The notes beneath the pieces are model-generated. The model saw nothing but the letters and a program-made list of their open reading frames with translations, was not told where the DNA came from and searched no databases. A DNA stretch of 64,000 bases from Crocinitomicaceae bacterium (GTDB taxonomy: Bacteria > Bacteroidota > Bacteroidia > Flavobacteriales_D > Crocinitomicaceae). Positions 1 through 64,000 of this stretch are shown in pieces; within the stretch, counting starts at the first letter, position 1; every line of letters begins with the position of its first letter. Where the stretch lies: positions 62,001-126,000 of the forward strand of contig JAIPCC010000001.1 in NCBI GenBank assembly GCA_021738405.1, written 5' to 3'. A program made the position numbers and the translations under genes.

Positions 1-410
1 GCGTGCAGAAGTATGGAAGTAGCAACGTAATTGGTGCATATATTCCAAACAGGGCTACCAATGTTTTTTTAGATTCTGAAACCTGCATTGTACAAATGTT
101 GGGAGCTAATGAATTAAAAACCTCTAAACAAGGAATGAGCAAACCCATACAAATTAAAATACGCACTCCACAAGGCAACTATGATAATAATGGGTTGAAT
201 GATATGATTTTTCATGATTTGAGCTACATCACACAGCAGATATTTTCATTCACGTATTTGTCATGGAGAAGTTTTTTGCCGGGTGAAGAACCCGCTACTA
301 TGAAATATTCAAACCTTATTTCACGGTTACTTGGCAAGATGAGAAGTATTCCTGGTTGGGATGCAGATAACTTAAACTATGGATTAAAAAGAAAAAAATG
401 GTTTCTTTAG
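1..410 (+). CDS. Prokaryotic Argonaute-like protein, C-terminal PIWI fragment (5' partial)
   Basis: Only the last 135 or so residues are in the window; the reading frame is open to base 1, so the true start lies outside. The visible part has the order expected at the end of a PIWI (RNase H-like) domain: a segment KTSKQGMSKPIQIKI resembling the G-x-PkPl strand of Argonautes, then a helix leading into SWRSFLPGEEPATMKYSNLI, which matches the prokaryotic Argonaute end pattern SWrsf..P.tikYs.lia. Argonautes use short nucleic-acid guides to recognise invading DNA or RNA. Whether this one keeps its catalytic residues, and whether it is a long or short type, cannot be seen. Its stop overlaps the next gene by 13 nt, so the two are probably translated together. 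The family call rests on motif reading only. Confidence 0.72.
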   Translation, partial: VQKYGSSNVIGAYIPNRATNVFLDSETCIVQMLGANELKTSKQGMSKPIQIKIRTPQGNYDNNGLNDMIFHDLSYITQQIFSFTYLSWRSFLPGEEPATMKYSNLISRLLGKMRSIPGWDADNLNYGLKRKKWFL

Positions 411-1306
411 AGAGAAAAATTAATTACTTGAATAGGATTGGCGAAAGCCCTAAACTATCAGCAGTAAATCAATTACTGAATGGGCTATCTATAGCTCAAC
501 CAAGCGAGAATGATTTGAGTGAAACCGATGAAATTTATTTTGGAATTATTTCAGCGATCCAAGCCAACAACAAATCAGAATTTGAAAAATACTATAGTAA
601 AAAGAGCAAGAGCAATCCAAGCAAAGATTCTCCTGCACCGTTTGTAAATGATGATTTTCTAATTTTCTCCATTATCCTTGGTGTTTCAAAATTTAGCATT
701 GACAAAGTTTGGATTAAAAATATCGTTTCCATTAGGAGCAAAAATTCAATCACTACTACTTTAGAAAATCTTTTAGTAGAGAACTACTACAGCACTAGCA
801 ACATACATGAAATAGTATTTATGTATTTTCAACAAATCAACCAAAGCCTTATTACGAATGATTTTCTTAATACCACTTTCAATAGAATAAATGAGAACAC
901 TGCATTGTTTGATAGCAAAAGTGATTTTCAAATATTATGTGCTATCCACGCGTACAATTCAATATTGCAACTCAAAGAAGCACCCTCTGGAAGTGAACAA
1001 CAACTATTGAAATTATTTGATGAAAGCTTTGTTAAAAAAATGAAAGTGCTATCGTGGTTATTGCAATTGGGATTTTTGTTTGGCCTTTGCTATGGGATGC
1101 TCCAGTTACCTTTGTACTCTCCTGAGGTAATTAAAAAAATTGAAGACTACGGGTATATTTTTAACCTAATTGGTGCTTTAGGGATTACATTATTAGGTAA
1201 TCAGTTGAACATTATAAAGATAAAGACACATGAGTTGACAATGAGATTGTTTGGTTATCCAAAAGGACTTATTAAAATAAATAAAGATAGAAATCATGGC
1301 ATATAA
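398..1306 (+). CDS. Unknown protein with two C-terminal membrane helices, coupled to the Argonaute-like gene
   Basis: This 302-residue protein was not recognised. Residues 1-210 look soluble, mostly helical and rich in Asn, Ser and Lys. Two hydrophobic helices follow at about 217-237 and 251-269, and then a short basic tail. The start ATG lies 13 nt inside the Argonaute-like gene, and the stop lies 11 nt inside the downstream Fic gene, so the three genes form one translationally coupled chain. Some catalytically inactive long Argonautes are known to work with membrane-protein partners that damage the cell membrane after target recognition. By position and topology this protein could be such an effector, but no sequence motif proves it. 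It could also be a passenger gene of a defence island. Confidence 0.6.
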   Translation: MVSLERKINYLNRIGESPKLSAVNQLLNGLSIAQPSENDLSETDEIYFGIISAIQANNKSEFEKYYSKKSKSNPSKDSPAPFVNDDFLIFSIILGVSKFSIDKVWIKNIVSIRSKNSITTTLENLLVENYYSTSNIHEIVFMYFQQINQSLITNDFLNTTFNRINENTALFDSKSDFQILCAIHAYNSILQLKEAPSGSEQQLLKLFDESFVKKMKVLSWLLQLGFLFGLCYGMLQLPLYSPEVIKKIEDYGYIFNLIGALGITLLGNQLNIIKIKTHELTMRLFGYPKGLIKINKDRNHGI

Positions 1307-2372
1307 AATACCCCAACTCCCATTGCTTATGGATTTAGAATCCAAAGCAATACTTAAAAAAACGGCAGCAGCACGTAGTGCCTTGGCAGAAATGAAAGGA
1401 GCTGCCATGAGTATTCCGAATGAAAGTATTTTAATAAGTACACTTTCCTTGCAGGAGGCCAAAGACAGTTCTGCTATTGAAAATATCATCACTACTCATG
1501 ATGAATTGTATCAGGGCGATTATTTGAAAAAAGAGTTTAAATCCATTGCGTCTAAAGAAGTACATAACTATGCAGAGGCCTTGCGTTGGGGTTTTGAAAC
1601 CGTAAGGCAAAAAGGAATTTTAATAAACAACCACATCATTCAAATGCAGGCAACGCTTGAAGAAAATGATGCAGGATTTAGAAAAGTACCTGGCACAGAA
1701 TTGAAGAATGAGCAAACAGGTGAAATCGTTTATACTCCACCCCAAACACATGATGAAGTGGTATCATTCATGAGCAACTTAGAGCAGTTTATGAATGACA
1801 ATACATTGTGCGATTGGGACCCATTGTTAAAGATGGCTATCATCCATCATCAGTTTGAGAGCATCCACCCTTTTTATGACGGAAATGGAAGAACAGGTAG
1901 GATTATAAATATTCTCTATCTGGTAAAGGAAGGCTTATTGAATTTGCCAATTCTGTATTTGAGCCGCTACATTAACCAAAACAAAGGTGATTATTACCGC
2001 TTGCTGCAAAAAGTTCGAACCGAAAATGCATGGGAAGAATGGGTGCTGTATATTTTAGATGGTGTAGAACAAACCTCCTTGCAAACCATTAAAATAATTG
2101 AAGGCATCAAAAACCTGATGCTGAAGCATAAGAAGAAAATTAGAGAGAATACCAAGTTTTATAGTCAGGATTTAATTAACAACCTGTTCAAGCACCCTTA
2201 CACTAAAATTGATTTCATTATGAAAGATTTGGATGTAAGTCGTTTGACCGCTACTAAGTATTTAGAAGAACTTGCGCAAATTGGAATTGTGCATAAAGTG
2301 AAGTTAGGTAGGGATAATTATTACATCAATACTGACTTATATACCCTGTTGTCGAACGTGAATCAAATATAA
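1296..2372 (+). CDS. Fic family protein (AMP-transferase fold) with C-terminal winged HTH
   Basis: The 358-residue protein has the complete Fic active-site motif HPFYDGNGRTGR at residues 191-202 (catalytic His191), so it should transfer AMP from ATP to a protein hydroxyl. An N-terminal inhibitory motif of the S-x-x-x-E-N type (Ser58, Glu62, Asn63) places it among self-inhibited Fic proteins with the inhibitory helix before the Fic core. Residues 285-350 form a likely winged helix-turn-helix, suggesting DNA binding or autoregulation. Its start overlaps the membrane-protein gene by 11 nt. Free-standing Fic-HTH proteins are common in Bacteroidota type I restriction loci, where they often sit beside hsdR; their job there is not settled. 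The target protein is unknown. Confidence 0.9.
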   Translation: MAYKIPQLPLLMDLESKAILKKTAAARSALAEMKGAAMSIPNESILISTLSLQEAKDSSAIENIITTHDELYQGDYLKKEFKSIASKEVHNYAEALRWGFETVRQKGILINNHIIQMQATLEENDAGFRKVPGTELKNEQTGEIVYTPPQTHDEVVSFMSNLEQFMNDNTLCDWDPLLKMAIIHHQFESIHPFYDGNGRTGRIINILYLVKEGLLNLPILYLSRYINQNKGDYYRLLQKVRTENAWEEWVLYILDGVEQTSLQTIKIIEGIKNLMLKHKKKIRENTKFYSQDLINNLFKHPYTKIDFIMKDLDVSRLTATKYLEELAQIGIVHKVKLGRDNYYINTDLYTLLSNVNQI

Positions 2373-2404
2373 CATGTATAGAAAATCGACATTTCCTATA
2401 CATG
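2373..2404. promoter_or_regulatory. 32-bp dyad, copy 1 (13-N6-13)
   Basis: The two arms, CATGTATAGAAAA and TTTCCTATACATG, are separated by six bases. The perfect part of the stem extends outward to 2367-2381 paired with 2396-2410 (15 bp) and overlaps the Fic stop codon. No T-run follows, so a terminator is unlikely. The same dyad recurs at 2533-2564 with one arm difference, which points to a protein-binding site, possibly for the HTH of the Fic protein. Confidence 0.7.
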
Positions 2405-2463
2405 TTATATAGATATGCATAGTGTGAATTATATAAGTAGGCATTCTACAAATTGAAATAAAA

Positions 2464-2477
2464 GGTGATATATCACC
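2464..2477. promoter_or_regulatory. Perfect 14-bp palindrome between fic and hsdR
   Basis: GGTGATATATCACC is a perfect palindrome midway between the two 32-bp dyads in the fic-hsdR gap. Its symmetry suggests a dimeric DNA-binding protein site. No binding protein can be named from sequence alone. Confidence 0.4.
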
Positions 2478-2532
2478 GGAAAAACAGATTTATGTAAAGA
2501 AAAAGTGCAAAAACTACGCATGACTAATACAT

Positions 2533-2564
2533 CATGTATAGAAAACCATACTTTTCTATACATG
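2533..2564. promoter_or_regulatory. 32-bp dyad, copy 2 (13-N6-13), in front of hsdR
   Basis: CATGTATAGAAAA, six bases and TTTTCTATACATG form a perfect dyad that ends 23 nt before the hsdR start codon. Copy 1 lies exactly 160 bp upstream with identical spacing. The position fits an operator controlling hsdR. A possible upstream ATG at 2534 lies inside the dyad, which argues against it being the true hsdR start. Confidence 0.7.
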
Positions 2565-2587
2565 ACATCAATCGAAAAAAAAAAGTA

Positions 2588-5500
2588 ATGGACACACCAA
2601 GTTTTAAAGAAGACCATATCAGCCAGATTCCTGCATTGCAAATGCTGGTGAATTTGGGTTATACCTATTTATGTCCGGCAGAAGCCGACAGACAAAGAGG
2701 AGGAAAAACCACTAATGTATTACTAGAAGATGTACTGCGTAAACAGCTGAAGGAAATTAATTCAGAAAAAACGATAAGTTCAACAAAATCAACTTATATA
2801 AGCGATGCAAATATTGAAAATGGAATTCAGATTTTAAAAAATCTGCCCATGAACGAAGGCTACATTGCAGCTAGCGAAAAAGCATATAACCTACTCACTT
2901 TAGGTCAGGCATTAGAACAAAGTGTAGATGGTGACAAAAAGAGTTTTACCATGCAATACATTGATTGGAAAAATATCAAAAACAATGTATTTCATGTAAG
3001 CGAAGAATATAGCGTGATGAGAAGCACCAGCAAAGAACATTACCGTCCCGATTTGGTATTGTTTGTCAATGGAATTCCACTTTGCATCATTGAATGCAAA
3101 CGTCCTGATATGAAAGAGCCGCTGAAACAGGCTATCAGTCAGCATTTGCGTAACCAACAAGAAGATGGTATTCGTAGTTTGTATGTATATTCTCAGCTCA
3201 CAATGAGTATTGCCACACAAGAAGCGGCATACGCTACTAATGCCACACCAGAAAAATTTTGGGCTAAATGGAACGAAAAATTCAGCAGTGATGATGAAGA
3301 AAGAAACTATAATAACAAATTACTGGAACTCAAAAATCATTCACTTACTTTAGCTGTAAAAGAACAGTTATTTTCTGATCGTTTCAAATATGTTCGTCAA
3401 TATTTTGATGCATTAGAACAAGAGGAAATTTTGCCAACCGAACAGGATAATTATTTGTATGGATTGTGCTCTCCTGAAAGATTAATGGATATTGTATTCA
3501 ATTTTGTTTTGTTCGATAATGGAGAAAAGAAAGTTGCCCGCTATCAGCAGTTTTTTGCAATCAAAAAATCCATGCAACGCATTAAGCAAATTGAAAATGG
3601 AAAACGTAAAGGTGGGGTAATCTGGCACACACAAGGAAGCGGGAAATCATTAACGATGGTTATGTTGGCACAAGCCATTGCCATGGAACCAAGCATTCGT
3701 AATCCAAAGATTGTATTAGTAACTGATAGAACTGATTTAGACAATCAAATTACCGGCACATTTAGAAAGTGTGGTAGGTTTGTAGAAAATGCAACCACAG
3801 GACAACGCTTGGTAGAATTACTGGAAAACAAAGGTGATGCAGTTGTAACTACTATCATCAACAAGTTTGTGGCAGCCGTAAAAAAAATAAACAAACCATT
3901 AGAAAGCCACGACATTTTTGTGTTGGTGGATGAAGGACACCGAACGCAACATGGCACATTTAACATTGATATGCAAAAGACTTTGCCGAATGCTTGTTTT
4001 ATTGCCATGACGGGAACACCGTTATTCAAGAAAGATAAAAGTACCGCAGAGAAATTTGGTGGAATGATTGACGCTTACACAGTAGACCAAGCTGTAAAAG
4101 ACCATGCTGTTGTTCCGTTACTTTATGAAGGAAGATTGGCATTGCAAAATGTAAATGCTAGTCCCATTGATACTTTTTTTGGGATGGTTTCAGAACCATT
4201 AACAGAATACCAAAAAGCAGACATAAAAAAGAAGTTTGCCCGAAACGATCATTTGAATTCGGCCGAACAAAAAATGCGGATGATTGCCTGGGACATTAGC
4301 TATCATTTCCGTGACAACTGGCAAGGCAAAACACCATTCAAAGGTCAGTTGGTTTGTGATAAAAAAGTAAACGCAATCAAATACAAAGAGTATTTGGATG
4401 AAATTGGTATTGTAAGCAGTGCAGTTTTGATTTCGTCAATTGATGAAAGAGAAGGCGAAGAAAGTGCTTATGAAAAATCTACAGAAAAGGAAAATCAGTT
4501 TTGGAAAAAAATGATGGATGAACATGGCAATTCAAAAAGCTATGAAAAGAACATTATTAGTCGATTTAAAAATCAGAATGACCCAGAAATTATTATTGTA
4601 GTAGACAAATTACTAACGGGATTTGATGAACCCAAAAACACCGTTCTATATCTCACAAGGAATTTACAAAGCCATAAATTATTGCAAGCTATTGCAAGAG
4701 TAAATCGCATTTATCCCGACAAAGAATTTGGCTACATCATTGATTATTATGGTGTAATTGAAAATTTGGATGATGCTTTGCAGTTGTATTCTTCTTTTGA
4801 AGATTTTGATGATGAAGATTTGGCAGGAACGTTGACCAACATTTCAGATGAAATAAAAAAACTACCGCAAAAGCATTCAGACCTTTGGGATATATTTAAA
4901 ACCATTGCCAACAAACGTGATGCGGAGGCGTATCAGCAATTATTAAAAGATGAAGCAATACGAGTATTGTTTTACGATAAACTAGCTGTATTTGCCAAAA
5001 AATTCAAATTAGCCTTATCTTCTATTCAATTTCATAAAGAGGTAGAAGCAAAGGTAATCGACCGCTACAAAGAAGATTTGACAATGTTTTTGAAATTACG
5101 TTTGGCAGTTGTTGAAAGATACAGCGATGTAATTGATTACAAGCAATACGAAGGCCAAATTCAAAAACTGATAGACACTCACATAACCACCGAGAAAATT
5201 GAAACAATTGTAGAGCTAGTCAATATTTTCGATAAAAATAAATTTCAACAAGAGGTTGAAAACACGGTAGGTAAAGCAGCTAAAGCAGACAAGATTGCTA
5301 GTAGAACAGCGAAGCATATTACCGAGAAAATGGATGAAGATCCAGCCTTTTATAAGAAGTTCTCACAACTTCTCAAGGAGACCATTGCAGATTATGAAGC
5401 AAAAAGAATTTCAGAAGCACAGTATTTATCAAAAGTTCAGGATATCATGGACAATGTTCTAACTAGAACAGACAATGACGTTCCGGATTTATTAGCAGGT

Positions 5501-5818
5501 AAAGATGAGGCAAAGGCCTTTTATGGAATTTCAAAGGAATTACTTACTGCGAAAATTCAAGATGAAATAGTACTTAAGGAAGTCTCTGCACAAACAGCAT
5601 TAAATATTGACGAACTAATTAGAAAATCTGTACTTGATAATAACAAGCCTGTTGTTGATTGGCAAAATAAATCCAATATAACTGGAAAGCTTTTAATTGA
5701 AATTGGAGATTATTTAATTGATGAAGTACGTGACAAATATAGTATTGACCTATCATTTGGAGAAATGGACAAACTTGCAGAAGATTGTATCGAAGTCGCA
5801 AAAATACGATACAAATGA
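2588..5818 (+). CDS. hsdR: Type I restriction enzyme, restriction/translocation subunit R
   Basis: The 1,076-residue protein is the ATP-driven DNA translocase and nuclease subunit of a type I restriction system. The N-terminal nuclease domain has Asp155 and the Glu169-Cys-Lys171 pair of the PD-ExK fold. The helicase motor has Walker A GSGKS at 350-354, Walker B/DEAD-type DEGH at 448-451, a TGTP segment and a QAIARVNR motif VI. The start at 2588 was chosen because the upstream ATG at 2534 lies within a dyad and the family sequence begins naturally after 2588. The last four bases overlap the next gene (ATGA). No modification (M) or specificity (S) gene is in the window; they probably lie upstream of base 1, otherwise the restriction subunit would be orphaned. 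Confidence 0.95.
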   Translation: MDTPSFKEDHISQIPALQMLVNLGYTYLCPAEADRQRGGKTTNVLLEDVLRKQLKEINSEKTISSTKSTYISDANIENGIQILKNLPMNEGYIAASEKAYNLLTLGQALEQSVDGDKKSFTMQYIDWKNIKNNVFHVSEEYSVMRSTSKEHYRPDLVLFVNGIPLCIIECKRPDMKEPLKQAISQHLRNQQEDGIRSLYVYSQLTMSIATQEAAYATNATPEKFWAKWNEKFSSDDEERNYNNKLLELKNHSLTLAVKEQLFSDRFKYVRQYFDALEQEEILPTEQDNYLYGLCSPERLMDIVFNFVLFDNGEKKVARYQQFFAIKKSMQRIKQIENGKRKGGVIWHTQGSGKSLTMVMLAQAIAMEPSIRNPKIVLVTDRTDLDNQITGTFRKCGRFVENATTGQRLVELLENKGDAVVTTIINKFVAAVKKINKPLESHDIFVLVDEGHRTQHGTFNIDMQKTLPNACFIAMTGTPLFKKDKSTAEKFGGMIDAYTVDQAVKDHAVVPLLYEGRLALQNVNASPIDTFFGMVSEPLTEYQKADIKKKFARNDHLNSAEQKMRMIAWDISYHFRDNWQGKTPFKGQLVCDKKVNAIKYKEYLDEIGIVSSAVLISSIDEREGEESAYEKSTEKENQFWKKMMDEHGNSKSYEKNIISRFKNQNDPEIIIVVDKLLTGFDEPKNTVLYLTRNLQSHKLLQAIARVNRIYPDKEFGYIIDYYGVIENLDDALQLYSSFEDFDDEDLAGTLTNISDEIKKLPQKHSDLWDIFKTIANKRDAEAYQQLLKDEAIRVLFYDKLAVFAKKFKLALSSIQFHKEVEAKVIDRYKEDLTMFLKLRLAVVERYSDVIDYKQYEGQIQKLIDTHITTEKIETIVELVNIFDKNKFQQEVENTVGKAAKADKIASRTAKHITEKMDEDPAFYKKFSQLLKETIADYEAKRISEAQYLSKVQDIMDNVLTRTDNDVPDLLAGKDEAKAFYGISKELLTAKIQDEIVLKEVSAQTALNIDELIRKSVLDNNKPVVDWQNKSNITGKLLIEIGDYLIDEVRDKYSIDLSFGEMDKLAEDCIEVAKIRYK

Positions 5819-6513
5819 GCAAGCGAACATTTCTATTTGGGTCGACAGAAATTGAATATACACTTCAGTATTCAGAGAGGAAAACTTTAGGAATTACAGT
5901 TACGCCAGAAATGGAAGTAATTGTTACGGCACCCTTAGGAACTGAAATTCACAAAATTGAACCGAAGCTCATTAAACGAGCTCCATGGATAATTCGACAC
6001 TTGAGTTACTTTTTGTCTTTTCATCCAAAAACACCAAAAAGAAAATATGTCAATGGGGAAACTCACTTATATTTGGGGCGACAGTATTTATTAAAAGTAA
6101 ATCTGGAGCTAGAAGAATCGGTTAAACTGAAAGGGAAACATATTATTGTTTCTACAAAAAAATCTACCAATGTAAAGCTCTTACTTGAAAACTGGTATCA
6201 TCAGCAAGCTAAAAATAAATTACATACGATTGCCCAACCATTAATTGATAAATTTAAAAAATACAAAGTTGCACCTTCCAATATAGAACTTCGTTCAATG
6301 CCCAAACGATGGGGAAGCTGTACCGCTAAAGGTAAAATCATATTAAATCCTGAATTAATAAAAGCTCCAAAAGGCTCAATCGAATATGTAATCACACATG
6401 AACTTTGCCATTTAATTCATCATGACCACACACACAAATTCTTTGAATTACAATCAAAGGAAATGAGGGATTGGGGAAAATGGAAGTTGAAATTAGAATC
6501 CTTGTTAGCATAA
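5815..6513 (+). CDS. YgjP-like (DUF45) zinc metallopeptidase
   Basis: The 232-residue protein has the gluzincin motif HELCHLIHH followed by DHTHKFF near the C-terminus, and the family-typical RWGSC stretch before it, so it belongs to the YgjP/DUF45 group of SprT-like metallopeptidases. The two His of HExxH bind zinc and Glu is catalytic. The ATG overlaps the hsdR stop as ATGA, showing translational coupling. DUF45 genes are frequent companions of type I restriction genes, but their role there is unknown; processing of a restriction subunit or of phage proteins is speculation. Confidence 0.9.
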   Translation: MSKRTFLFGSTEIEYTLQYSERKTLGITVTPEMEVIVTAPLGTEIHKIEPKLIKRAPWIIRHLSYFLSFHPKTPKRKYVNGETHLYLGRQYLLKVNLELEESVKLKGKHIIVSTKKSTNVKLLLENWYHQQAKNKLHTIAQPLIDKFKKYKVAPSNIELRSMPKRWGSCTAKGKIILNPELIKAPKGSIEYVITHELCHLIHHDHTHKFFELQSKEMRDWGKWKLKLESLLA

Positions 6514-6534
6514 AAAAAAATATTATTCATTTTC

Positions 6535-6559
6535 AACTGTTGCATTTTTTGCAACAGTT
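6535..6559. repeat. Inverted repeat 10-N5-10 behind the metallopeptidase gene
   Basis: AACTGTTGCA, five T and TGCAACAGTT form a perfect 10-bp stem 22 nt after the YgjP-like stop codon. It could stabilise the 3' end of the hsdR transcript. Its TTGCATTTTTTGCAA core resembles the second hairpin of the 56-bp element at 6635-6690. Confidence 0.65.
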
Positions 6560-6634
6560 CATACTCCTCACTCCTAATTTTTATTAATTTCAAGTTGTTC
6601 CATTTTGGAACAGGTAACTTTTAAATTTTAAATT

Positions 6635-6690
6635 GGAATATGCACAATCTGCATATTTCAAAATTGAGTTGTTGTATTTTTTGCAACTAC
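6635..6690 (+). repeat. 56-bp two-hairpin direct repeat, copy A
   Basis: Hairpin 1 pairs GGAATATGCA with TGCATATTTC around the loop CAATC. After an AAAATTGA linker, hairpin 2 pairs GTTG with CAAC around a T-rich loop and ends in CAACTAC. Copy B at 6971-7026 has the same length and almost identical stems, while the loops differ. Confidence 0.75.
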
Positions 6691-6767
6691 TGGTCTACTC
6701 CAATCTCGTTAATTTTGGCAACCCAAGGAAGAATTTAGTATGAGTGCTAGTATAATTGGTATAAATA

Positions 6768-6794
6768 CAACTACCGAGGAATTTTCGGTAGTTG
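6768..6794. repeat. Inverted repeat 10-N7-10
   Basis: CAACTACCGA and TCGGTAGTTG form a perfect 10-bp stem with a 7-nt loop. The outer CAACTAC word is shared with the ends of both 56-bp elements. Confidence 0.6.
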
Positions 6795-6888
6795 AGTAAA
6801 AGGTTACTTAATATCACTGTTTCCAAAATGGAAATAATCAGAGACGCCGAAATTTCGCCAAAATTGCAAACTGTAGAAAAAGAGAGAA

Positions 6889-6929
6889 TTTTTGCGAAAA
6901 GTAGTGAAATCCGCTACTTTTCGCAAAAA
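6889..6929. repeat. Inverted repeat 16-N9-16
   Basis: TTTTTGCGAAAAGTAG and CTACTTTTCGCAAAAA form a perfect 16-bp stem with a 9-nt loop, the longest in this patch. Both strands read T-run, stem, A-run, the opposite of an intrinsic terminator, so a DNA-binding or structural role is more likely. Confidence 0.7.
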
Positions 6930-6970
6930 AATACTCTTGCATTCAATCTTCTTTAATTTTTAGAATAATA

Positions 6971-7026
6971 GGAATATGCAGAAAATGCATATTCCAAAAT
7001 CGAGTTGTTGCAAAAAATGCAACTAC
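6971..7026 (+). repeat. 56-bp two-hairpin direct repeat, copy B
   Basis: GGAATATGCA, GAAAA, TGCATATTCC is now a perfect 10-bp stem. The linker AAAATCGA differs from copy A by one base, and the second hairpin pairs GTTG with CAAC around an A-rich loop that is close to the reverse complement of the copy A loop. It ends four bases before the stop of the HTH gene. Confidence 0.75.
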
Positions 7027-7030
7027 TCGT

Positions 7031-7396
7031 TCACACAATTTCATTTAACTCATTTATTTTTTGAGCCATCCACCAAATATCTTCCTGGTAAGTTCTGATT
7101 GGTTTAACTTCAGGAATGCGTAACAAACTATTCACCTGTGTAACTGAAAAATAATTTCTTTTATTAATTCGAGTGGGACAGAGTTTCCCGGCTTTAATAT
7201 AATTATCTATGCTGCGACGGCTTAATCGTAGCATTTGCATCACGTCATAGGTATCTACCCATTTGCTTGTGAAATCATCAACCGGATTTTTCAGACTTTT
7301 TATTTCGGATTGCAAATGTTGGAGCATAGATTTCATTTCCATGAATTGTTCCAAAAGCATTTCATTTGTGATTTTGATCTTAGTATTTACATTCAT
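7031..7396 (-). CDS. Helix-turn-helix DNA-binding protein of the mobile-element (HTH_17-like) type
   Basis: The 121-residue protein has a probable N-terminal coiled coil (about residues 10-40, rich in Met, Leu, Glu and Lys) and then a MerR/excisionase-like helix-turn-helix at about 48-90, with the pattern DVMQMLRLSRRSIDNYIKAGKL. Such small HTH proteins are typical of Bacteroidota integrative elements and genomic islands, where they act as regulators or excisionase-like factors. Its base composition matches the AT-rich island to its left rather than the chromosome to its right. No integrase is visible in the window. Confidence 0.7.
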   Translation of the reverse strand: MNVNTKIKITNEMLLEQFMEMKSMLQHLQSEIKSLKNPVDDFTSKWVDTYDVMQMLRLSRRSIDNYIKAGKLCPTRINKRNYFSVTQVNSLLRIPEVKPIRTYQEDIWWMAQKINELNEIV

Positions 7397-7841
7397 AATA
7401 TTCTAAAATAAAATCATTTTTTCAGAAGAAAAAGCCTTGATACATTTTGGTACACTTTGGAACAGTACTTTAGACTCCTTTAGACAGAATAAGAATAAAG
7501 AGTGATAAAAAACGATAAAATTATTTAGTATTTCACTGTTCATTTATTCAAATATTCACTGTTCATCCCTTTCCTTTTTGAACAAAAAATCGAAGTAGAA
7601 AAAAATAAAAATCAACAACAAAATACAACTATTAAAAAAATATTTTATCTTCGTTTTATCGTTCTTTATTGTTGCTTATTTGTTACGCAACAAAGTCGAA
7701 ATCTGATGAGTAGTTGCTCATTTGTTGCTCGAATTACTTCTTGAAAGCCTCTGCTTATAAGGGTTTCAGCAGTTATCTATTATTATTGATTCATGTATTG
7801 GCAAATAATTTCCCTACCTTCGTATTCAAATTTTCAACCTT
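7397..7841. other. Non-coding gap at the probable island boundary
   Basis: No gene was found in these 445 bp. A 12-bp direct repeat TTCACTGTTCAT occurs at 7532-7543 and 7555-7566. Base composition changes from AT-rich to the more balanced chromosome near the right end. No tRNA or clear attachment site was recognised. Confidence 0.5.
7815..7822 (+). promoter_or_regulatory. Bacteroidota -7 box (TACCTTCG) for the S46 peptidase
   Basis: TACCTTCG fits TAnnTTTG except for one base and lies 19 nt before the start codon. No convincing -33 element at the expected spacing was seen. Confidence 0.45.
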
Positions 7842-9956
7842 ATGAAACTGCGTTTACTCGTCTTATTTTGTGTAGCTATTTTGGGTCTCAAGCCAGTGTT
7901 GGCAGAAGAGGGAATGCTCATTCCGTCGTTGATTGCGGCATTTGAAAACGACATGAAAGCCAAGGGCATGAAGCTCAGTGCGGCCGATATTTATAGTATC
8001 AACAACACGAGTATCAAAGACGCTATTTTTCAGTTTGGTGGCGGATGTACCGCAGAATTGGTTTCAGATAAGGGCTTGCTTTTGACCAATCACCATTGTG
8101 GTTATGGCCAAATACAGGCGCACAGTTCTTTGGAGCATGACTACCTGAAAAATGGTTTTTGGGCTAAAAATTTGGCAGAAGAATTGCCCAATCCGGGCCT
8201 CACGGCAACGCGCATTGTGCGCATAGAGGATGTAACGGCTGCGGTTTTGGCAGGCGCCAGTTCGAAAGCTGATCAAGCGGTCATTGCGGCTAACATTAAG
8301 AAACTAGTTGCTGCGGCCATAGCCGGCACGCATTATGAGGCGGAGATCAAGGCCTTTAATTATGGCAATGATTACTACCTCATGCTGAAGGAAACATTTA
8401 CAGATGTGCGTTTTGTAGGCACGCCCCCTAATTCTATAGGTAAGTTTGGTGGCGACACCGACAACTGGGTTTGGCCACGCCACACCGGCGACTTCTCGGT
8501 ATTCAGAATTTATGCGGGCAAAGACAACAAGCCGGCGACGTTCTCTAACGACAACCAACCTTATAAGCCGCTACATTATTTGCCGATTTCTTTTCAAAAC
8601 CGCCAAGAAGGCGATTTTACTATGGTTTATGGCTTTCCTGGCTTAACGGAGCAACACGTTGTTTCGGAATACCTCAAATTTATTATTGAGAAAGAGCGTC
8701 CTGCGCGCATTGAAATGCGCAATCATTCTTTGGCGGCTATCGACGCCGGCATGAAAGCTTCTGACCTCACCCGTATTCAGTATTCGGCCAAGCAAGCGAG
8801 CATTGCCAATGCCTGGAAAAAATGGATTGGGCAGGTTGAAGGTTTGGAGAATCTGGGCGCTGTGCAACTCAAGCTCGACTACGAAGCCAAGTACAAGGCA
8901 ATGGCAATCAGCAAACCTGAATGGGCAAAATATGCCGTTGCGCTGCAAACACTCAATGGCCTTATGGCCGAAGGAACCAAAACGGAGTACAACTATGCGA
9001 TAGGCGTAGAGTATTTTTCTGTGGGCCCGGAATATTTCAAGTTGGTTCGTGGCTTAGAGGATTTACTGACGAACTATGCTAAATATGCCGCCAATAATGA
9101 ACTAAAGGGCGTGCTCGAGAAACTGCAAACTACCGCAGATGGCTTTTTCAAGAATTACGATGTGGCAGTAGATCGTCGGATCTTCTTGGACTTGACTAAA
9201 TTGTATTTAGGATATAGCAGTCAACAATTAAATGGGAAAAGCGTCGAGGAATTGACCAACTTGATTTATACGAAATCGGTATTTACTGACGCCGCGCGTT
9301 TCAAAGCGTTTTTGAGCAGTTTTAGCGCAAAATCCATCAAAAAATTGCAAAAAGACGCTGGTTTTGTGCATTTCAATGCGTTTTTTACACCATTTAGAAA
9401 TGAAATCGTGCCGGCTTACAAGACATTCCAAGCAGAGGTTAATAAGTGGATGCAGGTTTATGTTGAAGGCAAATATGTGATGTTTTCGACCTACAAGCAC
9501 TGGCCAGATGCCAATTCCACATTGCGCATTACTTACGGGCAGCTCGAAGGCTCTGCACCTACTGACGGCATGCGCTACACCGAGCACACTACTTTAGATG
9601 GAATTGTGGCCAAATACAACACCGGCAACCCAGATTTTGAGCTTTTGCCGCGCATGCTCGAATTGCACGCCGCTAAAAACTATGGGCCGTATGCGCAGGG
9701 CGATGAATTGTGGGTTTGTTTTACGGGCTCTAACCATACAACAGGCGGTAATTCTGGCTCGCCAGTTCTAGATGAAAACGGTTACCTCATGGGGCTCAAT
9801 TTTGACCGCAGTTGGGAGAGTACCATGAGCGATTATTTGTTTGATCCGAACCGCTGCCGAAACATTGTCGTCGATATCCGCTACGTACTTTGGGTCATGG
9901 ATATTTATTCGGGGGCCAAACACTTGGTCGACGAAATGACCTTAATGAAAGAATAA
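7842..9956 (+). CDS. S46 family dipeptidyl-peptidase, DPP11-like
   Basis: The 704-residue protein carries a signal peptide (about residues 1-21) and the S46 serine peptidase fold: the catalytic His is in TNHHCG (His84/85), an Asp lies in the TGDFS stretch, and the nucleophile Ser638 is in GNSGSP. These periplasmic enzymes cut dipeptides from oligopeptide N-termini and support amino-acid-based growth. Arg656 in GLNFDR sits where DPP11 enzymes have the Arg that selects Asp/Glu at P1; DPP7 enzymes have Gly. I therefore infer acidic-residue specificity. It is the first gene with chromosome-like base composition after the island. Confidence 0.92.
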   Translation: MKLRLLVLFCVAILGLKPVLAEEGMLIPSLIAAFENDMKAKGMKLSAADIYSINNTSIKDAIFQFGGGCTAELVSDKGLLLTNHHCGYGQIQAHSSLEHDYLKNGFWAKNLAEELPNPGLTATRIVRIEDVTAAVLAGASSKADQAVIAANIKKLVAAAIAGTHYEAEIKAFNYGNDYYLMLKETFTDVRFVGTPPNSIGKFGGDTDNWVWPRHTGDFSVFRIYAGKDNKPATFSNDNQPYKPLHYLPISFQNRQEGDFTMVYGFPGLTEQHVVSEYLKFIIEKERPARIEMRNHSLAAIDAGMKASDLTRIQYSAKQASIANAWKKWIGQVEGLENLGAVQLKLDYEAKYKAMAISKPEWAKYAVALQTLNGLMAEGTKTEYNYAIGVEYFSVGPEYFKLVRGLEDLLTNYAKYAANNELKGVLEKLQTTADGFFKNYDVAVDRRIFLDLTKLYLGYSSQQLNGKSVEELTNLIYTKSVFTDAARFKAFLSSFSAKSIKKLQKDAGFVHFNAFFTPFRNEIVPAYKTFQAEVNKWMQVYVEGKYVMFSTYKHWPDANSTLRITYGQLEGSAPTDGMRYTEHTTLDGIVAKYNTGNPDFELLPRMLELHAAKNYGPYAQGDELWVCFTGSNHTTGGNSGSPVLDENGYLMGLNFDRSWESTMSDYLFDPNRCRNIVVDIRYVLWVMDIYSGAKHLVDEMTLMKE

Positions 9957-10000
9957 ATCTATATTTGCTTTTTATTTTCACATCTATTGCGTTTTCTCGA

Positions 10001-11902
10001 ATGAAGAATTCTTTATTATTGCTCGTTTTTGGCTTGTCAATGGCCTTTACCACACACGCCAGCAAAGACCTAGCGATCCCTGTTTCTAAAAAAATCGAAG
10101 GTTTTCTAGTAGACTTCAAGACCAAATCTGATGTTGAAGAAGTTGAAGTTCAACTCAAATCAGCGGTCACTGGTAAAGTTTATACCACCGAAACCGACGA
10201 AAACGGAAAATTCACTTTCCGCAATGTGCCGATCGGTAAGTCAACCATCAAGCTCATCGACAAAGATTACCGCGCTACGGTCTTGAAAGTATTCGAAACC
10301 AATGCCAAAGAGCACCTCGTGCATTATACCTTCAGTCAAACGCAGCCTTTTTCTGCGCAACTCAAAGTTTCTTGGTTGTTCAACTGGGGCGACTACCAAG
10401 GCAAAGAACACTACTGGTCTCATATGGTGGCACGCATCATTTTGGTGATTTACGGTTTGTGTTTGGTCCTGATTTTCTTCTACAGCGTCATTCAATTGAG
10501 TTTGGCCGTCGCTTATGTCAAGAATAGAAAGAAACAGCAAAGCCGCGTTACACCTCCATTTGATTTAGCAAATGCACCAAAAGTAACGGTTCAGTTGCCG
10601 ATGTTCAACGAAATGTACGTGGCAGAACGCATCATCGAAACTTGTGCAGAAATAGACTACCCGCGCGACAAATTTCAAATTCAAGTTCTCGACGACTCCA
10701 CAGACGAAACCAAAGATATCATTGCCAACAAGTGTGCTGAAGTAGCTGCCCGTGGCATCAATATCCAACACGTGCACCGCACAGACCGCACTGGTTACAA
10801 GGCGGGTGCTTTGGATTGTGCGATGGACAAAGTAGAGGGCGAATTCATTGCCATTTTCGATGCCGATTTTGTGCCGAGCAAAGATTTCTTGTTGCGCACC
10901 ATTCCTTATTTCACTGAAAACGTGGGTGTGGTTCAGACGCGTTGGGGTCACCTCAACAAAGATTATTCATTGCTCACGGAATTGCAAGCTTTTGGCTTGA
11001 ACGGACACTTCGCCATTGAGCAAGGTGGTCGCAATGCCAGCGGACACTACATCAACTTCAATGGAACAGCAGGTGTTTGGCGCCGCGCCACCATCGACGA
11101 CGCCGGTGGTTGGGAACACGACACCATCACCGAAGACCTCGACCTTAGCTACCGTGCCCAAATGAAAGGCTGGCGTTTTGTTTATTTAGAAGAAGTAGAG
11201 TCTCCGGCAGAGTTGCCTATCACGATGTCGGCACTCAAAAGCCAACAGCACCGTTGGATGAAAGGTGGCGCAGAGGTGTTCATCAAGATGTGGAAGCGCT
11301 TGGCTACAACAAAAGGCCTCAAAATTGGCGACCGCATTCACGGTTTGGCGCACTTATTCAACTCTTCGGTATTCGTCTTTATTTTGATCCTTTCCTTACT
11401 CAGTTTGGCGGTATTGCACATCAAAGATTCTTTCTCTGATCTCAATATTTACATCAAGTACGGGATGTATTTCTTCTCGAGCACCATCTTCTTGGGCTTC
11501 TACTACTGGAATTCATTCCGCGACAAGCGCGGCAACTTCTTTGGCGATCTCTTCCGTTTCTTGGGTCGTTTTGTCCAGTTCTTAACGGTTTCAATGGCGC
11601 TCGGCCTCAGCAATGCGGTGGCGGTGATTGAGGGCTACCTCGGCATCAAAAGTTCTTTTGTGCGCACACCTAAATTCAATGTGGCCAAGAAAGATGAATT
11701 CAAGGGCAACAAATACGACAAGAAGAGTCTTTCGATCATCAATATTATGGAAGGTATTTTCATGGTGACGTTTGGCTTTACGGCAGTAAACAGAGCGCTT
11801 TATGGCGACCTCGGAATGGTGCCTTTCCACCTGATGCTCGCAATTGGTTACGGCATCATCTTCTTCAATACCCTCAAAGAAAACAGAGGGCAGCAAGCTT
11901 AA
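10001..11902 (+). CDS. Processive family 2 glycosyltransferase with N-terminal signal peptide and CarboxypepD_reg-like domain
   Basis: The 633-residue protein starts at 10001, where a signal-peptide-like sequence begins. Residues about 25-100 form a carboxypeptidase-regulatory-like beta-sandwich (TDENGKFTFRNVPIG), followed by a membrane helix at about 143-170. The catalytic GT2 domain has Asp287-Ala-Asp289 (DxD, metal/sugar nucleotide) and Q415-Q-H-R-W419 (QxxRW), and several membrane helices close the C-terminus. This is the cellulose-synthase/CslA-like layout of enzymes that make and export a beta-linked polysaccharide. The extra N-terminal sandwich, probably periplasmic, is unusual. The start is 44 nt after the peptidase stop. 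The polymer made is unknown. Confidence 0.88.
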   Translation: MKNSLLLLVFGLSMAFTTHASKDLAIPVSKKIEGFLVDFKTKSDVEEVEVQLKSAVTGKVYTTETDENGKFTFRNVPIGKSTIKLIDKDYRATVLKVFETNAKEHLVHYTFSQTQPFSAQLKVSWLFNWGDYQGKEHYWSHMVARIILVIYGLCLVLIFFYSVIQLSLAVAYVKNRKKQQSRVTPPFDLANAPKVTVQLPMFNEMYVAERIIETCAEIDYPRDKFQIQVLDDSTDETKDIIANKCAEVAARGINIQHVHRTDRTGYKAGALDCAMDKVEGEFIAIFDADFVPSKDFLLRTIPYFTENVGVVQTRWGHLNKDYSLLTELQAFGLNGHFAIEQGGRNASGHYINFNGTAGVWRRATIDDAGGWEHDTITEDLDLSYRAQMKGWRFVYLEEVESPAELPITMSALKSQQHRWMKGGAEVFIKMWKRLATTKGLKIGDRIHGLAHLFNSSVFVFILILSLLSLAVLHIKDSFSDLNIYIKYGMYFFSSTIFLGFYYWNSFRDKRGNFFGDLFRFLGRFVQFLTVSMALGLSNAVAVIEGYLGIKSSFVRTPKFNVAKKDEFKGNKYDKKSLSIINIMEGIFMVTFGFTAVNRALYGDLGMVPFHLMLAIGYGIIFFNTLKENRGQQA

Positions 11903-11905
11903 GAT

Positions 11906-12292
11906 TTATTCTTTGACGATGCTCAGGCTTTCGAGCTTGGTCTCGTATTTGCCACTGCGGAACTGAAAAGTACTGCGGTAGCTGTTGCCTTTGGAAACGT
12001 AAGAGCCGATAACGGTGCCATTTCCTTCGACAGATTTGGTATTTTTATACCTGAACACAAACGTGCCTTTTGGATTTTTTTGAAAGAAGCTAGTTAAGAT
12101 CATTTCGGCTTGTGAAAGCGGATACGCGCCATCGGAACCCGGCACTTGTAAAACGATTTTATCTTTACCTAGACTAACGATCGCATGCGCGTCGTTGGTT
12201 TCCATCCCGCGTTGAATGGTGGTGTAGGGTAAATCTCCACTTAGGCTAAGTGAAAACAACACGGCAGTCAGGAAACTGTAAATTACATTCAT
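11906..12292 (-). CDS. DUF4783 secreted protein
   Basis: The 128-residue protein has a signal peptide (about residues 1-18) and a compact NTF2-like fold typical of DUF4783, including the central LSQAEMILTSFFQKNPKG helix-turn stretch. The family is restricted to Bacteroidota and has no known function. Its stop lies 4 bp from that of the convergent glycosyltransferase gene. A TAAGTTTG box (12297-12304, minus strand) ends four bases before the ATG. Confidence 0.8.
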   Translation of the reverse strand: MNVIYSFLTAVLFSLSLSGDLPYTTIQRGMETNDAHAIVSLGKDKIVLQVPGSDGAYPLSQAEMILTSFFQKNPKGTFVFRYKNTKSVEGNGTVIGSYVSKGNSYRSTFQFRSGKYETKLESLSIVKE

Positions 12293-12296
12293 GCCA

Positions 12297-12304
12297 CAAA
12301 CTTA
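12297..12304 (-). promoter_or_regulatory. -7 box (TAAGTTTG) four bases before the DUF4783 start
   Basis: On the minus strand TAAGTTTG matches the Bacteroidota TAnnTTTG box exactly, and its last base is separated from the ATG by only four bases. Transcription would begin at or next to the start codon. Confidence 0.6.
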
Positions 12305-12329
12305 ACAAAAATGATGCCGTAAAATTGGC

Positions 12330-12337
12330 TAAATTTG
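12330..12337 (+). promoter_or_regulatory. -7 box (TAAATTTG) for cysS
   Basis: TAAATTTG fits TAnnTTTG and ends 18 nt before the cysS start. With the minus-strand box at 12297-12304 it makes a divergent promoter pair in a 63-bp gap. Confidence 0.6.
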
Positions 12338-12355
12338 TAAGAATAATCACACAAA

Positions 12356-13822
12356 ATGAAAGCTCAGCAAGACCAACTCGTTATCTACAATAGTTTGAAA
12401 GGCGATAAAGAACCTTTTGTTCCGCTTGTAGAGGGCAAGATCGGGATGTATGTCTGTGGACCAACGCTTTACAGCGAACCGCACATGGGCAATATGCGTA
12501 CTTTCATCAATTTTGACCTCATTTACCGTTACTTGTTGCATCTGGGCTTCAGTGTCAAGTATGTGCGCAACATCACCGATGCGGGACATATTACCAATTC
12601 TGCAGGCCAAGAAGTCGACAGCATTGGCGTTGCTGCTAAAGCAGAGCAGCTACAGTCTTTAGAAATTGTCTACAAATACGCCGTCAAGTTTCAAGAATTA
12701 CAGCGCATCTACAACCTCTTGCCGCCGAGTATTGAGCCTACGGCTACCCAGCATATTCAAGAGCAAATCGAAATCATAGAGCAAATTTTAGCCAACGGCT
12801 ATGCCTATGAAGCCAAGGGTTCGGTTTATTTTGACACGCGTCGCTACATGCAAGACTACCATTACGGTACCTTGAGCGGCCGCAAGGTAGACGAACTCGA
12901 AAACGAAACCCGAGCACTCAATGCCCAAGACGAAAAACGTTTCTTTGCTGATTTCGCACTTTGGAAAAAAGCCAACCCCGACGACATGCAAATTTGGCGT
13001 TCGCCTTGGGGCAATGGCAACCCTGGTTGGCACATCGAGTGTACGGCCATGAGCACCAAATACCTCGGCAAGCAATTCGATATCCACGGCGGCGGCATGG
13101 ACCTCAAATTTCCGCATCACGAAGACGAAATTGCCCAAAGCTGTGGCTCTTTTGGTTGCAATCCTGCGCGTTACTGGATGCACGCCAACATGCTCAACGT
13201 CAACGGCCAAAAGATGTCCAAATCCTTTGGGAATTACTTTTTGCCCAAACAAATCCTCGATGGCAGCACGGGCTTATTTGAAAAATCGTATACGGCCAAC
13301 GTCGTGCGTTTTTTTATGATGCAAGCGCATTACCGCAGCAACCTAGACTTCACCCAAGACGCACTCAATGCGGCAGAAAAGGGCTTGTCTAAACTCACAG
13401 ACGCCATTGCTACCCTAGAGCGCCTAGAAGCCAAAGCGGCATCTACTTTTGATGTCACTGCCTTGGTGCAAACATTCTACAAAGCCATGAACGACGATTT
13501 CAACGCGCCTATTCTCGTTGCCAATTTATTCGAAGCCACACGCCTGATCAACTTGGTCAACGACGGCAAAGAACAAATTGCAGCAGCCGACCTTGCGCTA
13601 CTCAAGGAAAAAATGGCTGTTTTTGTCTATGATGTTTTGGGCTTGCAAAAAGAAGCTGCGGGTTCAGAAAGTCGTTTGGCTCCCGTCATGGACCTCGTGC
13701 TCGATTTGCGCGGGCAAGCCAGAACCAACAAAGATTGGACTACCTCAGATCAAATTAGAGATGGCTTGGCCAATGCAGGCATTGTGGTCAAGGACGGCAA
13801 AGAAGGAACTACTTGGAGCTAA
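12356..13822 (+). CDS. cysS: Cysteine--tRNA ligase
   Basis: The 488-residue class I aminoacyl-tRNA synthetase charges tRNA-Cys in the cytoplasm. It has the MYVCGPTLY start of the family with zinc ligand Cys34, a HIGH-equivalent HMGN at 43-46, the later zinc-site segment GWHIEC, and KMSKS at 286-290. Length is normal for the family. The last 14 nt overlap the end of the convergent DUF3050 gene. A divergent promoter serves it and DUF4783. Confidence 0.97.
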   Translation: MKAQQDQLVIYNSLKGDKEPFVPLVEGKIGMYVCGPTLYSEPHMGNMRTFINFDLIYRYLLHLGFSVKYVRNITDAGHITNSAGQEVDSIGVAAKAEQLQSLEIVYKYAVKFQELQRIYNLLPPSIEPTATQHIQEQIEIIEQILANGYAYEAKGSVYFDTRRYMQDYHYGTLSGRKVDELENETRALNAQDEKRFFADFALWKKANPDDMQIWRSPWGNGNPGWHIECTAMSTKYLGKQFDIHGGGMDLKFPHHEDEIAQSCGSFGCNPARYWMHANMLNVNGQKMSKSFGNYFLPKQILDGSTGLFEKSYTANVVRFFMMQAHYRSNLDFTQDALNAAEKGLSKLTDAIATLERLEAKAASTFDVTALVQTFYKAMNDDFNAPILVANLFEATRLINLVNDGKEQIAAADLALLKEKMAVFVYDVLGLQKEAAGSESRLAPVMDLVLDLRGQARTNKDWTTSDQIRDGLANAGIVVKDGKEGTTWS

Positions 13823-14582
13823 GATTGGCTTGAACGCCATCCCATAAAGCATAGCGCTTTTCGAGTGCTTGAATCGATACTTCTGTGGCTTCTTGCCATT
13901 TAATGGCATCTGTTCCACAAATTTCATCCATTATTTGCAGCGAAATTGGCCCGTGATCACCACCGTCTATTTCTATGTGGCGCTCCAAATAATAGAGCAG
14001 TTTGTCGATGTTTGTTTGTCCTTGGCCCTGCATTTCGCGCAAGATTTCAATGAACATATCCGGAATGAGGTCTTCGCGACCAAACGTAAACAGCGCTGCA
14101 ATTTTATGGATTTGGCCGCTGTTGATGATGTCGAATGTAAAGCGCACAAACGAGCGTGTTTCTTCGCGGATGTCGAGCTGATACAACGCTTCGTCTAAGG
14201 TTTTGCCATAAGACAACCACTCTGTGAGTTGGTGAATAGGCAAAGTATTGGCGCCAATTTGCTGCATGGCTTCTAGATACATTTCAAAGTGGCTTAGCAC
14301 TTTACCGTCTTTGTCGAGGTCGGATTCTTCACCCAATACAATTTCATTGATGAAGCGACGGGTAATGGGCGAGCCTTTAGGCGACCAAGGCACTTCTACG
14401 CAAGTGAGGTTGCGCTGTAGGGCTTTGAGCAGGCTCATGAAATCCCAGACGGCGAAGATGTGTTGTTCCATGAACACCTGAAAATCGGTGCTGCTATGGA
14501 TTTGAGCATACATCGGGTGCGCCAAAAGTTTGGTGCGTTGTGCGCTGAGCGCAGCTTGGAGTTGATCGATTTGTGGGTTCAT
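13809..14582 (-). CDS. DUF3050 haem-oxygenase-like protein
   Basis: The 257-residue all-helical protein matches the DUF3050 family, a haem-oxygenase/TENA-fold group; HPMY near residue 22, EQHIFAVWDFMSLLKALQ at about 59-76 and the late GGDHGP stretch with acidic and His residues fit a metal-binding helical bundle. No reaction has been assigned with confidence; some relatives are non-haem di-iron enzymes. It follows aspS in the same direction with a 25-bp gap and its 3' end overlaps cysS by 14 nt. Confidence 0.8.
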   Translation of the reverse strand: MNPQIDQLQAALSAQRTKLLAHPMYAQIHSSTDFQVFMEQHIFAVWDFMSLLKALQRNLTCVEVPWSPKGSPITRRFINEIVLGEESDLDKDGKVLSHFEMYLEAMQQIGANTLPIHQLTEWLSYGKTLDEALYQLDIREETRSFVRFTFDIINSGQIHKIAALFTFGREDLIPDMFIEILREMQGQGQTNIDKLLYYLERHIEIDGGDHGPISLQIMDEICGTDAIKWQEATEVSIQALEKRYALWDGVQANLSSK

Positions 14583-14607
14583 ATCTTTACAACAATTAAC
14601 AAGCGGC

Positions 14608-16353
14608 TTAGTTGAGCTTGAGACCTAATTCTTTGAGTTGCGCTTCGTTTAGAGGCGATGGCGCGTCAATCATGGTATCGCGACCCGAGTTATTTTTAGG
14701 GAAGGCGATGTAGTCGCGGATAGATTCTGAGCCGCCCATTGTGGCTACCAAGCGGTCGAGGCCAAAGGCCAAACCACCGTGTGGAGGCGCGCCGTATTCA
14801 AATGCGGACATTAAAAAGCCAAATTGCGCTTGTGCTTCTTCTTTACTGAAACCGAGTAGGTCAAACATTTTGGATTGGAGTGCGCGGTCGTGGATACGGA
14901 TAGAGCCACCGCCGAGTTCGACGCCGTTCATGGCGAGGTCATAAGCATTGGCGCGCACCTTACCTGGTTCGGTATCGATGAGGTGGAGATCTTCGGGTTT
15001 TGGCGAAGTAAATGGGTGGTGCATGGCGTGGTAGCGCTCGTTTTCTTCGTCCCATTCGAGCAATGGAAAGTCCATGACCCAAAGAGGTTTGAAGACATTT
15101 GGATCGCGTAGACCAAGTTGGCTTGCGAGGTGCAAACGCAGTTCGTTGAGTTGTTTGCGTGTTTTGGCAAGATCTCCGGAAAGGAGGAATATTAAATCAC
15201 CTGGCTTGGCATTGGCGCGCTCAGCCATGGCACGTAGGTCATCTTCTGAGTAGAATTTGTCTACGCTCGATTTGAAAGTACCGTCTGTGTTACACTTGAT
15301 ATAGACCAAGCCCTTTGCGCCAATTTGTGGACGCTTGACCCATTCGGTGAGCTCGTCGAGTTGTTTGCGCGTGTATTCGCTGCAACCTTCGGCATTGATG
15401 GCCAAAACAGCTTCTGCGCTATTGAAAACCACAAAATCGTTTTGTTGGGCTAGGGCCGTGAGGTCCACGAACTCCATGCCGAAGCGGATATCGGGTTTGT
15501 CTGAACCATAGCGCTCCATGGCTTCAGCGTAGGTCATGCGCGGGAAGTCGCCTTCGAATTTGACATCGCGAACGGTTTCAAAAAGGTGCTTGATGAGGCC
15601 TTCGAACATATTGAGGATGTCGTTTTGCTCAACAAACGCCATTTCGCAGTCGATTTGCGTGAATTCTGGTTGGCGGTCTGCACGGAGGTCTTCGTCGCGG
15701 AAACACTTGACAATTTGGTAGTAGCGGTCGAAGCCACTCACCATCAAAAGTTGCTTGAACGTTTGTGGCGACTGCGGAAGCGCGTAAAATTGCCCTTCGT
15801 TCATGCGACTCGGCACTACAAAATCGCGCGCGCCTTCTGGCGTAGACTTGATCAAGACTGGCGTTTCGACATCTAAGAAATCTTTGGAGTCGAGGTATTT
15901 GCGGGTTTCTAGGGCCACGCGGTTGCGCAGGCGTAGTTTTTCTAATACGGGATTGCGGCGCAAATCAAGATAGCGGTATTGCATGCGGAGTTCGTCGCCG
16001 CCATCGGTGTCGTCTTCGATGGTAAACGGCGGCAGTTTGGACGCATTGAGGATCGTTAGACTGGTGACGTTGATTTCGATTTCGCCGGTTGGGATGTTTT
16101 TGTTTTTGCTGCTGCGTTCAATGACCTCTCCTTCTACTTGGATCACAAACTCGCGTCCGAGCTTACGGGCTTGCTCGCAAAGTGCAGCATTGACTTCCAT
16201 GTTGAAAGCCAATTGGGTGAGGCCGTAGCGGTCTCGGAGGTCAATGAAGGTCATGCCGCCGAGGTCTCGGGAGCGTTGCATCCAGCCAGCGAGTGTGACT
16301 TTTGTTCCGATGTGTTCAATTCTTAATTCTCCGCAAGTGTGTGAGCGATACAT
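14608..16353 (-). CDS. aspS: Aspartate--tRNA ligase
   Basis: The 581-residue class II synthetase has the N-terminal OB-fold anticodon-binding domain ([22 protein letters not shown]), the long bacterial-type insertion, and class II motifs ending in GLAFGLDRL near the C-terminus. It charges tRNA-Asp. The start at 16353 was preferred to an upstream alternative (16386) because the family sequence begins [10 protein letters not shown] and a TACCTTTG promoter box lies between the two. Confidence 0.97.
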
Positions 16354-16373
16354 AGCCTTTGTTTTTGAAGCAA

Positions 16374-16381
16374 CAAAGGTA
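16374..16381 (-). promoter_or_regulatory. -7 box (TACCTTTG) for aspS
   Basis: TACCTTTG on the minus strand ends 20 nt before the chosen aspS start and lies downstream of the upstream alternative ATG, supporting the shorter start. Confidence 0.6.
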
Positions 16382-16392
16382 AGCAATCTCGC

Positions 16393-17382
16393 TTAAAAGC
16401 CGTTTCTGCGCAGGTAAGAAGTATCGACCAAAGCGTTGAAAAAGGCGAGAAGTTGCGCTTTTTCTTTTGTGCTTAGTTCAAAAGAAAGAATTCGGGGATC
16501 TTGTAAGGGATGCCCGGCGCCACCTTTTTGGTAGTGTTCAAGTGCCGCTTCCATTGAATTGATCGAGCCATCGTGCATATAAGGATAAGTCAAAGGCAGA
16601 TTGCGCAAAGACGGAATTTTGAACTTGCCAATGTCTGAAGAATCGTGGTGAATGCGAAAACGCCCTTGGTCTGTTTTGCCTTCATAGCTGGTATACAAGC
16701 CATTATTGGCCGCTTCGTAGGTGGTGAAATACGGCGCCGGATGACACTTGGTGCAGTATAATTCATCTGAAAAAATGCGCCACCCTGCCAGTTGGTCTTT
16801 GCTCATTGCCTTTTTATCGCCGGCCATGTATTGGTCAAAAGGCGCGTTCATGGAGAGCAAGCTGCGCTCAAAAGCGGCCAGGCTGCGCGTGAGTACCCAA
16901 GCATCGAAATCGCGGCCAAAAATAGCTTGCGCCGCGGCTTGGTATTCCGGAATTTGGCGCAATTGCTTGATCAGGATTTTCATGTTGTGCCCCATTTCTA
17001 CCGGTTCTTGAATGGGCACAATTGCTTGGAGCTCTAGTGTTGCCAAATGCGCATCGAACATCGCCGTTTTCAGAAAGGCGGCATTGAGAATGCTGGGCGC
17101 ATTGCGCTCGCTTAGTTGGCCATTGATCCCGATACTTTTGCTGCGTTGGTCACTAAAGGCTTTTTGTGGATCGTGGCAACTTGCACAAGAGATGCTGCCG
17201 TCCAAGGACAGCCGTTTGTCAAAAAAAAGTTTGCGTCCTAAAGCGATTTTCTCGGCGTTTTGAGGGTTGTCTGAGGGTGCGGGAACCAGAACTGTTGCAT
17301 TGAGGTCTTGGGTTTGGCCACAGCGAAGGGCTACAAAACCACAGATCAAAAGCAGCGCTATGGAGAGAAAGCGCAGCATCAT
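16393..17382 (-). CDS. Di-haem cytochrome c peroxidase/MauG family protein, MbnH-like
   Basis: The 329-residue exported protein has two c-type haem sites, Cys66-x-x-Cys69-His70 and Cys210-x-x-Cys213-His214, in the MauG/CcpA layout. In the MbnH branch the enzyme oxidises a Trp of the partner MbnP to kynurenine and so builds a copper site. The partner gene lies immediately upstream with a zero-base gap (stop at 17383, start at 17382), which supports this branch over simple peroxide detoxification. The N-terminus has a signal peptide; a Cys at residue 21 gives only a weak lipobox. The same transcript may start at the methyltransferase gene upstream. Confidence 0.88.
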
Positions 17383-18357
17383 TTAGGGCTTGACGAACCG
17401 AATGACTTGTGTTTTCCCGTTGTTCATCTCTGTGCGGATCAGGTACAGACCACTTTGAAGTTGTTCGAGTGGGACGCTTGCGGATGGTGTATCTACTTGA
17501 TGGTCTAGGACTTTTTGACCTGTATTGGAAAATACCTGATAGTTTTTGATTGACTGATTTTGAAGACCTTGAATGGTAATTTCAGTAGCATTCTGTTTCC
17601 AAGAAACAAACAGATTGTGATTTTCTTGAATGGTTGCAGACGGGTTGAGTGTAAACACATCTTGCGTGTTTACATTTTGCATGACACTTTGGTTGAGCCC
17701 AGTTTCTCCGTGTAGCACACCTACACTTGAGAGCGGCATTTGGTTGAGCCAGCGGTCGATGTGGCAATTGTAAAAGAGGTCGGTTTGGGAACCTGTTGTG
17801 GTTTGAATGGTTGGCAGCGTAACGCTTTGTTGGTTGTTGTTGCCGAGGTTGTGTAATTCAAAGTATGCGTTTGGAACGCCGTCGTTGTTGCTATCGGCCT
17901 TGCCACCTGTGATCATGTGCATGTAGCCAAAAGACCAACCCCAATACATAGAAGGACTTTGAAAACTGAGCGGGTGGGTTTCTGGGTAGGTAGAAATATC
18001 TTGAGCGAGTGCTCCGGATTGGGTGTTGTAGCGTTTGGGTACGCCAATGGTAAAATTAATGGAGTCAATTTGCTCTACAGCGAGATACCCGAGGTAAAGG
18101 CTATTTTGTGTTGGGGTCACAAGCCAAATGGAAGTAGAGAGGTTGGTTTGCTGGCCGTTGTCGTGGAAAATTTTGACATCGGAAAGGTAATAATTGAAAT
18201 CTTGGATTTCCACAGCGATGCCATCATTGCCAATGAAGGTTTGGTTCAGTGCAAAGGTTTGGTTGCCAAAAAGCGGCGTGAGGTTCAAGAAGATATTTTT
18301 TTGAGCCCAACTTGAAAGTGCGGTGAATAAAAGGAAGGTCAAAAATAAAATTCTCAT
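17383..18357 (-). CDS. MbnP-like copper-binding protein with T9SS type A sorting domain
   Basis: The 324-residue protein has a signal peptide ending near SWAQ, a beta-rich MbnP domain (about residues 20-215) and a C-terminal T9SS type A sorting domain (about 245-324, ending ITIQGLQNQ... YLIRTEMNNGKTQVIRFVKP in family style). The conserved MYWGW segment (Met137 to Trp141) contains the Trp pair around which the family is modified by its MbnH partner, and it is followed by the typical GYMHM stretch. The MbnH-like gene directly follows. The T9SS tail implies transport across the outer membrane to the cell surface, unlike periplasmic MbnP proteins of proteobacteria. Confidence 0.85.
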   Translation of the reverse strand: MRILFLTFLLFTALSSWAQKNIFLNLTPLFGNQTFALNQTFIGNDGIAVEIQDFNYYLSDVKIFHDNGQQTNLSTSIWLVTPTQNSLYLGYLAVEQIDSINFTIGVPKRYNTQSGALAQDISTYPETHPLSFQSPSMYWGWSFGYMHMITGGKADSNNDGVPNAYFELHNLGNNNQQSVTLPTIQTTTGSQTDLFYNCHIDRWLNQMPLSSVGVLHGETGLNQSVMQNVNTQDVFTLNPSATIQENHNLFVSWKQNATEITIQGLQNQSIKNYQVFSNTGQKVLDHQVDTPSASVPLEQLQSGLYLIRTEMNNGKTQVIRFVKP

Positions 18358-18359
18358 GC

Positions 18360-19133
18360 TTACGGCTTTTTGAAGATGTACAAGACCTCGCTTTTCATGA
18401 GGCGAAAACGCTCAATTTCGGCCGTGCTGTAGTGTGCAGCGAAATCAAAAATATGTGTTTCAAAGCCCACTTTTTCGAGGTAAGTAGGGTAATCTTTGCC
18501 AAATAAACGCACGTGGTCTTTTTGCCAATAATGTTTTTCGCGGTCTGCTTCACTGACAATTGAAGGATCTTCATAGGTGGTGTCGCGGGAGAAATCTTGA
18601 GGAACTTGCATAATGGCCCAGCCACCTGGCTTCATAACCCTGAAAAGTTCTGACATGCACTGAATGGGGTCTTGGACATGCTCCATAACATGGTTGCAAA
18701 AAACGACATCGAAGCGCTCGTCTTCTAGTGGAATTTGATGGAGGTCAAAATGGAGGTCAGCGATTGGTGAAACTAAATCGGCAGTGAGGTAGTTGAGGTT
18801 TTTTTGCGCCTTGAAACGGTCTAAAAAGCACTGCTCTGGCGCCATGTGCAATACGGAAAGATCTTGTTGTGTAAAGAAGGTACTGTGGTTTTTGAGGTAG
18901 AGCCACATGAGCCGGTGACGCTCGAGGGTGAGGTCGTAGGGGCAAAGTACGTTGTCGCGATGCGCGACATCCGAACCATAAGAAAGAAACTTTGAGAAGG
19001 ATTTGTCGCAGACCGGGCAATGTACGTTGTTGCCTTTGTAAAGTGTAGGCGCCACCAATCTGAAAATATAGCTCAGGCGAATGAGTAGCGGACGAGGTAA
19101 GGTATTGAGGAGGTATTTATAAAGTTTCTTCAC
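18360..19133 (-). CDS. SAM-dependent class I methyltransferase with N-terminal zinc-ribbon-like motif
   Basis: The 257-residue protein has a CPVC...C cysteine cluster at about residues 39-63 (zinc-ribbon-like), followed by a Methyltransf_11 Rossmann domain with the acidic FDVVFCNHVMEHV motif and the RVMKPGGW stretch. Relatives often act on sugars or polyketide-like substrates in surface polysaccharide loci; the substrate here is unknown. The start is GTG at 19133. A TAACTTTG box ends four bases upstream of it. Only two bases separate its stop from the MbnP start. Confidence 0.82.
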   Translation of the reverse strand: MKKLYKYLLNTLPRPLLIRLSYIFRLVAPTLYKGNNVHCPVCDKSFSKFLSYGSDVAHRDNVLCPYDLTLERHRLMWLYLKNHSTFFTQQDLSVLHMAPEQCFLDRFKAQKNLNYLTADLVSPIADLHFDLHQIPLEDERFDVVFCNHVMEHVQDPIQCMSELFRVMKPGGWAIMQVPQDFSRDTTYEDPSIVSEADREKHYWQKDHVRLFGKDYPTYLEKVGFETHIFDFAAHYSTAEIERFRLMKSEVLYIFKKP

Positions 19134-19137
19134 TTTT

Positions 19138-19145
19138 CAAAGTTA
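19138..19145 (-). promoter_or_regulatory. -7 box (TAACTTTG) four bases before the methyltransferase GTG
   Basis: TAACTTTG is an exact TAnnTTTG box on the minus strand, spaced four bases from the GTG start, again predicting a leaderless message. It may drive methyltransferase-mbnP-mbnH as one unit. Confidence 0.6.
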
Positions 19146-19168
19146 ACCTTTTCAAGAGAGAATATCGC

Positions 19169-19176
19169 TAATTTTG
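19169..19176 (+). promoter_or_regulatory. -7 box (TAATTTTG) for the S9 oligopeptidase
   Basis: TAATTTTG fits the -7 consensus and ends 14 nt before the ATG. It is divergent to the methyltransferase promoter 24 bp away. Confidence 0.55.
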
Positions 19177-19190
19177 CTAGAAATCCTGTC

Positions 19191-21281
19191 ATGAAACTGC
19201 TGCTCATTTTTACAAGTCTCCTTCTCATTATGCAAGACCAAATCATTGCCCAAGAACCAGTTGCACCGCGCAAAGACCAAATTTTGGAAAAACATGGCCA
19301 CCAGCGCCAAGATCCTTACTACTGGCTTCGCGAGCGCGACACCCAGCCTGTTTTGGATTACTTGCAAGCAGAGAACACCTATGCAGCAGCGTATTTCAAA
19401 GCTTTAGATCCTTTGGTCAATTGTCTTTTAGAAGAATTCGAGCAGCGCATAGACCCAAATGAAACCAGCGCCCCTTATGTGATCAATGGTTATCAGTACC
19501 AATCGCGCAATGTGGAAGGCCAAGATTACCAGCAAATTTTTCGCTACGAATTGGATGGTAAAGCGGTCTTGTTCTTTGATGAAAACCAACGAGCGAAGGG
19601 CAAGCCCTTCTATGAATTGGCTGCTTGGGCGCCTTCTCCCGACAATCAGCTTTTGGCCGTCAGCGAGGATTTTATGGGCCGCAGAAAGTACGAGATCCGT
19701 TTCAGATCAAACGGCAAATACCTCAAGGATGTCCTGACCGAAACGAGCGGAAGTATGGTTTGGGCCAAAGACAACAAGACGGTTTATTACACCAAAAAAG
19801 ACCCAGAGACTCTCCGAGAGTACTTAGTGTATCGCCATCAAATTGGCACGCCACAAAGTGCTGATGAATTGATTTACGAAGAAAAAGACGACAAATTCAG
19901 CGTAGGCATCGGCAAAACCCTCACCAACGCCTACATCCTGATTTATAGTTACAGCTCAACCACCTCTGAGATCCAAGTAATAGATGCCTCGTCGGCGAAA
20001 GCCTTGCCAAAAGTATTTTTAGCCAGAAAAGCAGGCCACATCTATGAAGTAGAGCACCACGAAAATGGTTTTTATATTTTGAGCAACGACAACGCCGTCA
20101 ATAATCGGATTTTATTTTCAAAAGACATCCCAAAAGACATCGCTTCATGCCAAGAGGTAGTCAAGCACAATCCGAAAGTTTTAATTGAAGGGTTGAGCGT
20201 TTTCAAAAGGCATTTACTCATTGAAGAAAGAGACAACGGGCTTTTGAAATTGAAATTGAAAAATGTGGCCGATGGCCAAGAAAAGTACATTGATGTGGAT
20301 GGCGAAACCTATTATTTAGGGCTGGCTACCAATGACGACTACACGGCTTCAAAAATCTATTACGTATTCAATTCCATGACCACGCCTGCAAGAGTTTACA
20401 CCTATGACTTGCAAACCAACCAGCGTGAAATATTCTTTGAAAAGAAACTCAGAGACCCCCAATTTAACCCTGAAAACTATGTGTCTGAGCGCGTTTGGGC
20501 CACGGCCAACGACGGCACTCAAATTCCGGTGAGTATTGTCTACAAGAAGGGAACGGTTTTGGCCAAAGCGCCTTTATTGTTATATGGCTATGGCTCTTAT
20601 GGCTACACAATTCCCGATATTTTCAGCCCGACCAGAGTTTCTTTACTCGATCGCGGATTTGTATTTGCTACTGCGCACATTAGGGGCTGTAAGTATTTAG
20701 GCGAAGAATGGTACCAAGACGGAAAATTCGACAAAAAGATCAATACGTTTACCGATTTCATCAATGCGGCTGAATATCTTGGCCACATGGGCTATTGCGA
20801 CCCTGCTCGCATTTATGCCAACGGAGGCAGTGCGGGTGGCTTGCTCATGGGCGCCATTGCGAACATGGCGCCGTATTTATTCAAGGGTATTGTTTCAGAA
20901 GTACCGTTTGTCGATGTAGTGACCACCATGCTAGACGAAAGCATTCCACTCACAACAGGCGAATACGAAGAATGGGGCAATCCAACTGACCCACATTATT
21001 ATTACTACTTGCTCAAGTATTCGCCATACGATAACTTGCACGCCATGGCTTACCCAGCCATGTATGTCACTTCTGGCTACCACGACTCTCAAGTACAATA
21101 CTGGGAGCCCGCCAAATATGTAGCCAAACTCAGAACCCTGCGCACCAACAACGCAGCACTTATTTTTGAGTGCAACATGGACGCGGGCCATGGCGGTGGT
21201 TCTGGCCGCAGTACTGAGCGCCTTGAGCGCGCCAAGATGTATGCATTTATTTTAGGGCTTGAGCAGGGCATTACGCATTAG
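19191..21281 (+). CDS. S9A family oligopeptidase B-like serine peptidase
   Basis: The 696-residue protein has a beta-propeller N-terminal half that screens substrates by size and a C-terminal alpha/beta-hydrolase half. The nucleophile Ser547 is in GGSAGG and the catalytic His667 in DAGHGG; the Asp of the triad should lie in the segment between. The GGSAGGLLMG and TTGEYEEWGNP stretches are typical of oligopeptidase B (PtrB), which cuts short peptides after Lys or Arg. Unlike cytoplasmic PtrB it begins with a signal peptide (ends near IIAQ), so it probably works in the periplasm. The next gene overlaps its end by 23 nt. Confidence 0.92.
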   Translation: MKLLLIFTSLLLIMQDQIIAQEPVAPRKDQILEKHGHQRQDPYYWLRERDTQPVLDYLQAENTYAAAYFKALDPLVNCLLEEFEQRIDPNETSAPYVINGYQYQSRNVEGQDYQQIFRYELDGKAVLFFDENQRAKGKPFYELAAWAPSPDNQLLAVSEDFMGRRKYEIRFRSNGKYLKDVLTETSGSMVWAKDNKTVYYTKKDPETLREYLVYRHQIGTPQSADELIYEEKDDKFSVGIGKTLTNAYILIYSYSSTTSEIQVIDASSAKALPKVFLARKAGHIYEVEHHENGFYILSNDNAVNNRILFSKDIPKDIASCQEVVKHNPKVLIEGLSVFKRHLLIEERDNGLLKLKLKNVADGQEKYIDVDGETYYLGLATNDDYTASKIYYVFNSMTTPARVYTYDLQTNQREIFFEKKLRDPQFNPENYVSERVWATANDGTQIPVSIVYKKGTVLAKAPLLLYGYGSYGYTIPDIFSPTRVSLLDRGFVFATAHIRGCKYLGEEWYQDGKFDKKINTFTDFINAAEYLGHMGYCDPARIYANGGSAGGLLMGAIANMAPYLFKGIVSEVPFVDVVTTMLDESIPLTTGEYEEWGNPTDPHYYYYLLKYSPYDNLHAMAYPAMYVTSGYHDSQVQYWEPAKYVAKLRTLRTNNAALIFECNMDAGHGGGSGRSTERLERAKMYAFILGLEQGITH

Positions 21282-22215
21282 TATTGGGTTGTTATTTTGG
21301 GCCTTTAATTTAGGGGCCCAATCGCAGGCTTTAGAAAGTTTTCGCCACCGCCCTATTATGTATGCCGACTTGGGTTACAACGTCAATCCATTTCGCATCG
21401 ACTACCCTTTTGGGTCTCAAACCAGCACACTTGCCTACAAAAACAACTTTAGTCCGTTTTTAGGGCTCGGCTTTGCTTATAAAATGTTTCATTTGCGCTT
21501 GGGCTTTCCCGTGATTGGCAACTTGCGCCCCAACAACAAATTCGGCAAAACCACTCAATATAACTTCGCTTATGATTTTACGTATAAGCGCGTTTGGTAC
21601 GATTTAGAGTTCAAATCGACTTTTGGTTATGCCCTTAAAAAACCTAAAGTCATTTTGCCCGCTGCCTATTCAGTTAATGTCATGACCAACGCTTGGTATT
21701 TTGGCAATCCTGATTTTCAAATCAATGGGCTGTTGGGCAAGCGCGCGCACTACAATACCCAAATCCTGACTTGGTACCTAAAAGGCACAATCAATTATTT
21801 TGGATCCGGGAATCAAGAGGGGAACTTGATTCCTGAAGCTTTTCAGAATCTTAACGATCCGTTTACAACGCTTACACAACTCAAGGCACTTGATTTTGGT
21901 GCCACACCAGGTGTGGCTTATGTGAATCGCAAAAAGAATTGGCAAATTGGGGGTTGGGCAGGCGTGGGGCCGTTGGTACAATTCAAGGAATACCAAACCG
22001 ACGCCTTTTCTCAAATTAGAATGGGCCTCGCACCGCGCTTCGATGTCAGGTTCATGGGGGGCTATTCTTCAGATGAAAAGTTTTTCTTTTTAGTGAGCGA
22101 TTTTGACAACAAGAGCCTGAGTTTTGGTGATTTCAAGTACCGTCAAATATACTTTGCCCTCAAATTTGTGGCGGGTTACCGTTTCAAAGAGAAAGAAAAA
22201 ATTGCTCTTAATTAA
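21259..22215 (+). CDS. DUF4421 outer-membrane protein
   Basis: The 318-residue protein has a signal peptide (ends near LGAQS) and alternating hydrophobic and aromatic strands throughout, consistent with an outer-membrane beta-barrel; the N-terminal segment and conserved barrel pattern fit DUF4421, a Bacteroidota family of unknown function. The start overlaps the oligopeptidase gene by 23 nt, indicating coupling. It shares the palindrome TTAATTAA (22208-22215) as stop region with the convergent GH16 gene. Confidence 0.75.
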   Translation: MSRALRISIGLLFWAFNLGAQSQALESFRHRPIMYADLGYNVNPFRIDYPFGSQTSTLAYKNNFSPFLGLGFAYKMFHLRLGFPVIGNLRPNNKFGKTTQYNFAYDFTYKRVWYDLEFKSTFGYALKKPKVILPAAYSVNVMTNAWYFGNPDFQINGLLGKRAHYNTQILTWYLKGTINYFGSGNQEGNLIPEAFQNLNDPFTTLTQLKALDFGATPGVAYVNRKKNWQIGGWAGVGPLVQFKEYQTDAFSQIRMGLAPRFDVRFMGGYSSDEKFFFLVSDFDNKSLSFGDFKYRQIYFALKFVAGYRFKEKEKIALN

Positions 22216-23446
22216 AAGGGAAGTAGGAAGCGGTTTTTCCGTTGTAAGTGATGCGCAGCTCGATGTTTCTTGGGGCATCTTTCAATTGAATAGCAATATC
22301 TTTACCGAGTAAAGTATCGCCTTGGGTAAAGGCAATTTCCGAAACGAATTTTGGTTGTTCAATTCCCTTTACCCAAGCACTGACCTGCACTTCACTACTG
22401 CCATTGACCTGCACCAAGTAATTTGATTGGTTAACAGGAGTGAGGCTTACAAAACCCTGCTCTTTTTGCAGTTCTTTTTTAGGGTAAATGAGCGGTACCT
22501 TCTTTTTGAGCACTTCCTTTTTGCTAGGAATCCAGCCATGATCCTCGACATCAACTTGAGGAAAATCTGTCATTTTTTTGGCTGCGTTTGGCTCTAATTT
22601 CCAAACCCTCACGTAGTCAACTTGGTAGTTGGCCGGGAAAACCGTTTGGGCGTCGGGTCCAGGGTTGAAAGGATAATTGTCGCGGGCTACTGCTAAATTG
22701 ACAATGACATTCATGGGCGTAGAAAAATCGCCGTCAAAATGCGAGACGGGCACACCATTCACAAAATACGTAAGTGAATTCGGCAACCAAACGCCTGAAT
22801 AAATAATGGTGTCATTCACGATGGGTGTTTTCATTTTCACCCAGCCGCCCCAGTCTTTTTTGAGACCGATGTTGTTTTTGACGAAATCTTTGCGCTCGGG
22901 CAAATGGATATCGACGTGCACATCTTTGCTGCGCTCACCTTTACATTCCATGATATCGATTTCGTCTTTTCCGTTCTGACCAAAAAGCCAAAATGCGGGC
23001 CACAAACCTTTGCCTTCGGGCACAACTGCCCTGCATTCAAAATAGCCATAGCGAAAGGTGTCGACACTCCAGATGCAGGAGGTCAGGTAATCGAGGTATA
23101 CGGAGTCGTTTTTGATGTTTAGGCCCAGTTCTTTGGCTTGTTGTTGGTTGATCATCCAGTTGGGCACTGCGGTTTTTTGCTTAAATTCTTTGGCCCCTAA
23201 ATGCAGCCAGCCATTTTTTTGAGAAAGCATTTCGGGAACCGCCCATTGGCTCTGATCGAGCAATAAACCACCCCAAGGATAGCGCGGATACCACTTGCTT
23301 TGATCTACTTCTTGCCCTGTAAATTCATCGCCAAAATGGTAATGCCATTGCAGTACGGTATCTGTTTTGAATTGAAAAAGTGCGGGCTGTAGTTGCGCGT
23401 GCACCACAAAATTCAGTAGAAGTGTTAGGGTGAGAAGTAGCTTCAT
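22208..23446 (-). CDS. Secreted glycoside hydrolase family 16 (laminarinase/beta-glucanase-like)
   Basis: The 412-residue protein has a signal peptide (ends near VVHAQ) and a GH16 jelly-roll domain to about residue 290 with the catalytic signature Glu162-Ile-Asp164-Ile-Met-Glu167 (nucleophile and acid/base Glu). Family members cut beta-1,3/1,4-glucans, agars or carrageenans; laminarin is the likeliest substrate but is not proven. An extra C-terminal region of about 110 residues (about 300-412) looks like a beta-sandwich and is not a T9SS tail by eye. No SusC/SusD pair is nearby, so it is not in a classical utilisation locus. Confidence 0.9.
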   Translation of the reverse strand: MKLLLTLTLLLNFVVHAQLQPALFQFKTDTVLQWHYHFGDEFTGQEVDQSKWYPRYPWGGLLLDQSQWAVPEMLSQKNGWLHLGAKEFKQKTAVPNWMINQQQAKELGLNIKNDSVYLDYLTSCIWSVDTFRYGYFECRAVVPEGKGLWPAFWLFGQNGKDEIDIMECKGERSKDVHVDIHLPERKDFVKNNIGLKKDWGGWVKMKTPIVNDTIIYSGVWLPNSLTYFVNGVPVSHFDGDFSTPMNVIVNLAVARDNYPFNPGPDAQTVFPANYQVDYVRVWKLEPNAAKKMTDFPQVDVEDHGWIPSKKEVLKKKVPLIYPKKELQKEQGFVSLTPVNQSNYLVQVNGSSEVQVSAWVKGIEQPKFVSEIAFTQGDTLLGKDIAIQLKDAPRNIELRITYNGKTASYFPFN

Positions 23447-23489
23447 AGGATATGTAATCGCTCAGAAATGAATTTTTTTATTTCATTTA

Positions 23490-24932
23490 TCAATATTTGA
23501 TAAACACATTTTTGGCTTCGGTGAAGAAACGCAGGGCTTCCCAGCCGCCTTCTCTTCCCACTCCCGATGCTTTGACTCCGCCAAAAGGCGTGCGCAAGTC
23601 GCGCACCAGCCAAGCATTGACCCAAACAATTCCGGCCTGAACTTGGTCAGCCACGCGGTGCGCGCGCTTGAGGTCGGAGGTCCAGACGGTGGCAGCGAGT
23701 CCGTATTGGGTGGAGTTGGCCATGGTGAGCACTTCTTCTTCGGTGTCAAAAGGTGTGATGGTCACGACCGGCCCAAAAATTTCTTCTTGATTGGTGCGGC
23801 ACTTGTAGTGCAGACCTTCAATGATGGTGGGTTCAATATAATAACCTTCGGCGTAGGCGCCTTCTAAAACTTTGCGCTTGCCACCACAAAGAACCGTGCC
23901 GCCTTCTTCTTTGGCCAGCTCAATGTAGCTCAAGATTTTCTCCATGTGTGGTTTGGATACAACTGCACCCATTTTTGCTTCGGGGTCAGTTGGGAAGGAG
24001 ACTTTATTTTTGGCCATAGCAGCAACAAAAGCTTCCTTGAATTGCTCGTAAATGGGCCTTTCGATAAAGATGCGCGATCCGCACAAACAGATCTGGCCTT
24101 GGTTGGCAAAAGAGGAGCGTATGGTGGTGCTGAGTGCGTCTTTGAAATCGCAGTCTGCAAAGATGATATTTGGGTTTTTGCCGCCGAGTTCTAATGATAA
24201 TTTCTTGAACATTGGCCCGGCTGTTTGCGCAATGTATTCGCCGGTTTTGGTGCCTCCTGTAAAAGAAATGGCTTTGATTTTTGGGTGCTTCACAATGGCG
24301 TCGCCAACGCTGGGGCCAGTGCCGTGCAAAATATTGAGCACGCCGTCGGGCATTCCGGCTGCTTTGGCAATTTTGCCGAGCATGTAGGCGGTATAAGGTG
24401 TTACTTCAGATGGTTTGGCCACCACGCAATTGCCAGCAGCTAAAGCAGGCGCAATTTTCCAGGAGAAAAGGTAGAGCGGAAGGTTCCAAGGAGAAATACA
24501 GCCCACCACACCAATCGGTTTGCGGGTTGTGTAGTTGAGGCCAACACCTTCCATATGATGCGATTCAGAGGCAAAATGCTCAATGGCGGTCGCAAAGAAA
24601 TGAAAATTCGATACCGCTCTGGGGATATCGACATGTTGGGCCAGGCTCAGCGGTTTGCCGTTGTCTTTGGATTCTGCCGCTACGAAAGCGTCCATATTGG
24701 CTTCAATGCCTTCAGACAATTTGCGCAGGATAGCCGCCCGCCCTTCTATGCCCATGGTAGACCACACGGGAAAAGCTGCTTCGGCTGCCAAGACAGCTTG
24801 CTCGACGTCGTGGGCGTCAGAATCTGGGATCAAAGAATAGACTTGGCCAGTGGCTGGCTCGTAGTTGTCTAGGTAGCGGCCATTGCTCGGTGCGACATAT
24901 TGGCCGTTGATGAAATTGCTCAATTTTTCCAT
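23490..24932 (-). CDS. Aldehyde dehydrogenase, 2-aminomuconic semialdehyde (ALDH8-like) type
   Basis: The 480-residue NAD(P)-dependent enzyme has catalytic Glu248 in LELGGK and Cys282 in GQICLCGSR, both intact. The ICLCGSRIF pattern and overall sequence resemble the ALDH8 / 2-hydroxymuconic or 2-aminomuconic semialdehyde group, which suggests a role in aromatic or tryptophan-kynurenine breakdown, though no other gene of that pathway is in the window. The start at 24932 was chosen over a longer frame (24992) because family proteins begin at this point and the TACCTTTG promoter box lies just upstream. Confidence 0.88.
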   Translation of the reverse strand: MEKLSNFINGQYVAPSNGRYLDNYEPATGQVYSLIPDSDAHDVEQAVLAAEAAFPVWSTMGIEGRAAILRKLSEGIEANMDAFVAAESKDNGKPLSLAQHVDIPRAVSNFHFFATAIEHFASESHHMEGVGLNYTTRKPIGVVGCISPWNLPLYLFSWKIAPALAAGNCVVAKPSEVTPYTAYMLGKIAKAAGMPDGVLNILHGTGPSVGDAIVKHPKIKAISFTGGTKTGEYIAQTAGPMFKKLSLELGGKNPNIIFADCDFKDALSTTIRSSFANQGQICLCGSRIFIERPIYEQFKEAFVAAMAKNKVSFPTDPEAKMGAVVSKPHMEKILSYIELAKEEGGTVLCGGKRKVLEGAYAEGYYIEPTIIEGLHYKCRTNQEEIFGPVVTITPFDTEEEVLTMANSTQYGLAATVWTSDLKRAHRVADQVQAGIVWVNAWLVRDLRTPFGGVKASGVGREGGWEALRFFTEAKNVFIKY

Positions 24933-24938
24933 ACAACA

Positions 24939-24946
24939 CAAAGGTA
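24939..24946 (-). promoter_or_regulatory. -7 box (TACCTTTG) for the aldehyde dehydrogenase
   Basis: TACCTTTG on the minus strand ends six bases before the ATG. It pairs with the plus-strand box at 24970-24977 in a 49-bp divergent promoter region. Confidence 0.6.
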
Positions 24947-24969
24947 AGCATATCAACGAGAGGTTTTGA

Positions 24970-24977
24970 TACCTTTG
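24970..24977 (+). promoter_or_regulatory. -7 box (TACCTTTG) four bases before the MazG-like start
   Basis: An exact TAnnTTTG box is separated from the ATG by four bases, so the message probably starts at the start codon. Confidence 0.6.
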
Positions 24978-24981
24978 TAGC

Positions 24982-25311
24982 ATGGAAATCAAAGAAGCAC
25001 AAGCTCAAGTAGATCACTGGATCCAAACGCTAGGTGTACGCTACTTCAACGAACTCACCAATATGGCCGTCCTGATGGAAGAGGTTGGCGAGCTTGCCCG
25101 CATAATGGCCAGGCGCTATGGCGAGCAATCCGAGAAGGACAGCGATAAAGACAAAGACCTCGGCGACGAAATGGCCGACATCTTATTTGTATTGTGCTGC
25201 TTGGCCAACCAAACTGGCATAGACCTCGATGCCGCATTAGTCAAAAACCTCGAGAAAAAAACGAAAAGAGACGCCACGCGTCATTACGAAAACCCCAAAC
25301 TGAAGTCCTGA
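24982..25311 (+). CDS. MazG-like nucleotide pyrophosphohydrolase
   Basis: The 109-residue single-domain protein has the all-alpha NTP pyrophosphatase motif EEVGE (residues 33-37) and DEMAD (62-66), whose acidic residues bind Mg. Such small MazG proteins hydrolyse nucleoside triphosphates to monophosphates, as house-cleaning or stress enzymes. It overlaps the next gene (ATGA), which in turn overlaps the third, so three genes form one coupled unit. Confidence 0.9.
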   Translation: MEIKEAQAQVDHWIQTLGVRYFNELTNMAVLMEEVGELARIMARRYGEQSEKDSDKDKDLGDEMADILFVLCCLANQTGIDLDAALVKNLEKKTKRDATRHYENPKLKS

Positions 25312-25856
25312 TGGAAACCATTCAAAAAGCGTTGCAACCCAGCCAGTATTTACTGGTTTCTGCCCTACCACAACAATATCAAATGAAGCTTTGGCCTTTG
25401 ATAGATGAGGTAATTCCGCAACCAGAGGAAGGCTCGCCAAGGGCTATTATTTTGTGCACGAGCGATGCACAGGCCAGAGAAATTCACGCAGAATTTGTCA
25501 AGTTGGCCAAAACCAAAGACCTCACCGTAGACCTCGTTGTCGAAAAGGGCAACAAACTGCAGCAGCGCAATGACCTATTCGATGGCACCGAAATTATTGT
25601 CGGCACCACGCGCCGGATGGCCGAGCTCTATTTTCAGAACGGCTTCAATATCAAAAAACTCAAGCTGTTCATCGTCTTAGGCTTAGAAGATCAAATGCGC
25701 GCAGGCCATAAAGGTTATATTGTTCGCCTCACCGAGAGCTTGCCTAAGTGCAAATCCTTGTTTTTTACCACAAACCCCGATGAAGAGCGCTCCGTTGGCT
25801 ACTTAGAAGAATTTTATCCGAACATTCGCCTCCTTGAGTTGTCTGAAGAAGCATGA
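25311..25856 (+). CDS. Degenerate DEAD-box helicase-like RecA domain, no ATP-binding motifs
   Basis: The 181-residue protein reads like the first RecA domain of a DEAD-box helicase but lacks a Walker A motif, has GLED where DEAD is expected and TTN in place of SAT. IVGTTRRM resembles the motif Ib VGTPGR. It should therefore not hydrolyse ATP and may act as an RNA-binding or structural protein. There is no sign of a recent frameshift: the frame is clean and the flanking genes are coupled to both ends (ATGA at each junction), so the domain seems to be maintained in this shape. Confidence 0.7.
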   Translation: METIQKALQPSQYLLVSALPQQYQMKLWPLIDEVIPQPEEGSPRAIILCTSDAQAREIHAEFVKLAKTKDLTVDLVVEKGNKLQQRNDLFDGTEIIVGTTRRMAELYFQNGFNIKKLKLFIVLGLEDQMRAGHKGYIVRLTESLPKCKSLFFTTNPDEERSVGYLEEFYPNIRLLELSEEA

Positions 25857-26224
25857 GGTCGAATACATCTATAAAACAACTTAGGCCGAGCGTCAGAAAA
25901 GAAGCCACTGTATCCACTGAATTGGAATTGTTTCAAAACGACGTTTTGCGTCCAATACTGAAACTGCAGCATGAACTTTTCCAATTTGAGTGGTTCCAAA
26001 ACCCTTTATTTAAGGCTATACAATCAATTGAAAACCCGGTATTACAACGAACCCAACTCAGCAATTTTTTGTCGAAAAATCCAAATCTAACCAATCGTTA
26101 TATTGGTATGATCTGCGGCTTGTTTACCAATGAAGAATTTACGTTTTATTTGAGCCAAAAATCAGTAGTAGATAAACGCATTAAAGAACTGCTGATTACC
26201 CGCTTTCTCTCTTATCAAGCGTAG
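25853..26224 (+). CDS. Conserved small protein of unknown function
   Basis: The 123-residue soluble, helical protein has no recognised catalytic motif. It resembles a short flavobacterial family that databases have sometimes mislabelled as glyoxalase; I see no vicinal-oxygen-chelate fold here. It is coupled to the degenerate DEAD protein by a 4-bp overlap. Its stop lies directly beside that of the convergent GNAT-like gene. Confidence 0.6.
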   Translation: MRSNTSIKQLRPSVRKEATVSTELELFQNDVLRPILKLQHELFQFEWFQNPLFKAIQSIENPVLQRTQLSNFLSKNPNLTNRYIGMICGLFTNEEFTFYLSQKSVVDKRIKELLITRFLSYQA

Positions 26225-27220
26225 TTAGACCATATCAAACGCTGCAATAAAAACAGGTTCTTTGGGTTCAAAGTCTCCTCTGACCACTACATCTACCTTT
26301 GCAACGCCAATAATTTGATGCAACAAGCCCCATTTGAACTGTTGCTGTGCTTTTTGGTAGAGCGGGTCTCTGGTGTCGTTCCACCACAGCATGGTGTGTA
26401 GTTTTTCTTGGGCTAAAACGGCTTCAAATAAGCGCGACACATCTGCTATATTTCCAGACGGATTGCACACCACATCGGGCACTAAAAACATGTGTTCATT
26501 TGGCTGAATGAGTTTGCGCAAAAAGGGAATGTAGGGCAGTAATTTCACTTGGAGGCCACCTAATTTGCCTGGCAGCCGCTGGATTTCCCAACGCACCTGA
26601 TGAAATTGCGCAAAGGCTAGGCGCTCCCCTTTGTCATCGAAAAGTGTATACACCGTTCCGTTTTCAAAAAAGTGAGTAAAATAGGCGCTGTAGTGGCTGT
26701 AGTTGCTTTCTATTGTTTGAAAAACTTGACCTTCAATCTTTTCTTTTCTCAGATCGGCTGCTTCCTTCGGAAAAACCCTACTGAACGTTTGGGTGTTCAA
26801 ATACGCCTTGGTTTGGAAACCAAACGTTTCGCTCATCCATTTGCTGCGCACATTTTTGGCGTCGATGTAGGCGTAACAATAAGCTTGGGTACCAGGGTAT
26901 TTTGTCGTGATGTCCAAGAATACGTTTTCGATTTCTTTCTTGATTTGCGACTTCGGATTCATGCGCGCCTTTCCTTTGGATTGAAAGCGTTTGTCAAAGG
27001 CAAAATAGCGCAAGTACAAGCCAAAAGGTCGCTTGCAGAAAGTAATATTGGCAAGCAGGTTTTCGCGACGGCGCAAGGAGAAACTCAGTGGGTGGTCGGT
27101 ATGCGCCACGCTTTGAGCCACATCTAAATGCTTGTATTTGGCACCGTTTGTGCCCAGCACTGTTTGTTCAAAAAGCGCGACTAAATCAGGATGAATATGC
27201 TCTGCTTGTTCGAATTTCAT
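26225..27220 (-). CDS. GNAT-like acyltransferase-fold protein, probably two tandem half-domains
   Basis: The 331-residue protein has two weak GNAT-like regions: one around residues 90-135, including the AYIDAKNVRSKWMSETFGF pattern seen in acetyltransferases, and a second around 240-330. The substrate is unknown. It follows hemD in the same direction almost without a gap; ATG codons at 27235 and 27220 are both possible, and I chose 27220 because it avoids a short N-terminal overhang. Co-transcription with haem genes is likely but gives no functional link by itself. Confidence 0.55.
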   Translation of the reverse strand: MKFEQAEHIHPDLVALFEQTVLGTNGAKYKHLDVAQSVAHTDHPLSFSLRRRENLLANITFCKRPFGLYLRYFAFDKRFQSKGKARMNPKSQIKKEIENVFLDITTKYPGTQAYCYAYIDAKNVRSKWMSETFGFQTKAYLNTQTFSRVFPKEAADLRKEKIEGQVFQTIESNYSHYSAYFTHFFENGTVYTLFDDKGERLAFAQFHQVRWEIQRLPGKLGGLQVKLLPYIPFLRKLIQPNEHMFLVPDVVCNPSGNIADVSRLFEAVLAQEKLHTMLWWNDTRDPLYQKAQQQFKWGLLHQIIGVAKVDVVVRGDFEPKEPVFIAAFDMV

Positions 27221-27235
27221 AAGCGAAAGTAGCAA

Positions 27236-27889
27236 TTATAAGATTTTACTGAGCCAGGTCAGGAGCTCGGTTTGTTGTTGCCCGCTGAGTACTTTGGTGA
27301 CACTGATTTGCTGTTTTGTCAATTCTTGCGCGGTGGAACTGCCCCAAGCGACCACCTTCGCTTGACTGGGTATGGTATTGTGCTCCAGAAAAGCAAGGAC
27401 ATTGCTCGGAGAAGAAAAAACATAGATGTCTTTTTCTTTGATGTGCAGTTTTTTGAATCGGGTGTTGTAAACCGGAACAATCATTTTTTCGCTATCAGGA
27501 ATCAAAGCAGCGTAGGTCCCGATCGATAACTGACTGCTCGGAAAGCAAATACTGCGGCCCTTTCGCCAGGTGTTGAAGCGTTCGGCTTCTGCTTTGGGCA
27601 GGCCCGATTGCTGGGCAATGAACACTACTTCTTTTTGATAGCGCTCTGCCACTTTTTTGGCCGTTTCTAGACCGGCACAAGCAATGAGTGCAGTGGTCGT
27701 GCATCGGCTCAAAAAGAATTCAGCTGCACGGATACTCGCTATGAATAAGATGTCGTAATTGCTTGGACAGTCAAAGGGGAGGTCTTCAAAATCAATGAGT
27801 GCTTGTGCTTCTAAAATGCCATTTTGCTGAAGTGCGTGCAAGCCTTCATTGAGATCTTCTGGATCTTTTGATATGAAGATCCGGCTCAT
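27236..27889 (-). CDS. hemD: Uroporphyrinogen-III synthase
   Basis: The 217-residue two-domain protein has the low-conservation HemD fold, with typical TSxxAxxFF-like (SIRAAEFF) and later YVFSSPSNVLAFL segments. It closes and inverts ring D of hydroxymethylbilane to give uroporphyrinogen III. It sits directly after hemC with a 2-bp gap, which is the strongest support, as the family is poorly conserved. Confidence 0.88.
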   Translation of the reverse strand: MSRIFISKDPEDLNEGLHALQQNGILEAQALIDFEDLPFDCPSNYDILFIASIRAAEFFLSRCTTTALIACAGLETAKKVAERYQKEVVFIAQQSGLPKAEAERFNTWRKGRSICFPSSQLSIGTYAALIPDSEKMIVPVYNTRFKKLHIKEKDIYVFSSPSNVLAFLEHNTIPSQAKVVAWGSSTAQELTKQQISVTKVLSGQQQTELLTWLSKIL

Positions 27890-27891
27890 GG

Positions 27892-28770
27892 TTAGTTGCT
27901 TAGCGCCGAGACGATGTCAGCAATGTGCGCATCAATTTCGAATTGAAAAAACTGAGCAGCTTCATTTGCATTTGAAGCGTGGGCAGCATAGATTTTGGTG
28001 TCGCCAAAATAGACGCCAAGGGGCAATTGGCAGCCACCATCCATGGCTTGGAGTACACCGCGCTCTATGGCAATGTGTGCAGCAACCGCAGGATGGTTGA
28101 GTTGAGCAACAACAGCTTGCGTTTGTTGGTCATTTTCACGGATTTGCAAACCCAGCACACCTTGAGCCGGTGCAGGTACAAATTCGGTAGGGTCTAGAAC
28201 CAATGTATGGAGGTCTGAGAGCGGAAGTTGCAAACGGCTCACACCTGCGTTGGCCAGAAGGATGGCGTCATAGGCGCCACTGCGCAGTTTGTCTATGCGG
28301 GTAGGCACATTGCCGCGCAATTCTTCGATCTGCAAATCGGGGCGCAGTGCTTTGATGATTGCTTTTCTGCGCGCTGAAGAAGTGCCGATAATAGCGCCCT
28401 GTTTGAGGCCCCACTTTTGGGTAGGATCTTGGGCAGACTTGCGCATGAGTAAGAGTTCGGATGGGTCTTCGCGGTAAGAGACAGCGCCGATGCAGAGGCC
28501 AGCTGGCTGTGTTGTTTCGAGGTCTTTGTGTGAATGGACCGCGAGGTCGATGTCGTTGTTGAGCAAGGCCGCTTCAATTTCTTTGGTAAAAAAGCCTTTG
28601 CCCTCTAGTTTGTCAAAGCTGAGGTCTTGGATGCGATCGCCTTGTGTGACGATGATCTGTAGTTGTACCTCGCAGCCGAGTTCTTCGAGTTGGTTTTTGA
28701 CAAAGTGGGCTTGCCACAATGCGAGGTCGCTGCCGCGTGTGCCAATGCGGATGAGCGGTTTAGTCTGCAT
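27892..28770 (-). CDS. hemC: Hydroxymethylbilane synthase (porphobilinogen deaminase)
   Basis: The 292-residue enzyme joins four porphobilinogen units. The dipyrromethane cofactor-binding Cys247 is in MDGGCQLPLG, the catalytic Asp83 in HSHKDLE, and the TRGSDLALWQ N-terminus is typical. It overlaps the end of hemA by 11 nt and is followed by hemD, giving a hemA-hemC-hemD operon for the first steps of haem synthesis. Confidence 0.97.
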   Translation of the reverse strand: MQTKPLIRIGTRGSDLALWQAHFVKNQLEELGCEVQLQIIVTQGDRIQDLSFDKLEGKGFFTKEIEAALLNNDIDLAVHSHKDLETTQPAGLCIGAVSYREDPSELLLMRKSAQDPTQKWGLKQGAIIGTSSARRKAIIKALRPDLQIEELRGNVPTRIDKLRSGAYDAILLANAGVSRLQLPLSDLHTLVLDPTEFVPAPAQGVLGLQIRENDQQTQAVVAQLNHPAVAAHIAIERGVLQAMDGGCQLPLGVYFGDTKIYAAHASNANEAAQFFQFEIDAHIADIVSALSN

Positions 28771-29992
28771 GGTTGAGGATGATTTCTTTGGCCAACTTCA
28801 TGGGGCCACTGATGTATTTTTTTTCGAGGTAGTTCACTACTTTTTCGAGCACTTCTTTGGCTTGCGGATCGAGGGTGTCGAGGTCTTCTTTGAAGATTTC
28901 TGCATAAGCTGTTGCGCGCAGCTCCTTTACTTGGGCAGGTACGTTGCGCATGGCAATTTCTACTTTGCGCTCGCGCAAGAGATGCTGAAACTCATAGCGC
29001 GCATTGGCAATGATTTCTTCTACCTGCTGCAGCTCTTTGGAGCGCTCCTTAACGTTTTCGTTGGAGATGCGTTGTAGGTATTCGATGGACAGGTATTTGA
29101 CCGCATGTGCATCTAGGATGGCTTGGTCGAGGTCTTGCGGAATGGCGAGGTCGATGACGATTTTTTCTTGCGTTTCACCGTTCAGTAAAGTGTTGTACAA
29201 AGTTGGCGTAATAATAACCCCTTCTGCGGCGGTACAGGTGATCAGTACGTCAAAACCACTTTGGTAATGAGGCAGCGCCTCGAGTGCAAAAGCATTTCCG
29301 CGAATTTCGTCGGCGAGTTTTTGCGCGTTCTCCAAAGAGCGATTGAACACTTGAAAGTTTTGGAAGCCGTGTTTTTTGAGAAAACGAGACATGGTGGTGT
29401 TCGTGACACCGGCGCCAATGATGAGAATGCGGGCCTCGAGCGGAATGTTGAGTTGCTTGAGGTATTGGTAGGCCAAAGAAACAACGGAAACAGGTTTGGT
29501 CGAGATGCTGGTCTCGGTGTAGACTTGCTTGGCCGTTTCGATGACTTTTTTCATGAGCAAGCGAAGGAGGTCACCAGTGAGCTGAAGGCTGTTGCAGTGT
29601 TCGTAAGCCAAGCGCACTTGTGTAATGATTTCGCGTTCCCCGATGACCATGGAGTCTATCGAAGACGCTACCGAAAGCGCGTGCTGCACAGCTGCGCTTC
29701 CCGAATATACTTCTACCTTGCGAACGTAGTCTTCTAATTGAATCGGAACTAACTTTGGGTAGAGCGTTTGCAGCAAACGGGTCAGAAAAGGGGTGTCGAG
29801 CTCAGTGCTACAGACAAATGTGATTTCGACGCGGTTGCAGGTGGTCAGGAACATGAGTTCTGTGAGGCCTAGTGCTGCTTTGAGTTGCGCTAATTGCAAG
29901 ACCTGCGCTTCTTTTTCGATGTGCAACAAACCAATTTTACTGACTTCTAGTTGTCGGTGCGTAAAGGCGATAATATGGAGTTGTTGCAACAA
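28760..29992 (-). CDS. hemA: Glutamyl-tRNA reductase, probable TTG start
   Basis: The enzyme reduces glutamyl-tRNA to glutamate-1-semialdehyde, the first committed step of C5 haem synthesis. The catalytic Cys lies in TTCNRVE, and the NADPH Rossmann domain follows (ILIIGAGVTN). No in-frame ATG exists at the 5' end. A TTG at 30013 overlaps the TAGCTTTG promoter box, so the start should be downstream: TTG at 29992 or 29989, just before LHIIAFTHRQL, where the family begins. I give 29992. The rare start may limit expression of this regulated enzyme. hemC overlaps its end by 11 nt. Confidence 0.9.
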   Translation of the reverse strand: MLQQLHIIAFTHRQLEVSKIGLLHIEKEAQVLQLAQLKAALGLTELMFLTTCNRVEITFVCSTELDTPFLTRLLQTLYPKLVPIQLEDYVRKVEVYSGSAAVQHALSVASSIDSMVIGEREIITQVRLAYEHCNSLQLTGDLLRLLMKKVIETAKQVYTETSISTKPVSVVSLAYQYLKQLNIPLEARILIIGAGVTNTTMSRFLKKHGFQNFQVFNRSLENAQKLADEIRGNAFALEALPHYQSGFDVLITCTAAEGVIITPTLYNTLLNGETQEKIVIDLAIPQDLDQAILDAHAVKYLSIEYLQRISNENVKERSKELQQVEEIIANARYEFQHLLRERKVEIAMRNVPAQVKELRATAYAEIFKEDLDTLDPQAKEVLEKVVNYLEKKYISGPMKLAKEIILNHAD

Positions 29993-30010
29993 AGCGCTTT
30001 TTCTATAGTG

Positions 30011-30018
30011 CAAAGCTA
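30011..30018 (-). promoter_or_regulatory. -7 box (TAGCTTTG) for the hemA operon
   Basis: TAGCTTTG on the minus strand ends about 18 nt before the inferred TTG start of hemA. It overlaps an upstream in-frame TTG and so rules that one out as start if this promoter is used. Confidence 0.55.
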
Positions 30019-30095
30019 AGTGCTAGCTGCCGCAGTATTGTCATTGAATTGTCATAATTGCTAATTTAGAATCGGTTCAAATAGCCCAATAAACT

Positions 30096-30103
30096 TAACT
30101 TTG
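30096..30103 (+). promoter_or_regulatory. -7 box (TAACTTTG) four bases before the HAD start
   Basis: An exact TAnnTTTG box lies four bases upstream of the ATG of the HAD phosphatase, as at several other genes in this window. Confidence 0.6.
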
Positions 30104-30107
30104 CGTC

Positions 30108-30725
30108 ATGCAACAAACTTTTCAGGCCATTCTTTTTGATTTAGGCGGCGTACTCATCGATATCGATTACCACGCCACAGAAAAAGCATTCGAAAAATTG
30201 GGCGTTGCCGATTTCAAAGAACGCTACACGCAATTTGCTCAAAATGCGCTATTTGACCGTTTTGAGTGCGGTGAAATTTCCGAGCAACACTTCGTCAATC
30301 TCTTGTTGCCGTATACGCAAACGGGCACTTCTCCCAACCAAGTTGTTGCGGCCTGGAACGCCATGATCGGCGCTTTTCCGCAAAGAAAAATTGCACTCTT
30401 GAATCAATTGAAAAACCAACAAATACCGCTTTTTTTACTGAGCAATACCAATGCTTTGCATCTCGTTGAGGTGTCAAGAGCCTTGAAAAAGGTTTCCGAA
30501 GTGGACTTGGGCAGCTATTTTGAGCAGGTTTTTTTATCGCACGAAATTGGCAAGAGAAAACCGCATCCCGAAACGTTTTTGTGGACCTGCGCCCAAATGG
30601 GTTTTGCGCCAAAAGATGTCTTGTTTATCGACGACAGCCCCCAACATATTGCAGGTGCCCAGGAAGCTGGCTTGCAGACTTATTTTTACGAGAACGAGAC
30701 GGCTTTTTACGCGCTCTTTTCTTGA
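30108..30725 (+). CDS. HAD family hydrolase, YihX-like phosphatase
   Basis: The 205-residue protein has the HAD motif I LFDLGGVLIDID (nucleophile Asp11), the SNT motif II, a Lys in the HEIGKRKPHPETF motif III and the FIDDSPQHIAGA motif IV. The DLGGV form with the second Asp replaced resembles YihX sugar-phosphate phosphatases. The substrate is unknown. Its 3' end overlaps the convergent epimerase gene by 19 nt. Confidence 0.88.
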   Translation: MQQTFQAILFDLGGVLIDIDYHATEKAFEKLGVADFKERYTQFAQNALFDRFECGEISEQHFVNLLLPYTQTGTSPNQVVAAWNAMIGAFPQRKIALLNQLKNQQIPLFLLSNTNALHLVEVSRALKKVSEVDLGSYFEQVFLSHEIGKRKPHPETFLWTCAQMGFAPKDVLFIDDSPQHIAGAQEAGLQTYFYENETAFYALFS

Positions 30726-31111
30726 CAAAGCTCCACGAGCAGGCCGTTGGTCGATTTGGGATGTAAAAACGCAATGCGCTTGTTGTCGGCACCGTCTTTC
30801 GGGCTTTGATGGATCAATTGAAAGCCCGCCTTTTCCAAGCGTTCAAGCTCTGCGTCGATATCTGCAACTTCAAAGGCGACATGATGAAAACCAGGGCCAT
30901 TTTTCTCTAAAAACTTGGCTATCGGAGAGTCGGGCTTGCTGGCTTCTAAGAGTTCAATTTTAGATTCACCCACCTGAAAAAATGCGGTTTTGACCCCTTC
31001 AGATGCTACTGCTTCTTGCTTGTAGCAAGGCGTATTGAGCAGCGCTTCAAATAGCGGTATTGACTGCTCCAAACTTGCTACTGCAATGCCGAGGTGTTCG
31101 ATGCGCTTCAT
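30707..31111 (-). CDS. mce: Methylmalonyl-CoA epimerase
   Basis: The 134-residue vicinal-oxygen-chelate protein interconverts (R)- and (S)-methylmalonyl-CoA, linking propionate or branched amino-acid breakdown to succinyl-CoA. Metal ligands are in HLGIAV (N-terminal His), the GFHHVAFEV region and the terminal LVEL Glu. It follows the T9SS-type gene on the minus strand with a 3-bp gap; the mutase genes are not in the window. Confidence 0.93.
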   Translation of the reverse strand: MKRIEHLGIAVASLEQSIPLFEALLNTPCYKQEAVASEGVKTAFFQVGESKIELLEASKPDSPIAKFLEKNGPGFHHVAFEVADIDAELERLEKAGFQLIHQSPKDGADNKRIAFLHPKSTNGLLVELCQEKSA

Positions 31112-31114
31112 AAT

Positions 31115-31927
31115 TTAGTCGTCGATTTTGATGAATTTTTCGGTTTTGTTGTCGTAGTTGATGAAATACACACCGCTCACAATATTGCGGCAATCTACCG
31201 TTGCACTGTAACCTGTTTTGAGCAGGTTGCCATAGGCATCGTAAATCTCGTATTTCGTTTTGACCACTTGATTTTTGGCTTTGAAAGTCAGGGTGGAATG
31301 CACTTTGGTAGGGCTGAAGCTAACGGCTGGAATAGTAGAGGTGAAGCTCGTGCTTTTGGAAGCTCTTGGCTTGCCCGAACTATCGGTTTGACTCACCCTC
31401 ACGGTGTTTTTACCTGAGTGCGGCGTCAATTGAAATTGATAAGTATTAGTGCCCTTGGTTCCTTTGCCTTTGACTTGCCCAACTTCTACCCAGCGCCCCC
31501 ACTTGTATTGCTCAATACTGAAGTCGAGTACAGCCTTCTCATTGGTGGCGGTCCAGCTTAGGCTGCCGTCTTTTTGGGCCGAAATTTGCGTGCACTCAAA
31601 CGTACTTTTGGGCAATAGAATACTTGGGTTCAAGAAGCGCGGCTCGCAGCCAGCGGCGTGTTCGAGCACCACAAACACATCAGCTCCTTTTTTGAGGTGA
31701 AAGAGCTGAAAATCGATCTCAAAGTGTGAGGTTTGAATAACGGCAGGGAGTATTTCGCCGTTGACTAGTACTTTGCTAATGCAAAAGCCAAAGCCGTCTG
31801 CCATTGGCGGGTTATTGACAATCAGGTTTTTTTCTTGGTAAGTGCCTTCAAGCGAGAGGAGCTCGACTTGTGCGTTGGTGGTCAAACTCCATCCGAGCAG
31901 ATAAACGAACAATAAACGAACCAACAT
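31115..31927 (-). CDS. Secreted protein with T9SS type A-like C-terminal tail, unknown function
   Basis: The 270-residue protein has a signal peptide (ends near TNAQ) and beta-rich domains; about residues 20-110 and 110-200 look like two sandwiches, the second fibronectin-like. The last 70 or so residues follow the type A sorting pattern, with a YDAYGNLL turn, SGVYFI strand and terminal KFIKI. It is probably anchored or released at the cell surface. A TATATTTG box (31944-31951) lies 16 nt upstream. Confidence 0.7.
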   Translation of the reverse strand: MLVRLLFVYLLGWSLTTNAQVELLSLEGTYQEKNLIVNNPPMADGFGFCISKVLVNGEILPAVIQTSHFEIDFQLFHLKKGADVFVVLEHAAGCEPRFLNPSILLPKSTFECTQISAQKDGSLSWTATNEKAVLDFSIEQYKWGRWVEVGQVKGKGTKGTNTYQFQLTPHSGKNTVRVSQTDSSGKPRASKSTSFTSTIPAVSFSPTKVHSTLTFKAKNQVVKTKYEIYDAYGNLLKTGYSATVDCRNIVSGVYFINYDNKTEKFIKIDD

Positions 31928-31943
31928 TTGCTTGCTTTTCTTA

Positions 31944-31951
31944 CAAATATA
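31944..31951 (-). promoter_or_regulatory. -7 box (TATATTTG) for the secreted protein-mce pair
   Basis: An exact TAnnTTTG box on the minus strand ends 16 nt before the ATG at 31927 and is divergent to the hemJ promoter. Confidence 0.55.
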
Positions 31952-31973
31952 GCATGAATCAAGTGCTTTCGAT

Positions 31974-31981
31974 TAATTTTG
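31974..31981 (+). promoter_or_regulatory. -7 box (TAATTTTG) four bases before hemJ
   Basis: An exact TAnnTTTG box sits four bases before the hemJ ATG, predicting a leaderless transcript. Confidence 0.6.
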
Positions 31982-31985
31982 TGCC

Positions 31986-32537
31986 ATGCCGAATACAAAC
32001 TATGACTTCATCAAAGCACTGCACCTCATTTTCATGGTAAGTTGGTTTGCGGGGCTGTTTTATATGGTGCGCTTGTTCATTTACTTTAGAGAAGCTGCCG
32101 ATAAACCTTCACCTGAGAAAGAAATTTTACAAAAACAGTTCGTCATCATGATGCAGCGCCTGTGGTGGATCATCACTACGCCGGCAATGGTCCTGACGGT
32201 AGTATTTGGCGTCTGGATGCTTGCCCTCAACCCCGCTTATTTGCTCAAAGCACCCTGGATGCACCTCAAACTCGGCTTTGTTTTACTCTTGCTGATTTAT
32301 CATTTTTATTCCCAAAAACTTTTGAGAAATGCGGAGGCCGGACTGATCAAGTGGTCTTCTAATCAGCTTCGGATTTGGAATGAAGTAGCCACATTATTGT
32401 TAGTAATTATTGTGTTTTTGGTGGTCCTGAAAAACCACCTGAACTGGATCAGTGGAACCCTTGGATTTTTTGGTGTTGGCGTTGCGCTGATGTTAGGAAT
32501 CAAACTATACAAGAAATTGCGCAAAACTCAAGTCTGA
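31986..32537 (+). CDS. hemJ: Protoporphyrinogen IX oxidase, HemJ type
   Basis: The 183-residue membrane protein has about five hydrophobic helices and the HemJ patterns ALHLIFMVSWFAGLFY (with the conserved His) and WMHLKLGF. HemJ oxidises protoporphyrinogen IX to protoporphyrin IX, the penultimate haem step, in bacteria without HemG or HemY. The gene lies about 2 kb from hemACD, which supports the assignment, and just upstream of the atp operon. Confidence 0.9.
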   Translation: MPNTNYDFIKALHLIFMVSWFAGLFYMVRLFIYFREAADKPSPEKEILQKQFVIMMQRLWWIITTPAMVLTVVFGVWMLALNPAYLLKAPWMHLKLGFVLLLLIYHFYSQKLLRNAEAGLIKWSSNQLRIWNEVATLLLVIIVFLVVLKNHLNWISGTLGFFGVGVALMLGIKLYKKLRKTQV

Positions 32538-32554
32538 ATTGTTCAAAAATTAAA

Positions 32555-32584
32555 TTGTTTCTTTAGAAAGTTTGGTTAACTTTG
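32555..32584 (+). promoter_or_regulatory. Promoter of the ATP synthase operon (TTG-N19-TAACTTTG)
   Basis: TTG at 32555-32557, a 19-bp spacer and TAACTTTG at 32577-32584 match the Bacteroidota housekeeping promoter closely. It leaves a leader of about 30 nt before atpB. Confidence 0.7.
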
Positions 32585-32621
32585 CAAAAATTTTTTCGCA
32601 AACACGCAAAAACACAATCTA

Positions 32622-33728
32622 ATGCAGCAAGCAGGTAAGTTTTCTTCACTTTTGCAAATCATCGTTTTCGCATTGTCATTCTTTGTTTTTCAACCTTTTG
32701 CAAAGGCCGCTGAAGAAGAAAATTTCAACGTTGGCGAAATGATCATGCACCACATCAAAGATGCGCATGAATGGCACATCACTGGGCCTGAGCACGGCGG
32801 CACCAGCATTTACCTCCCTGTTATTCTCCACGACAACGGCTTCAAGTCTTTCAGCTCAAAATACTTCTACCACGGTAAAGAAGTAACAGTTACCAGCAAA
32901 GACAGCCTAACGCTCCATTACATGGAAGGTGTAGGACCAGCAAAAGGCTACGCACTTTATCACGAAGAAATCTACAAGCTCAACAACGAAGGAGCACTTC
33001 ATTTCGAAGGCGAACACCCACACAACGCAGCACCCACAGACCTCTCGGTTACTAAAAACGTAGCTTCATTATTGCTAGGTTCGTTATTGATTCTTGTCAT
33101 CATGCTTTCTGTTGCTGGTTTTTACCGCAAAAACGGCGCAGTTGCACCAAAAGGCTTGGCTAAGTTCTTAGAGCCCATCATCGTTATGGTCCGCGACGAC
33201 ATTGCCAAAGCCAACATCGACAAACACAAATACCACAAGTACGTTCCTTACTTACTGACCATTTTCTTCTTCATCTGGATCAACAACATGTTGGGCCTCA
33301 TTCCTATCATTCCCGGCGGAGCCAACCTTACTGGTAACATCACCATCACGCTTTTCTTGGCTTTCTGTACTTTGCTCGTAACCGTATTCTCAGGTAACAA
33401 AAACTACTGGGGCCACATCTTCTGGATGCCAGGTATTCCTGTTCCCATGAAAATCTTCATGATTCCAATTGAGCTGATCGGCATCTTCACAAAGCCTTTC
33501 GCCCTCATGATCCGTTTGTTTGCGAACATTACGGCTGGTCACATTATCGTTTTAGCTTTGATTTCCATCATCTTTATCAACAAAAACATCGCTTGGGCAG
33601 GCTTGTCTGTTCCGATGGCTTTGTTTATTTCGGTGCTCGAAATCCTCGTTGCTTTCTTACAAGGTTTCCTCTTTGCAATGCTTTCGGCATTGTTTATTGG
33701 GGCAGCTGTAGAAGAAGCACACCATTAA
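32622..33728 (+). CDS. atpB: ATP synthase F0 subunit a
   Basis: The 368-residue subunit has a signal-like helix and a His- and Glu-rich periplasmic extension (HHIKDAHEWH, common in Bacteroidota) before the usual membrane helices. The essential Arg is in the FALMIRLFANITAGH helix. It forms the proton half-channels against the c ring. It is the first gene of the operon. Confidence 0.96.
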   Translation: MQQAGKFSSLLQIIVFALSFFVFQPFAKAAEEENFNVGEMIMHHIKDAHEWHITGPEHGGTSIYLPVILHDNGFKSFSSKYFYHGKEVTVTSKDSLTLHYMEGVGPAKGYALYHEEIYKLNNEGALHFEGEHPHNAAPTDLSVTKNVASLLLGSLLILVIMLSVAGFYRKNGAVAPKGLAKFLEPIIVMVRDDIAKANIDKHKYHKYVPYLLTIFFFIWINNMLGLIPIIPGGANLTGNITITLFLAFCTLLVTVFSGNKNYWGHIFWMPGIPVPMKIFMIPIELIGIFTKPFALMIRLFANITAGHIIVLALISIIFINKNIAWAGLSVPMALFISVLEILVAFLQGFLFAMLSALFIGAAVEEAHH

Positions 33729-33735
33729 TTAGTAA

Positions 33736-33975
<240 letters not shown>

Positions 33976-33987
33976 TTAAACTCAAAA

Positions 33988-34023
33988 GGAAACTGCAACG
34001 GTTGGTTGCGGTTTCCTTTTTTT
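33988..34023 (+). terminator. Intrinsic-terminator-like hairpin inside the atp operon
   Basis: GGAAACTGCAAC (33988-33999) pairs with GTTGCGGTTTCC (34005-34016) with a single G.U wobble around a 5-nt loop, followed by seven T. This is the standard form of an intrinsic terminator, placed between atpE and atpF. It would reduce, not stop, read-through and so favour atpB and atpE message. Confidence 0.75.
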
Positions 34024-34044
34024 AAATTTTAAAAACACACAAAA

Positions 34045-34539
34045 ATGGATTTGATATTACCCGATTTTGGTTTATTAGTTTGGACAGGCCTCGTATTTAG
34101 CCTTTTGATGTTCTTATTGGCCAAATTTGCATGGAAGCCAATTTTGAATGCGGTCAATACGCGCGAGCAAAAAATTTCAGAAGCATTAGAACTTGCCGAG
34201 AAAACAAAAGCAGAAATGCAGGCGCTCAAAGCAGAGAACGACCAAATTCTCAAAGAAGCACGTGCAGAACGCGATCAAATTTTAAAAGAAGCTAAAGAAG
34301 CAGCTTTAGGTATGGTTGAAGACGCTAAAGGAAAAGCGAAAGACGAAGCAGCTAAAGTTGTGGAATCTGCACGCCAGACCATCAATAGCGAAAAAGCAGC
34401 TGCTATGGCCGAGCTCAAAAACCACGTAGCTAGCCTTTCATTAGAAATCGCTGAGAAAGTCGTTCGCCAAGAACTCAGTTCAGACGACAAACAAAAAGCC
34501 CTTGCAACGCAACTTGCTGGCGAAATCAAAATGAACTAA
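34045..34539 (+). CDS. atpF: ATP synthase F0 subunit b
   Basis: The 164-residue protein has one N-terminal membrane helix (about residues 8-28) and a long charged coiled coil rich in Glu, Lys and Ala, the stator stalk that holds F1 against rotation. It lies between the hairpin after atpE and atpH. Confidence 0.96.
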   Translation: MDLILPDFGLLVWTGLVFSLLMFLLAKFAWKPILNAVNTREQKISEALELAEKTKAEMQALKAENDQILKEARAERDQILKEAKEAALGMVEDAKGKAKDEAAKVVESARQTINSEKAAAMAELKNHVASLSLEIAEKVVRQELSSDDKQKALATQLAGEIKMN

Positions 34540-34542
34540 TCC

Positions 34543-35073
34543 ATGAAGTCCAATAAATCCGCTGTTCGCTATGCTACCGCTCTTTTAGAGTTGGCTATCG
34601 AGCACAACAAAGTGGAGCTCATCGAGTCAGACATCCTTCAACTGCTCAAAACAGCCGAAGAAGTCCACGACTTCCAAGTTTTCTTGAGTTCACCACTCAT
34701 CATCACCGACAAGAAAATTGCGATCCTTCATCAAATTTTCAAGGATTTCAATCAAACTACCCTCGACTTCTTGTCATTGGTAGCCAACAACGGTCGCGAA
34801 TCCATCATGGTCTTCATCGCCAACCAATTCATGTCTTTGCTCAAAGCACATCGCGGAATTGTTCCGATCACCATCATTAGCGCTCAGCAACTTGAAGAAA
34901 GCACCAAGGCCTCCATTCTTTCTCAAATTTCAGCAAGTATCAAAGGTACTGCCGAAATCACAGAACAAATCGACGCCAACCTCATCGGTGGTTTCATCGT
35001 TCGCATGGGTGACCACCAAATAGATGCTTCAGTTGCAAGTCAGCTCAAGCGACTTAAACAACAATTTGTATAA
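34543..35073 (+). CDS. atpH: ATP synthase F1 subunit delta
   Basis: The 176-residue protein has the helical N-terminal domain that caps the alpha subunits (start RYATALLELA) and a C-terminal domain with the conserved IGGFIVRMGD stretch that binds subunit b. It starts 3 bp after atpF. Confidence 0.95.
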   Translation: MKSNKSAVRYATALLELAIEHNKVELIESDILQLLKTAEEVHDFQVFLSSPLIITDKKIAILHQIFKDFNQTTLDFLSLVANNGRESIMVFIANQFMSLLKAHRGIVPITIISAQQLEESTKASILSQISASIKGTAEITEQIDANLIGGFIVRMGDHQIDASVASQLKRLKQQFV

Positions 35074-35103
35074 TCGTCAACAGACAAAATAAAATAAGTA
35101 CAC

Positions 35104-36681
35104 ATGGCAGATATTAAACCAGCAGAAGTTTCCGCAATATTGAGAGAGCAACTCTCAGGTTTCCGCTCAGAAGCTGAATTGCAAGAAGTAGGAACGGTAC
35201 TTCAGGTAGGAGATGGTATTGCACGCATTTACGGCATGAACGGCGTTCAGTACGGCGAACTCATTGAATTTGATGGAGGCATGCAAGGAATTGCACTCAA
35301 CCTCGAAGAAGACAACGTCGGAGCAGTATTGCTTGGTCGTTCTTCTAGCGTTAAAGAAGGTGACACCGTACGTCGTTTGGGTAAAATTGCATCGGTTAAA
35401 GTTGGAGATGGCATGGTTGGTCGCGTTGTCGACACTTTGGGCCAGCCTATCGACGGTAAAGGACCCATCCAAGGTGAGCTTTACGAAATGCCAATCGAGC
35501 GCAAAGCACCGGGTGTTATCTTCCGTCAGCCAGTAAATGAGCCTCTTCAAACAGGTATCAAGGCAATTGATGCCATGATTCCAATTGGTCGCGGACAACG
35601 CGAGCTCATCATCGGTGACCGCCAAACTGGTAAAACCACTGTTGCGATTGACACCATCATTAACCAACGCGAGTTTTACGACCGCGGCGAGCCAGTTTAC
35701 TGTATCTATGTAGCAATTGGCCAAAAAGGTTCTACCGTTGCCGGTATTGTTAAAAAATTAGAAGATGCAGGTGCAATGGCCTACACAACTGTAGTTGCCT
35801 CTAACGCCTCCGATCCAGCGCCAATGCAGTTTTACGCGCCAATGACCGGTGCTGCTGTCGGAGAATACTTCCGCGACTGCGGTAAGCCTGCGCTTATCGT
35901 TTATGATGACCTTTCTAAGCAAGCGGTTGCTTACCGTGAGGTATCACTTCTTTTGCGTCGCCCTCCAGGTCGCGAGGCATACCCAGGTGACGTCTTTTAC
36001 CTTCACTCTCGTTTGCTCGAGCGTGCGGCAAAAGTGATTGCCGATGACAACATCGCCAAACAAATGAACGACCTTCCAGCTTCTTTGAAAGACAAAGTCC
36101 GCGGTGGTGGTTCACTTACAGCACTTCCTATCATTGAAACACAAGCAGGTGACGTTTCTGCGTACATTCCTACAAACGTAATTTCCATTACCGACGGTCA
36201 GATCTTCTTGGAAGGTGACTTGTTCAACTCAGGTGTTCGTCCGGCAATTAACGTAGGTATCTCTGTATCGCGTGTAGGTGGTTCTGCTCAAATTAAGTCA
36301 ATGAAAAAAGTGGCTGGTACCTTGAAGCTTGACCAAGCACAATACCGCGAACTTGAAGCTTTTGCAAAATTTGGTTCAGACCTAGATTCAGCCACAAAAG
36401 CTGTACTAGACAAAGGTGCACGTAACGTAGAAATCTTGAAACAACGCGAAGGTGACCCATATCCAGTAGAAAAGCAAATTGCAATTATCTATGCTGGTGT
36501 GAAAGGCCTTATGCAACCGGTTCCAGTTACTAAAATCAAGGAATTCGAAAAAGACTACCTTAATGTTTTAGAAGCCAACCACGCAGATACACTTGTCGCA
36601 CTCAAAGCAGGAAAATATACAGACGAAATCGAGGCCGTTTTGACAAAAACAGCTAAAGAAGTTGCTGCTAAATTTGCATAA
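35104..36681 (+). CDS. atpA: ATP synthase F1 subunit alpha
   Basis: The 525-residue subunit has the Walker A motif GDRQTGKT, the [14 protein letters not shown] stretch and the [29 protein letters not shown] region of alpha subunits. It carries the non-catalytic nucleotide sites. The catalytic beta (atpD) and epsilon (atpC) genes are absent here, as is usual in Bacteroidota. Confidence 0.98.
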
Positions 36682-36705
36682 TTACAGCCTTAATTCAGGA
36701 TTACA

Positions 36706-37575
36706 ATGGCGAATCTAAAAGAAATACGTAACCGCATTAGTTCAGTGGGCTCCACCATGCAGATTACCTCTGCAATGAAAATGGTGTCGGCTGCTAAATT
36801 GAAACGCGCACAAGATGCCGTAACGCAAATGCGTCCGTATGCGGGCAAATTGCGCGAGATCCTCGAGAACCTAAGTGCGAGCCTTGATCTCTCAGAAAAC
36901 GCCTATGCAGAACAGCGCGAGGTCAACAAAATTCTGATTGTCGGCATTACTTCCAATCGCGGTCTTTGCGGTGGTTTCAACAATAACATCATCAAGCGTG
37001 TTGGCACACTCATTGCCGACGATTACGCAGGAAAAGAAGTTTCAGTACTTTGTTTAGGTAAGAAAATCAAGGATGTGTATAAGCGCACGCCAAACTTCTA
37101 CGCCAATGACAAATTAGAGAACATGGAAGACGTCTATGCTGATTTGCGTTTTGAGCTCGTTGCTCAAGTAGCAGAAGAAATCATGGCCCAATTCCTCAAC
37201 AAATCTTTTGACAAAGTAGTTTTGGTTTACAACCGTTTTGTAAATGCAGCAACCCAGTCTATCGAGACAGAGCAGTTTTTACCCATCGTACCAACTGTTT
37301 CTAGCGCTGAATCTGGCGACTACATCTTTGAACCGTCAAAAATGGACATCGTAGAAGACTTGTTGCCTAAATCCATGAAACTTCAGCTTTACAAAGCCAT
37401 CAGAGATTCATTTGCTTCTGAACACGGCGCGCGCATGACTGCCATGCACAAAGCCACCGACAACGCAAGTGAACTGAAGAAAAGTCTTAAACTCAGTTAC
37501 AACAAAGCGCGCCAAGCTGCTATTACCAACGAAATCCTCGAGATTGTTGGTGGAGCTGAGGCCCTTAACGGTTAA
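36706..37575 (+). CDS. atpG: ATP synthase F1 subunit gamma
   Basis: The 289-residue rotor shaft starts with the conserved coiled coil (IRNRISSVGSTMQITSAMKM) and contains the GITSNRGLCGGFN core stretch, with a C-terminal coiled coil. It is the last gene of this part of the operon, followed by a strong bidirectional terminator. Confidence 0.97.
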   Translation: MANLKEIRNRISSVGSTMQITSAMKMVSAAKLKRAQDAVTQMRPYAGKLREILENLSASLDLSENAYAEQREVNKILIVGITSNRGLCGGFNNNIIKRVGTLIADDYAGKEVSVLCLGKKIKDVYKRTPNFYANDKLENMEDVYADLRFELVAQVAEEIMAQFLNKSFDKVVLVYNRFVNAATQSIETEQFLPIVPTVSSAESGDYIFEPSKMDIVEDLLPKSMKLQLYKAIRDSFASEHGARMTAMHKATDNASELKKSLKLSYNKARQAAITNEILEIVGGAEALNG

Positions 37576-37593
37576 CAAAGTTCAAACAACCTC

Positions 37594-37631
37594 AAACAAA
37601 AAGAGCGCTGATATCAGCGCTCTTTTTGTTT
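37594..37631. terminator. Bidirectional terminator between atpG and sufD
   Basis: A perfect 38-bp palindrome has 19-bp arms meeting at GAT|ATC, with A-runs and T-runs at its ends, and lies between convergent genes. It can end transcription from both strands. Confidence 0.9.
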
Positions 37632-37658
37632 ATATACTTTTTGAAGGGGTAGCAATTG

Positions 37659-38897
37659 CTAGTAATTCCAATTGAATCTTTGCGCAATGCGCTGATGGAT
37701 ATATGAAAGCACTTCTTCGTGCTTGATATACGTGAGCACATCTTCCATAAATGCTTGTAGGAGTAGGTTTTTGGCGGATGCGGCACTCAAACCTCTTGCT
37801 CTTAGGTAAAAAAGTGCGTTTTCATCGAGTTGACCGGTTGTGGAGCCGTGCGAACACTTGACGTCGTCGGCATAAATCTCGAGCTCTGGTTTGGAATTGA
37901 TGCTTGCGTTGTCTGACAACAGTACGTTGGCGTTGCTCTGGTAAGCATTTGTTTTTTGGGCGTCTTTGCGCACAAAAACCTTCCCGTTGAACACGGCAGT
38001 TGCTTTGTCTGTAGCTACACCTTTATAGGTTTCAAAAGACTCACAGTTGGCAACTTTGTGGTCCATGGTGGTGTAGTTGGCCACGTGTTGCTCGTCTTTG
38101 AGCCAGTAGGCTCCATTGAGATAGGTTTGGGCGTGTTGACCTTCAACGGCAACAATAGCATCGTTGCGTACAAAACTACCATCTAGGGTAATGGTGTTGA
38201 TTTCGAAATGGGATTGCGCATTTTGTTTGGCGCGGTCTTCATTGAAGTCGAAGTGGCCTGTACTGCAATCTTGAATTTTTGAAACCTTGATGCGTGCTGA
38301 TTTTGCGACGTCATATTGAAAATGCGTGTGGGCAAACCCAATGGTGTCTGCGCTACTTTTTGAAACAAAGTAAATCGCTGCTTCGGAATTTTCACCAAAT
38401 TGAAAATGATGGCGATAGAAATACTTGCCTCCGCTATTGACTTGTATAAGTTGAATAGGCTTGTCTAAGGTGCAATTGGCTGCAATATGAATATGGACAC
38501 CTTGCTGGGCATAAAGTGCGTTCAGCGCCCCAAAAACATCGTTAAATGTAGCTTCGTGGAAGCTTGCGCTGACCTCGCTGAGCGGTTTGATCTCTACACC
38601 AAGCGGTAAGTCTTGTGGCAAGAACACTTGCGCGTTATTGATCAGCACTGTATAAGCATCTTGAACCACCGAATGAGCCTTTAATTCTGCTTCATTGAGC
38701 AAAACAGGCTTGTGGAACTGAGCGGCAGCCAACTTACCAAGTCTGGTGTACTTGAACCTTTCGGCTCTGGTCGATGGGAAGTCTTTGCCTAAAAGATAGG
38801 CTTGCGCTGTTTCTTGCAGTGCTGTTGGCATTTCAATTTGACTTGCCTTGAGATCGGCAATAAATTGATCGAGTTTGTTGCTGACAATGGTTTCCAT
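37659..38897 (-). CDS. sufD: Fe-S cluster assembly protein SufD
   Basis: The 412-residue beta-helical protein has the family C-terminal pattern with KCSHGSTTGQLDENALFYL-like residues (here DVKCSHGSTTGQ), followed by the SA..LLLQAF stretch. It partners SufB and SufC in the scaffold that builds Fe-S clusters. It begins 1 bp after the sufC stop. Confidence 0.95.
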   Translation of the reverse strand: METIVSNKLDQFIADLKASQIEMPTALQETAQAYLLGKDFPSTRAERFKYTRLGKLAAAQFHKPVLLNEAELKAHSVVQDAYTVLINNAQVFLPQDLPLGVEIKPLSEVSASFHEATFNDVFGALNALYAQQGVHIHIAANCTLDKPIQLIQVNSGGKYFYRHHFQFGENSEAAIYFVSKSSADTIGFAHTHFQYDVAKSARIKVSKIQDCSTGHFDFNEDRAKQNAQSHFEINTITLDGSFVRNDAIVAVEGQHAQTYLNGAYWLKDEQHVANYTTMDHKVANCESFETYKGVATDKATAVFNGKVFVRKDAQKTNAYQSNANVLLSDNASINSKPELEIYADDVKCSHGSTTGQLDENALFYLRARGLSAASAKNLLLQAFMEDVLTYIKHEEVLSYIHQRIAQRFNWNY

Positions 38898-38898
38898 C

Positions 38899-39645
38899 TT
38901 ACAAACTTTCTTTGATCCAGTCGTAGCCGCGTTCTTCTAGTTCTAGGGCAAGTTCTTTTGGCCCTGATTTGACGATTCTACCGTCGTAAAGGACGTGCAC
39001 TACATCTGGAACGATGTAATCAAGCAAGCGTTGGTAGTGGGTAATAACAATGGTTGCATTTTCTGCAGTCTTGAGCGTATTGACGCCGTGAGAAACGATG
39101 CGCAGTGCATCGATGTCTAGACCAGAATCGGTTTCGTCTAAAACGGCGAGTTTGGGTTCGAGCATCGCCATCTGAAAGATTTCGTTGCGCTTTTTTTCAC
39201 CGCCAGAAAAACCTTCATTGACAGAACGAGAAGCTAATTTGGCTTCTAGTTCTACGAGTGCAGATTTTTCGCGGACGAGCGCCATAAAATCTTTTGCGGA
39301 GATCGGGTCTTGACCCAGGTAAGCCCGCTTTTCATTGAGTGCAGTTCTTAAAAAGTTGACGTTGCTCACACCCGGAATTTCTACAGGATATTGAAAAGCC
39401 AAGAACAAGCCTTCTCGTGCGCGGTCTTCGGTAGCGAGTTCGAGGAGGTCTTTGCCTAAGAATGTCACGCTGCCGTCAGTAATTTCGTAATCTTCACGAC
39501 CTGCTAAAACTGAAGCAAGTGTACTTTTACCGGCGCCGTTAGGCCCCATAATAGCATGTACTTCACCTGCTTTTACTTCGAGGTTCAATCCTTTGAGGAT
39601 TTCCTTGCCGTTGATGCTCGCGTGTAAATTTTCTATTTTTATCAT
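38899..39645 (-). CDS. sufC: Fe-S cluster assembly ATPase SufC
   Basis: The 248-residue ABC ATPase has Walker A GPNGAGKST at about 35-43, the signature FSGGEKKR and Walker B LAVLDETDSGLD. It drives conformational change in SufBD during cluster assembly. It is soluble, as expected for SufC. Confidence 0.97.
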   Translation of the reverse strand: MIKIENLHASINGKEILKGLNLEVKAGEVHAIMGPNGAGKSTLASVLAGREDYEITDGSVTFLGKDLLELATEDRAREGLFLAFQYPVEIPGVSNVNFLRTALNEKRAYLGQDPISAKDFMALVREKSALVELEAKLASRSVNEGFSGGEKKRNEIFQMAMLEPKLAVLDETDSGLDIDALRIVSHGVNTLKTAENATIVITHYQRLLDYIVPDVVHVLYDGRIVKSGPKELALELEERGYDWIKESL

Positions 39646-39675
39646 TGTTGTCGAGTTCTGGTCTTGAGTTGTGTG

Positions 39676-41124
39676 TTAACCTACGCTACCTTCTAGGCTG
39701 ATGGCCAAAAGCTTTTGGGCTTCTACGGCAAATTCCATTGGTAGCTGATTGAGTACTTCTTTGCAATAGCCATTGACAATTAGGCTAATCGCCTTTTCTT
39801 CACTGATGCCGCGTTGCATGCAATAAAAGAGTTGGTCTTCACCAATTTTTGAGGTAGTGGCTTCGTGTTCAATTTTGGCGCTCGGATTTTTACATTCGAT
39901 GTACGGGAAAGTATGCGCACCGCAATGGTCGGTCATGAGCAGGGAGTCGCATTGCGAGAAATTGCGCGCGTTTTGGGCTCCTTTATGAATTTGTACGAGG
40001 CCTCTGTAGGAGTTTTGTGAGTTCCCTGCAGAGATGCCTTTTGAAATAATTGTCGATTTGGTGTTTTTGCCGAGGTGGATCATTTTGGTTCCGGTGTCGG
40101 CTTGCTGGTAGTTGTTGGTGACGGCTACAGAATAGAATTCGCCAACGGAGTTGTCGCCTTTTAAGATACAAGAAGGGTATTTCCAAGTAACTGCCGACCC
40201 TGTTTCTACCTGGGTCCAGGAAATTTTAGCGTTGGTTTCGCAAATGCCGCGCTTGGTGACAAAATTAAATACGCCGCCTTTGCCTTCTTTGTCTCCGGGA
40301 TACCAGTTTTGTACTGTTGAATACTTGATTTCGGCATCTTTGAGGGCAATGAGTTCAACCACTGCTGCGTGCAATTGGTTTTCGTCGCGCTGAGGAGCTG
40401 TACAACCTTCTAGGTAAGATACATAAGCGCCTTCATCTGCTACAACAAGTGTGCGCTCGAACTGCCCAGTACCGCCGGCATTGATTCGAAAATAAGTAGA
40501 GAGTTCCATTGGGCAGCGAACGCCTTTAGGAATGTAGCAAAACGAGCCATCGGTAAAGACGGCGCTGTTGAGTGCTGCGTAGAAGTTGTCGGTACTTGGC
40601 ACAACGGTACCCATGTATTTTTGGACGAGTTCGGGATGTTCTTGAACGGCTTCCGAGAAAGAACAAAAGATAATACCGAGCTCGCTGAGCTTAGCTTTAA
40701 AGGAAGTGGCCACAGAAACGGAGTCCATGACGAAATCGACGGCCACGCCGGTGAGGCGTTGTTGCTCCTCCATAGAAATACCCAATTTTTTCATGGTTTC
40801 CTTGAGCTCTGGATCGACGTCGTCCCAGGATTCGTATTTCTTGGTTTGTTTGGGAGCAGAATAATAGGCGATGCCTTGGAAATCTGGCTTTTTATAATGC
40901 ACATGAGCCCATTCTGGCTCGGTCATGTCTTGCCACATAGCGAAGGCTTTGAGGCGTTCGTCTAGGAGCCATTGCGGCTCATTTTTTTTAGCAGAAATCA
41001 GGCGAATGATGTCTTCGTTGAGACCAATTGGAACGGTATCGGTTTCGATATCCGTGACAAAACCAAATTTGTATTCTTGGTTTTCGAGGTCTTGGGCAAG
41101 TTCGTTTTCGGTGTAGTTAGACAT
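39676..41124 (-). CDS. sufB: Fe-S cluster assembly protein SufB
   Basis: The 482-residue beta-helical scaffold protein has the typical core with [18 protein letters not shown] and C-terminal [19 protein letters not shown] stretch, including the conserved Cys and His near the SufB-SufD interface. It is the second gene of the operon, 2 bp after the accessory protein gene. Confidence 0.97.
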
Positions 41125-41126
41125 CT

Positions 41127-41450
41127 TTATACAGAAAAGGATTCACCACAACCACATGTACGATCGGCATTGGGGTTCTGAAAAACAAAACCTTTGCCAT
41201 TGAGCCCACCTGAAAAATCAAGGGTTGTGCCTACTAAATAGAGGTAACTTTTTTTGTCTACAACAACTTTGACGCCGTTGTTTTCAAAGGACATATCGCC
41301 TTCGTTTTCTTGGTTGTCAAAAGTAAGTTGGTACATAAGGCCTGAACAGCCTCCACCTTGTACACCTACTCGGATAAAGAAACCATCTTTTTGCTCGTCT
41401 TCCATAAGACGAATCGACTGTTTTTTGGCAGCATCTGTAACGGTTAACAT
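41127..41450 (-). CDS. sufA: A-type Fe-S carrier/assembly accessory protein (HesB/SufA family)
   Basis: The 107-residue protein has the three Cys of A-type carriers: one in GGGCSG (about residue 36) and two in the C-terminal CGCGESF. It transfers clusters to target proteins. It is the first gene of the suf operon sufA-sufB-sufC-sufD. The symbol is inferred from operon position; the protein could equally be called an ErpA/IscA homologue. Confidence 0.9.
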
Positions 41451-41496
41451 CTCGTTTTTATTTAGATTAATTATAAATAAAACACTTTGTTTGCTG

Positions 41497-41504
41497 CAAA
41501 TTTA
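41497..41504 (-). promoter_or_regulatory. -7 box (TAAATTTG) for the suf operon
   Basis: TAAATTTG on the minus strand with a TTG about 21 bp further upstream matches the Bacteroidota promoter, leaving a leader of about 46 nt before sufA. No IscR-type site was recognised. Confidence 0.6.
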
Positions 41505-41647
41505 CCACTTTAATGGTATTGCATGCAAGATTTTAAACAAAGAAATTAAGCGCATGTTTGCGATTGCGCCTATTTTTAGCGCCTTAGCTATCGTGATTTT
41601 AAAATTATTTGCTTAATTTCACACTTAACTCATTAAAAAACAAAGTT

Positions 41648-43072
41648 ATGCGTCTGTTTTACCTCGTTTGTGGATTGCTTTCTATGTCAATGTCATTGGC
41701 ACAACAAGTCACGATAGATTCCAAAGCATACCAAGTGCTCAAACAAAACAATGCGCTAGAGGGCACTGAATTAAAGGCGCCAAACGCTTCGGCGCCCGTT
41801 CAACATTACAAAGGAGAGTCGAATGAAAAATCAGGCTTGTGCGATTGCTTGCTTCCCTTAGATTCAACTTTTCAGTTAGCCATGTTGCCTAACGATGACC
41901 TCTATTCAAATAGTATCGCTTTGCCCTTTAACTTCAGTTTTTACGGCACTACCTATGATAGCTTGTACATCAATAACAATGGCAACATATCCTTTTCACA
42001 ACCTTATAATACTTTTACGGCTTACTCATTTCCGGATCCAACCTTTAATATGATTGCGCCGTTTTGGGCCGATGTAGATACCAGATCTACAAATGGAGGA
42101 AACGTTTGGTACAAAGTCAATGCACACTCTTTAATTGTTATCTGGGACCACGTCGGCTACTTCAACATGATGGAAGACAAGCTCAATACGTTTCAACTGA
42201 TCATTTCTGATGGCCTCGACACACTCATTCCAAGCGCCAACAATGTTTCGTTTTGTTATGGCGACATGCAATGGACAACAGGTTCTGCTTCTGGTGGCTC
42301 GAATGGTTTTGGCGGCTCACCAGCCACTGTTGGGGTGAATATCGGCAACGGCATTAATTATTTTCAGGTCGGGCAATTTGATGCAAGTGGCATCACCTTT
42401 GATGGCCCTTATGCCAACAATGACCAAGTCGATTTTTTAGATGGTCAAGAAATTTATTTTGATTTGGCCTCTTCCAATTCAAATATTCCACCGTTAGTCA
42501 TGAGCAGTGGTATTTGTGACACCATCGACGTCTATACCGGCGACACCCTCAAGAGTTTAAATGCAGTTGATTTTACTGTTGGCATCAGCACGCCTGAAAT
42601 CGGACAAATTTTATCGACAAGCATCAGTTGCGACGAACCTACAGCCCTGACCTATCAAACAACAGTTGTCAGCAATGAATTCACAAGTTTTGAGCTCACC
42701 TTTGATGCGACAGGTGTTCAGCCAGGCCTTTATAACATTGAAATTCAGACCACAGACAACGGCGTTCCCGCGCAAACGGTTACTAAGTTTATCCCGGTAC
42801 GGGTTTCTTATGACGCAAGTCTTGCGGGCACCAACGACCTGACTGCAGTGCCAATTGAGGTGTTTCCGAATCCGACTTCAGAAAGCGTTCAGATCAATGG
42901 TTTACAAGCCAATGACCTACTTGAGTTATATGATGGCTCAGGCAAATTGCTACAAAGTTTTTCTGCAACTAAGTCAACCGAACAATTGACCTTGCCTCGT
43001 GTTGGCTTTTATATCTTAAAATGTTCTGGTCAGAACAATGCTGCTACGGTATTGAAATTGCAACGTCTCTAA
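41648..43072 (+). CDS. Secreted nidogen-like-domain protein with T9SS type A sorting domain
   Basis: The 474-residue protein starts at 41648, where a signal peptide begins (ends near SLAQQ). Residues about 65-230 resemble a nidogen (NIDO) domain with the repeated pattern of small beta strands and APFWADVDTR. The last 75 or so residues are a type A sorting domain with the VFPNPTSESVQI motif and a GFYILKC strand. It is probably a surface adhesion or matrix protein; the ligand is unknown. Confidence 0.8.
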   Translation: MRLFYLVCGLLSMSMSLAQQVTIDSKAYQVLKQNNALEGTELKAPNASAPVQHYKGESNEKSGLCDCLLPLDSTFQLAMLPNDDLYSNSIALPFNFSFYGTTYDSLYINNNGNISFSQPYNTFTAYSFPDPTFNMIAPFWADVDTRSTNGGNVWYKVNAHSLIVIWDHVGYFNMMEDKLNTFQLIISDGLDTLIPSANNVSFCYGDMQWTTGSASGGSNGFGGSPATVGVNIGNGINYFQVGQFDASGITFDGPYANNDQVDFLDGQEIYFDLASSNSNIPPLVMSSGICDTIDVYTGDTLKSLNAVDFTVGISTPEIGQILSTSISCDEPTALTYQTTVVSNEFTSFELTFDATGVQPGLYNIEIQTTDNGVPAQTVTKFIPVRVSYDASLAGTNDLTAVPIEVFPNPTSESVQINGLQANDLLELYDGSGKLLQSFSATKSTEQLTLPRVGFYILKCSGQNNAATVLKLQRL

Positions 43073-43100
43073 GAATTCCTACACTTTAGGGTTTTCTATG

Positions 43101-43108
43101 TAATTTTA
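43101..43108 (+). promoter_or_regulatory. -7 box-like TAATTTTA four bases before the phosphodiesterase
   Basis: TAATTTTA differs from TAnnTTTG at the last base and lies four bases before the ATG at 43113, the same spacing seen at other genes. Confidence 0.45.
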
Positions 43109-43112
43109 GCCG

Positions 43113-44057
43113 ATGGAAAGAATCATTTTCTTGGCGCTGCTTTGCTTGTCTTTAAATACGCAAGCAAATGCCCAAAATTCACAAACGAACTACACGACTA
43201 AATACGTTTATATTTTGGTCATCGATGGCCCGAGATACTCAGAAACGTATGGCGAGCCCACATGTAAGTACAGCCCCATTCTCTGCGATTCGCTCAAGCA
43301 CGAGGGCACCTTTTATGCCAACTTCAAAAACAACGGTTCCACTTACACGGTTCCGGGCCACACCGCAATCGTAACCGGAACCTATCAGCGCATCTCCAAT
43401 GCTGGCACTGCCTTTCCTAAAGAGCCCAATATTTTTCAGTACTTTTTGAAGGCCACGGGCAAAGACTCCACAGCGGCATATGTTGTAGCGAGTAAAGGAA
43501 AATTGGATGTGTTGGTCAATACCTCACACAAAAAATGGAACAACCAGTTTGTGGCCAGCACCTATTGCGGCCCCAATGGCAATGGCTTGGGTTATGGCCG
43601 CGACGACAAAACATTTGCCAAAACCACCGCGTTACTGCAGTCAGCAAATCCGCCGCAACTCATGCTCATCAATTTGTTAGCTGTAGATGTGTATGGTCAT
43701 GCCAACAACTGGGACAAATACCTGGAGTCTATTACCCAAACCGACTTATATGCGGCCAAACTCTGGCAAATGATCCAAGAAAATCCGGTTTTGCGCAATC
43801 AGACCACCCTTTTCATCACCAATGACCACGGCAGGCACTTAGATGGCGTGCGCTCAGGGTTTGTCAATCACGGTTGTCGTTGCGAGGGTTGTCGGCATAT
43901 TTCGCTTTTGGTTTTGGGGCCAGATACACCAAAAGGTGTTGTGGTGACCGAAGAAGCCGAAATGACAGACATCTCCAAAACAATTGCAGACATCTTGCAT
44001 TTTGAGATGCCTACCAGCAAAGGTGAGTTGCTCAGAACAGCCTTTCCTTTGAAATAA
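43113..44057 (+). CDS. Secreted alkaline phosphatase-superfamily protein (phosphodiesterase/nucleotide pyrophosphatase type)
   Basis: The 314-residue protein has a signal peptide and the alkaline phosphatase-superfamily metal sites: Asp in VIDGPR, a Thr nucleophile region in TYTVPGHTAIVTG, Asp and His in DVYGHANNW and Asp-His in NDHGRH. It probably hydrolyses phosphodiester or phosphomonoester bonds in the periplasm or outside; the substrate is unknown. It is shorter than many family members but the motifs are complete. Confidence 0.82.
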   Translation: MERIIFLALLCLSLNTQANAQNSQTNYTTKYVYILVIDGPRYSETYGEPTCKYSPILCDSLKHEGTFYANFKNNGSTYTVPGHTAIVTGTYQRISNAGTAFPKEPNIFQYFLKATGKDSTAAYVVASKGKLDVLVNTSHKKWNNQFVASTYCGPNGNGLGYGRDDKTFAKTTALLQSANPPQLMLINLLAVDVYGHANNWDKYLESITQTDLYAAKLWQMIQENPVLRNQTTLFITNDHGRHLDGVRSGFVNHGCRCEGCRHISLLVLGPDTPKGVVVTEEAEMTDISKTIADILHFEMPTSKGELLRTAFPLK

Positions 44058-44084
44058 AGCGCTGATGCTTTGTAGTCTTTGTTT

Positions 44085-46085
44085 TTAAAACAGATCTTCT
44101 AAGAGCTGCTCATCCACTAAATTCGGGAGCGTTACCTTCAAAAGTGGCTCGGCTTCCATGGCGCGTTTGATCGCAAAAGTCGCGTTTTCGTTGCGCGCCC
44201 AATTGCGTCTGGCAATTCCGTTATTGACATCCCAATGGAGCATGCTTGTGAGGTTGCGTTGTGCTTGCGCAGAGCCGTCTAACAACATGCCAAAGCCGCC
44301 GTTAATGACTTCGCCCCAGCCTACACCTCCGCCGTTGTGAATGCTCACCCAAGTAGCCCCTCGGAAGCTGTCACCGATGACGTTTTGGATGGCCATATCT
44401 GCCGTAAAGCGAGAGCCGTCGTAGATATTCGAAGTTTCGCGGTAAGGGGAGTCTGTGCCGGAGACATCGTGGTGGTCGCGACCCAAAATAACTGGGCCAA
44501 TTTCTCCTTTGGCAATCGCTTCATTGAAAGCAGCAGCAATTCGCATGCGTCCTTCGGCATCAGCGTATAAAATGCGGGCCTGAGAGCCCACCACCATTTG
44601 ATTGGCGCGCGCTCCCTTGATCCATTGAATGTTGTCGGCCATTTGCTGCTGTATTTCTGCTGGGCTCTCCTGCATCATGTGCTCGAGCACAGCACACGCA
44701 ATGGCATCGGTTTTTTCGAGGTCTTCGGGCTTACCGCTGGCACAAACCCAACGGAAAGGACCAAAGCCGAAATCAAAGCACATCGGGCCTAAAATATCTT
44801 GTATGTAAGAAGGGTATTTGAAATCGATGTGGTTGGCTGCCATGACCTCACCACCCGCTCTCGAAGACTCGAGCAAAAATGCGTTGCCGTAGTCAAAGAA
44901 ATAAGTTCCTTTGGCGGTATGTTTGTTGACGGCTGCTGCATGTCTGCGCAAACTTTCTTGAACGTAAGTTTTGAAGTTTTCTGGGTCATTGGCCATCATG
45001 TCGTTGGCTTGCTCAAAACTCAAGCCGGCTGGGTAATAACCACCTGCCCATGGGTTGTGTAGCGAAGTTTGGTCTGAACCGAGGTCGACATGAACGCCCG
45101 TTTGGTCGAATTTCTCCCAGACGTCAACCACATTACCCAAGTAGGCAATAGACACGACTTCTTTATCGGCTTGTGCTTTTTTGACGCGCGCAACGAGTTG
45201 GTCTAGGTCTGAAATGATTTCGTCGACCCAACCCTGATCGTGGCGCGTGTGTGCCGCTTTCGGATTCACTTCGGCAGTAACTGAAATCACGCCGGCAATG
45301 TTGCCCGCTTTGGGCTGTGCCCCAGACATGCCGCCTAAACCTGCTGTCAAAAATAATTTGCCTTGGATGTCGTCGCGGTTTTTAGCCAACCTGCGCACTG
45401 CATTGAGTACCGTGATGGTGGTGCCGTGTACAATTCCTTGTGGGCCAATATACATATAAGAACCGGCTGTCATTTGGCCGTATTGGGTAACGCCTAGCGC
45501 ATTGAATTTTTCCCAATCGTCTGGTTTGGAATAGTTGGGGATCATCATGCCGTTGGTGACCACCACGCGCGGGGCGTTCGGATGCGAAGGAAACAAGCCC
45601 ATAGGGTGGCCAGAATACATGACCAAGGTTTGTTCGTCGGTCATTTCTGCTAAGTATTGCATCACCAAACGGTATTGAATCCAGTTTTGGAAAACCGCTC
45701 CGTTTCCGCCATAAGTGATGAGCTCGTGCGGATGCTGTGCAACCCGATGGTCTAGGTTGTTTTGAATCATCAGCATGATGGCTTTCGCTTGTGCTGATTT
45801 TCCGGGGTAGTCGTCTATTGGCCTTGCAAAAATAGGGTGCTCGGGCATGAAACGATACATGTAAACCCGTCCGTAAGTCTGAAGTTCTTGCGCAAATTCT
45901 GCAGCGAGAATAGCGTGTTGTGCTTTCGGGAAATAACGCAAGGCATTGGCAATTGCCAATTTTTTTTCAGCAGGGCTTAAAATCTCTTTGCGTTTTGGCG
46001 CATGATTGATAGCTGGATCCCAGGCTTTTGGCGCAGGGAGTACTGAGGGAATTCCTTGTTTGATTTCGTCGGCAAAACTGATCAT
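44085..46085 (-). CDS. hutU: Urocanate hydratase, long Bacteroidota form
   Basis: The 666-residue NAD-dependent enzyme converts urocanate to imidazolonepropionate in histidine breakdown. The signatures YGGNGAVFQNW, the GSYMYIGPQGIVHGTT stretch and GLGGMSGAQPKA (NAD-binding) are present, as is the late DHHDVSGTDSPYRE motif. It is about 110 residues longer than the E. coli-type enzyme but in the range of Bacteroidota homologues. No other hut gene is adjacent. Confidence 0.96.
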   Translation of the reverse strand: MISFADEIKQGIPSVLPAPKAWDPAINHAPKRKEILSPAEKKLAIANALRYFPKAQHAILAAEFAQELQTYGRVYMYRFMPEHPIFARPIDDYPGKSAQAKAIMLMIQNNLDHRVAQHPHELITYGGNGAVFQNWIQYRLVMQYLAEMTDEQTLVMYSGHPMGLFPSHPNAPRVVVTNGMMIPNYSKPDDWEKFNALGVTQYGQMTAGSYMYIGPQGIVHGTTITVLNAVRRLAKNRDDIQGKLFLTAGLGGMSGAQPKAGNIAGVISVTAEVNPKAAHTRHDQGWVDEIISDLDQLVARVKKAQADKEVVSIAYLGNVVDVWEKFDQTGVHVDLGSDQTSLHNPWAGGYYPAGLSFEQANDMMANDPENFKTYVQESLRRHAAAVNKHTAKGTYFFDYGNAFLLESSRAGGEVMAANHIDFKYPSYIQDILGPMCFDFGFGPFRWVCASGKPEDLEKTDAIACAVLEHMMQESPAEIQQQMADNIQWIKGARANQMVVGSQARILYADAEGRMRIAAAFNEAIAKGEIGPVILGRDHHDVSGTDSPYRETSNIYDGSRFTADMAIQNVIGDSFRGATWVSIHNGGGVGWGEVINGGFGMLLDGSAQAQRNLTSMLHWDVNNGIARRNWARNENATFAIKRAMEAEPLLKVTLPNLVDEQLLEDLF

Positions 46086-46101
46086 ATGTATAGTTTTGCC
46101 A

Positions 46102-46109
46102 CAAAAATA
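46102..46109 (-). promoter_or_regulatory. -7 box (TATTTTTG) for hutU
   Basis: TATTTTTG on the minus strand ends 16 nt before the hutU start. It lies in the 31-bp gap to the upstream T9SS gene. Confidence 0.5.
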
Positions 46110-46116
46110 AGCAATG

Positions 46117-48585
46117 TTAGTACTTCAGCACGACAAATCCGTGTTTTTGAAGCTCAATACCACCATCTAACGTGGCATCTATGCGGTAGAAGTAGGTGCC
46201 TTCTTCTACGATATCGCCCGCTGCCGTTTTGCCGTACCATTTTTCGGCAGGGTTGGTGTATTCAAAGATGACATTACCCCAACGGTTCAGAATGGTGCAA
46301 TTGAAGCTTGATATGCCTTCATAATTGACAAAAAAGGCCTCGTTACCTGTTTGAGAAGACAGCACAACAACGTTTGGCGCAGTGATGTCGCAGGGTTTGT
46401 AAGTAATGTTGGCTGTGTCGCTAATGGTATTACATGAATTCTGTGCGGTATAAATATAATTGCCGGCTTCTGTGGCTAGTCTTGGCACTTCTGTGCTGCC
46501 GTCCCACCATTGTCCGTTGATAGGCGGGCTGTAGCCATTTTGAAGAGGAGGCGTATTGATGACATAAGGGTTGAGCCATAGGCTAGCTCCTTGGCAAATG
46601 GCCGAATCTAAAATGGCTGTATACACATAAGGCATGAATTCTATACTCGCCGCGACGGTGTCTTGGCAAGCGTTGTCGATGAAAAATACGGGGAAGACGC
46701 CGCCCATATTGTAGGTCATGATTTCGGGGTTGTCTACGAGGTTATTTGGGATAAAATGAACCGCTGTATCCAAAGCAAACCACTGACCGCCCGCATAAGC
46801 TGTTGTGTTACCAACAAAGTAGCTGTAGTTGCAAACGGCGGTGTCAGAGAAAATGGCAGGGCGTGGCAAAACAACAAAAGAAACAGTGGTGTCGTAGTTG
46901 CAACCAAAGTTGTCTGTGATGTTGTAGGTGTAGTTGGTGATACCCGGAGTACTCGGTTGAATCACGATGAGTGTATCGTTCTGGCCAGAGATAATCGTTG
47001 GGTCTGACAACCAGCCTTCTGTAACTACATAGTTTTGGTAACCTTCGCTTTCTGGATAAAGGGACGCATTGAAATAGATACCCCAAGAGAAAATATAGCC
47101 GTCGTCGATACCTTGGTTGTCTTGAACAGAGATGGTCCAGTTGCCGTTGATTGGACAGCCTGCAAATTGGTTGAAATCGCCGTCGGGAAGGTACACGCCA
47201 TTCGGATTCATGGACGGGAAGCCGTAGTCATTGATGACGGTATTGCCCGCTGCGTTTTCTGCACAAATGGTATTGAAGGTATTGTTGGTTGTAGAGAAGC
47301 AATAGCTCCAGACAGGTGAGCCTGGGTTGCCACCGTCGATGTCGGTATCGTTGCCCAAGAAAGTGCTGATGCCATTGCCGCAGCCGCCAGGAACGAGTTC
47401 TGCCCACCCAAATGGGGTTTGGTTGTAGGCATTCATCAAAGAAACGGTTGTGCCGTTAGGGCAAGTGAGCGCAATTTCAATATCGCCAATATAGGAGTGC
47501 TCGATATCCAAGCAAATTTGTTCGATATCGGCACCTGAGGTAATGACAGCAGTAGAGTCAAAGCCAGACATCGGAATAGACGTTTGATACATTTGCCCTG
47601 CGCCGTCTGGCAAGAAAGTAAGGCCTGCGAAAGTACCGCCAATTTGAAAGGTGCCGCCTGGGATTTCAATACCGACGGTATCTTGCGGTGTAACCCCACC
47701 AACGAGGTAAGAGTTTTGACCCAAACAAACGGTGTCTTCTAGTGGCCCTGTACCTGCAAAAATAGGGGGGATAGAAACGCGTACCTTGAAATTGGAGTGA
47801 ATGGTTTGCGGGAATTGGTCGGTAACAGCGAGGTCTACGTAATAACCTGTGTTGGCTGTTGGCGTAAACCAAATTTGGTCTCCGGTAAATTGGCCAATGC
47901 CGCCGATGGTCCAGACGAAAGTACAGTTGGCGTTGGTTTGCGAATAACCGGTATTGGTATTTTCTAAGGAATGTGGAAACGCTGGAAGCGCTTTGAGCAA
48001 GACGCTATCACCAGGACAAAGGTCTACAAAACCGGTGTCTAGGGGGTTCATGATGTTGCTGCCGCCGCCGTTTTTGAAGGCCTCGACATGCGCAACAATC
48101 GGCTGAGGTGGATTGCCACACGCTACGTTGGCTACCCAACCCGTACCTTCATTTGCGCCGTTTGATTTGAAGCGCAAGGTGAGACAACCCGTTGGATTGT
48201 TCCAAGATGCTTGCGCAAAAAGACCGACTGGATTGGTGCCGTTGTTGTAAGCACCGAGTAAAGGCGAAGCAGTTGACGGCCCGTCGTAAATATAAAGTGT
48301 GTCGGTTGGGTGGACATCCCATTCAAAGCCAATGTTGGTGGCAAAAGCAATCGAAACTTTGGAGCCTTGGGTAAGATCTGGGCAAAGCACTAAAGTTTCG
48401 TTCATGTTGGGCGCGTAGTTACCTGTGCCGTCTATGAAGTTGGTGCCGCCAGTTGGTACAATCCCCGAACAGTTGAGCGGGTTGGTCTGACCGTAGTCTG
48501 GACCTGTTAAAGTGAGGGTGACTTGTGCGTTGAGGCCTGAAATAAGACCAAATAGAACGCTTATGCTGAGTAAGAAATGTTTCAT
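46117..48585 (-). CDS. Large secreted protein with CUB-like and P-domain-like regions and T9SS type B (gliding-type) C-terminal domain
   Basis: The 822-residue protein has a signal peptide (ends near LNAQV), a CUB-like region at about residues 20-160, PKD-like and proprotein-convertase P-like segments (DIEIALTCPNGTTVSL; WTISVQDNQGIDDG) at about 340-500, Cys-containing repeats, and a C-terminal type B sorting domain with NRWGNVIFE and GTYFYRID. It is probably a surface protein of the type IX/gliding system. It starts 4 nt inside the upstream small gene. Confidence 0.82.
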   Translation of the reverse strand: MKHFLLSISVLFGLISGLNAQVTLTLTGPDYGQTNPLNCSGIVPTGGTNFIDGTGNYAPNMNETLVLCPDLTQGSKVSIAFATNIGFEWDVHPTDTLYIYDGPSTASPLLGAYNNGTNPVGLFAQASWNNPTGCLTLRFKSNGANEGTGWVANVACGNPPQPIVAHVEAFKNGGGSNIMNPLDTGFVDLCPGDSVLLKALPAFPHSLENTNTGYSQTNANCTFVWTIGGIGQFTGDQIWFTPTANTGYYVDLAVTDQFPQTIHSNFKVRVSIPPIFAGTGPLEDTVCLGQNSYLVGGVTPQDTVGIEIPGGTFQIGGTFAGLTFLPDGAGQMYQTSIPMSGFDSTAVITSGADIEQICLDIEHSYIGDIEIALTCPNGTTVSLMNAYNQTPFGWAELVPGGCGNGISTFLGNDTDIDGGNPGSPVWSYCFSTTNNTFNTICAENAAGNTVINDYGFPSMNPNGVYLPDGDFNQFAGCPINGNWTISVQDNQGIDDGYIFSWGIYFNASLYPESEGYQNYVVTEGWLSDPTIISGQNDTLIVIQPSTPGITNYTYNITDNFGCNYDTTVSFVVLPRPAIFSDTAVCNYSYFVGNTTAYAGGQWFALDTAVHFIPNNLVDNPEIMTYNMGGVFPVFFIDNACQDTVAASIEFMPYVYTAILDSAICQGASLWLNPYVINTPPLQNGYSPPINGQWWDGSTEVPRLATEAGNYIYTAQNSCNTISDTANITYKPCDITAPNVVVLSSQTGNEAFFVNYEGISSFNCTILNRWGNVIFEYTNPAEKWYGKTAAGDIVEEGTYFYRIDATLDGGIELQKHGFVVLKY

Positions 48586-48956
48586 TTTTTCTGATTTTGC
48601 ATTTCTAGTGAAAGAACATTTTTAGACTTGACCACTAAGATTCGGGAACTACCTTCAATTTGGAAATATTGGGTGCGATCGGTTATTTTGATTTGGTAAA
48701 ATGTGAAATCTAACGGAACGGTTTCTCCGCTTATCTTGAATTTCAGTGTTGGAAACCCACTGACATCTTTGCCCTGAGGAGCATCAATCAAATAACACGC
48801 ATGCTCGATGGCGTAAGCATACAAAGGCAAGGAGTTTTCAGCTTTGAACTGCGCAATTTCTTCTTTGGAATAACTTTTGCTAAGCTGAGACTCGACCGTT
48901 TGAGACCAACTAGAAAGGCTCAAGAGTGCAAAAAATAGGGTGTAAAATAGTTTCAT
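48582..48956 (-). CDS. Small secreted protein of unknown function
   Basis: The 124-residue protein has a signal peptide (ends near WSQT) followed by a short beta-rich domain. It was not recognised. It overlaps the start of the large T9SS protein gene by 4 nt, so the two are co-expressed and may work together at the cell surface. Confidence 0.65.
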   Translation of the reverse strand: MKLFYTLFFALLSLSSWSQTVESQLSKSYSKEEIAQFKAENSLPLYAYAIEHACYLIDAPQGKDVSGFPTLKFKISGETVPLDFTFYQIKITDRTQYFQIEGSSRILVVKSKNVLSLEMQNQKK

Positions 48957-49048
48957 AATGGATGGAATTCGGTTGAAGACGTAACTTCTCGTTGAAAAGT
49001 TGCATCAAATGTTCAAAGTTTTAAATCTAAGGCTAAGTTAATAAAACG

Positions 49049-49056
49049 TAGCTTTG
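49049..49056 (+). promoter_or_regulatory. -7 box (TAGCTTTG) for the transketolase operon
   Basis: TAGCTTTG fits the -7 consensus and ends 26 nt before the ATG chosen at 49083, which supports that start over one at 49056. Confidence 0.55.
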
Positions 49057-49082
49057 TGGCACGAAAAGTTCAATTATTTATC

Positions 49083-49925
49083 ATGGAAAACACAGCATTG
49101 GCAGGCATTGCCTCACAAGTAAGAAGAGATATCGTCAGAATGGTTTCGGCCGTCAATTCAGGCCACCCGGGTGGTTCGCTTGGCTGTACCGACTTTCTTA
49201 CCTATTTGTATTTCGAGCAAATGCAGCACAACGCCGCTGATTTTCAGATGGACGGCAAAAACGAAGACCTCTTCTTTTTGTCTAACGGCCACATCTCGCC
49301 GGTTTGGTATAGCGTACTTGCAAGAGCAGGGTACTTTCCTGCTGCCGAATTAGGCACTTTCCGCAAATTGGGCGCGCGCCTTCAAGGCCACCCCTCCACC
49401 GACAAAAACTTACCAGGCATTCGAATGGCTTCCGGCTCACTTGGCCAAGGATTATCTGTTGGGCTTGGCGCTGCACAAATCAAAAAACTCAACCAAGATC
49501 CTACTTTGGTGTATACTTTGCACGGCGACGGCGAGCTACAAGAAGGTCAAATCTGGGAAGCAGCTATGTACGCTGCGGCCAATAAAGTAGACAACATCAT
49601 TGCTACCATAGACGCCAATGGTCGTCAGATTGATGGCGATGTAGACGAAGTCCTTTCGCTCGGAGACCTCCAACAAAAATGGGTATCATTTGGTTGGGAA
49701 GTCTTGCACATGGACGGCCACAATTTTGACAGCATCCGCAGCACCATGCAACAAGCTAAAAGCATGACAGGCAAAGGCAAACCAGTTGTCATTATCATGA
49801 AAACTGAAATGGGCCAAGGTGTTGACTACATGATGGGCTCACACAAATGGCACGGTGTTGCACCTAACCCTGAGCAGTTGCAAGTAGCGCTGGATCAACT
49901 CGCAGAAACCCTCGGAGACTACTAG
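49083..49925 (+). CDS. Transketolase N-terminal (TPP-binding) subunit
   Basis: The 280-residue protein is the thiamine-diphosphate half of a split transketolase, with the SGHPGGSLGCTDFL start and the TPP motif GDGELQEGQ ... IIATIDAN. It exchanges two-carbon units in the pentose phosphate pathway. The start at 49083 was chosen because the promoter box and family alignment place it there. Its partner half is at 51277, after the VWA gene. Confidence 0.93.
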   Translation: MENTALAGIASQVRRDIVRMVSAVNSGHPGGSLGCTDFLTYLYFEQMQHNAADFQMDGKNEDLFFLSNGHISPVWYSVLARAGYFPAAELGTFRKLGARLQGHPSTDKNLPGIRMASGSLGQGLSVGLGAAQIKKLNQDPTLVYTLHGDGELQEGQIWEAAMYAAANKVDNIIATIDANGRQIDGDVDEVLSLGDLQQKWVSFGWEVLHMDGHNFDSIRSTMQQAKSMTGKGKPVVIIMKTEMGQGVDYMMGSHKWHGVAPNPEQLQVALDQLAETLGDY

Positions 49926-51274
49926 TGAAAGCAATTTGTGCCCTCCTCTTCCTGACTTTTTTCAGTTTTGGCTGGACCCAAACCACTACGCGCATTCTTT
50001 TTATTTTGGATGCCTCCAATTCCATGAACCTCGATTGGAATAACCAAACCCGCATGGCTGCCGCCAAAGAAGTACTGACTAAAAGTGTCGAAAGCTTGCG
50101 TGGCGTGCCCAATTTAGAACTTGCCCTGCGTGTGTATGGTCATCAGTCAAACGTTACCAATACCTATCAAGACTGCCAAGACACCAAGCTAGAAGTTCCT
50201 TTTGGCCCTGCGAACATCGATCCTATCAAAACCAAAATCAAAGGTCTACAAGCCAAAGGCGCTACGCCTATTGCACGGTCTTTAGAAGCATCAGCTGCAG
50301 ATTTTCCGGATACACTCGCCCGAAACTTCATCATTCTCATTACCGACGGCCTTGAGTCTTGCGACAACGACCCCTGTATTGTTGCCCGCAAACTCCGAGA
50401 CAAGGGCGTTAAGGTCACACCATTTGTGATCGGCCTCGGCATGGACCTCAGCTACCTCGACAAATTTGAATGCATCGGCAGCTACACCGACGCCGAGAGC
50501 AAGGCCGCTTTTGAAAACGTGCTCTCCAATATTTTATCTAAAGCACTTTTGAACACAAGCGTTCAGATCAATCTCACTACAGTAGAAGCCAAGCCACTCG
50601 AAACAGACGTCAGTATGTTTTTGTACGAGGCGGGCACTTCCAACTTAAAATACACTTTCGTTCACACCCTCAACCGCAAAGGTTTGCCCGACACCCTCGT
50701 GCTCGATCCTGCTTTGCGCTATGATTTGCGCGTGGCTACTGTTCCGCCGATCTCGAAAAACAATATTGCCATCTTGCCACATACGCACAACATCATTCAG
50801 GTGCCAGCAGGGCAGGGGCAACTCAAAGTCACTTCCGTAAAGAGTCCTGCGGGCACGCAACTCGAAACCCGCATCTTGCAAACAGAAGGCGCAAAAACAC
50901 TGCACGTACAGCAACTCGGCGACATTCAAAAGTATTTGGTCGGCACGTATCAGTTGGAAATCTTAACGCTTCCGCGCACCTACAAAGAAGTCAAAATTGA
51001 GCAATCCAAACTGACGAGCATTGACATCGCGGCTGCTGGTCAGTTCGTATATCAAGCGCCCAAAGGCATTTTAGGCCAAGTATTTTATGAGCGCAATCCG
51101 GGTCAGTGGGAGTGGGTCTGCGACCTCCCCTTCAACCAAACTACGGGTAATATCCGCTTGCAGCCAGGCACTTTCAAAGTTGTTTATCGCGAAAAAGACC
51201 AGCGATCAAGCACCTACACCAGAGAAAAGAAATTTACTATTACATCCCTTAAAATCAATAATTTAACTTTATAA
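49925..51274 (+). CDS. Exported VWA-domain protein inserted between transketolase subunit genes
   Basis: The 449-residue protein starts with GTG at 49925, sharing one base with the upstream stop. It has a signal peptide (ends near GWTQT) and a von Willebrand A domain at about 22-195 with the MIDAS metal site Asp29-x-Ser31-x-Ser33 and ITDGLESC. The remaining 250 residues look like beta-sandwich domains. It resembles periplasmic VWA proteins but no partner ATPase or effector is nearby. Its place inside a metabolic operon is unexpected; the frame is intact and joins both neighbours with tiny gaps. Confidence 0.85.
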
Positions 51275-51276
51275 AA

Positions 51277-52239
51277 ATGGAATTTGAAGTATTCGGAAAC
51301 AAAGACACCCGTTCGGGATTTGGCGAAGGTTTAGCTGTACTTGGCGAACAAAACCCAGATGTAGTTGCACTTTGTGCAGATTTGACGGGCTCTCTTAAAA
51401 TGGATGCGTTTCAAAAAGCGCACCCTGAGCGTTTCTTTCAAGCGGGCATCGCCGAGGCGAACATGATTGGCCTTGCAGCTGGCATGACCATCGGCGGTAA
51501 AATTCCTTTTACGGGAACTTTTGCCAATTTTTCTACTGGCCGCGTTTACGATCAAATTCGTCAGTCGGTGGCTTATTCCAAAAAGAATGTGAAAATATGT
51601 GCTTCACACGCGGGCCTTACGCTCGGTGAAGACGGCGCAACGCACCAGGTGCTCGAAGATATCGGCATGATGCGCATGTTGCCCAACATGACCGTCATTG
51701 TTCCGGCAGACTTCAACCAAACTAAACAAGCAACCATCGCTATTGCAGCCCACGAAGGCCCAGTTTACCTGCGTTTTGGCCGTCCGGTGATGCCTATTTT
51801 TGTGAAGCCAGACGCAGAATTCGTGATTGGTAAAGCCGATGTTTTAACAGAAGGCACCGACGTCACCATTATTGCTTGTGGCCATATGGTCTGGAAATCT
51901 ATCGAGGCGCTCAAAGAATTGCATGCCATTGGTATTTCAGCCGAGCTCATCAATATGCACACCATTAAACCACTCGACGAAGCCGCGATTTTAAAGTCTG
52001 TAGGTAAAACAGGTTGTGTTGTTACGGCAGAAGAGCACATGATGAACGGTGGTTTGGGCGAGGCTGTTTCTCAAGTCCTGAGCCGTCAGTATCCGGTTCC
52101 GCAAGAATACGTTGCCGTCAATGACACCTTCGGCGAGTCAGGTACCCCAATGGAACTCATGACCAAATACCACATCGACACACCAGATGTTGTTGCTGCG
52201 GTCAAGCGCGCAATTGCACGCAAGTCTATCATTATCTAA
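51277..52239 (+). CDS. Transketolase C-terminal (pyrimidine-binding and C-terminal) subunit
   Basis: The 320-residue protein completes the split transketolase, with the pyrimidine-domain stretch [14 protein letters not shown] (catalytic Glu), [12 protein letters not shown] and a C-terminal domain with [15 protein letters not shown]. It starts 3 bp after the VWA gene stop. Both halves should assemble into one active enzyme. Confidence 0.93.
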
Positions 52240-52240
52240 G

Positions 52241-54211
52241 CTAAAGCGCTAAAGCTTCTGATACTGTTTGGACAGGCCTTTGGCAACTGCCAAACTCGCA
52301 CACCGAGATGGCACCAACTGTGTATAGCTCGGAGCAGGGTAAACTTTGGTGGTAAGAAAGCAAGCAGTCTGTTTGTTTGGTGGCCTGAAAAACTTCCATG
52401 GGCGCTGTGTTATTGAGTACATGCCAGTGCTTTTCTGGGTAAAGTTGTCTGATTAAGAGCAGGCCCCAGTTGGAATAACCCGAACCGTAGGTTTCCATGC
52501 CGTCGTAAATGTTTTGAAGCATTTGCTGGGCGCTGTTGGTCCAGTCTTGGTTCTGGTAGTAAAAGCCCATTGTAAGAAAAGCATGTGCCATAACTGAATT
52601 GCTCGAGGCAATGACGTTGTCGTGGAGGTCCATGTTGCGGCTGATCAGCGTAGAATCCGCAGCTGTGAAATAACACATTTTGCTTTGCGGATGCTGAAAT
52701 TCAGCGGCTACCTTTTCGGTAAGCGTTTTGGCAAATGCTAAAAAATCGAGTTGGCCTGTACACTGATACGCCAAACTCAAAGCTTCTATGGTGTGGGCGT
52801 AATCTTCCAAAAATGCAGCAACACTTTTCTGCTGATTTGTATTGACTCTCAAAAGTTGTTGACCATCCCATTGTACGTCCTTGATCCAAGAAAGTATCTT
52901 GAGGGCCCGAATTAAAAATGCGTCTTCGCCAAAAACGCGGTAAGCCTCCAGCAAGCCTTTGGCGGTCATGGCATTCCAGCTGACGAGCAGTTTGTTATCT
53001 AAGCCGGGCCTTACGCGGTGACTGCGCTCGCGAAGTAAAGTCTCATTGATCTGCGCTTTTTGTGTGAGCCATGCAGCTAAATCTAGACCTTCTAATTTGG
53101 CAAAAGCGCTGTCGGTATGCTTGCGCAACGGAATGTGTTTGCCCTCTTCCCAATGCCCAGTTTGATTGATGTGGTAATAGCGTTTCACACGCTCGGCCTG
53201 CGCGCCAAACAATTGGTCTATTTCGTTTGGAGTCCAGCAATAAAATTTACCTTCCTCTCCTTCGCTGTCTGCGTCGAGTGCGCTGAAATAGGCGCCTAAA
53301 TCTGAACGGAGTTCGCGTTCGAGAAAATCAAAGGTCTGAAAAACAACATCTTTGTAATGTGGTGTTTGATAGCTTGCATACGCTTTGGCGTATAGCCCGA
53401 TGAGTTGTCCGTTGTCGTAGAGCATTTTTTCAAAATGTGGCACCTTCCACAACACGTCTACGCTGTAGCGCGTAAAGCCACCGCCTACTTGATCATAGAT
53501 GCCACCCAAGGCAATTTTGTCGAGCGTCAGGCGCACCTGCTTTTCAATTTTAGCTTCGTCAAAATGCTGCGCATAACGCAGTAAGAAAAGCCAGTTATTG
53601 GGTAGCGGAAATTTCGGCGCTTTGTTGGTTCCACCTTCAAAAGTGTCAAAACTGCGGGCCCAGCGCACAACCAACTCATGGAGTCTTTCGGCTTCAAAGC
53701 CCGAAATTTCTTGCGGGGCGGCAATGAGTTCTGCTTGCTGAATGCCTTCGTGGAGTTGTCGGGCGTAGTCTATGGCTTTGACTCTATCGTTGGCATAGGT
53801 GTGCGCCAAAGATTTGAGAATGTGCATCCATTGTTCTTTGGGGAAATAGGTGCCGCCGTAAATGGGCCTGCCGTCTGGGAGCGTGAAACAATTGAGTGGC
53901 CAGCCACCGCGTTGGGTCATGAGCTGAACAGCCGTCATGTAGATTTGGTCTACATCTGGGCGCTCTTCGCGGTCCACTTTTATATTGATAAAATGTGCGT
54001 TCATGAGCGCCGCTACTTCTTCGTCTTCAAAGCATTCGTGCTCCATGACATGACACCAATGGCAGGCCGAATACCCAACGCTGATCAAAACCATTTTGTC
54101 TTCGGCTTTTGCGCGCTCAAAAACGTCTGCTGACCAAGCCACCCAGTGCACGGGGTTTTGGGCATGTTGTAACAAATAAGGTGAACTTTCGTTGCCGAGT
54201 TGGTTGGCCAT
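52241..54211 (-). CDS. DUF255 thioredoxin-domain protein (YyaL/SPATA20 type)
   Basis: The 656-residue protein has an N-terminal thioredoxin-like domain with CHWCHVMEHECF (CxxC pair at about residues 48-51) and a long alpha/alpha six-barrel part similar to glycan-processing folds. Bacterial YyaL and mammalian SPATA20 belong here; function is unknown. It stands alone on the minus strand beside the divergent SGNH cluster. Confidence 0.9.
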   Translation of the reverse strand: MANQLGNESSPYLLQHAQNPVHWVAWSADVFERAKAEDKMVLISVGYSACHWCHVMEHECFEDEEVAALMNAHFINIKVDREERPDVDQIYMTAVQLMTQRGGWPLNCFTLPDGRPIYGGTYFPKEQWMHILKSLAHTYANDRVKAIDYARQLHEGIQQAELIAAPQEISGFEAERLHELVVRWARSFDTFEGGTNKAPKFPLPNNWLFLLRYAQHFDEAKIEKQVRLTLDKIALGGIYDQVGGGFTRYSVDVLWKVPHFEKMLYDNGQLIGLYAKAYASYQTPHYKDVVFQTFDFLERELRSDLGAYFSALDADSEGEEGKFYCWTPNEIDQLFGAQAERVKRYYHINQTGHWEEGKHIPLRKHTDSAFAKLEGLDLAAWLTQKAQINETLLRERSHRVRPGLDNKLLVSWNAMTAKGLLEAYRVFGEDAFLIRALKILSWIKDVQWDGQQLLRVNTNQQKSVAAFLEDYAHTIEALSLAYQCTGQLDFLAFAKTLTEKVAAEFQHPQSKMCYFTAADSTLISRNMDLHDNVIASSNSVMAHAFLTMGFYYQNQDWTNSAQQMLQNIYDGMETYGSGYSNWGLLLIRQLYPEKHWHVLNNTAPMEVFQATKQTDCLLSYHQSLPCSELYTVGAISVCEFGSCQRPVQTVSEALAL

Positions 54212-54238
54212 ATGCTTAAAATTTGACTAAAGAAGAAC

Positions 54239-54246
54239 TATATTTG
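54239..54246 (+). promoter_or_regulatory. -7 box (TATATTTG) for the polysaccharide acylation cluster
   Basis: An exact TAnnTTTG box ends 16 nt before the GTG start of the first SGNH gene and probably drives the three-gene cluster. Confidence 0.55.
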
Positions 54247-54262
54247 CCCAAGATATCACACC

Positions 54263-55714
54263 GTGCAACAAATACGCCCTTACAAAGTTCTGCTTTTTTT
54301 AGTTCTAGTCTTGTCACTTTTGTGCATTCCTAGTGCACTTATTCCCGAAGAAGGCGTCAAGTGGCTGGGTATCAATTGGCGCTTCTTGCCGCTTGAGCGC
54401 GTGTGGGTAGCTAAAAAACAAGTCAAGAAGAACATCGATAAAATTGTAGCCGCGGTAGATACCACCGACATCAACGACGGCGTCAAGCACATCGGTAAAA
54501 GCTCGGGCCAAACCGGCCTTCCGGATGGCGGTTCCTTGGCCAGCGAGTCGGCAAATCCGCTGCAAATGAGTGGCAGTGCAGCTGCCAAACTTTACCGTTT
54601 CTTTGCCGCGCTACAAGGTGCTGCCGAAGGGCAAAAAATCAGTATCTTTCACTACGGCGACTCTCAAATTGAGGGCGACCGCATGACCGGCTATATTCGC
54701 CAGCGCATCCAACAACAATTTGGCGGCATTGGCCCTGGTTTCATTCCGGCCTACAACGTATACAATACGCAAAGCTTCAAGCAAAAAGTATCGCCTAACT
54801 TCAAGCGCTACACCGCTTTTTGGCCTCCTAAAATGAGTTCTCGCCGTTATGGTGCGCTTTTATCGGCCGCTACATTTGATGTCAGCGGTGCTACAGAAAC
54901 GCCAACCGAAGCTTGGGTAGAAATCGCGCTTTCGCCGTCGGCATTTACGCGGGCCCGCACCTTCAGTCAGGTCAAATGTTATTACAACAGTTGTTATGCG
55001 CCTTGTTCGGTCAAGATTTACGAGAACGATAAACTCATCCACGAGGACTCTTTGGTCGCCGATGGCGGTCAGCATGTTTTGCCCCTCAGTTTTGGACACA
55101 CACCTGGCAAATTGCGCTTTGTGTTTGCCTCAACCAAAAGCCCCGTATTTACTGGGTTTAGCCTAGACGGTGATGTGGGCGTACAGGTCAATAATGTGGC
55201 CATGCGCGGCTCCTCTGGCCACGACCTCAGCTCTTCAGATGCCAGTATTTTTGCACAAATGCACCGCGAAGCCAATACCAAGTTATTTATCTTGCAATTT
55301 GGAGGCAATTCCGTTCATGCCTTCCGCGACAGCAGCAGCGTACGCTACTACATTGGCGCGCTCAAGAACCGCATCAATTACATTCAAAAATTGGTGCCCG
55401 ATGCCGCCATCATTCTAATTGGCCCCAGCGACATGTCTAGGCTGCACGACGGCGTATTTGAAACTTATCCCTATTTACCCTACACCGTAGACCGCATGCA
55501 AAAAATGTGTTCAGAAAACGGGGTGGCATTCTGGAATTTATATGCAGCTATGGGCGGTAAAGATTCTATGCCGGCATGGGTTGCTCAGGGCTTGGCTGGT
55601 AAAGATTACGTGCATTTTAGCCCCCGTGGCGCCAGCATTGCTTCACAGTACTTTTTTGAGGCTTTTGGCGCTGCTTATTCCGAATGGCAGTCCGAGAAGG
55701 GGGGCGAACAATGA
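54263..55714 (+). CDS. SGNH/GDSL-type hydrolase, membrane-anchored, first of two
   Basis: The 483-residue protein starts with GTG and has one N-terminal membrane helix (about residues 10-28). The SGNH motifs are GDSQIEG (catalytic Ser), FGGNS (block III-type Asn) and the terminal DYVHFSPRG (Asp-His). It is probably an acyltransferase or esterase acting on exported polysaccharide, as AlgX/AlgJ do for alginate. The next gene overlaps its stop (ATGA). Confidence 0.8.
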   Translation: MQQIRPYKVLLFLVLVLSLLCIPSALIPEEGVKWLGINWRFLPLERVWVAKKQVKKNIDKIVAAVDTTDINDGVKHIGKSSGQTGLPDGGSLASESANPLQMSGSAAAKLYRFFAALQGAAEGQKISIFHYGDSQIEGDRMTGYIRQRIQQQFGGIGPGFIPAYNVYNTQSFKQKVSPNFKRYTAFWPPKMSSRRYGALLSAATFDVSGATETPTEAWVEIALSPSAFTRARTFSQVKCYYNSCYAPCSVKIYENDKLIHEDSLVADGGQHVLPLSFGHTPGKLRFVFASTKSPVFTGFSLDGDVGVQVNNVAMRGSSGHDLSSSDASIFAQMHREANTKLFILQFGGNSVHAFRDSSSVRYYIGALKNRINYIQKLVPDAAIILIGPSDMSRLHDGVFETYPYLPYTVDRMQKMCSENGVAFWNLYAAMGGKDSMPAWVAQGLAGKDYVHFSPRGASIASQYFFEAFGAAYSEWQSEKGGEQ

Positions 55715-56982
55715 GACGCATTTTAGTGCTCTTTATTTTACCCTTATTTGCTTTTGGACAATATCCAGCGCTCTGTACCAATGATTCTCTCAGCGCCGTG
55801 GAGCAAGAAATTGCCAAAAACTACCCTTTTGTAGAGGTACAATGCAACCAATTTCAATTTTTTGGCACCGAAAGCCCCAATTGGCTGCACCTCAACAAGT
55901 CGCTTACCCAAATGATCGAGACGGGCGAGGGCAAGCTCAATTTTTACCATATTGGCGGTTCTCACTTGCAGGCCGATATTTATTCCCACGACTTTCGCAC
56001 ATTTTTACAGTCCAATTGGCCGGGCTTGAGTGGCGAACGCGGTTTGGTGTTTCCGTACAGTTTGGCCCACACCAACAATCCGACGAACTATAACTTTTCG
56101 TCGCCAAATACCTGGAAGGGTTTTCGTAGCGTCAATCAGCGGCCAGAAGATTTTGATTACGGCCTCAGTGGCGCCGCTATTTCTTGTCCAGATTCTTTGG
56201 TCATTATTAACTTTAAGCACCTGCGCACCCTCGTGAAGCCTCCTTTTGACCGGCTGCGGATTTACCACAACACGGGTGAATTCCCCTACGATCTCAATTT
56301 CGGCGACCAAGAACTTTTAGTGACTGACCTCATGCATTTTCCAGAAATGGGTTACACCGAAATTCGCTTCTCCGACCACCTCGATTCCTTAGACCTTCTT
56401 TTTGTCAAAAACAACACAACACCCTTTACGCTAGAACTTTTTGGTTTCGAGTTTTTGAATGATTTACCTGGCATTACCTACACCGCTATTGGCATCAACG
56501 GCGCCAGTTTGCCCACGTATTTAGCCAACACCAATTTCAGTCGAGATTTGCAATTGCGCCCCCCCGATTTGTTTATCTTTTCGGTGGGCACCAACGATGC
56601 ACATTGCAGCTACGAGGCCTTTGATCCCCAGATTTATAAAGCGAACCTGGAGAAAATGATTTTACAGGTTTTACAGAGCAATCCAAATTGCGCCATCTTG
56701 CTAACGGTACCCAACGACGACTACTACATGCGTAAATACCCCAATCGCAATACAGCGCGTCAGCGCGATGTGATTTTTCAGCTTGCGGCGCAATACCAAA
56801 TGGCTGTCTGGGATTTTTACGGCATAATGGGGGAGTTGGGGTCTTCTAAAACCTGGAAAAATATGGGCCTTATGCAAGCCGATTACGTTCACTTTACAGG
56901 TACAGGTTACCACCTCAAGGGTACATTATTGATCGAGGCTTTTCAAAAAAACCTCACGAGTTTACAAAATTTGCGCAATTGA
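55711..56982 (+). CDS. SGNH-type hydrolase/acyltransferase, second of two
   Basis: The 423-residue exported protein starts at 55711 with a signal peptide (ends near FAFGQ). Its active-site motifs differ from the first: GGSHLQAD in block I, VGTNDAHC in block III and ADYVHFTGTGYH at the end, all with the Ser, Asn, Asp and His expected. It overlaps the first SGNH gene by 4 nt and the MBOAT gene starts 1 bp after it. Confidence 0.8.
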   Translation: MRRILVLFILPLFAFGQYPALCTNDSLSAVEQEIAKNYPFVEVQCNQFQFFGTESPNWLHLNKSLTQMIETGEGKLNFYHIGGSHLQADIYSHDFRTFLQSNWPGLSGERGLVFPYSLAHTNNPTNYNFSSPNTWKGFRSVNQRPEDFDYGLSGAAISCPDSLVIINFKHLRTLVKPPFDRLRIYHNTGEFPYDLNFGDQELLVTDLMHFPEMGYTEIRFSDHLDSLDLLFVKNNTTPFTLELFGFEFLNDLPGITYTAIGINGASLPTYLANTNFSRDLQLRPPDLFIFSVGTNDAHCSYEAFDPQIYKANLEKMILQVLQSNPNCAILLTVPNDDYYMRKYPNRNTARQRDVIFQLAAQYQMAVWDFYGIMGELGSSKTWKNMGLMQADYVHFTGTGYHLKGTLLIEAFQKNLTSLQNLRN

Positions 56983-56983
56983 T

Positions 56984-58645
56984 ATGAATCGCATACACGA
57001 ACTATTTTCCTGGCAACATCAAGAAAGCTTGCTGTTCACAAGACTTGATTTTTGGTTGTTTTTCTTGGCTGTTATGGCCGTATTTGTCTTGATCCACAAG
57101 CGTTATTTGCTGCGCAGTATTTTCTTGACAGCAGTCAGTTTGTTTTTCTATTTCAAAACCTCCGGAAATTTTGTGTTGTTGCTCGGCTTTATGCTTTTGT
57201 TCAATTATTTGATTGGCCGAGGCGTTGGTTGGCTAGACCGACCCAAATGGAATAAAGGATTTTTGATTTCAGGGCTCATCGTTAATTTGGCCGGCTTGTT
57301 CTACTTTAAATATGCCTACTTTTTTACCGATGCCTTCAATGCACAATTTGGCACCGATTACAATGTGGTCAATCAGTTTGCGGTCATTGGCAACGAATGG
57401 TTTGGCAAGGGCAGTTTTGTCGATAAAATTCTCGTGCCAATCGGCGTCTCGTTCTTTACGTTTCATAACATTTCTTATTTGGTAGACATCTCCAGAAAAG
57501 AGATTCCGGCTGCCAAAAACTTCTTTGACTACGCTTTTTACGTCACGTATTTTCCGCACCTTATTGCAGGGCCTATTGTACGTGCCCGCGATTTCATCCC
57601 GCAAATTCACGCACCGTATCAGCTGAGTAAATACGATTTTTCGTGGTCGCTCTGGATGATCGGTAAGGGTTTGCTTAAAAAGCTCATTTTTGCAGATTAT
57701 ATCGCCGTGCATTTCATCGACAAAGTACTCGATGCACCAGATGCGTACCCTGGTTTTGTTGGTCTCATCGCTATGTTTGCTTATTCCCTGCAAATTTATG
57801 CCGACTTCTCTGGTTATACCGACATGGCCATTGGCGTTTCCAAGCTCATGGGCTTTAATTTATTGGAGAATTTCAACTCGCCATACAAAGCCGTTTCTGT
57901 GGCAGAATTTTGGCGTCGTTGGCATAAATCTTTGAGTTCTTGGCTGCGTGACTACCTTTATATTCCACTCGGCGGAAACAAGAAAGGATCTTGGGGCACT
58001 GCCATCATGACGGCAGTCATTTTAGGCTTTTTGTATTTCATCACAGGCTGGGTTGAGCTCTGGTATACTTATGGCGTACTGCTCGCTGTCTATTTGATTT
58101 TATGGCAATTTTGGCCTGCTTTTAGAACCTTTGCCGTACGCGACTTGAATTTGCTCATCACGATGATCGTAGGCGGTTTATGGCACGGTGCGAGTCAGAA
58201 TTTTGTGATTTGGGGCGCGATGAATGGCGCAGCGTTGGTGATCTATAATTACTGGAAGCGCATTAGCCCATATGAAAACACAACGCATTGGTCGGTGCGG
58301 GCTTGGCGTATATTGCTGACCTTGGCCTTCATTACCTTTACCCGCATTTGGTTCCGTTTGCCAGAAGCCGATCAGCCTCTTAAGTTCTTGACGATCGTAA
58401 CCGAACAATTTAACTGGACGAGCGCTACCTGGTGGATTGTTTGGAACACATACCAAGGAGTCTTTTACCTCATCCTGCTCGGCTTTTTGTCGCATTGGTT
58501 GCCTCAAAAATGGAAAGACCAAACCGTTTTGTTCTTTTCAAAATGGCCAATGCCCGTTCAGGCGCTCACTTTTGCCGTGTCGGTTTTTATCATGTATCAA
58601 GCGGTATCAGATACCTTTAAAGCCTTTGTTTACTTCCAATTCTAG
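56984..58645 (+). CDS. MBOAT family membrane O-acyltransferase, AlgI-like
   Basis: The 553-residue protein has about ten or eleven membrane helices and the MBOAT active-site region with the conserved His in GLWHGAS, and the FWRRWHKSLSSWLRDYLYIPLGGN stretch. AlgI-type proteins pass acyl groups from cytoplasmic acyl-CoA across the membrane to periplasmic SGNH proteins that modify polysaccharide or peptidoglycan. The three genes form one unit; the polymer is unknown, though the GT2 at 10001 is one candidate source elsewhere in the window. Confidence 0.92.
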   Translation: MNRIHELFSWQHQESLLFTRLDFWLFFLAVMAVFVLIHKRYLLRSIFLTAVSLFFYFKTSGNFVLLLGFMLLFNYLIGRGVGWLDRPKWNKGFLISGLIVNLAGLFYFKYAYFFTDAFNAQFGTDYNVVNQFAVIGNEWFGKGSFVDKILVPIGVSFFTFHNISYLVDISRKEIPAAKNFFDYAFYVTYFPHLIAGPIVRARDFIPQIHAPYQLSKYDFSWSLWMIGKGLLKKLIFADYIAVHFIDKVLDAPDAYPGFVGLIAMFAYSLQIYADFSGYTDMAIGVSKLMGFNLLENFNSPYKAVSVAEFWRRWHKSLSSWLRDYLYIPLGGNKKGSWGTAIMTAVILGFLYFITGWVELWYTYGVLLAVYLILWQFWPAFRTFAVRDLNLLITMIVGGLWHGASQNFVIWGAMNGAALVIYNYWKRISPYENTTHWSVRAWRILLTLAFITFTRIWFRLPEADQPLKFLTIVTEQFNWTSATWWIVWNTYQGVFYLILLGFLSHWLPQKWKDQTVLFFSKWPMPVQALTFAVSVFIMYQAVSDTFKAFVYFQF

Positions 58646-58663
58646 AAATAGTTGGGTAATTAC

Positions 58664-58695
58664 TTGACATGGGGGGTCTTGATGTTGTATCTTTG
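58664..58695 (+). promoter_or_regulatory. Promoter of queA (TTGACA, TATCTTTG)
   Basis: TTGACA at 58664-58669 and TATCTTTG at 58688-58695 give a Bacteroidota-type promoter with about 21 bp between TTG and TA. A leader of about 30 nt follows. Confidence 0.65.
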
Positions 58696-58730
58696 CGCTC
58701 CCCTTAAAGCAGGGATTCAAAAAACGTCCT

Positions 58731-59789
58731 ATGAGCAAAATGAAACTTTCTGATTTTGACTTCAATCTCCCTGAAGAATTAATCGCCAATTATCCAGAAG
58801 AAACCCGTGACGAATGCCGCCTCATGGTAGTGCACCGTTCTACCGGCCTCATAGAGCACAAAATGTTCCGCGACATCCTAGACTACTTTAATGAAGGCGA
58901 TGTCATGATCATGAACAACACCCGCGTTTTTCCTGCCCGCATGTACGGCAACAAAGAAAAAACAGGTGCTAAAATCGAAGTATTTTTATTGCGCGAGCTC
59001 AACCGCGAAAGCCTTTTGTGGGATGTTTTAGTAGATCCTGCGCGCAAAATCCGCATAGGCAACAAATTATATTTTGGCGAAGACGACTCTCTTGTGGCTG
59101 AGGTCATTGACAACACCACATCTAGAGGCCGCACCCTTCGTTTTTTATTCGACGGCCCTTACGAAGACTTCAAAGCTAAGATCACTGAGTTGGGCGAAAC
59201 ACCCCTTCCAAAATACATCAAAAGAGATGTAGAACCTGAAGACGAAGAGCGCTACCAAACCGTTTTTGCAAGCGTAGAGGGTGCCGTTGCAGCACCAACA
59301 GCTGGTCTTCACTTCTCAAAACAATTGCTCAAGCGTTTGGAATTGAAAGGCATCAACTTTGCCGAGCTCACACTCCACGTAGGTCTTGGTACTTTTCGTT
59401 CAGTCGAGGTAGAAGACCTCACCAAGCACAAAATGGATTCCGAGCAGGTCATCATCCCAGAAAGTGCCGTAGAAATGGTCAACGACGCCAAGCGCCACAA
59501 GCGCAGAGTATGCGCAGTCGGAACCACCTCTATGCGCTCCATTGAAACATCTGTCTCTACAGACGGCATGCTCAAGCCTTACGACGGCTGGACCAACAAA
59601 TTCATTTTCCCGCCTTACGAATTCAGCATTGCCGACAGCCTCATTACCAATTTCCACACGCCTCTTTCCACTTTGCTCATGATGATTTCCGCCTTTATGG
59701 GCCATGAACTCATGCACAAAGCATACGATGAAGCGGTCAGAGAAAAGTACCGTTTCTATTCTTACGGAGACGCCATGCTTATCCTCTAA
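58731..59789 (+). CDS. queA: tRNA preQ1(34) S-adenosylmethionine ribosyltransferase-isomerase
   Basis: The 352-residue enzyme transfers the ribosyl part of SAM to preQ1-modified tRNA, making epoxyqueuosine. Family patterns include [13 protein letters not shown] at the start, [12 protein letters not shown] and the [13 protein letters not shown] motif. A second ATG at 58740 is also possible as start. Its stop overlaps the ribF ATG by one base (TAATG). Confidence 0.96.
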
Positions 59790-60727
59790 TGGAGCTGCAC
59801 AAGCAACTAGCCACTTTTCCAAAAAACCAAAAAACGGTCCTCACCATCGGGACCTTCGACGGCCTGCATTTAGGTCATCAAAAAATACTTTCAACAGTTT
59901 GCGCGCAGGCCAAGCAGCAAGGCTTGGCTTCTGTGTTGCTTACTTTTCATCCGCACCCGCGCCGCATCTTATTTCCAGATCAACCCTTGGGCCTCATCCA
60001 GACCCAAGAAGAAAAACTCGCTAGGCTGGCAGCGCTTGGTCTAGATCACGTTGTGGTGCTAGAATTCAACGCACAATTGGCGCAGCAAACAGCGGCTCAG
60101 TTTGTGGAGGAGGTCCTGATCAATGGGCTCAATGCACACAGCGTTATTATTGGCTACGACCACCAATTTGGCCACGACCGCCAAGGCAATTTAGCTTTTT
60201 TGCGCAGCTACGAAGCCAAAGGTTTTTTTGAAGTCAAAGAAATTCCTGTCGAGCAAATCGACGAAGTCTACATCAGTTCCTCTAAGATCAGAAAAGCAAT
60301 AGAACAAGGCCAAATTGCGCAAGCAAATGCTTACTTAGGCCAACCTTATCAAGTATCCGGGCACGTATCAAGAGGGCTGCAAAATGGACGCAGCATTGGC
60401 TTTCCAACGGCCAACGTACAACTCACCGAGGCCGAAAAAATCTTGCCTGCAGACGGCGTTTATGCGGTGTCGAGCGAATACAAGGGCGTTACACTATATG
60501 GCATGATGAACATTGGCTGGCGGCCTACCATCAAAGAAGCAAAAGTGGAGCGCAAAATAGAAGTACACTTCTTTGATTTTCAAGATGATATCTATGAGGC
60601 TTACCTCGCACTCAGTTTGCATGAGCGCATCCGATCTGAACAAAAATTTTCAGGCTTAGAGGCACTCAAAATGCAGTTGCAAGCAGACGAAATCCAAATC
60701 CGGTCTTACTTTTTCTCGATGCGATAA
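59789..60727 (+). CDS. ribF: Bifunctional riboflavin kinase/FAD synthetase
   Basis: The 312-residue protein has an N-terminal adenylyltransferase domain (TIGTFDGLHLGHQ motif) and a C-terminal riboflavin kinase domain (GRSIGFPTANVQ). It makes FMN and FAD. It is coupled to queA by the TAATG junction. Its end overlaps the convergent T9SS gene by 22 nt. Confidence 0.96.
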   Translation: MELHKQLATFPKNQKTVLTIGTFDGLHLGHQKILSTVCAQAKQQGLASVLLTFHPHPRRILFPDQPLGLIQTQEEKLARLAALGLDHVVVLEFNAQLAQQTAAQFVEEVLINGLNAHSVIIGYDHQFGHDRQGNLAFLRSYEAKGFFEVKEIPVEQIDEVYISSSKIRKAIEQGQIAQANAYLGQPYQVSGHVSRGLQNGRSIGFPTANVQLTEAEKILPADGVYAVSSEYKGVTLYGMMNIGWRPTIKEAKVERKIEVHFFDFQDDIYEAYLALSLHERIRSEQKFSGLEALKMQLQADEIQIRSYFFSMR

Positions 60728-62034
60728 GTTTGCGTTTGCCCCGTTTGTAGGTCGCGCAACTTCAAAATATAAATCCCTTCTTTAAAAGTATTGATGTCTA
60801 TTTGTGCAGTTGTGGCTGCAGATTCCGTAGCCAAACACAATTGCCCAAGCGTGTTGTAGATTTCGATATTTGTTTGGTGCTGACAACCTTTGATCTGAAT
60901 GACATCCGAACTCGGATTCGGTGCTATCGAATAGTGGTTAGCTGCTACTTCATTCAAGTTGCTCTGGTTCTGGTCAAAGAACAGTACGTTGTCTACAAAG
61001 ACCACACCTGAGCCTGCTGGCGAACCCGACAAGATCAATTGTGAAAAGTGGCTCAGGCTGTTGAGGCTAGCGAACTGACTGAGTGGAATTTCGAGGGTGT
61101 TCCAGGTTTGAGCCACCGGCTGAAAGCTGAGTTCGCTCTCGCTGTCGTCGCCACCTGCATATTGTCCGTCGTTTCCAAAATCGACCAATTTAACTTTAAA
61201 AGGATTCATGTTGGCCGTCCAGTAATCGAGTCTAAAATGAGTCATGTTGGTGAGGTCGAGCTGGTTGCCACCAAGTGTTTCGATACCTGCAAAATTAACC
61301 GAGCTATAGCGCTTGGTGTCGTTTCCTTGGATCTGAAGGTCTGTCACTTGTGCTTGTGACCACGGTGCTTGCCATGTATCTACCGTCACATTGGTGTAAG
61401 GGTTGCTGAACATCGAAATAACCGAAGCTGCAGGATAAGTTGGCGTAGGTGCCGGCACCATAGGCGCTAAGGATTGCGAGCCGTCTTGATTCGAGAATTT
61501 GATGTTGTCTATGTAACACACGTTGTTGTCGGAACGCTGGCCAAAATCCGGGAAAACGATGATTTGGTCGATGCCGGTAGAAGTTGGGTTACTCAATACA
61601 TTGGTAAAATCAAAAGTGAGTTCTTCCCATTGGTCGACAAGTGTATTCGACACGAGGATTTCGCCAGAAGAAGCGTTTGCCGGCGTCGCAAATTTGAGCC
61701 CAACCGGACTAATTACCGATTTGTAGACCATCACTTTGATCTGACAATTGGCAGCTGTTAAATTGAAAACACCGATGCCTTGGCCGTGAACAGATTCAAA
61801 ACCAGCCCAAGGAGCGCCGTTCACGAGTGCCGTGAATTTACAAACGGTGGTCGATAAATTGATGCCGCTTGGCGACGGATTGGCAACCATCTGAACAGGT
61901 GGGTTGTTTCCGTTTTCAAAAGTAGTCCAGGCCCAGTTGGCGCCAAAGCCATTGGGTTCAAAGTCTATAGGGCCAGCTTGTGCAAATAAAAGGGGAGCAG
62001 AGAGGGCTATTGTGAGTGTAAAAAGAAATTTCAT
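60706..62034 (-). CDS. Secreted protein with two jelly-roll (CBM-like) domains and T9SS type A sorting domain
   Basis: The 442-residue protein starts at 62034 with a signal peptide (ends near LLFAQ). Two similar beta-sandwich regions (about residues 20-180 and 200-370) have the concanavalin-like pattern of carbohydrate-binding domains found beside GH16 enzymes. The C-terminal 75 residues form a type A sorting domain with IAPNPSSDVIQI and GIYILKLRD. A polysaccharide-binding surface protein is a reasonable guess; the partner GH16 in this window is 38 kb away. Confidence 0.75.
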   Translation of the reverse strand: MKFLFTLTIALSAPLLFAQAGPIDFEPNGFGANWAWTTFENGNNPPVQMVANPSPSGINLSTTVCKFTALVNGAPWAGFESVHGQGIGVFNLTAANCQIKVMVYKSVISPVGLKFATPANASSGEILVSNTLVDQWEELTFDFTNVLSNPTSTGIDQIIVFPDFGQRSDNNVCYIDNIKFSNQDGSQSLAPMVPAPTPTYPAASVISMFSNPYTNVTVDTWQAPWSQAQVTDLQIQGNDTKRYSSVNFAGIETLGGNQLDLTNMTHFRLDYWTANMNPFKVKLVDFGNDGQYAGGDDSESELSFQPVAQTWNTLEIPLSQFASLNSLSHFSQLILSGSPAGSGVVFVDNVLFFDQNQSNLNEVAANHYSIAPNPSSDVIQIKGCQHQTNIEIYNTLGQLCLATESAATTAQIDINTFKEGIYILKLRDLQTGQTQTYRIEKK

Positions 62035-62106
62035 AGTAGTGTAAGCAGTTTTAGATATTGTTAAAAGTACAATAATTATCTGTAGCCGAACCATTTATTT
62101 TTTTAT

Positions 62107-62114
62107 TACCTTAG
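62107..62114 (+). promoter_or_regulatory. -7 box-like TACCTTAG four bases before the LRR gene
   Basis: TACCTTAG differs from TAnnTTTG at one base and lies four bases before the ATG at 62119. Confidence 0.45.
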
Positions 62115-62118
62115 ATAT

Positions 62119-62685
62119 ATGCTTCGACAACTTTGCTTACTCTTTTTGTTTTCAAACTTTACGCTGTTGGCAAATGCACAAGCCATCAAATGGCAAGATG
62201 CTCAGCAGCTCGATCCAAAAACGGTCACCTCACTAGATTGTTCAGGCCTCAAATGGGATACCCTCCCCGTAAAAATTTTTGAGTTTGTAGCGCTACAGTC
62301 TTTGGATTTATCTAAAAATAAGTTGACATTTCTTCCCGAAGAAATGAAGATATTTACGCAACTGCAGGACCTGAAACTAGGAAAGAACAAACTCGACCAT
62401 TTCCCTTTAGTGCTCTGTCAGTTGCAATTGCTGCGCGATTTATCTCTGGAACGCAATGCGCTGCGCATGCTACCCGATCAAATCAGTGCACTCTCTCAAC
62501 TACAATACCTCGACCTTTATGGCAATGCCATTGAACATTTTGGCGAAGGTGTTTTTCTGCTGCCGAATTTGCGCTTGCTCAATATAGAAGGTGTGATGTA
62601 CGGAACTGTTTTTGCCAAGCAACTGCTCGGTCGCTTGCCCAATACCAAAGTACTCATCGACCCACCATGTAAGTGTTTGGATTAG
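62119..62685 (+). CDS. Secreted leucine-rich-repeat protein
   Basis: The 188-residue protein has a signal peptide (ends near LANAQ) and about five leucine-rich repeats of 23 residues between residues 45 and 160, with the pattern LxxLxLxxNxLxxLP. LRR proteins make protein-protein contacts; the partner is unknown. It is short and lacks a T9SS tail. Confidence 0.85.
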   Translation: MLRQLCLLFLFSNFTLLANAQAIKWQDAQQLDPKTVTSLDCSGLKWDTLPVKIFEFVALQSLDLSKNKLTFLPEEMKIFTQLQDLKLGKNKLDHFPLVLCQLQLLRDLSLERNALRMLPDQISALSQLQYLDLYGNAIEHFGEGVFLLPNLRLLNIEGVMYGTVFAKQLLGRLPNTKVLIDPPCKCLD

Positions 62686-62693
62686 TATCTTTG
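62686..62693 (+). promoter_or_regulatory. -7 box (TATCTTTG) three bases before the GH25 start
   Basis: An exact TAnnTTTG box lies at the very end of the LRR gene and ends three bases before the ATG at 62697. It supports 62697 as the GH25 start and an own, nearly leaderless, promoter. Confidence 0.55.
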
Positions 62694-62696
62694 CCC

Positions 62697-63560
62697 ATGA
62701 CCCTGCTGCGCACCATCATTTTATGGCTCCTCAATCATCCGCAACACGTACTGATTGTTTTTTTAGCGCTCACTGCGCTCTTGATTTGGACCAAAAAAAA
62801 ATGGCGCCGCAAACGCCCGTATCTCCCTTGGTTATTGGCTTTGGGTTTTGTGGCTTATGTCTTTGTCTTTATCCGCTTTTATGACCGCATAGACCTCTTG
62901 CGCCCCCTGCTGCGCAATGCAACGGCCGAGACGCTTTCAGAAACAGCCATTGCCGACGACCAAACTTATTGTTTTGGCATCGATGTATCGCAATACCAGG
63001 GCAGCATCAATTGGGATGAAGTACTATTAACCAAACACCCCCTGCGTTTTGCTATTGCCAGAGCCACCATGGGAACCGATGGCCTGGACCCACAATTTGC
63101 AGCAAATTGGCAAGCATTAGAAAGAGTGGGGCTCCAACGCGGGGCGTATCATTATTACCGTCCTTTTCAGAATTCTACGGAGCAAGCCCAAAATTTCATT
63201 CAACAAGTAAGGCTGAGTAAAGGCGATTTTCCGCCGGTATTGGATGTCGAAAAGATGTCGCCATTTGGAGCGGAAAATTTACGCAAAGGTGTGCAAAATT
63301 GGCTGCGGATCGTTGGGCAGCACTACCACTGCAAACCAATCGTTTACACGGGCCGCTTTTTCTATGAGCGCTATCTCAAAGGAAGTATAGACGGATATCC
63401 GCTTTGGGTTGCCTCCTACGGCCCACACCATAAAGTGGAGCACCTCCCCTGGACTTTTTATCAATTTTCAGAAAAAATGGTCGTTCATGGCATCAATACA
63501 TACGTCGATGGCAATTTCTTTCAAGGCAGCTTAACGAAACTTCGTAACTTCGGCTTATGA
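62697..63560 (+). CDS. Glycoside hydrolase family 25 lysozyme, membrane-anchored
   Basis: The 287-residue protein has one or two N-terminal membrane helices (about 5-70) and a GH25 domain with the CFGIDVSQYQGSINW motif and the catalytic acidic pair region FPPVLDVE. GH25 enzymes cut the glycan chain of peptidoglycan. A longer start at 62673 would overlap the LRR gene; 62697 is preferred because of the promoter box. The following gene overlaps its stop (ATGA). Confidence 0.88.
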   Translation: MTLLRTIILWLLNHPQHVLIVFLALTALLIWTKKKWRRKRPYLPWLLALGFVAYVFVFIRFYDRIDLLRPLLRNATAETLSETAIADDQTYCFGIDVSQYQGSINWDEVLLTKHPLRFAIARATMGTDGLDPQFAANWQALERVGLQRGAYHYYRPFQNSTEQAQNFIQQVRLSKGDFPPVLDVEKMSPFGAENLRKGVQNWLRIVGQHYHCKPIVYTGRFFYERYLKGSIDGYPLWVASYGPHHKVEHLPWTFYQFSEKMVVHGINTYVDGNFFQGSLTKLRNFGL

Positions 63561-64000
63561 TTTTACTTGCGCTCCTTTTCAAGCTTGGTGTACGTTTTGC
63601 CATTTTTAATTTCATTTGGTTCTTTCTAGAATTGGCCCACAAAATGCTCACGGGCATGCGTCCTCCTTTTTTGGCAGAGCAGTACATCCTCAAAGGCCTC
63701 AAGTATATCTTGCTGGTCAATATCACTTTTGCATATTGTCTAGAATATGCCCCCAATGAACCCACTTATGTGCTCAATTGGCAAAAATTGCTGCCCGGCG
63801 GTCTTATTCTCATGCTTTATTTACTCGGTAAATTTCAAAAGCAGCAAGAACAACTCCAGTTTTTAGGTGCTTTTCAGATGCCCGTCCAACAACGCCCCTA
63901 TTCCAAAAACTTAGAAATTCTCCTTCTTATTTTGGCTGCCTTTACCTTCACTGGTCTTTACTTCTTCCCCTATTTGTCTCAGAATAGTATTTCGCATTGG
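63557..64000 (+). CDS. Integral membrane protein, 3' partial
   Basis: The frame is open from ATG at 63557 to the window end (148 residues visible). It has at least three hydrophobic helices (about 1-25, 48-62 and 120-140) and no motif I recognise. It is coupled to the GH25 gene by ATGA, so a cell-wall role is possible. The end lies outside the window. Confidence 0.7.
   Translation, partial: MILLALLFKLGVRFAIFNFIWFFLELAHKMLTGMRPPFLAEQYILKGLKYILLVNITFAYCLEYAPNEPTYVLNWQKLLPGGLILMLYLLGKFQKQQEQLQFLGAFQMPVQQRPYSKNLEILLLILAAFTFTGLYFFPYLSQNSISHW

Follow-up and report, generated by a model that had tools for sequence, protein, structure and literature searches.

A non-coding array of palindromes resembling RhuM-type sites of several specificities: a possible decoy locus in a Crocinitomicaceae genome

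What could be the use of a crowd of palindromes in the gap where two convergent genes meet by their 3′ ends? The region in question (6514-7031, about 520 bp, non-coding and of no assigned strand) lies within the 64-kb stretch of DNA that we analyzed (the window), and its palindromes, about nine in number, span 6535-7029. Seven palindromes with the geometry described below occur in this 518-bp region compared with 31 across the other 63.5 kb of the window, and chance is ruled out as the source of the excess. The explanation we favor, with a probability of roughly two in three, is that the region is an array of sites, of several specificities, for regulators of the RhuM type, and may serve them as a decoy (titration) array.

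The array and its duplicated unit

On one side, a YgjP-like metallopeptidase gene (5785-6513, + strand), which closes a type I restriction region that includes a SoFic-type gene and HsdR, converges on the array; on the other, the 3′ end of an HTH_17-like gene (7031-7396, - strand) abuts it. The genes that follow HTH_17 orthologs (about 55% identical to that of the window; loci L131-L137) differ between genomes, so the locus looks like a hotspot for gene insertion. No open reading frame of at least 80 amino acids lies within 6514-7030, and a coding reading of the array was rejected for that reason. Elsewhere in the window, two related long palindromes (ATGTATAGAAAA...TTTTCTATACAT) at 2367-2410 and 2532-2565 stand on either side of the gap that separates the SoFic-type gene from hsdR, and are possible operators of the C-terminal winged helix of the Fic protein.

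An earlier note, made from the letters alone, had described a two-hairpin element duplicated here with nearly identical stems and changed loops. The duplication is real: the unit is 64 nt long, with copy A at 6631-6694 (two sites, centers 32 bp apart) and copy B at 6967-7030, the copies are 80% identical, and each contains one GGAATATGCA and one GTTGTTGCA palindrome. The loops read caatc in copy A and gaaaa in copy B for the first hairpin, ttttt and aaaaa for the second; 8 of 10 loop positions differ between the copies, as against 5 of the 54 others (Fisher p = 1.1e-5), and the inner half-sites differ by a single base, at 6675. Constrained stems and free loops were thus correctly perceived, and so was the absence of a REP form, since a repeat search of the genome outside the array returned no dispersed family, only one strong short match (in a rhuM gene on C87) and otherwise weak ones. 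The two copies are, however, only part of an array of about nine palindromes, the rest of which had escaped notice.

We define a RhuM-type site as an odd-centered palindrome of two 5-bp half-sites separated by a 5-bp spacer, the half-site being one that is present in rhuM genes. Six array sites have this form with at least 8 of 10 pairs, and two more with 7 of 10. The TTGCA type is represented by i) site 1 (6535-6559, center 6547; AACTG-TTGCA-ttttt-TGCAA-CAGTT, 10/10 pairs), ii) site 4, hairpin 2 of copy A (6667-6691, center 6679; AGTTG-TTGTA-ttttt-TGCAA-CTACT), and iii) site 8, hairpin 2 of copy B (7003-7027, center 7015; AGTTG-TTGCA-aaaaa-TGCAA-CTACT); the ATGCA type by site 3, hairpin 1 of copy A (6635-6659, center 6647; GGAAT-ATGCA-caatc-TGCAT-ATTTC), and site 7, hairpin 1 of copy B (6971-6995, center 6983; GGAAT-ATGCA-gaaaa-TGCAT-ATTCC, 10/10 pairs). 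Site 5 (6769-6793, center 6781; AACTA-CCGAG-gaatt-TTCGG-TAGTT) is of the CCGAG type. The two imperfect sites, which we count against our explanation, are site 2, of the GTTCC type (6592-6616, center 6604; GTTCC-atttt-GGAAC, 7/10 pairs), and site 6, of the TTTCC type (6815-6839, center 6827; CACTG-TTTCC-aaaat-GGAAA-TAATC, 7/10 pairs). Together with these representatives of at least five RhuM specificities stands one long palindrome of another kind, TTTTTGCGAAAAGTAGTG-aaatc-CGCTACTTTTCGCAAAAA at 6889-6929.

This last palindrome bears a weak resemblance to the operator of AbiEi. AbiE is a type IV toxin-antitoxin system whose AbiEi protein binds inverted repeats (PMC7319586). A lookalike is found just upstream of an abiEi gene in one genome (G131) and a partial one in another (G086), which amounts to 2 of 10 abiE loci; the coordinates are about 3407-3445 in locus L056, and there is also locus L484. 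Unlike an AbiE operator, 6889-6929 is adjoined by no abiE genes, and a search for AbiEi in the genome of the window gave no match. To judge from the likeness, the array may also address AbiE systems.

Palindromes within rhuM genes and the recognition helix

RhuM proteins are of wide distribution, frequently occur as fusions to Fic domains, and are encoded in restriction loci. When 199 related genomes were searched with the array, as the earlier note had proposed for the stems, the result was a set of short strong matches, most of them within genes of the RhuM family (Pfam PF13310) about 200 nt from the start, and eight array palindromes match palindromes inside such genes. More stringent patterns gave the same answer, as did additional scans of relatives: i) in 86 genomes of the genus, CTACCGA-N7-TCGGTAG has 6 occurrences, in 5 rhuM genes and at site 5 of the array, and its reversed control has none; ii) the 21-bp pattern AATATGCA-N5-TGCATATT has 4 occurrences in the 86 genomes, two of them in rhuM genes and the other two in the array copies (in copy B at 6973-6993); iii) the TTTCC type lies in rhuM reading frames of relatives in 5 of 5 cases (pattern scan, sequences read by eye), including ACTGTTTCCAAAATGGAAATAG, which is nearly identical to site 6; and iv) the core and spacer of site 2 are those of the rhuM gene of B. 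thetaiotaomicron p5482. GTTGCA-N5-TGCAAC alone was discarded as a RhuM marker because it proved unspecific (one dnaJ match and many with unrelated spacers). At a threshold of at least 8/10 pairs, a dictionary of rhuM palindromes contains 6 of 7 array palindromes (the seventh being 6889-6929) compared with none of the 31 in the remainder of the window; of 20000 random dictionaries, not one did as well on the array. We regard it as very likely, on this comparison of sequences, that the array palindromes are RhuM-type sites. The array is nevertheless not itself a rhuM gene or pseudogene, a candidate ruled out both by the lack of a suitable open reading frame and by the flanks beyond the 25-bp sites, whose similarity to rhuM coding sequence is not above that of shuffles (P 0.12-0.86).

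We therefore turn to the palindromes in the genes, in a family set of loci from many bacterial genomes, some archaeal genomes, and viral contigs. Nearly all of 62 rhuM genes, mostly from the genus, have a perfect or near-perfect palindrome whose sequence and encoded peptide vary (TVAKNATV, TTELFSVV, VVAFFATT, and NMQKMH among others); the palindrome of site 1 encodes TVAKNATV or TVAFFATV in rhuM genes, and the counterpart of site 4 encodes VVAFFATT. In 186 rhuM genes, drawn from many phyla of bacteria and archaea, a palindrome of about 25 bp is found at one coding position, directly after the helix-turn-helix (HTH), with inner pentamer arms that are identical in 178 of the 186 and lie 10 bp, or one turn of the helix, apart, center to center. 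The spacer between the pentamers has 5 bases, mostly A/T, A5 and T5 both being common. In 206 rhuM genes the best palindrome between the HTH and the core has 10.1 paired bases, compared with 5.5 in synonymous-codon shuffles; such palindromicity is far beyond what synonymous codons give. A second operator-like site was not found in the flanks examined for 172 rhuM genes, promoters included. The outer arms form classes (AACTG, CAGTTG, AGTGGTT) that track the register of the peptide. At some loci (L115, L111, L107, L066) rhuM genes of differing specificity stand close together or in tandem, and some of these genes end just after the palindrome or after the Bro-N-like core.

The half-site follows the recognition helix. 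Helix residue 2 corresponds to a base of the pentamer (K to T in 87/87, R to G in 21/22, Q to A in 6/7), and the residue before the invariant H to two others (E to GG in 32/32, L to AG in 23/24, R to CA in 64/67), although, the rhuM sequences being akin to one another, there will have been fewer evolutionary events than these counts suggest; the R to G step is nevertheless seen in several helix backgrounds (GTGCA, GTCGG, and GTTCC types), which argues for repeated change. MI/H with the half-site reaches up to 0.86 at helix positions and at most 0.49 at other variable positions. Pairs of rhuM genes with like helices have the same sites even when the rest of the protein differs, whereas pairs with unlike helices have different sites even at more than 80% core identity. 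The B. thetaiotaomicron plasmid rhuM, which stood outside the set from which the code was drawn and was fetched afterwards, combines the helix KRPAITKH with GTTCC-atttt-GGAAC and fits the R to G rule. In an AlphaFold2 model of RhuM (pLDDT 87), the specificity residues are placed at the start of helix 41-53, and the peptide encoded by the palindrome forms the next strand after that helix; the RhuM core gave no usable relative in the PDB, whether searched by sequence or by fold.

For the in-gene palindrome the most fitting reading is that of a double-stranded DNA site for the protein which the gene itself encodes, because a reading as RNA or hairpin does not predict the correlation with the helix, and we think it probable to a high degree that RhuM-type sites are read by the HTH as double-stranded DNA. 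The constraint that the earlier note had placed on a folded strand would accordingly lie elsewhere: stem sequences that covary with a DNA-recognition helix point to operator half-sites in duplex DNA. If the "stems" are half-sites and the "loops" a spacer that RhuM does not read, the loop changes between the copies are explained, and the suggested inversion of loop segments becomes unnecessary, A5, T5, and AAATT spacers being interchangeable at the same point in rhuM genes.

A decoy locus and its alternatives

As we see it, the array would consist of palindromic double-stranded DNA sites, of at least five specificities, for RhuM-family proteins with an N-terminal HTH and a Bro-N-like core. In each site two 5-bp half-sites would face the same side of the helix at a center-to-center distance of 10 bp, with an A/T-rich 5-bp spacer between them and arms on the outside. 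RhuM would use its recognition helix, as a dimer, to read the half-sites and would ignore the spacer, a mode of binding and a dimer geometry that we infer from the sequences. Nearly every rhuM gene carries its own single site within its coding sequence, and a stand-alone mixed array could compete for RhuM-type proteins, either holding them from the self-site or mimicking it, and in that way serve as a decoy, or titration locus, that counters several RhuM systems together. Such extra sites might either block RhuM or trigger it.

Similar sites occur in viruses. Viral contigs scanned for four full palindromes gave 29, 57, 21, and 29 matches, and reversed-stem controls for two of the four gave 2 and 0. 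The viral sites lie mostly outside rhuM; about half are intergenic, and others fall in-frame in unrelated phage proteins, at linkers or ends (for example in SSB, primase, DNA polymerase, a Sak4-like protein, and a portal protein). As in the window, sites of other specificities lie nearby: they were found within 200 bp of viral sites in 9 cases, compared with 0 in the control, and such mixed clusters occur within 18-81 bp. Named phages with sites are Synechococcus phage Yong-M3-232, Acidovorax phage AP1, and Pseudomonas phage AH02. None of 50 viral site-bearing records had a RhuM match, a result that is weak per record as the records are mostly fragments, and no HTH-only relative of RhuM was found in the viral DNA examined; a phage-encoded RhuM or HTH-only relative was therefore rejected as the reader of the viral sites. 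Viral sites of the RhuM type are often located within or next to genes for replication (SSB, primase, DNA polymerase, Sak4, RusA; loci L336, L375, L404, L437, L446, L464, L470, and L478).

Relatives of the array exist as well. In one genome (G053), an array that is shorter and partly collinear comes after an HTH_17 ortholog (55% identical) and retains TTGCA, TTTCC, and CCGAG sites, and in another (G019) a TTGCA-type site follows the HTH_17 ortholog; neither genome has a rhuM match, so that in the former part of the array appears to have outlasted rhuM. Three things favor a decoy role: no one regulator would suit several specificities mixed at a single non-coding spot, comparable clusters are present in viruses in which rhuM was not detected, and a relative has kept some of the array beyond the presence of rhuM. 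The role is weakened because the three rhuM genes in the genome of the window cover just the TTGCA type among those of the array, and because the per-base density of non-rhuM sites in viruses is not clearly above that in cells (a rough estimate, the size of the collection being approximate). On balance we propose the decoy role tentatively, at somewhat less than an even chance.

We consider it unlikely that the region is regulatory, with RhuM-type operators controlling some transcript or insulating the two convergent genes. The geometry is indeed that of a palindromic operator, and the array is partly conserved in G053, but the array has the 3′ end of a gene on either side, contains no open reading frame, and shows no excess of promoters (3 found against 4.3 expected); the mixture of five specificities, and the retention of part of the array in G053 where rhuM was not detected, tell against this reading as well. 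We give less credence to the possibility that RhuM recognizes invading DNA by these palindromes, the array being a captured or self copy of the target: the viral sites in or beside replication genes would suit such attack or sensing, as would the match of RhuM to the PADLOC candidates PDC-S05 and PDC-S23, yet a site that harms a phage should be lost, whereas these sites are in-frame in protein linkers as if selected, and rhuM genes themselves contain the same site. Slightly more doubtful again is a decayed tandem rhuM cluster of which the palindromes alone are left. Two genomes (G066 and G043) do have rhuM genes of different types in tandem, and rhuM fragments that stop just past the palindrome, but the flanks of the array sites are without significant rhuM coding similarity, half-sites are kept while loops diverge, and the same mixed clusters, within 18-81 bp, are found in viruses. 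Finally, bidirectional terminators or a folded RNA, close to what the earlier note had in mind, would suit the convergent location, a region palindrome-rich throughout (fold z = -12.7), and the 4 terminator-like matches in 6400-7500 compared with 0.4 expected, but this we believe hardly at all, as only three of about nine palindromes score in the terminator scan, with poor T-tracts, no Rfam family matches (best 28.1 bits against a gathering cut-off of 85), and neither the sequence identity to palindromes inside rhuM genes nor the helix code would be explained.

Relation to known systems and meaning

A decoy array would have precedents in part. The parS sites inside parB/spo0J, and other operators inside genes, are cases in which a DNA-binding protein has a palindromic site in its own gene as well as sites elsewhere. 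The RhuM site is likewise palindromic, lies within the gene of its presumed binding protein, and has further copies elsewhere; it differs in changing together with the helix family-wide, and in the lack of a second site in the flanks of the 172 rhuM genes mentioned above. E. coli datA is a titration locus for DnaA, a cluster of sites away from the regulated gene that serves one protein. By analogy, the array is likewise a cluster of sites that could soak up a DNA-binding protein, but it mixes at least five specificities where datA serves one protein. Operators inside genes and titration loci are thus known kinds; a self-site that co-diversifies with its reader across a family, and arrays of mixed specificity, are new to us. 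No mention of the in-gene rhuM palindrome or of the recognition code was found in the literature searched, a search with most subscription papers and preprints outside its scope.

The array shares its palindromes with the interior of rhuM genes, and the window lies in a region of type I restriction genes that includes one of the SoFic type, though the array itself is no rhuM gene. RhuM (PF13310) has been proposed as a toxin in restriction loci (Anantharaman 2013, PMC3710099). It is also a candidate phage-defense protein. More broadly, RhuM may be a defense-related family in which each gene harbors the target of its own protein, beside the recognition helix, the two diversifying together by a residue-to-base code, while phages and bacterial chromosomes carry stand-alone multi-specificity decoy arrays; this wider picture we would not yet wager on.

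The self-site and the residue-to-base code supply a predicted DNA target for nearly every rhuM gene, so that binding is testable at once, and the array gives a first handle on what RhuM proteins may recognize. If mixed arrays are decoys, viruses and bacteria would have a purely DNA-encoded countermeasure against a whole family of systems, and one that would be detectable from sequence alone.
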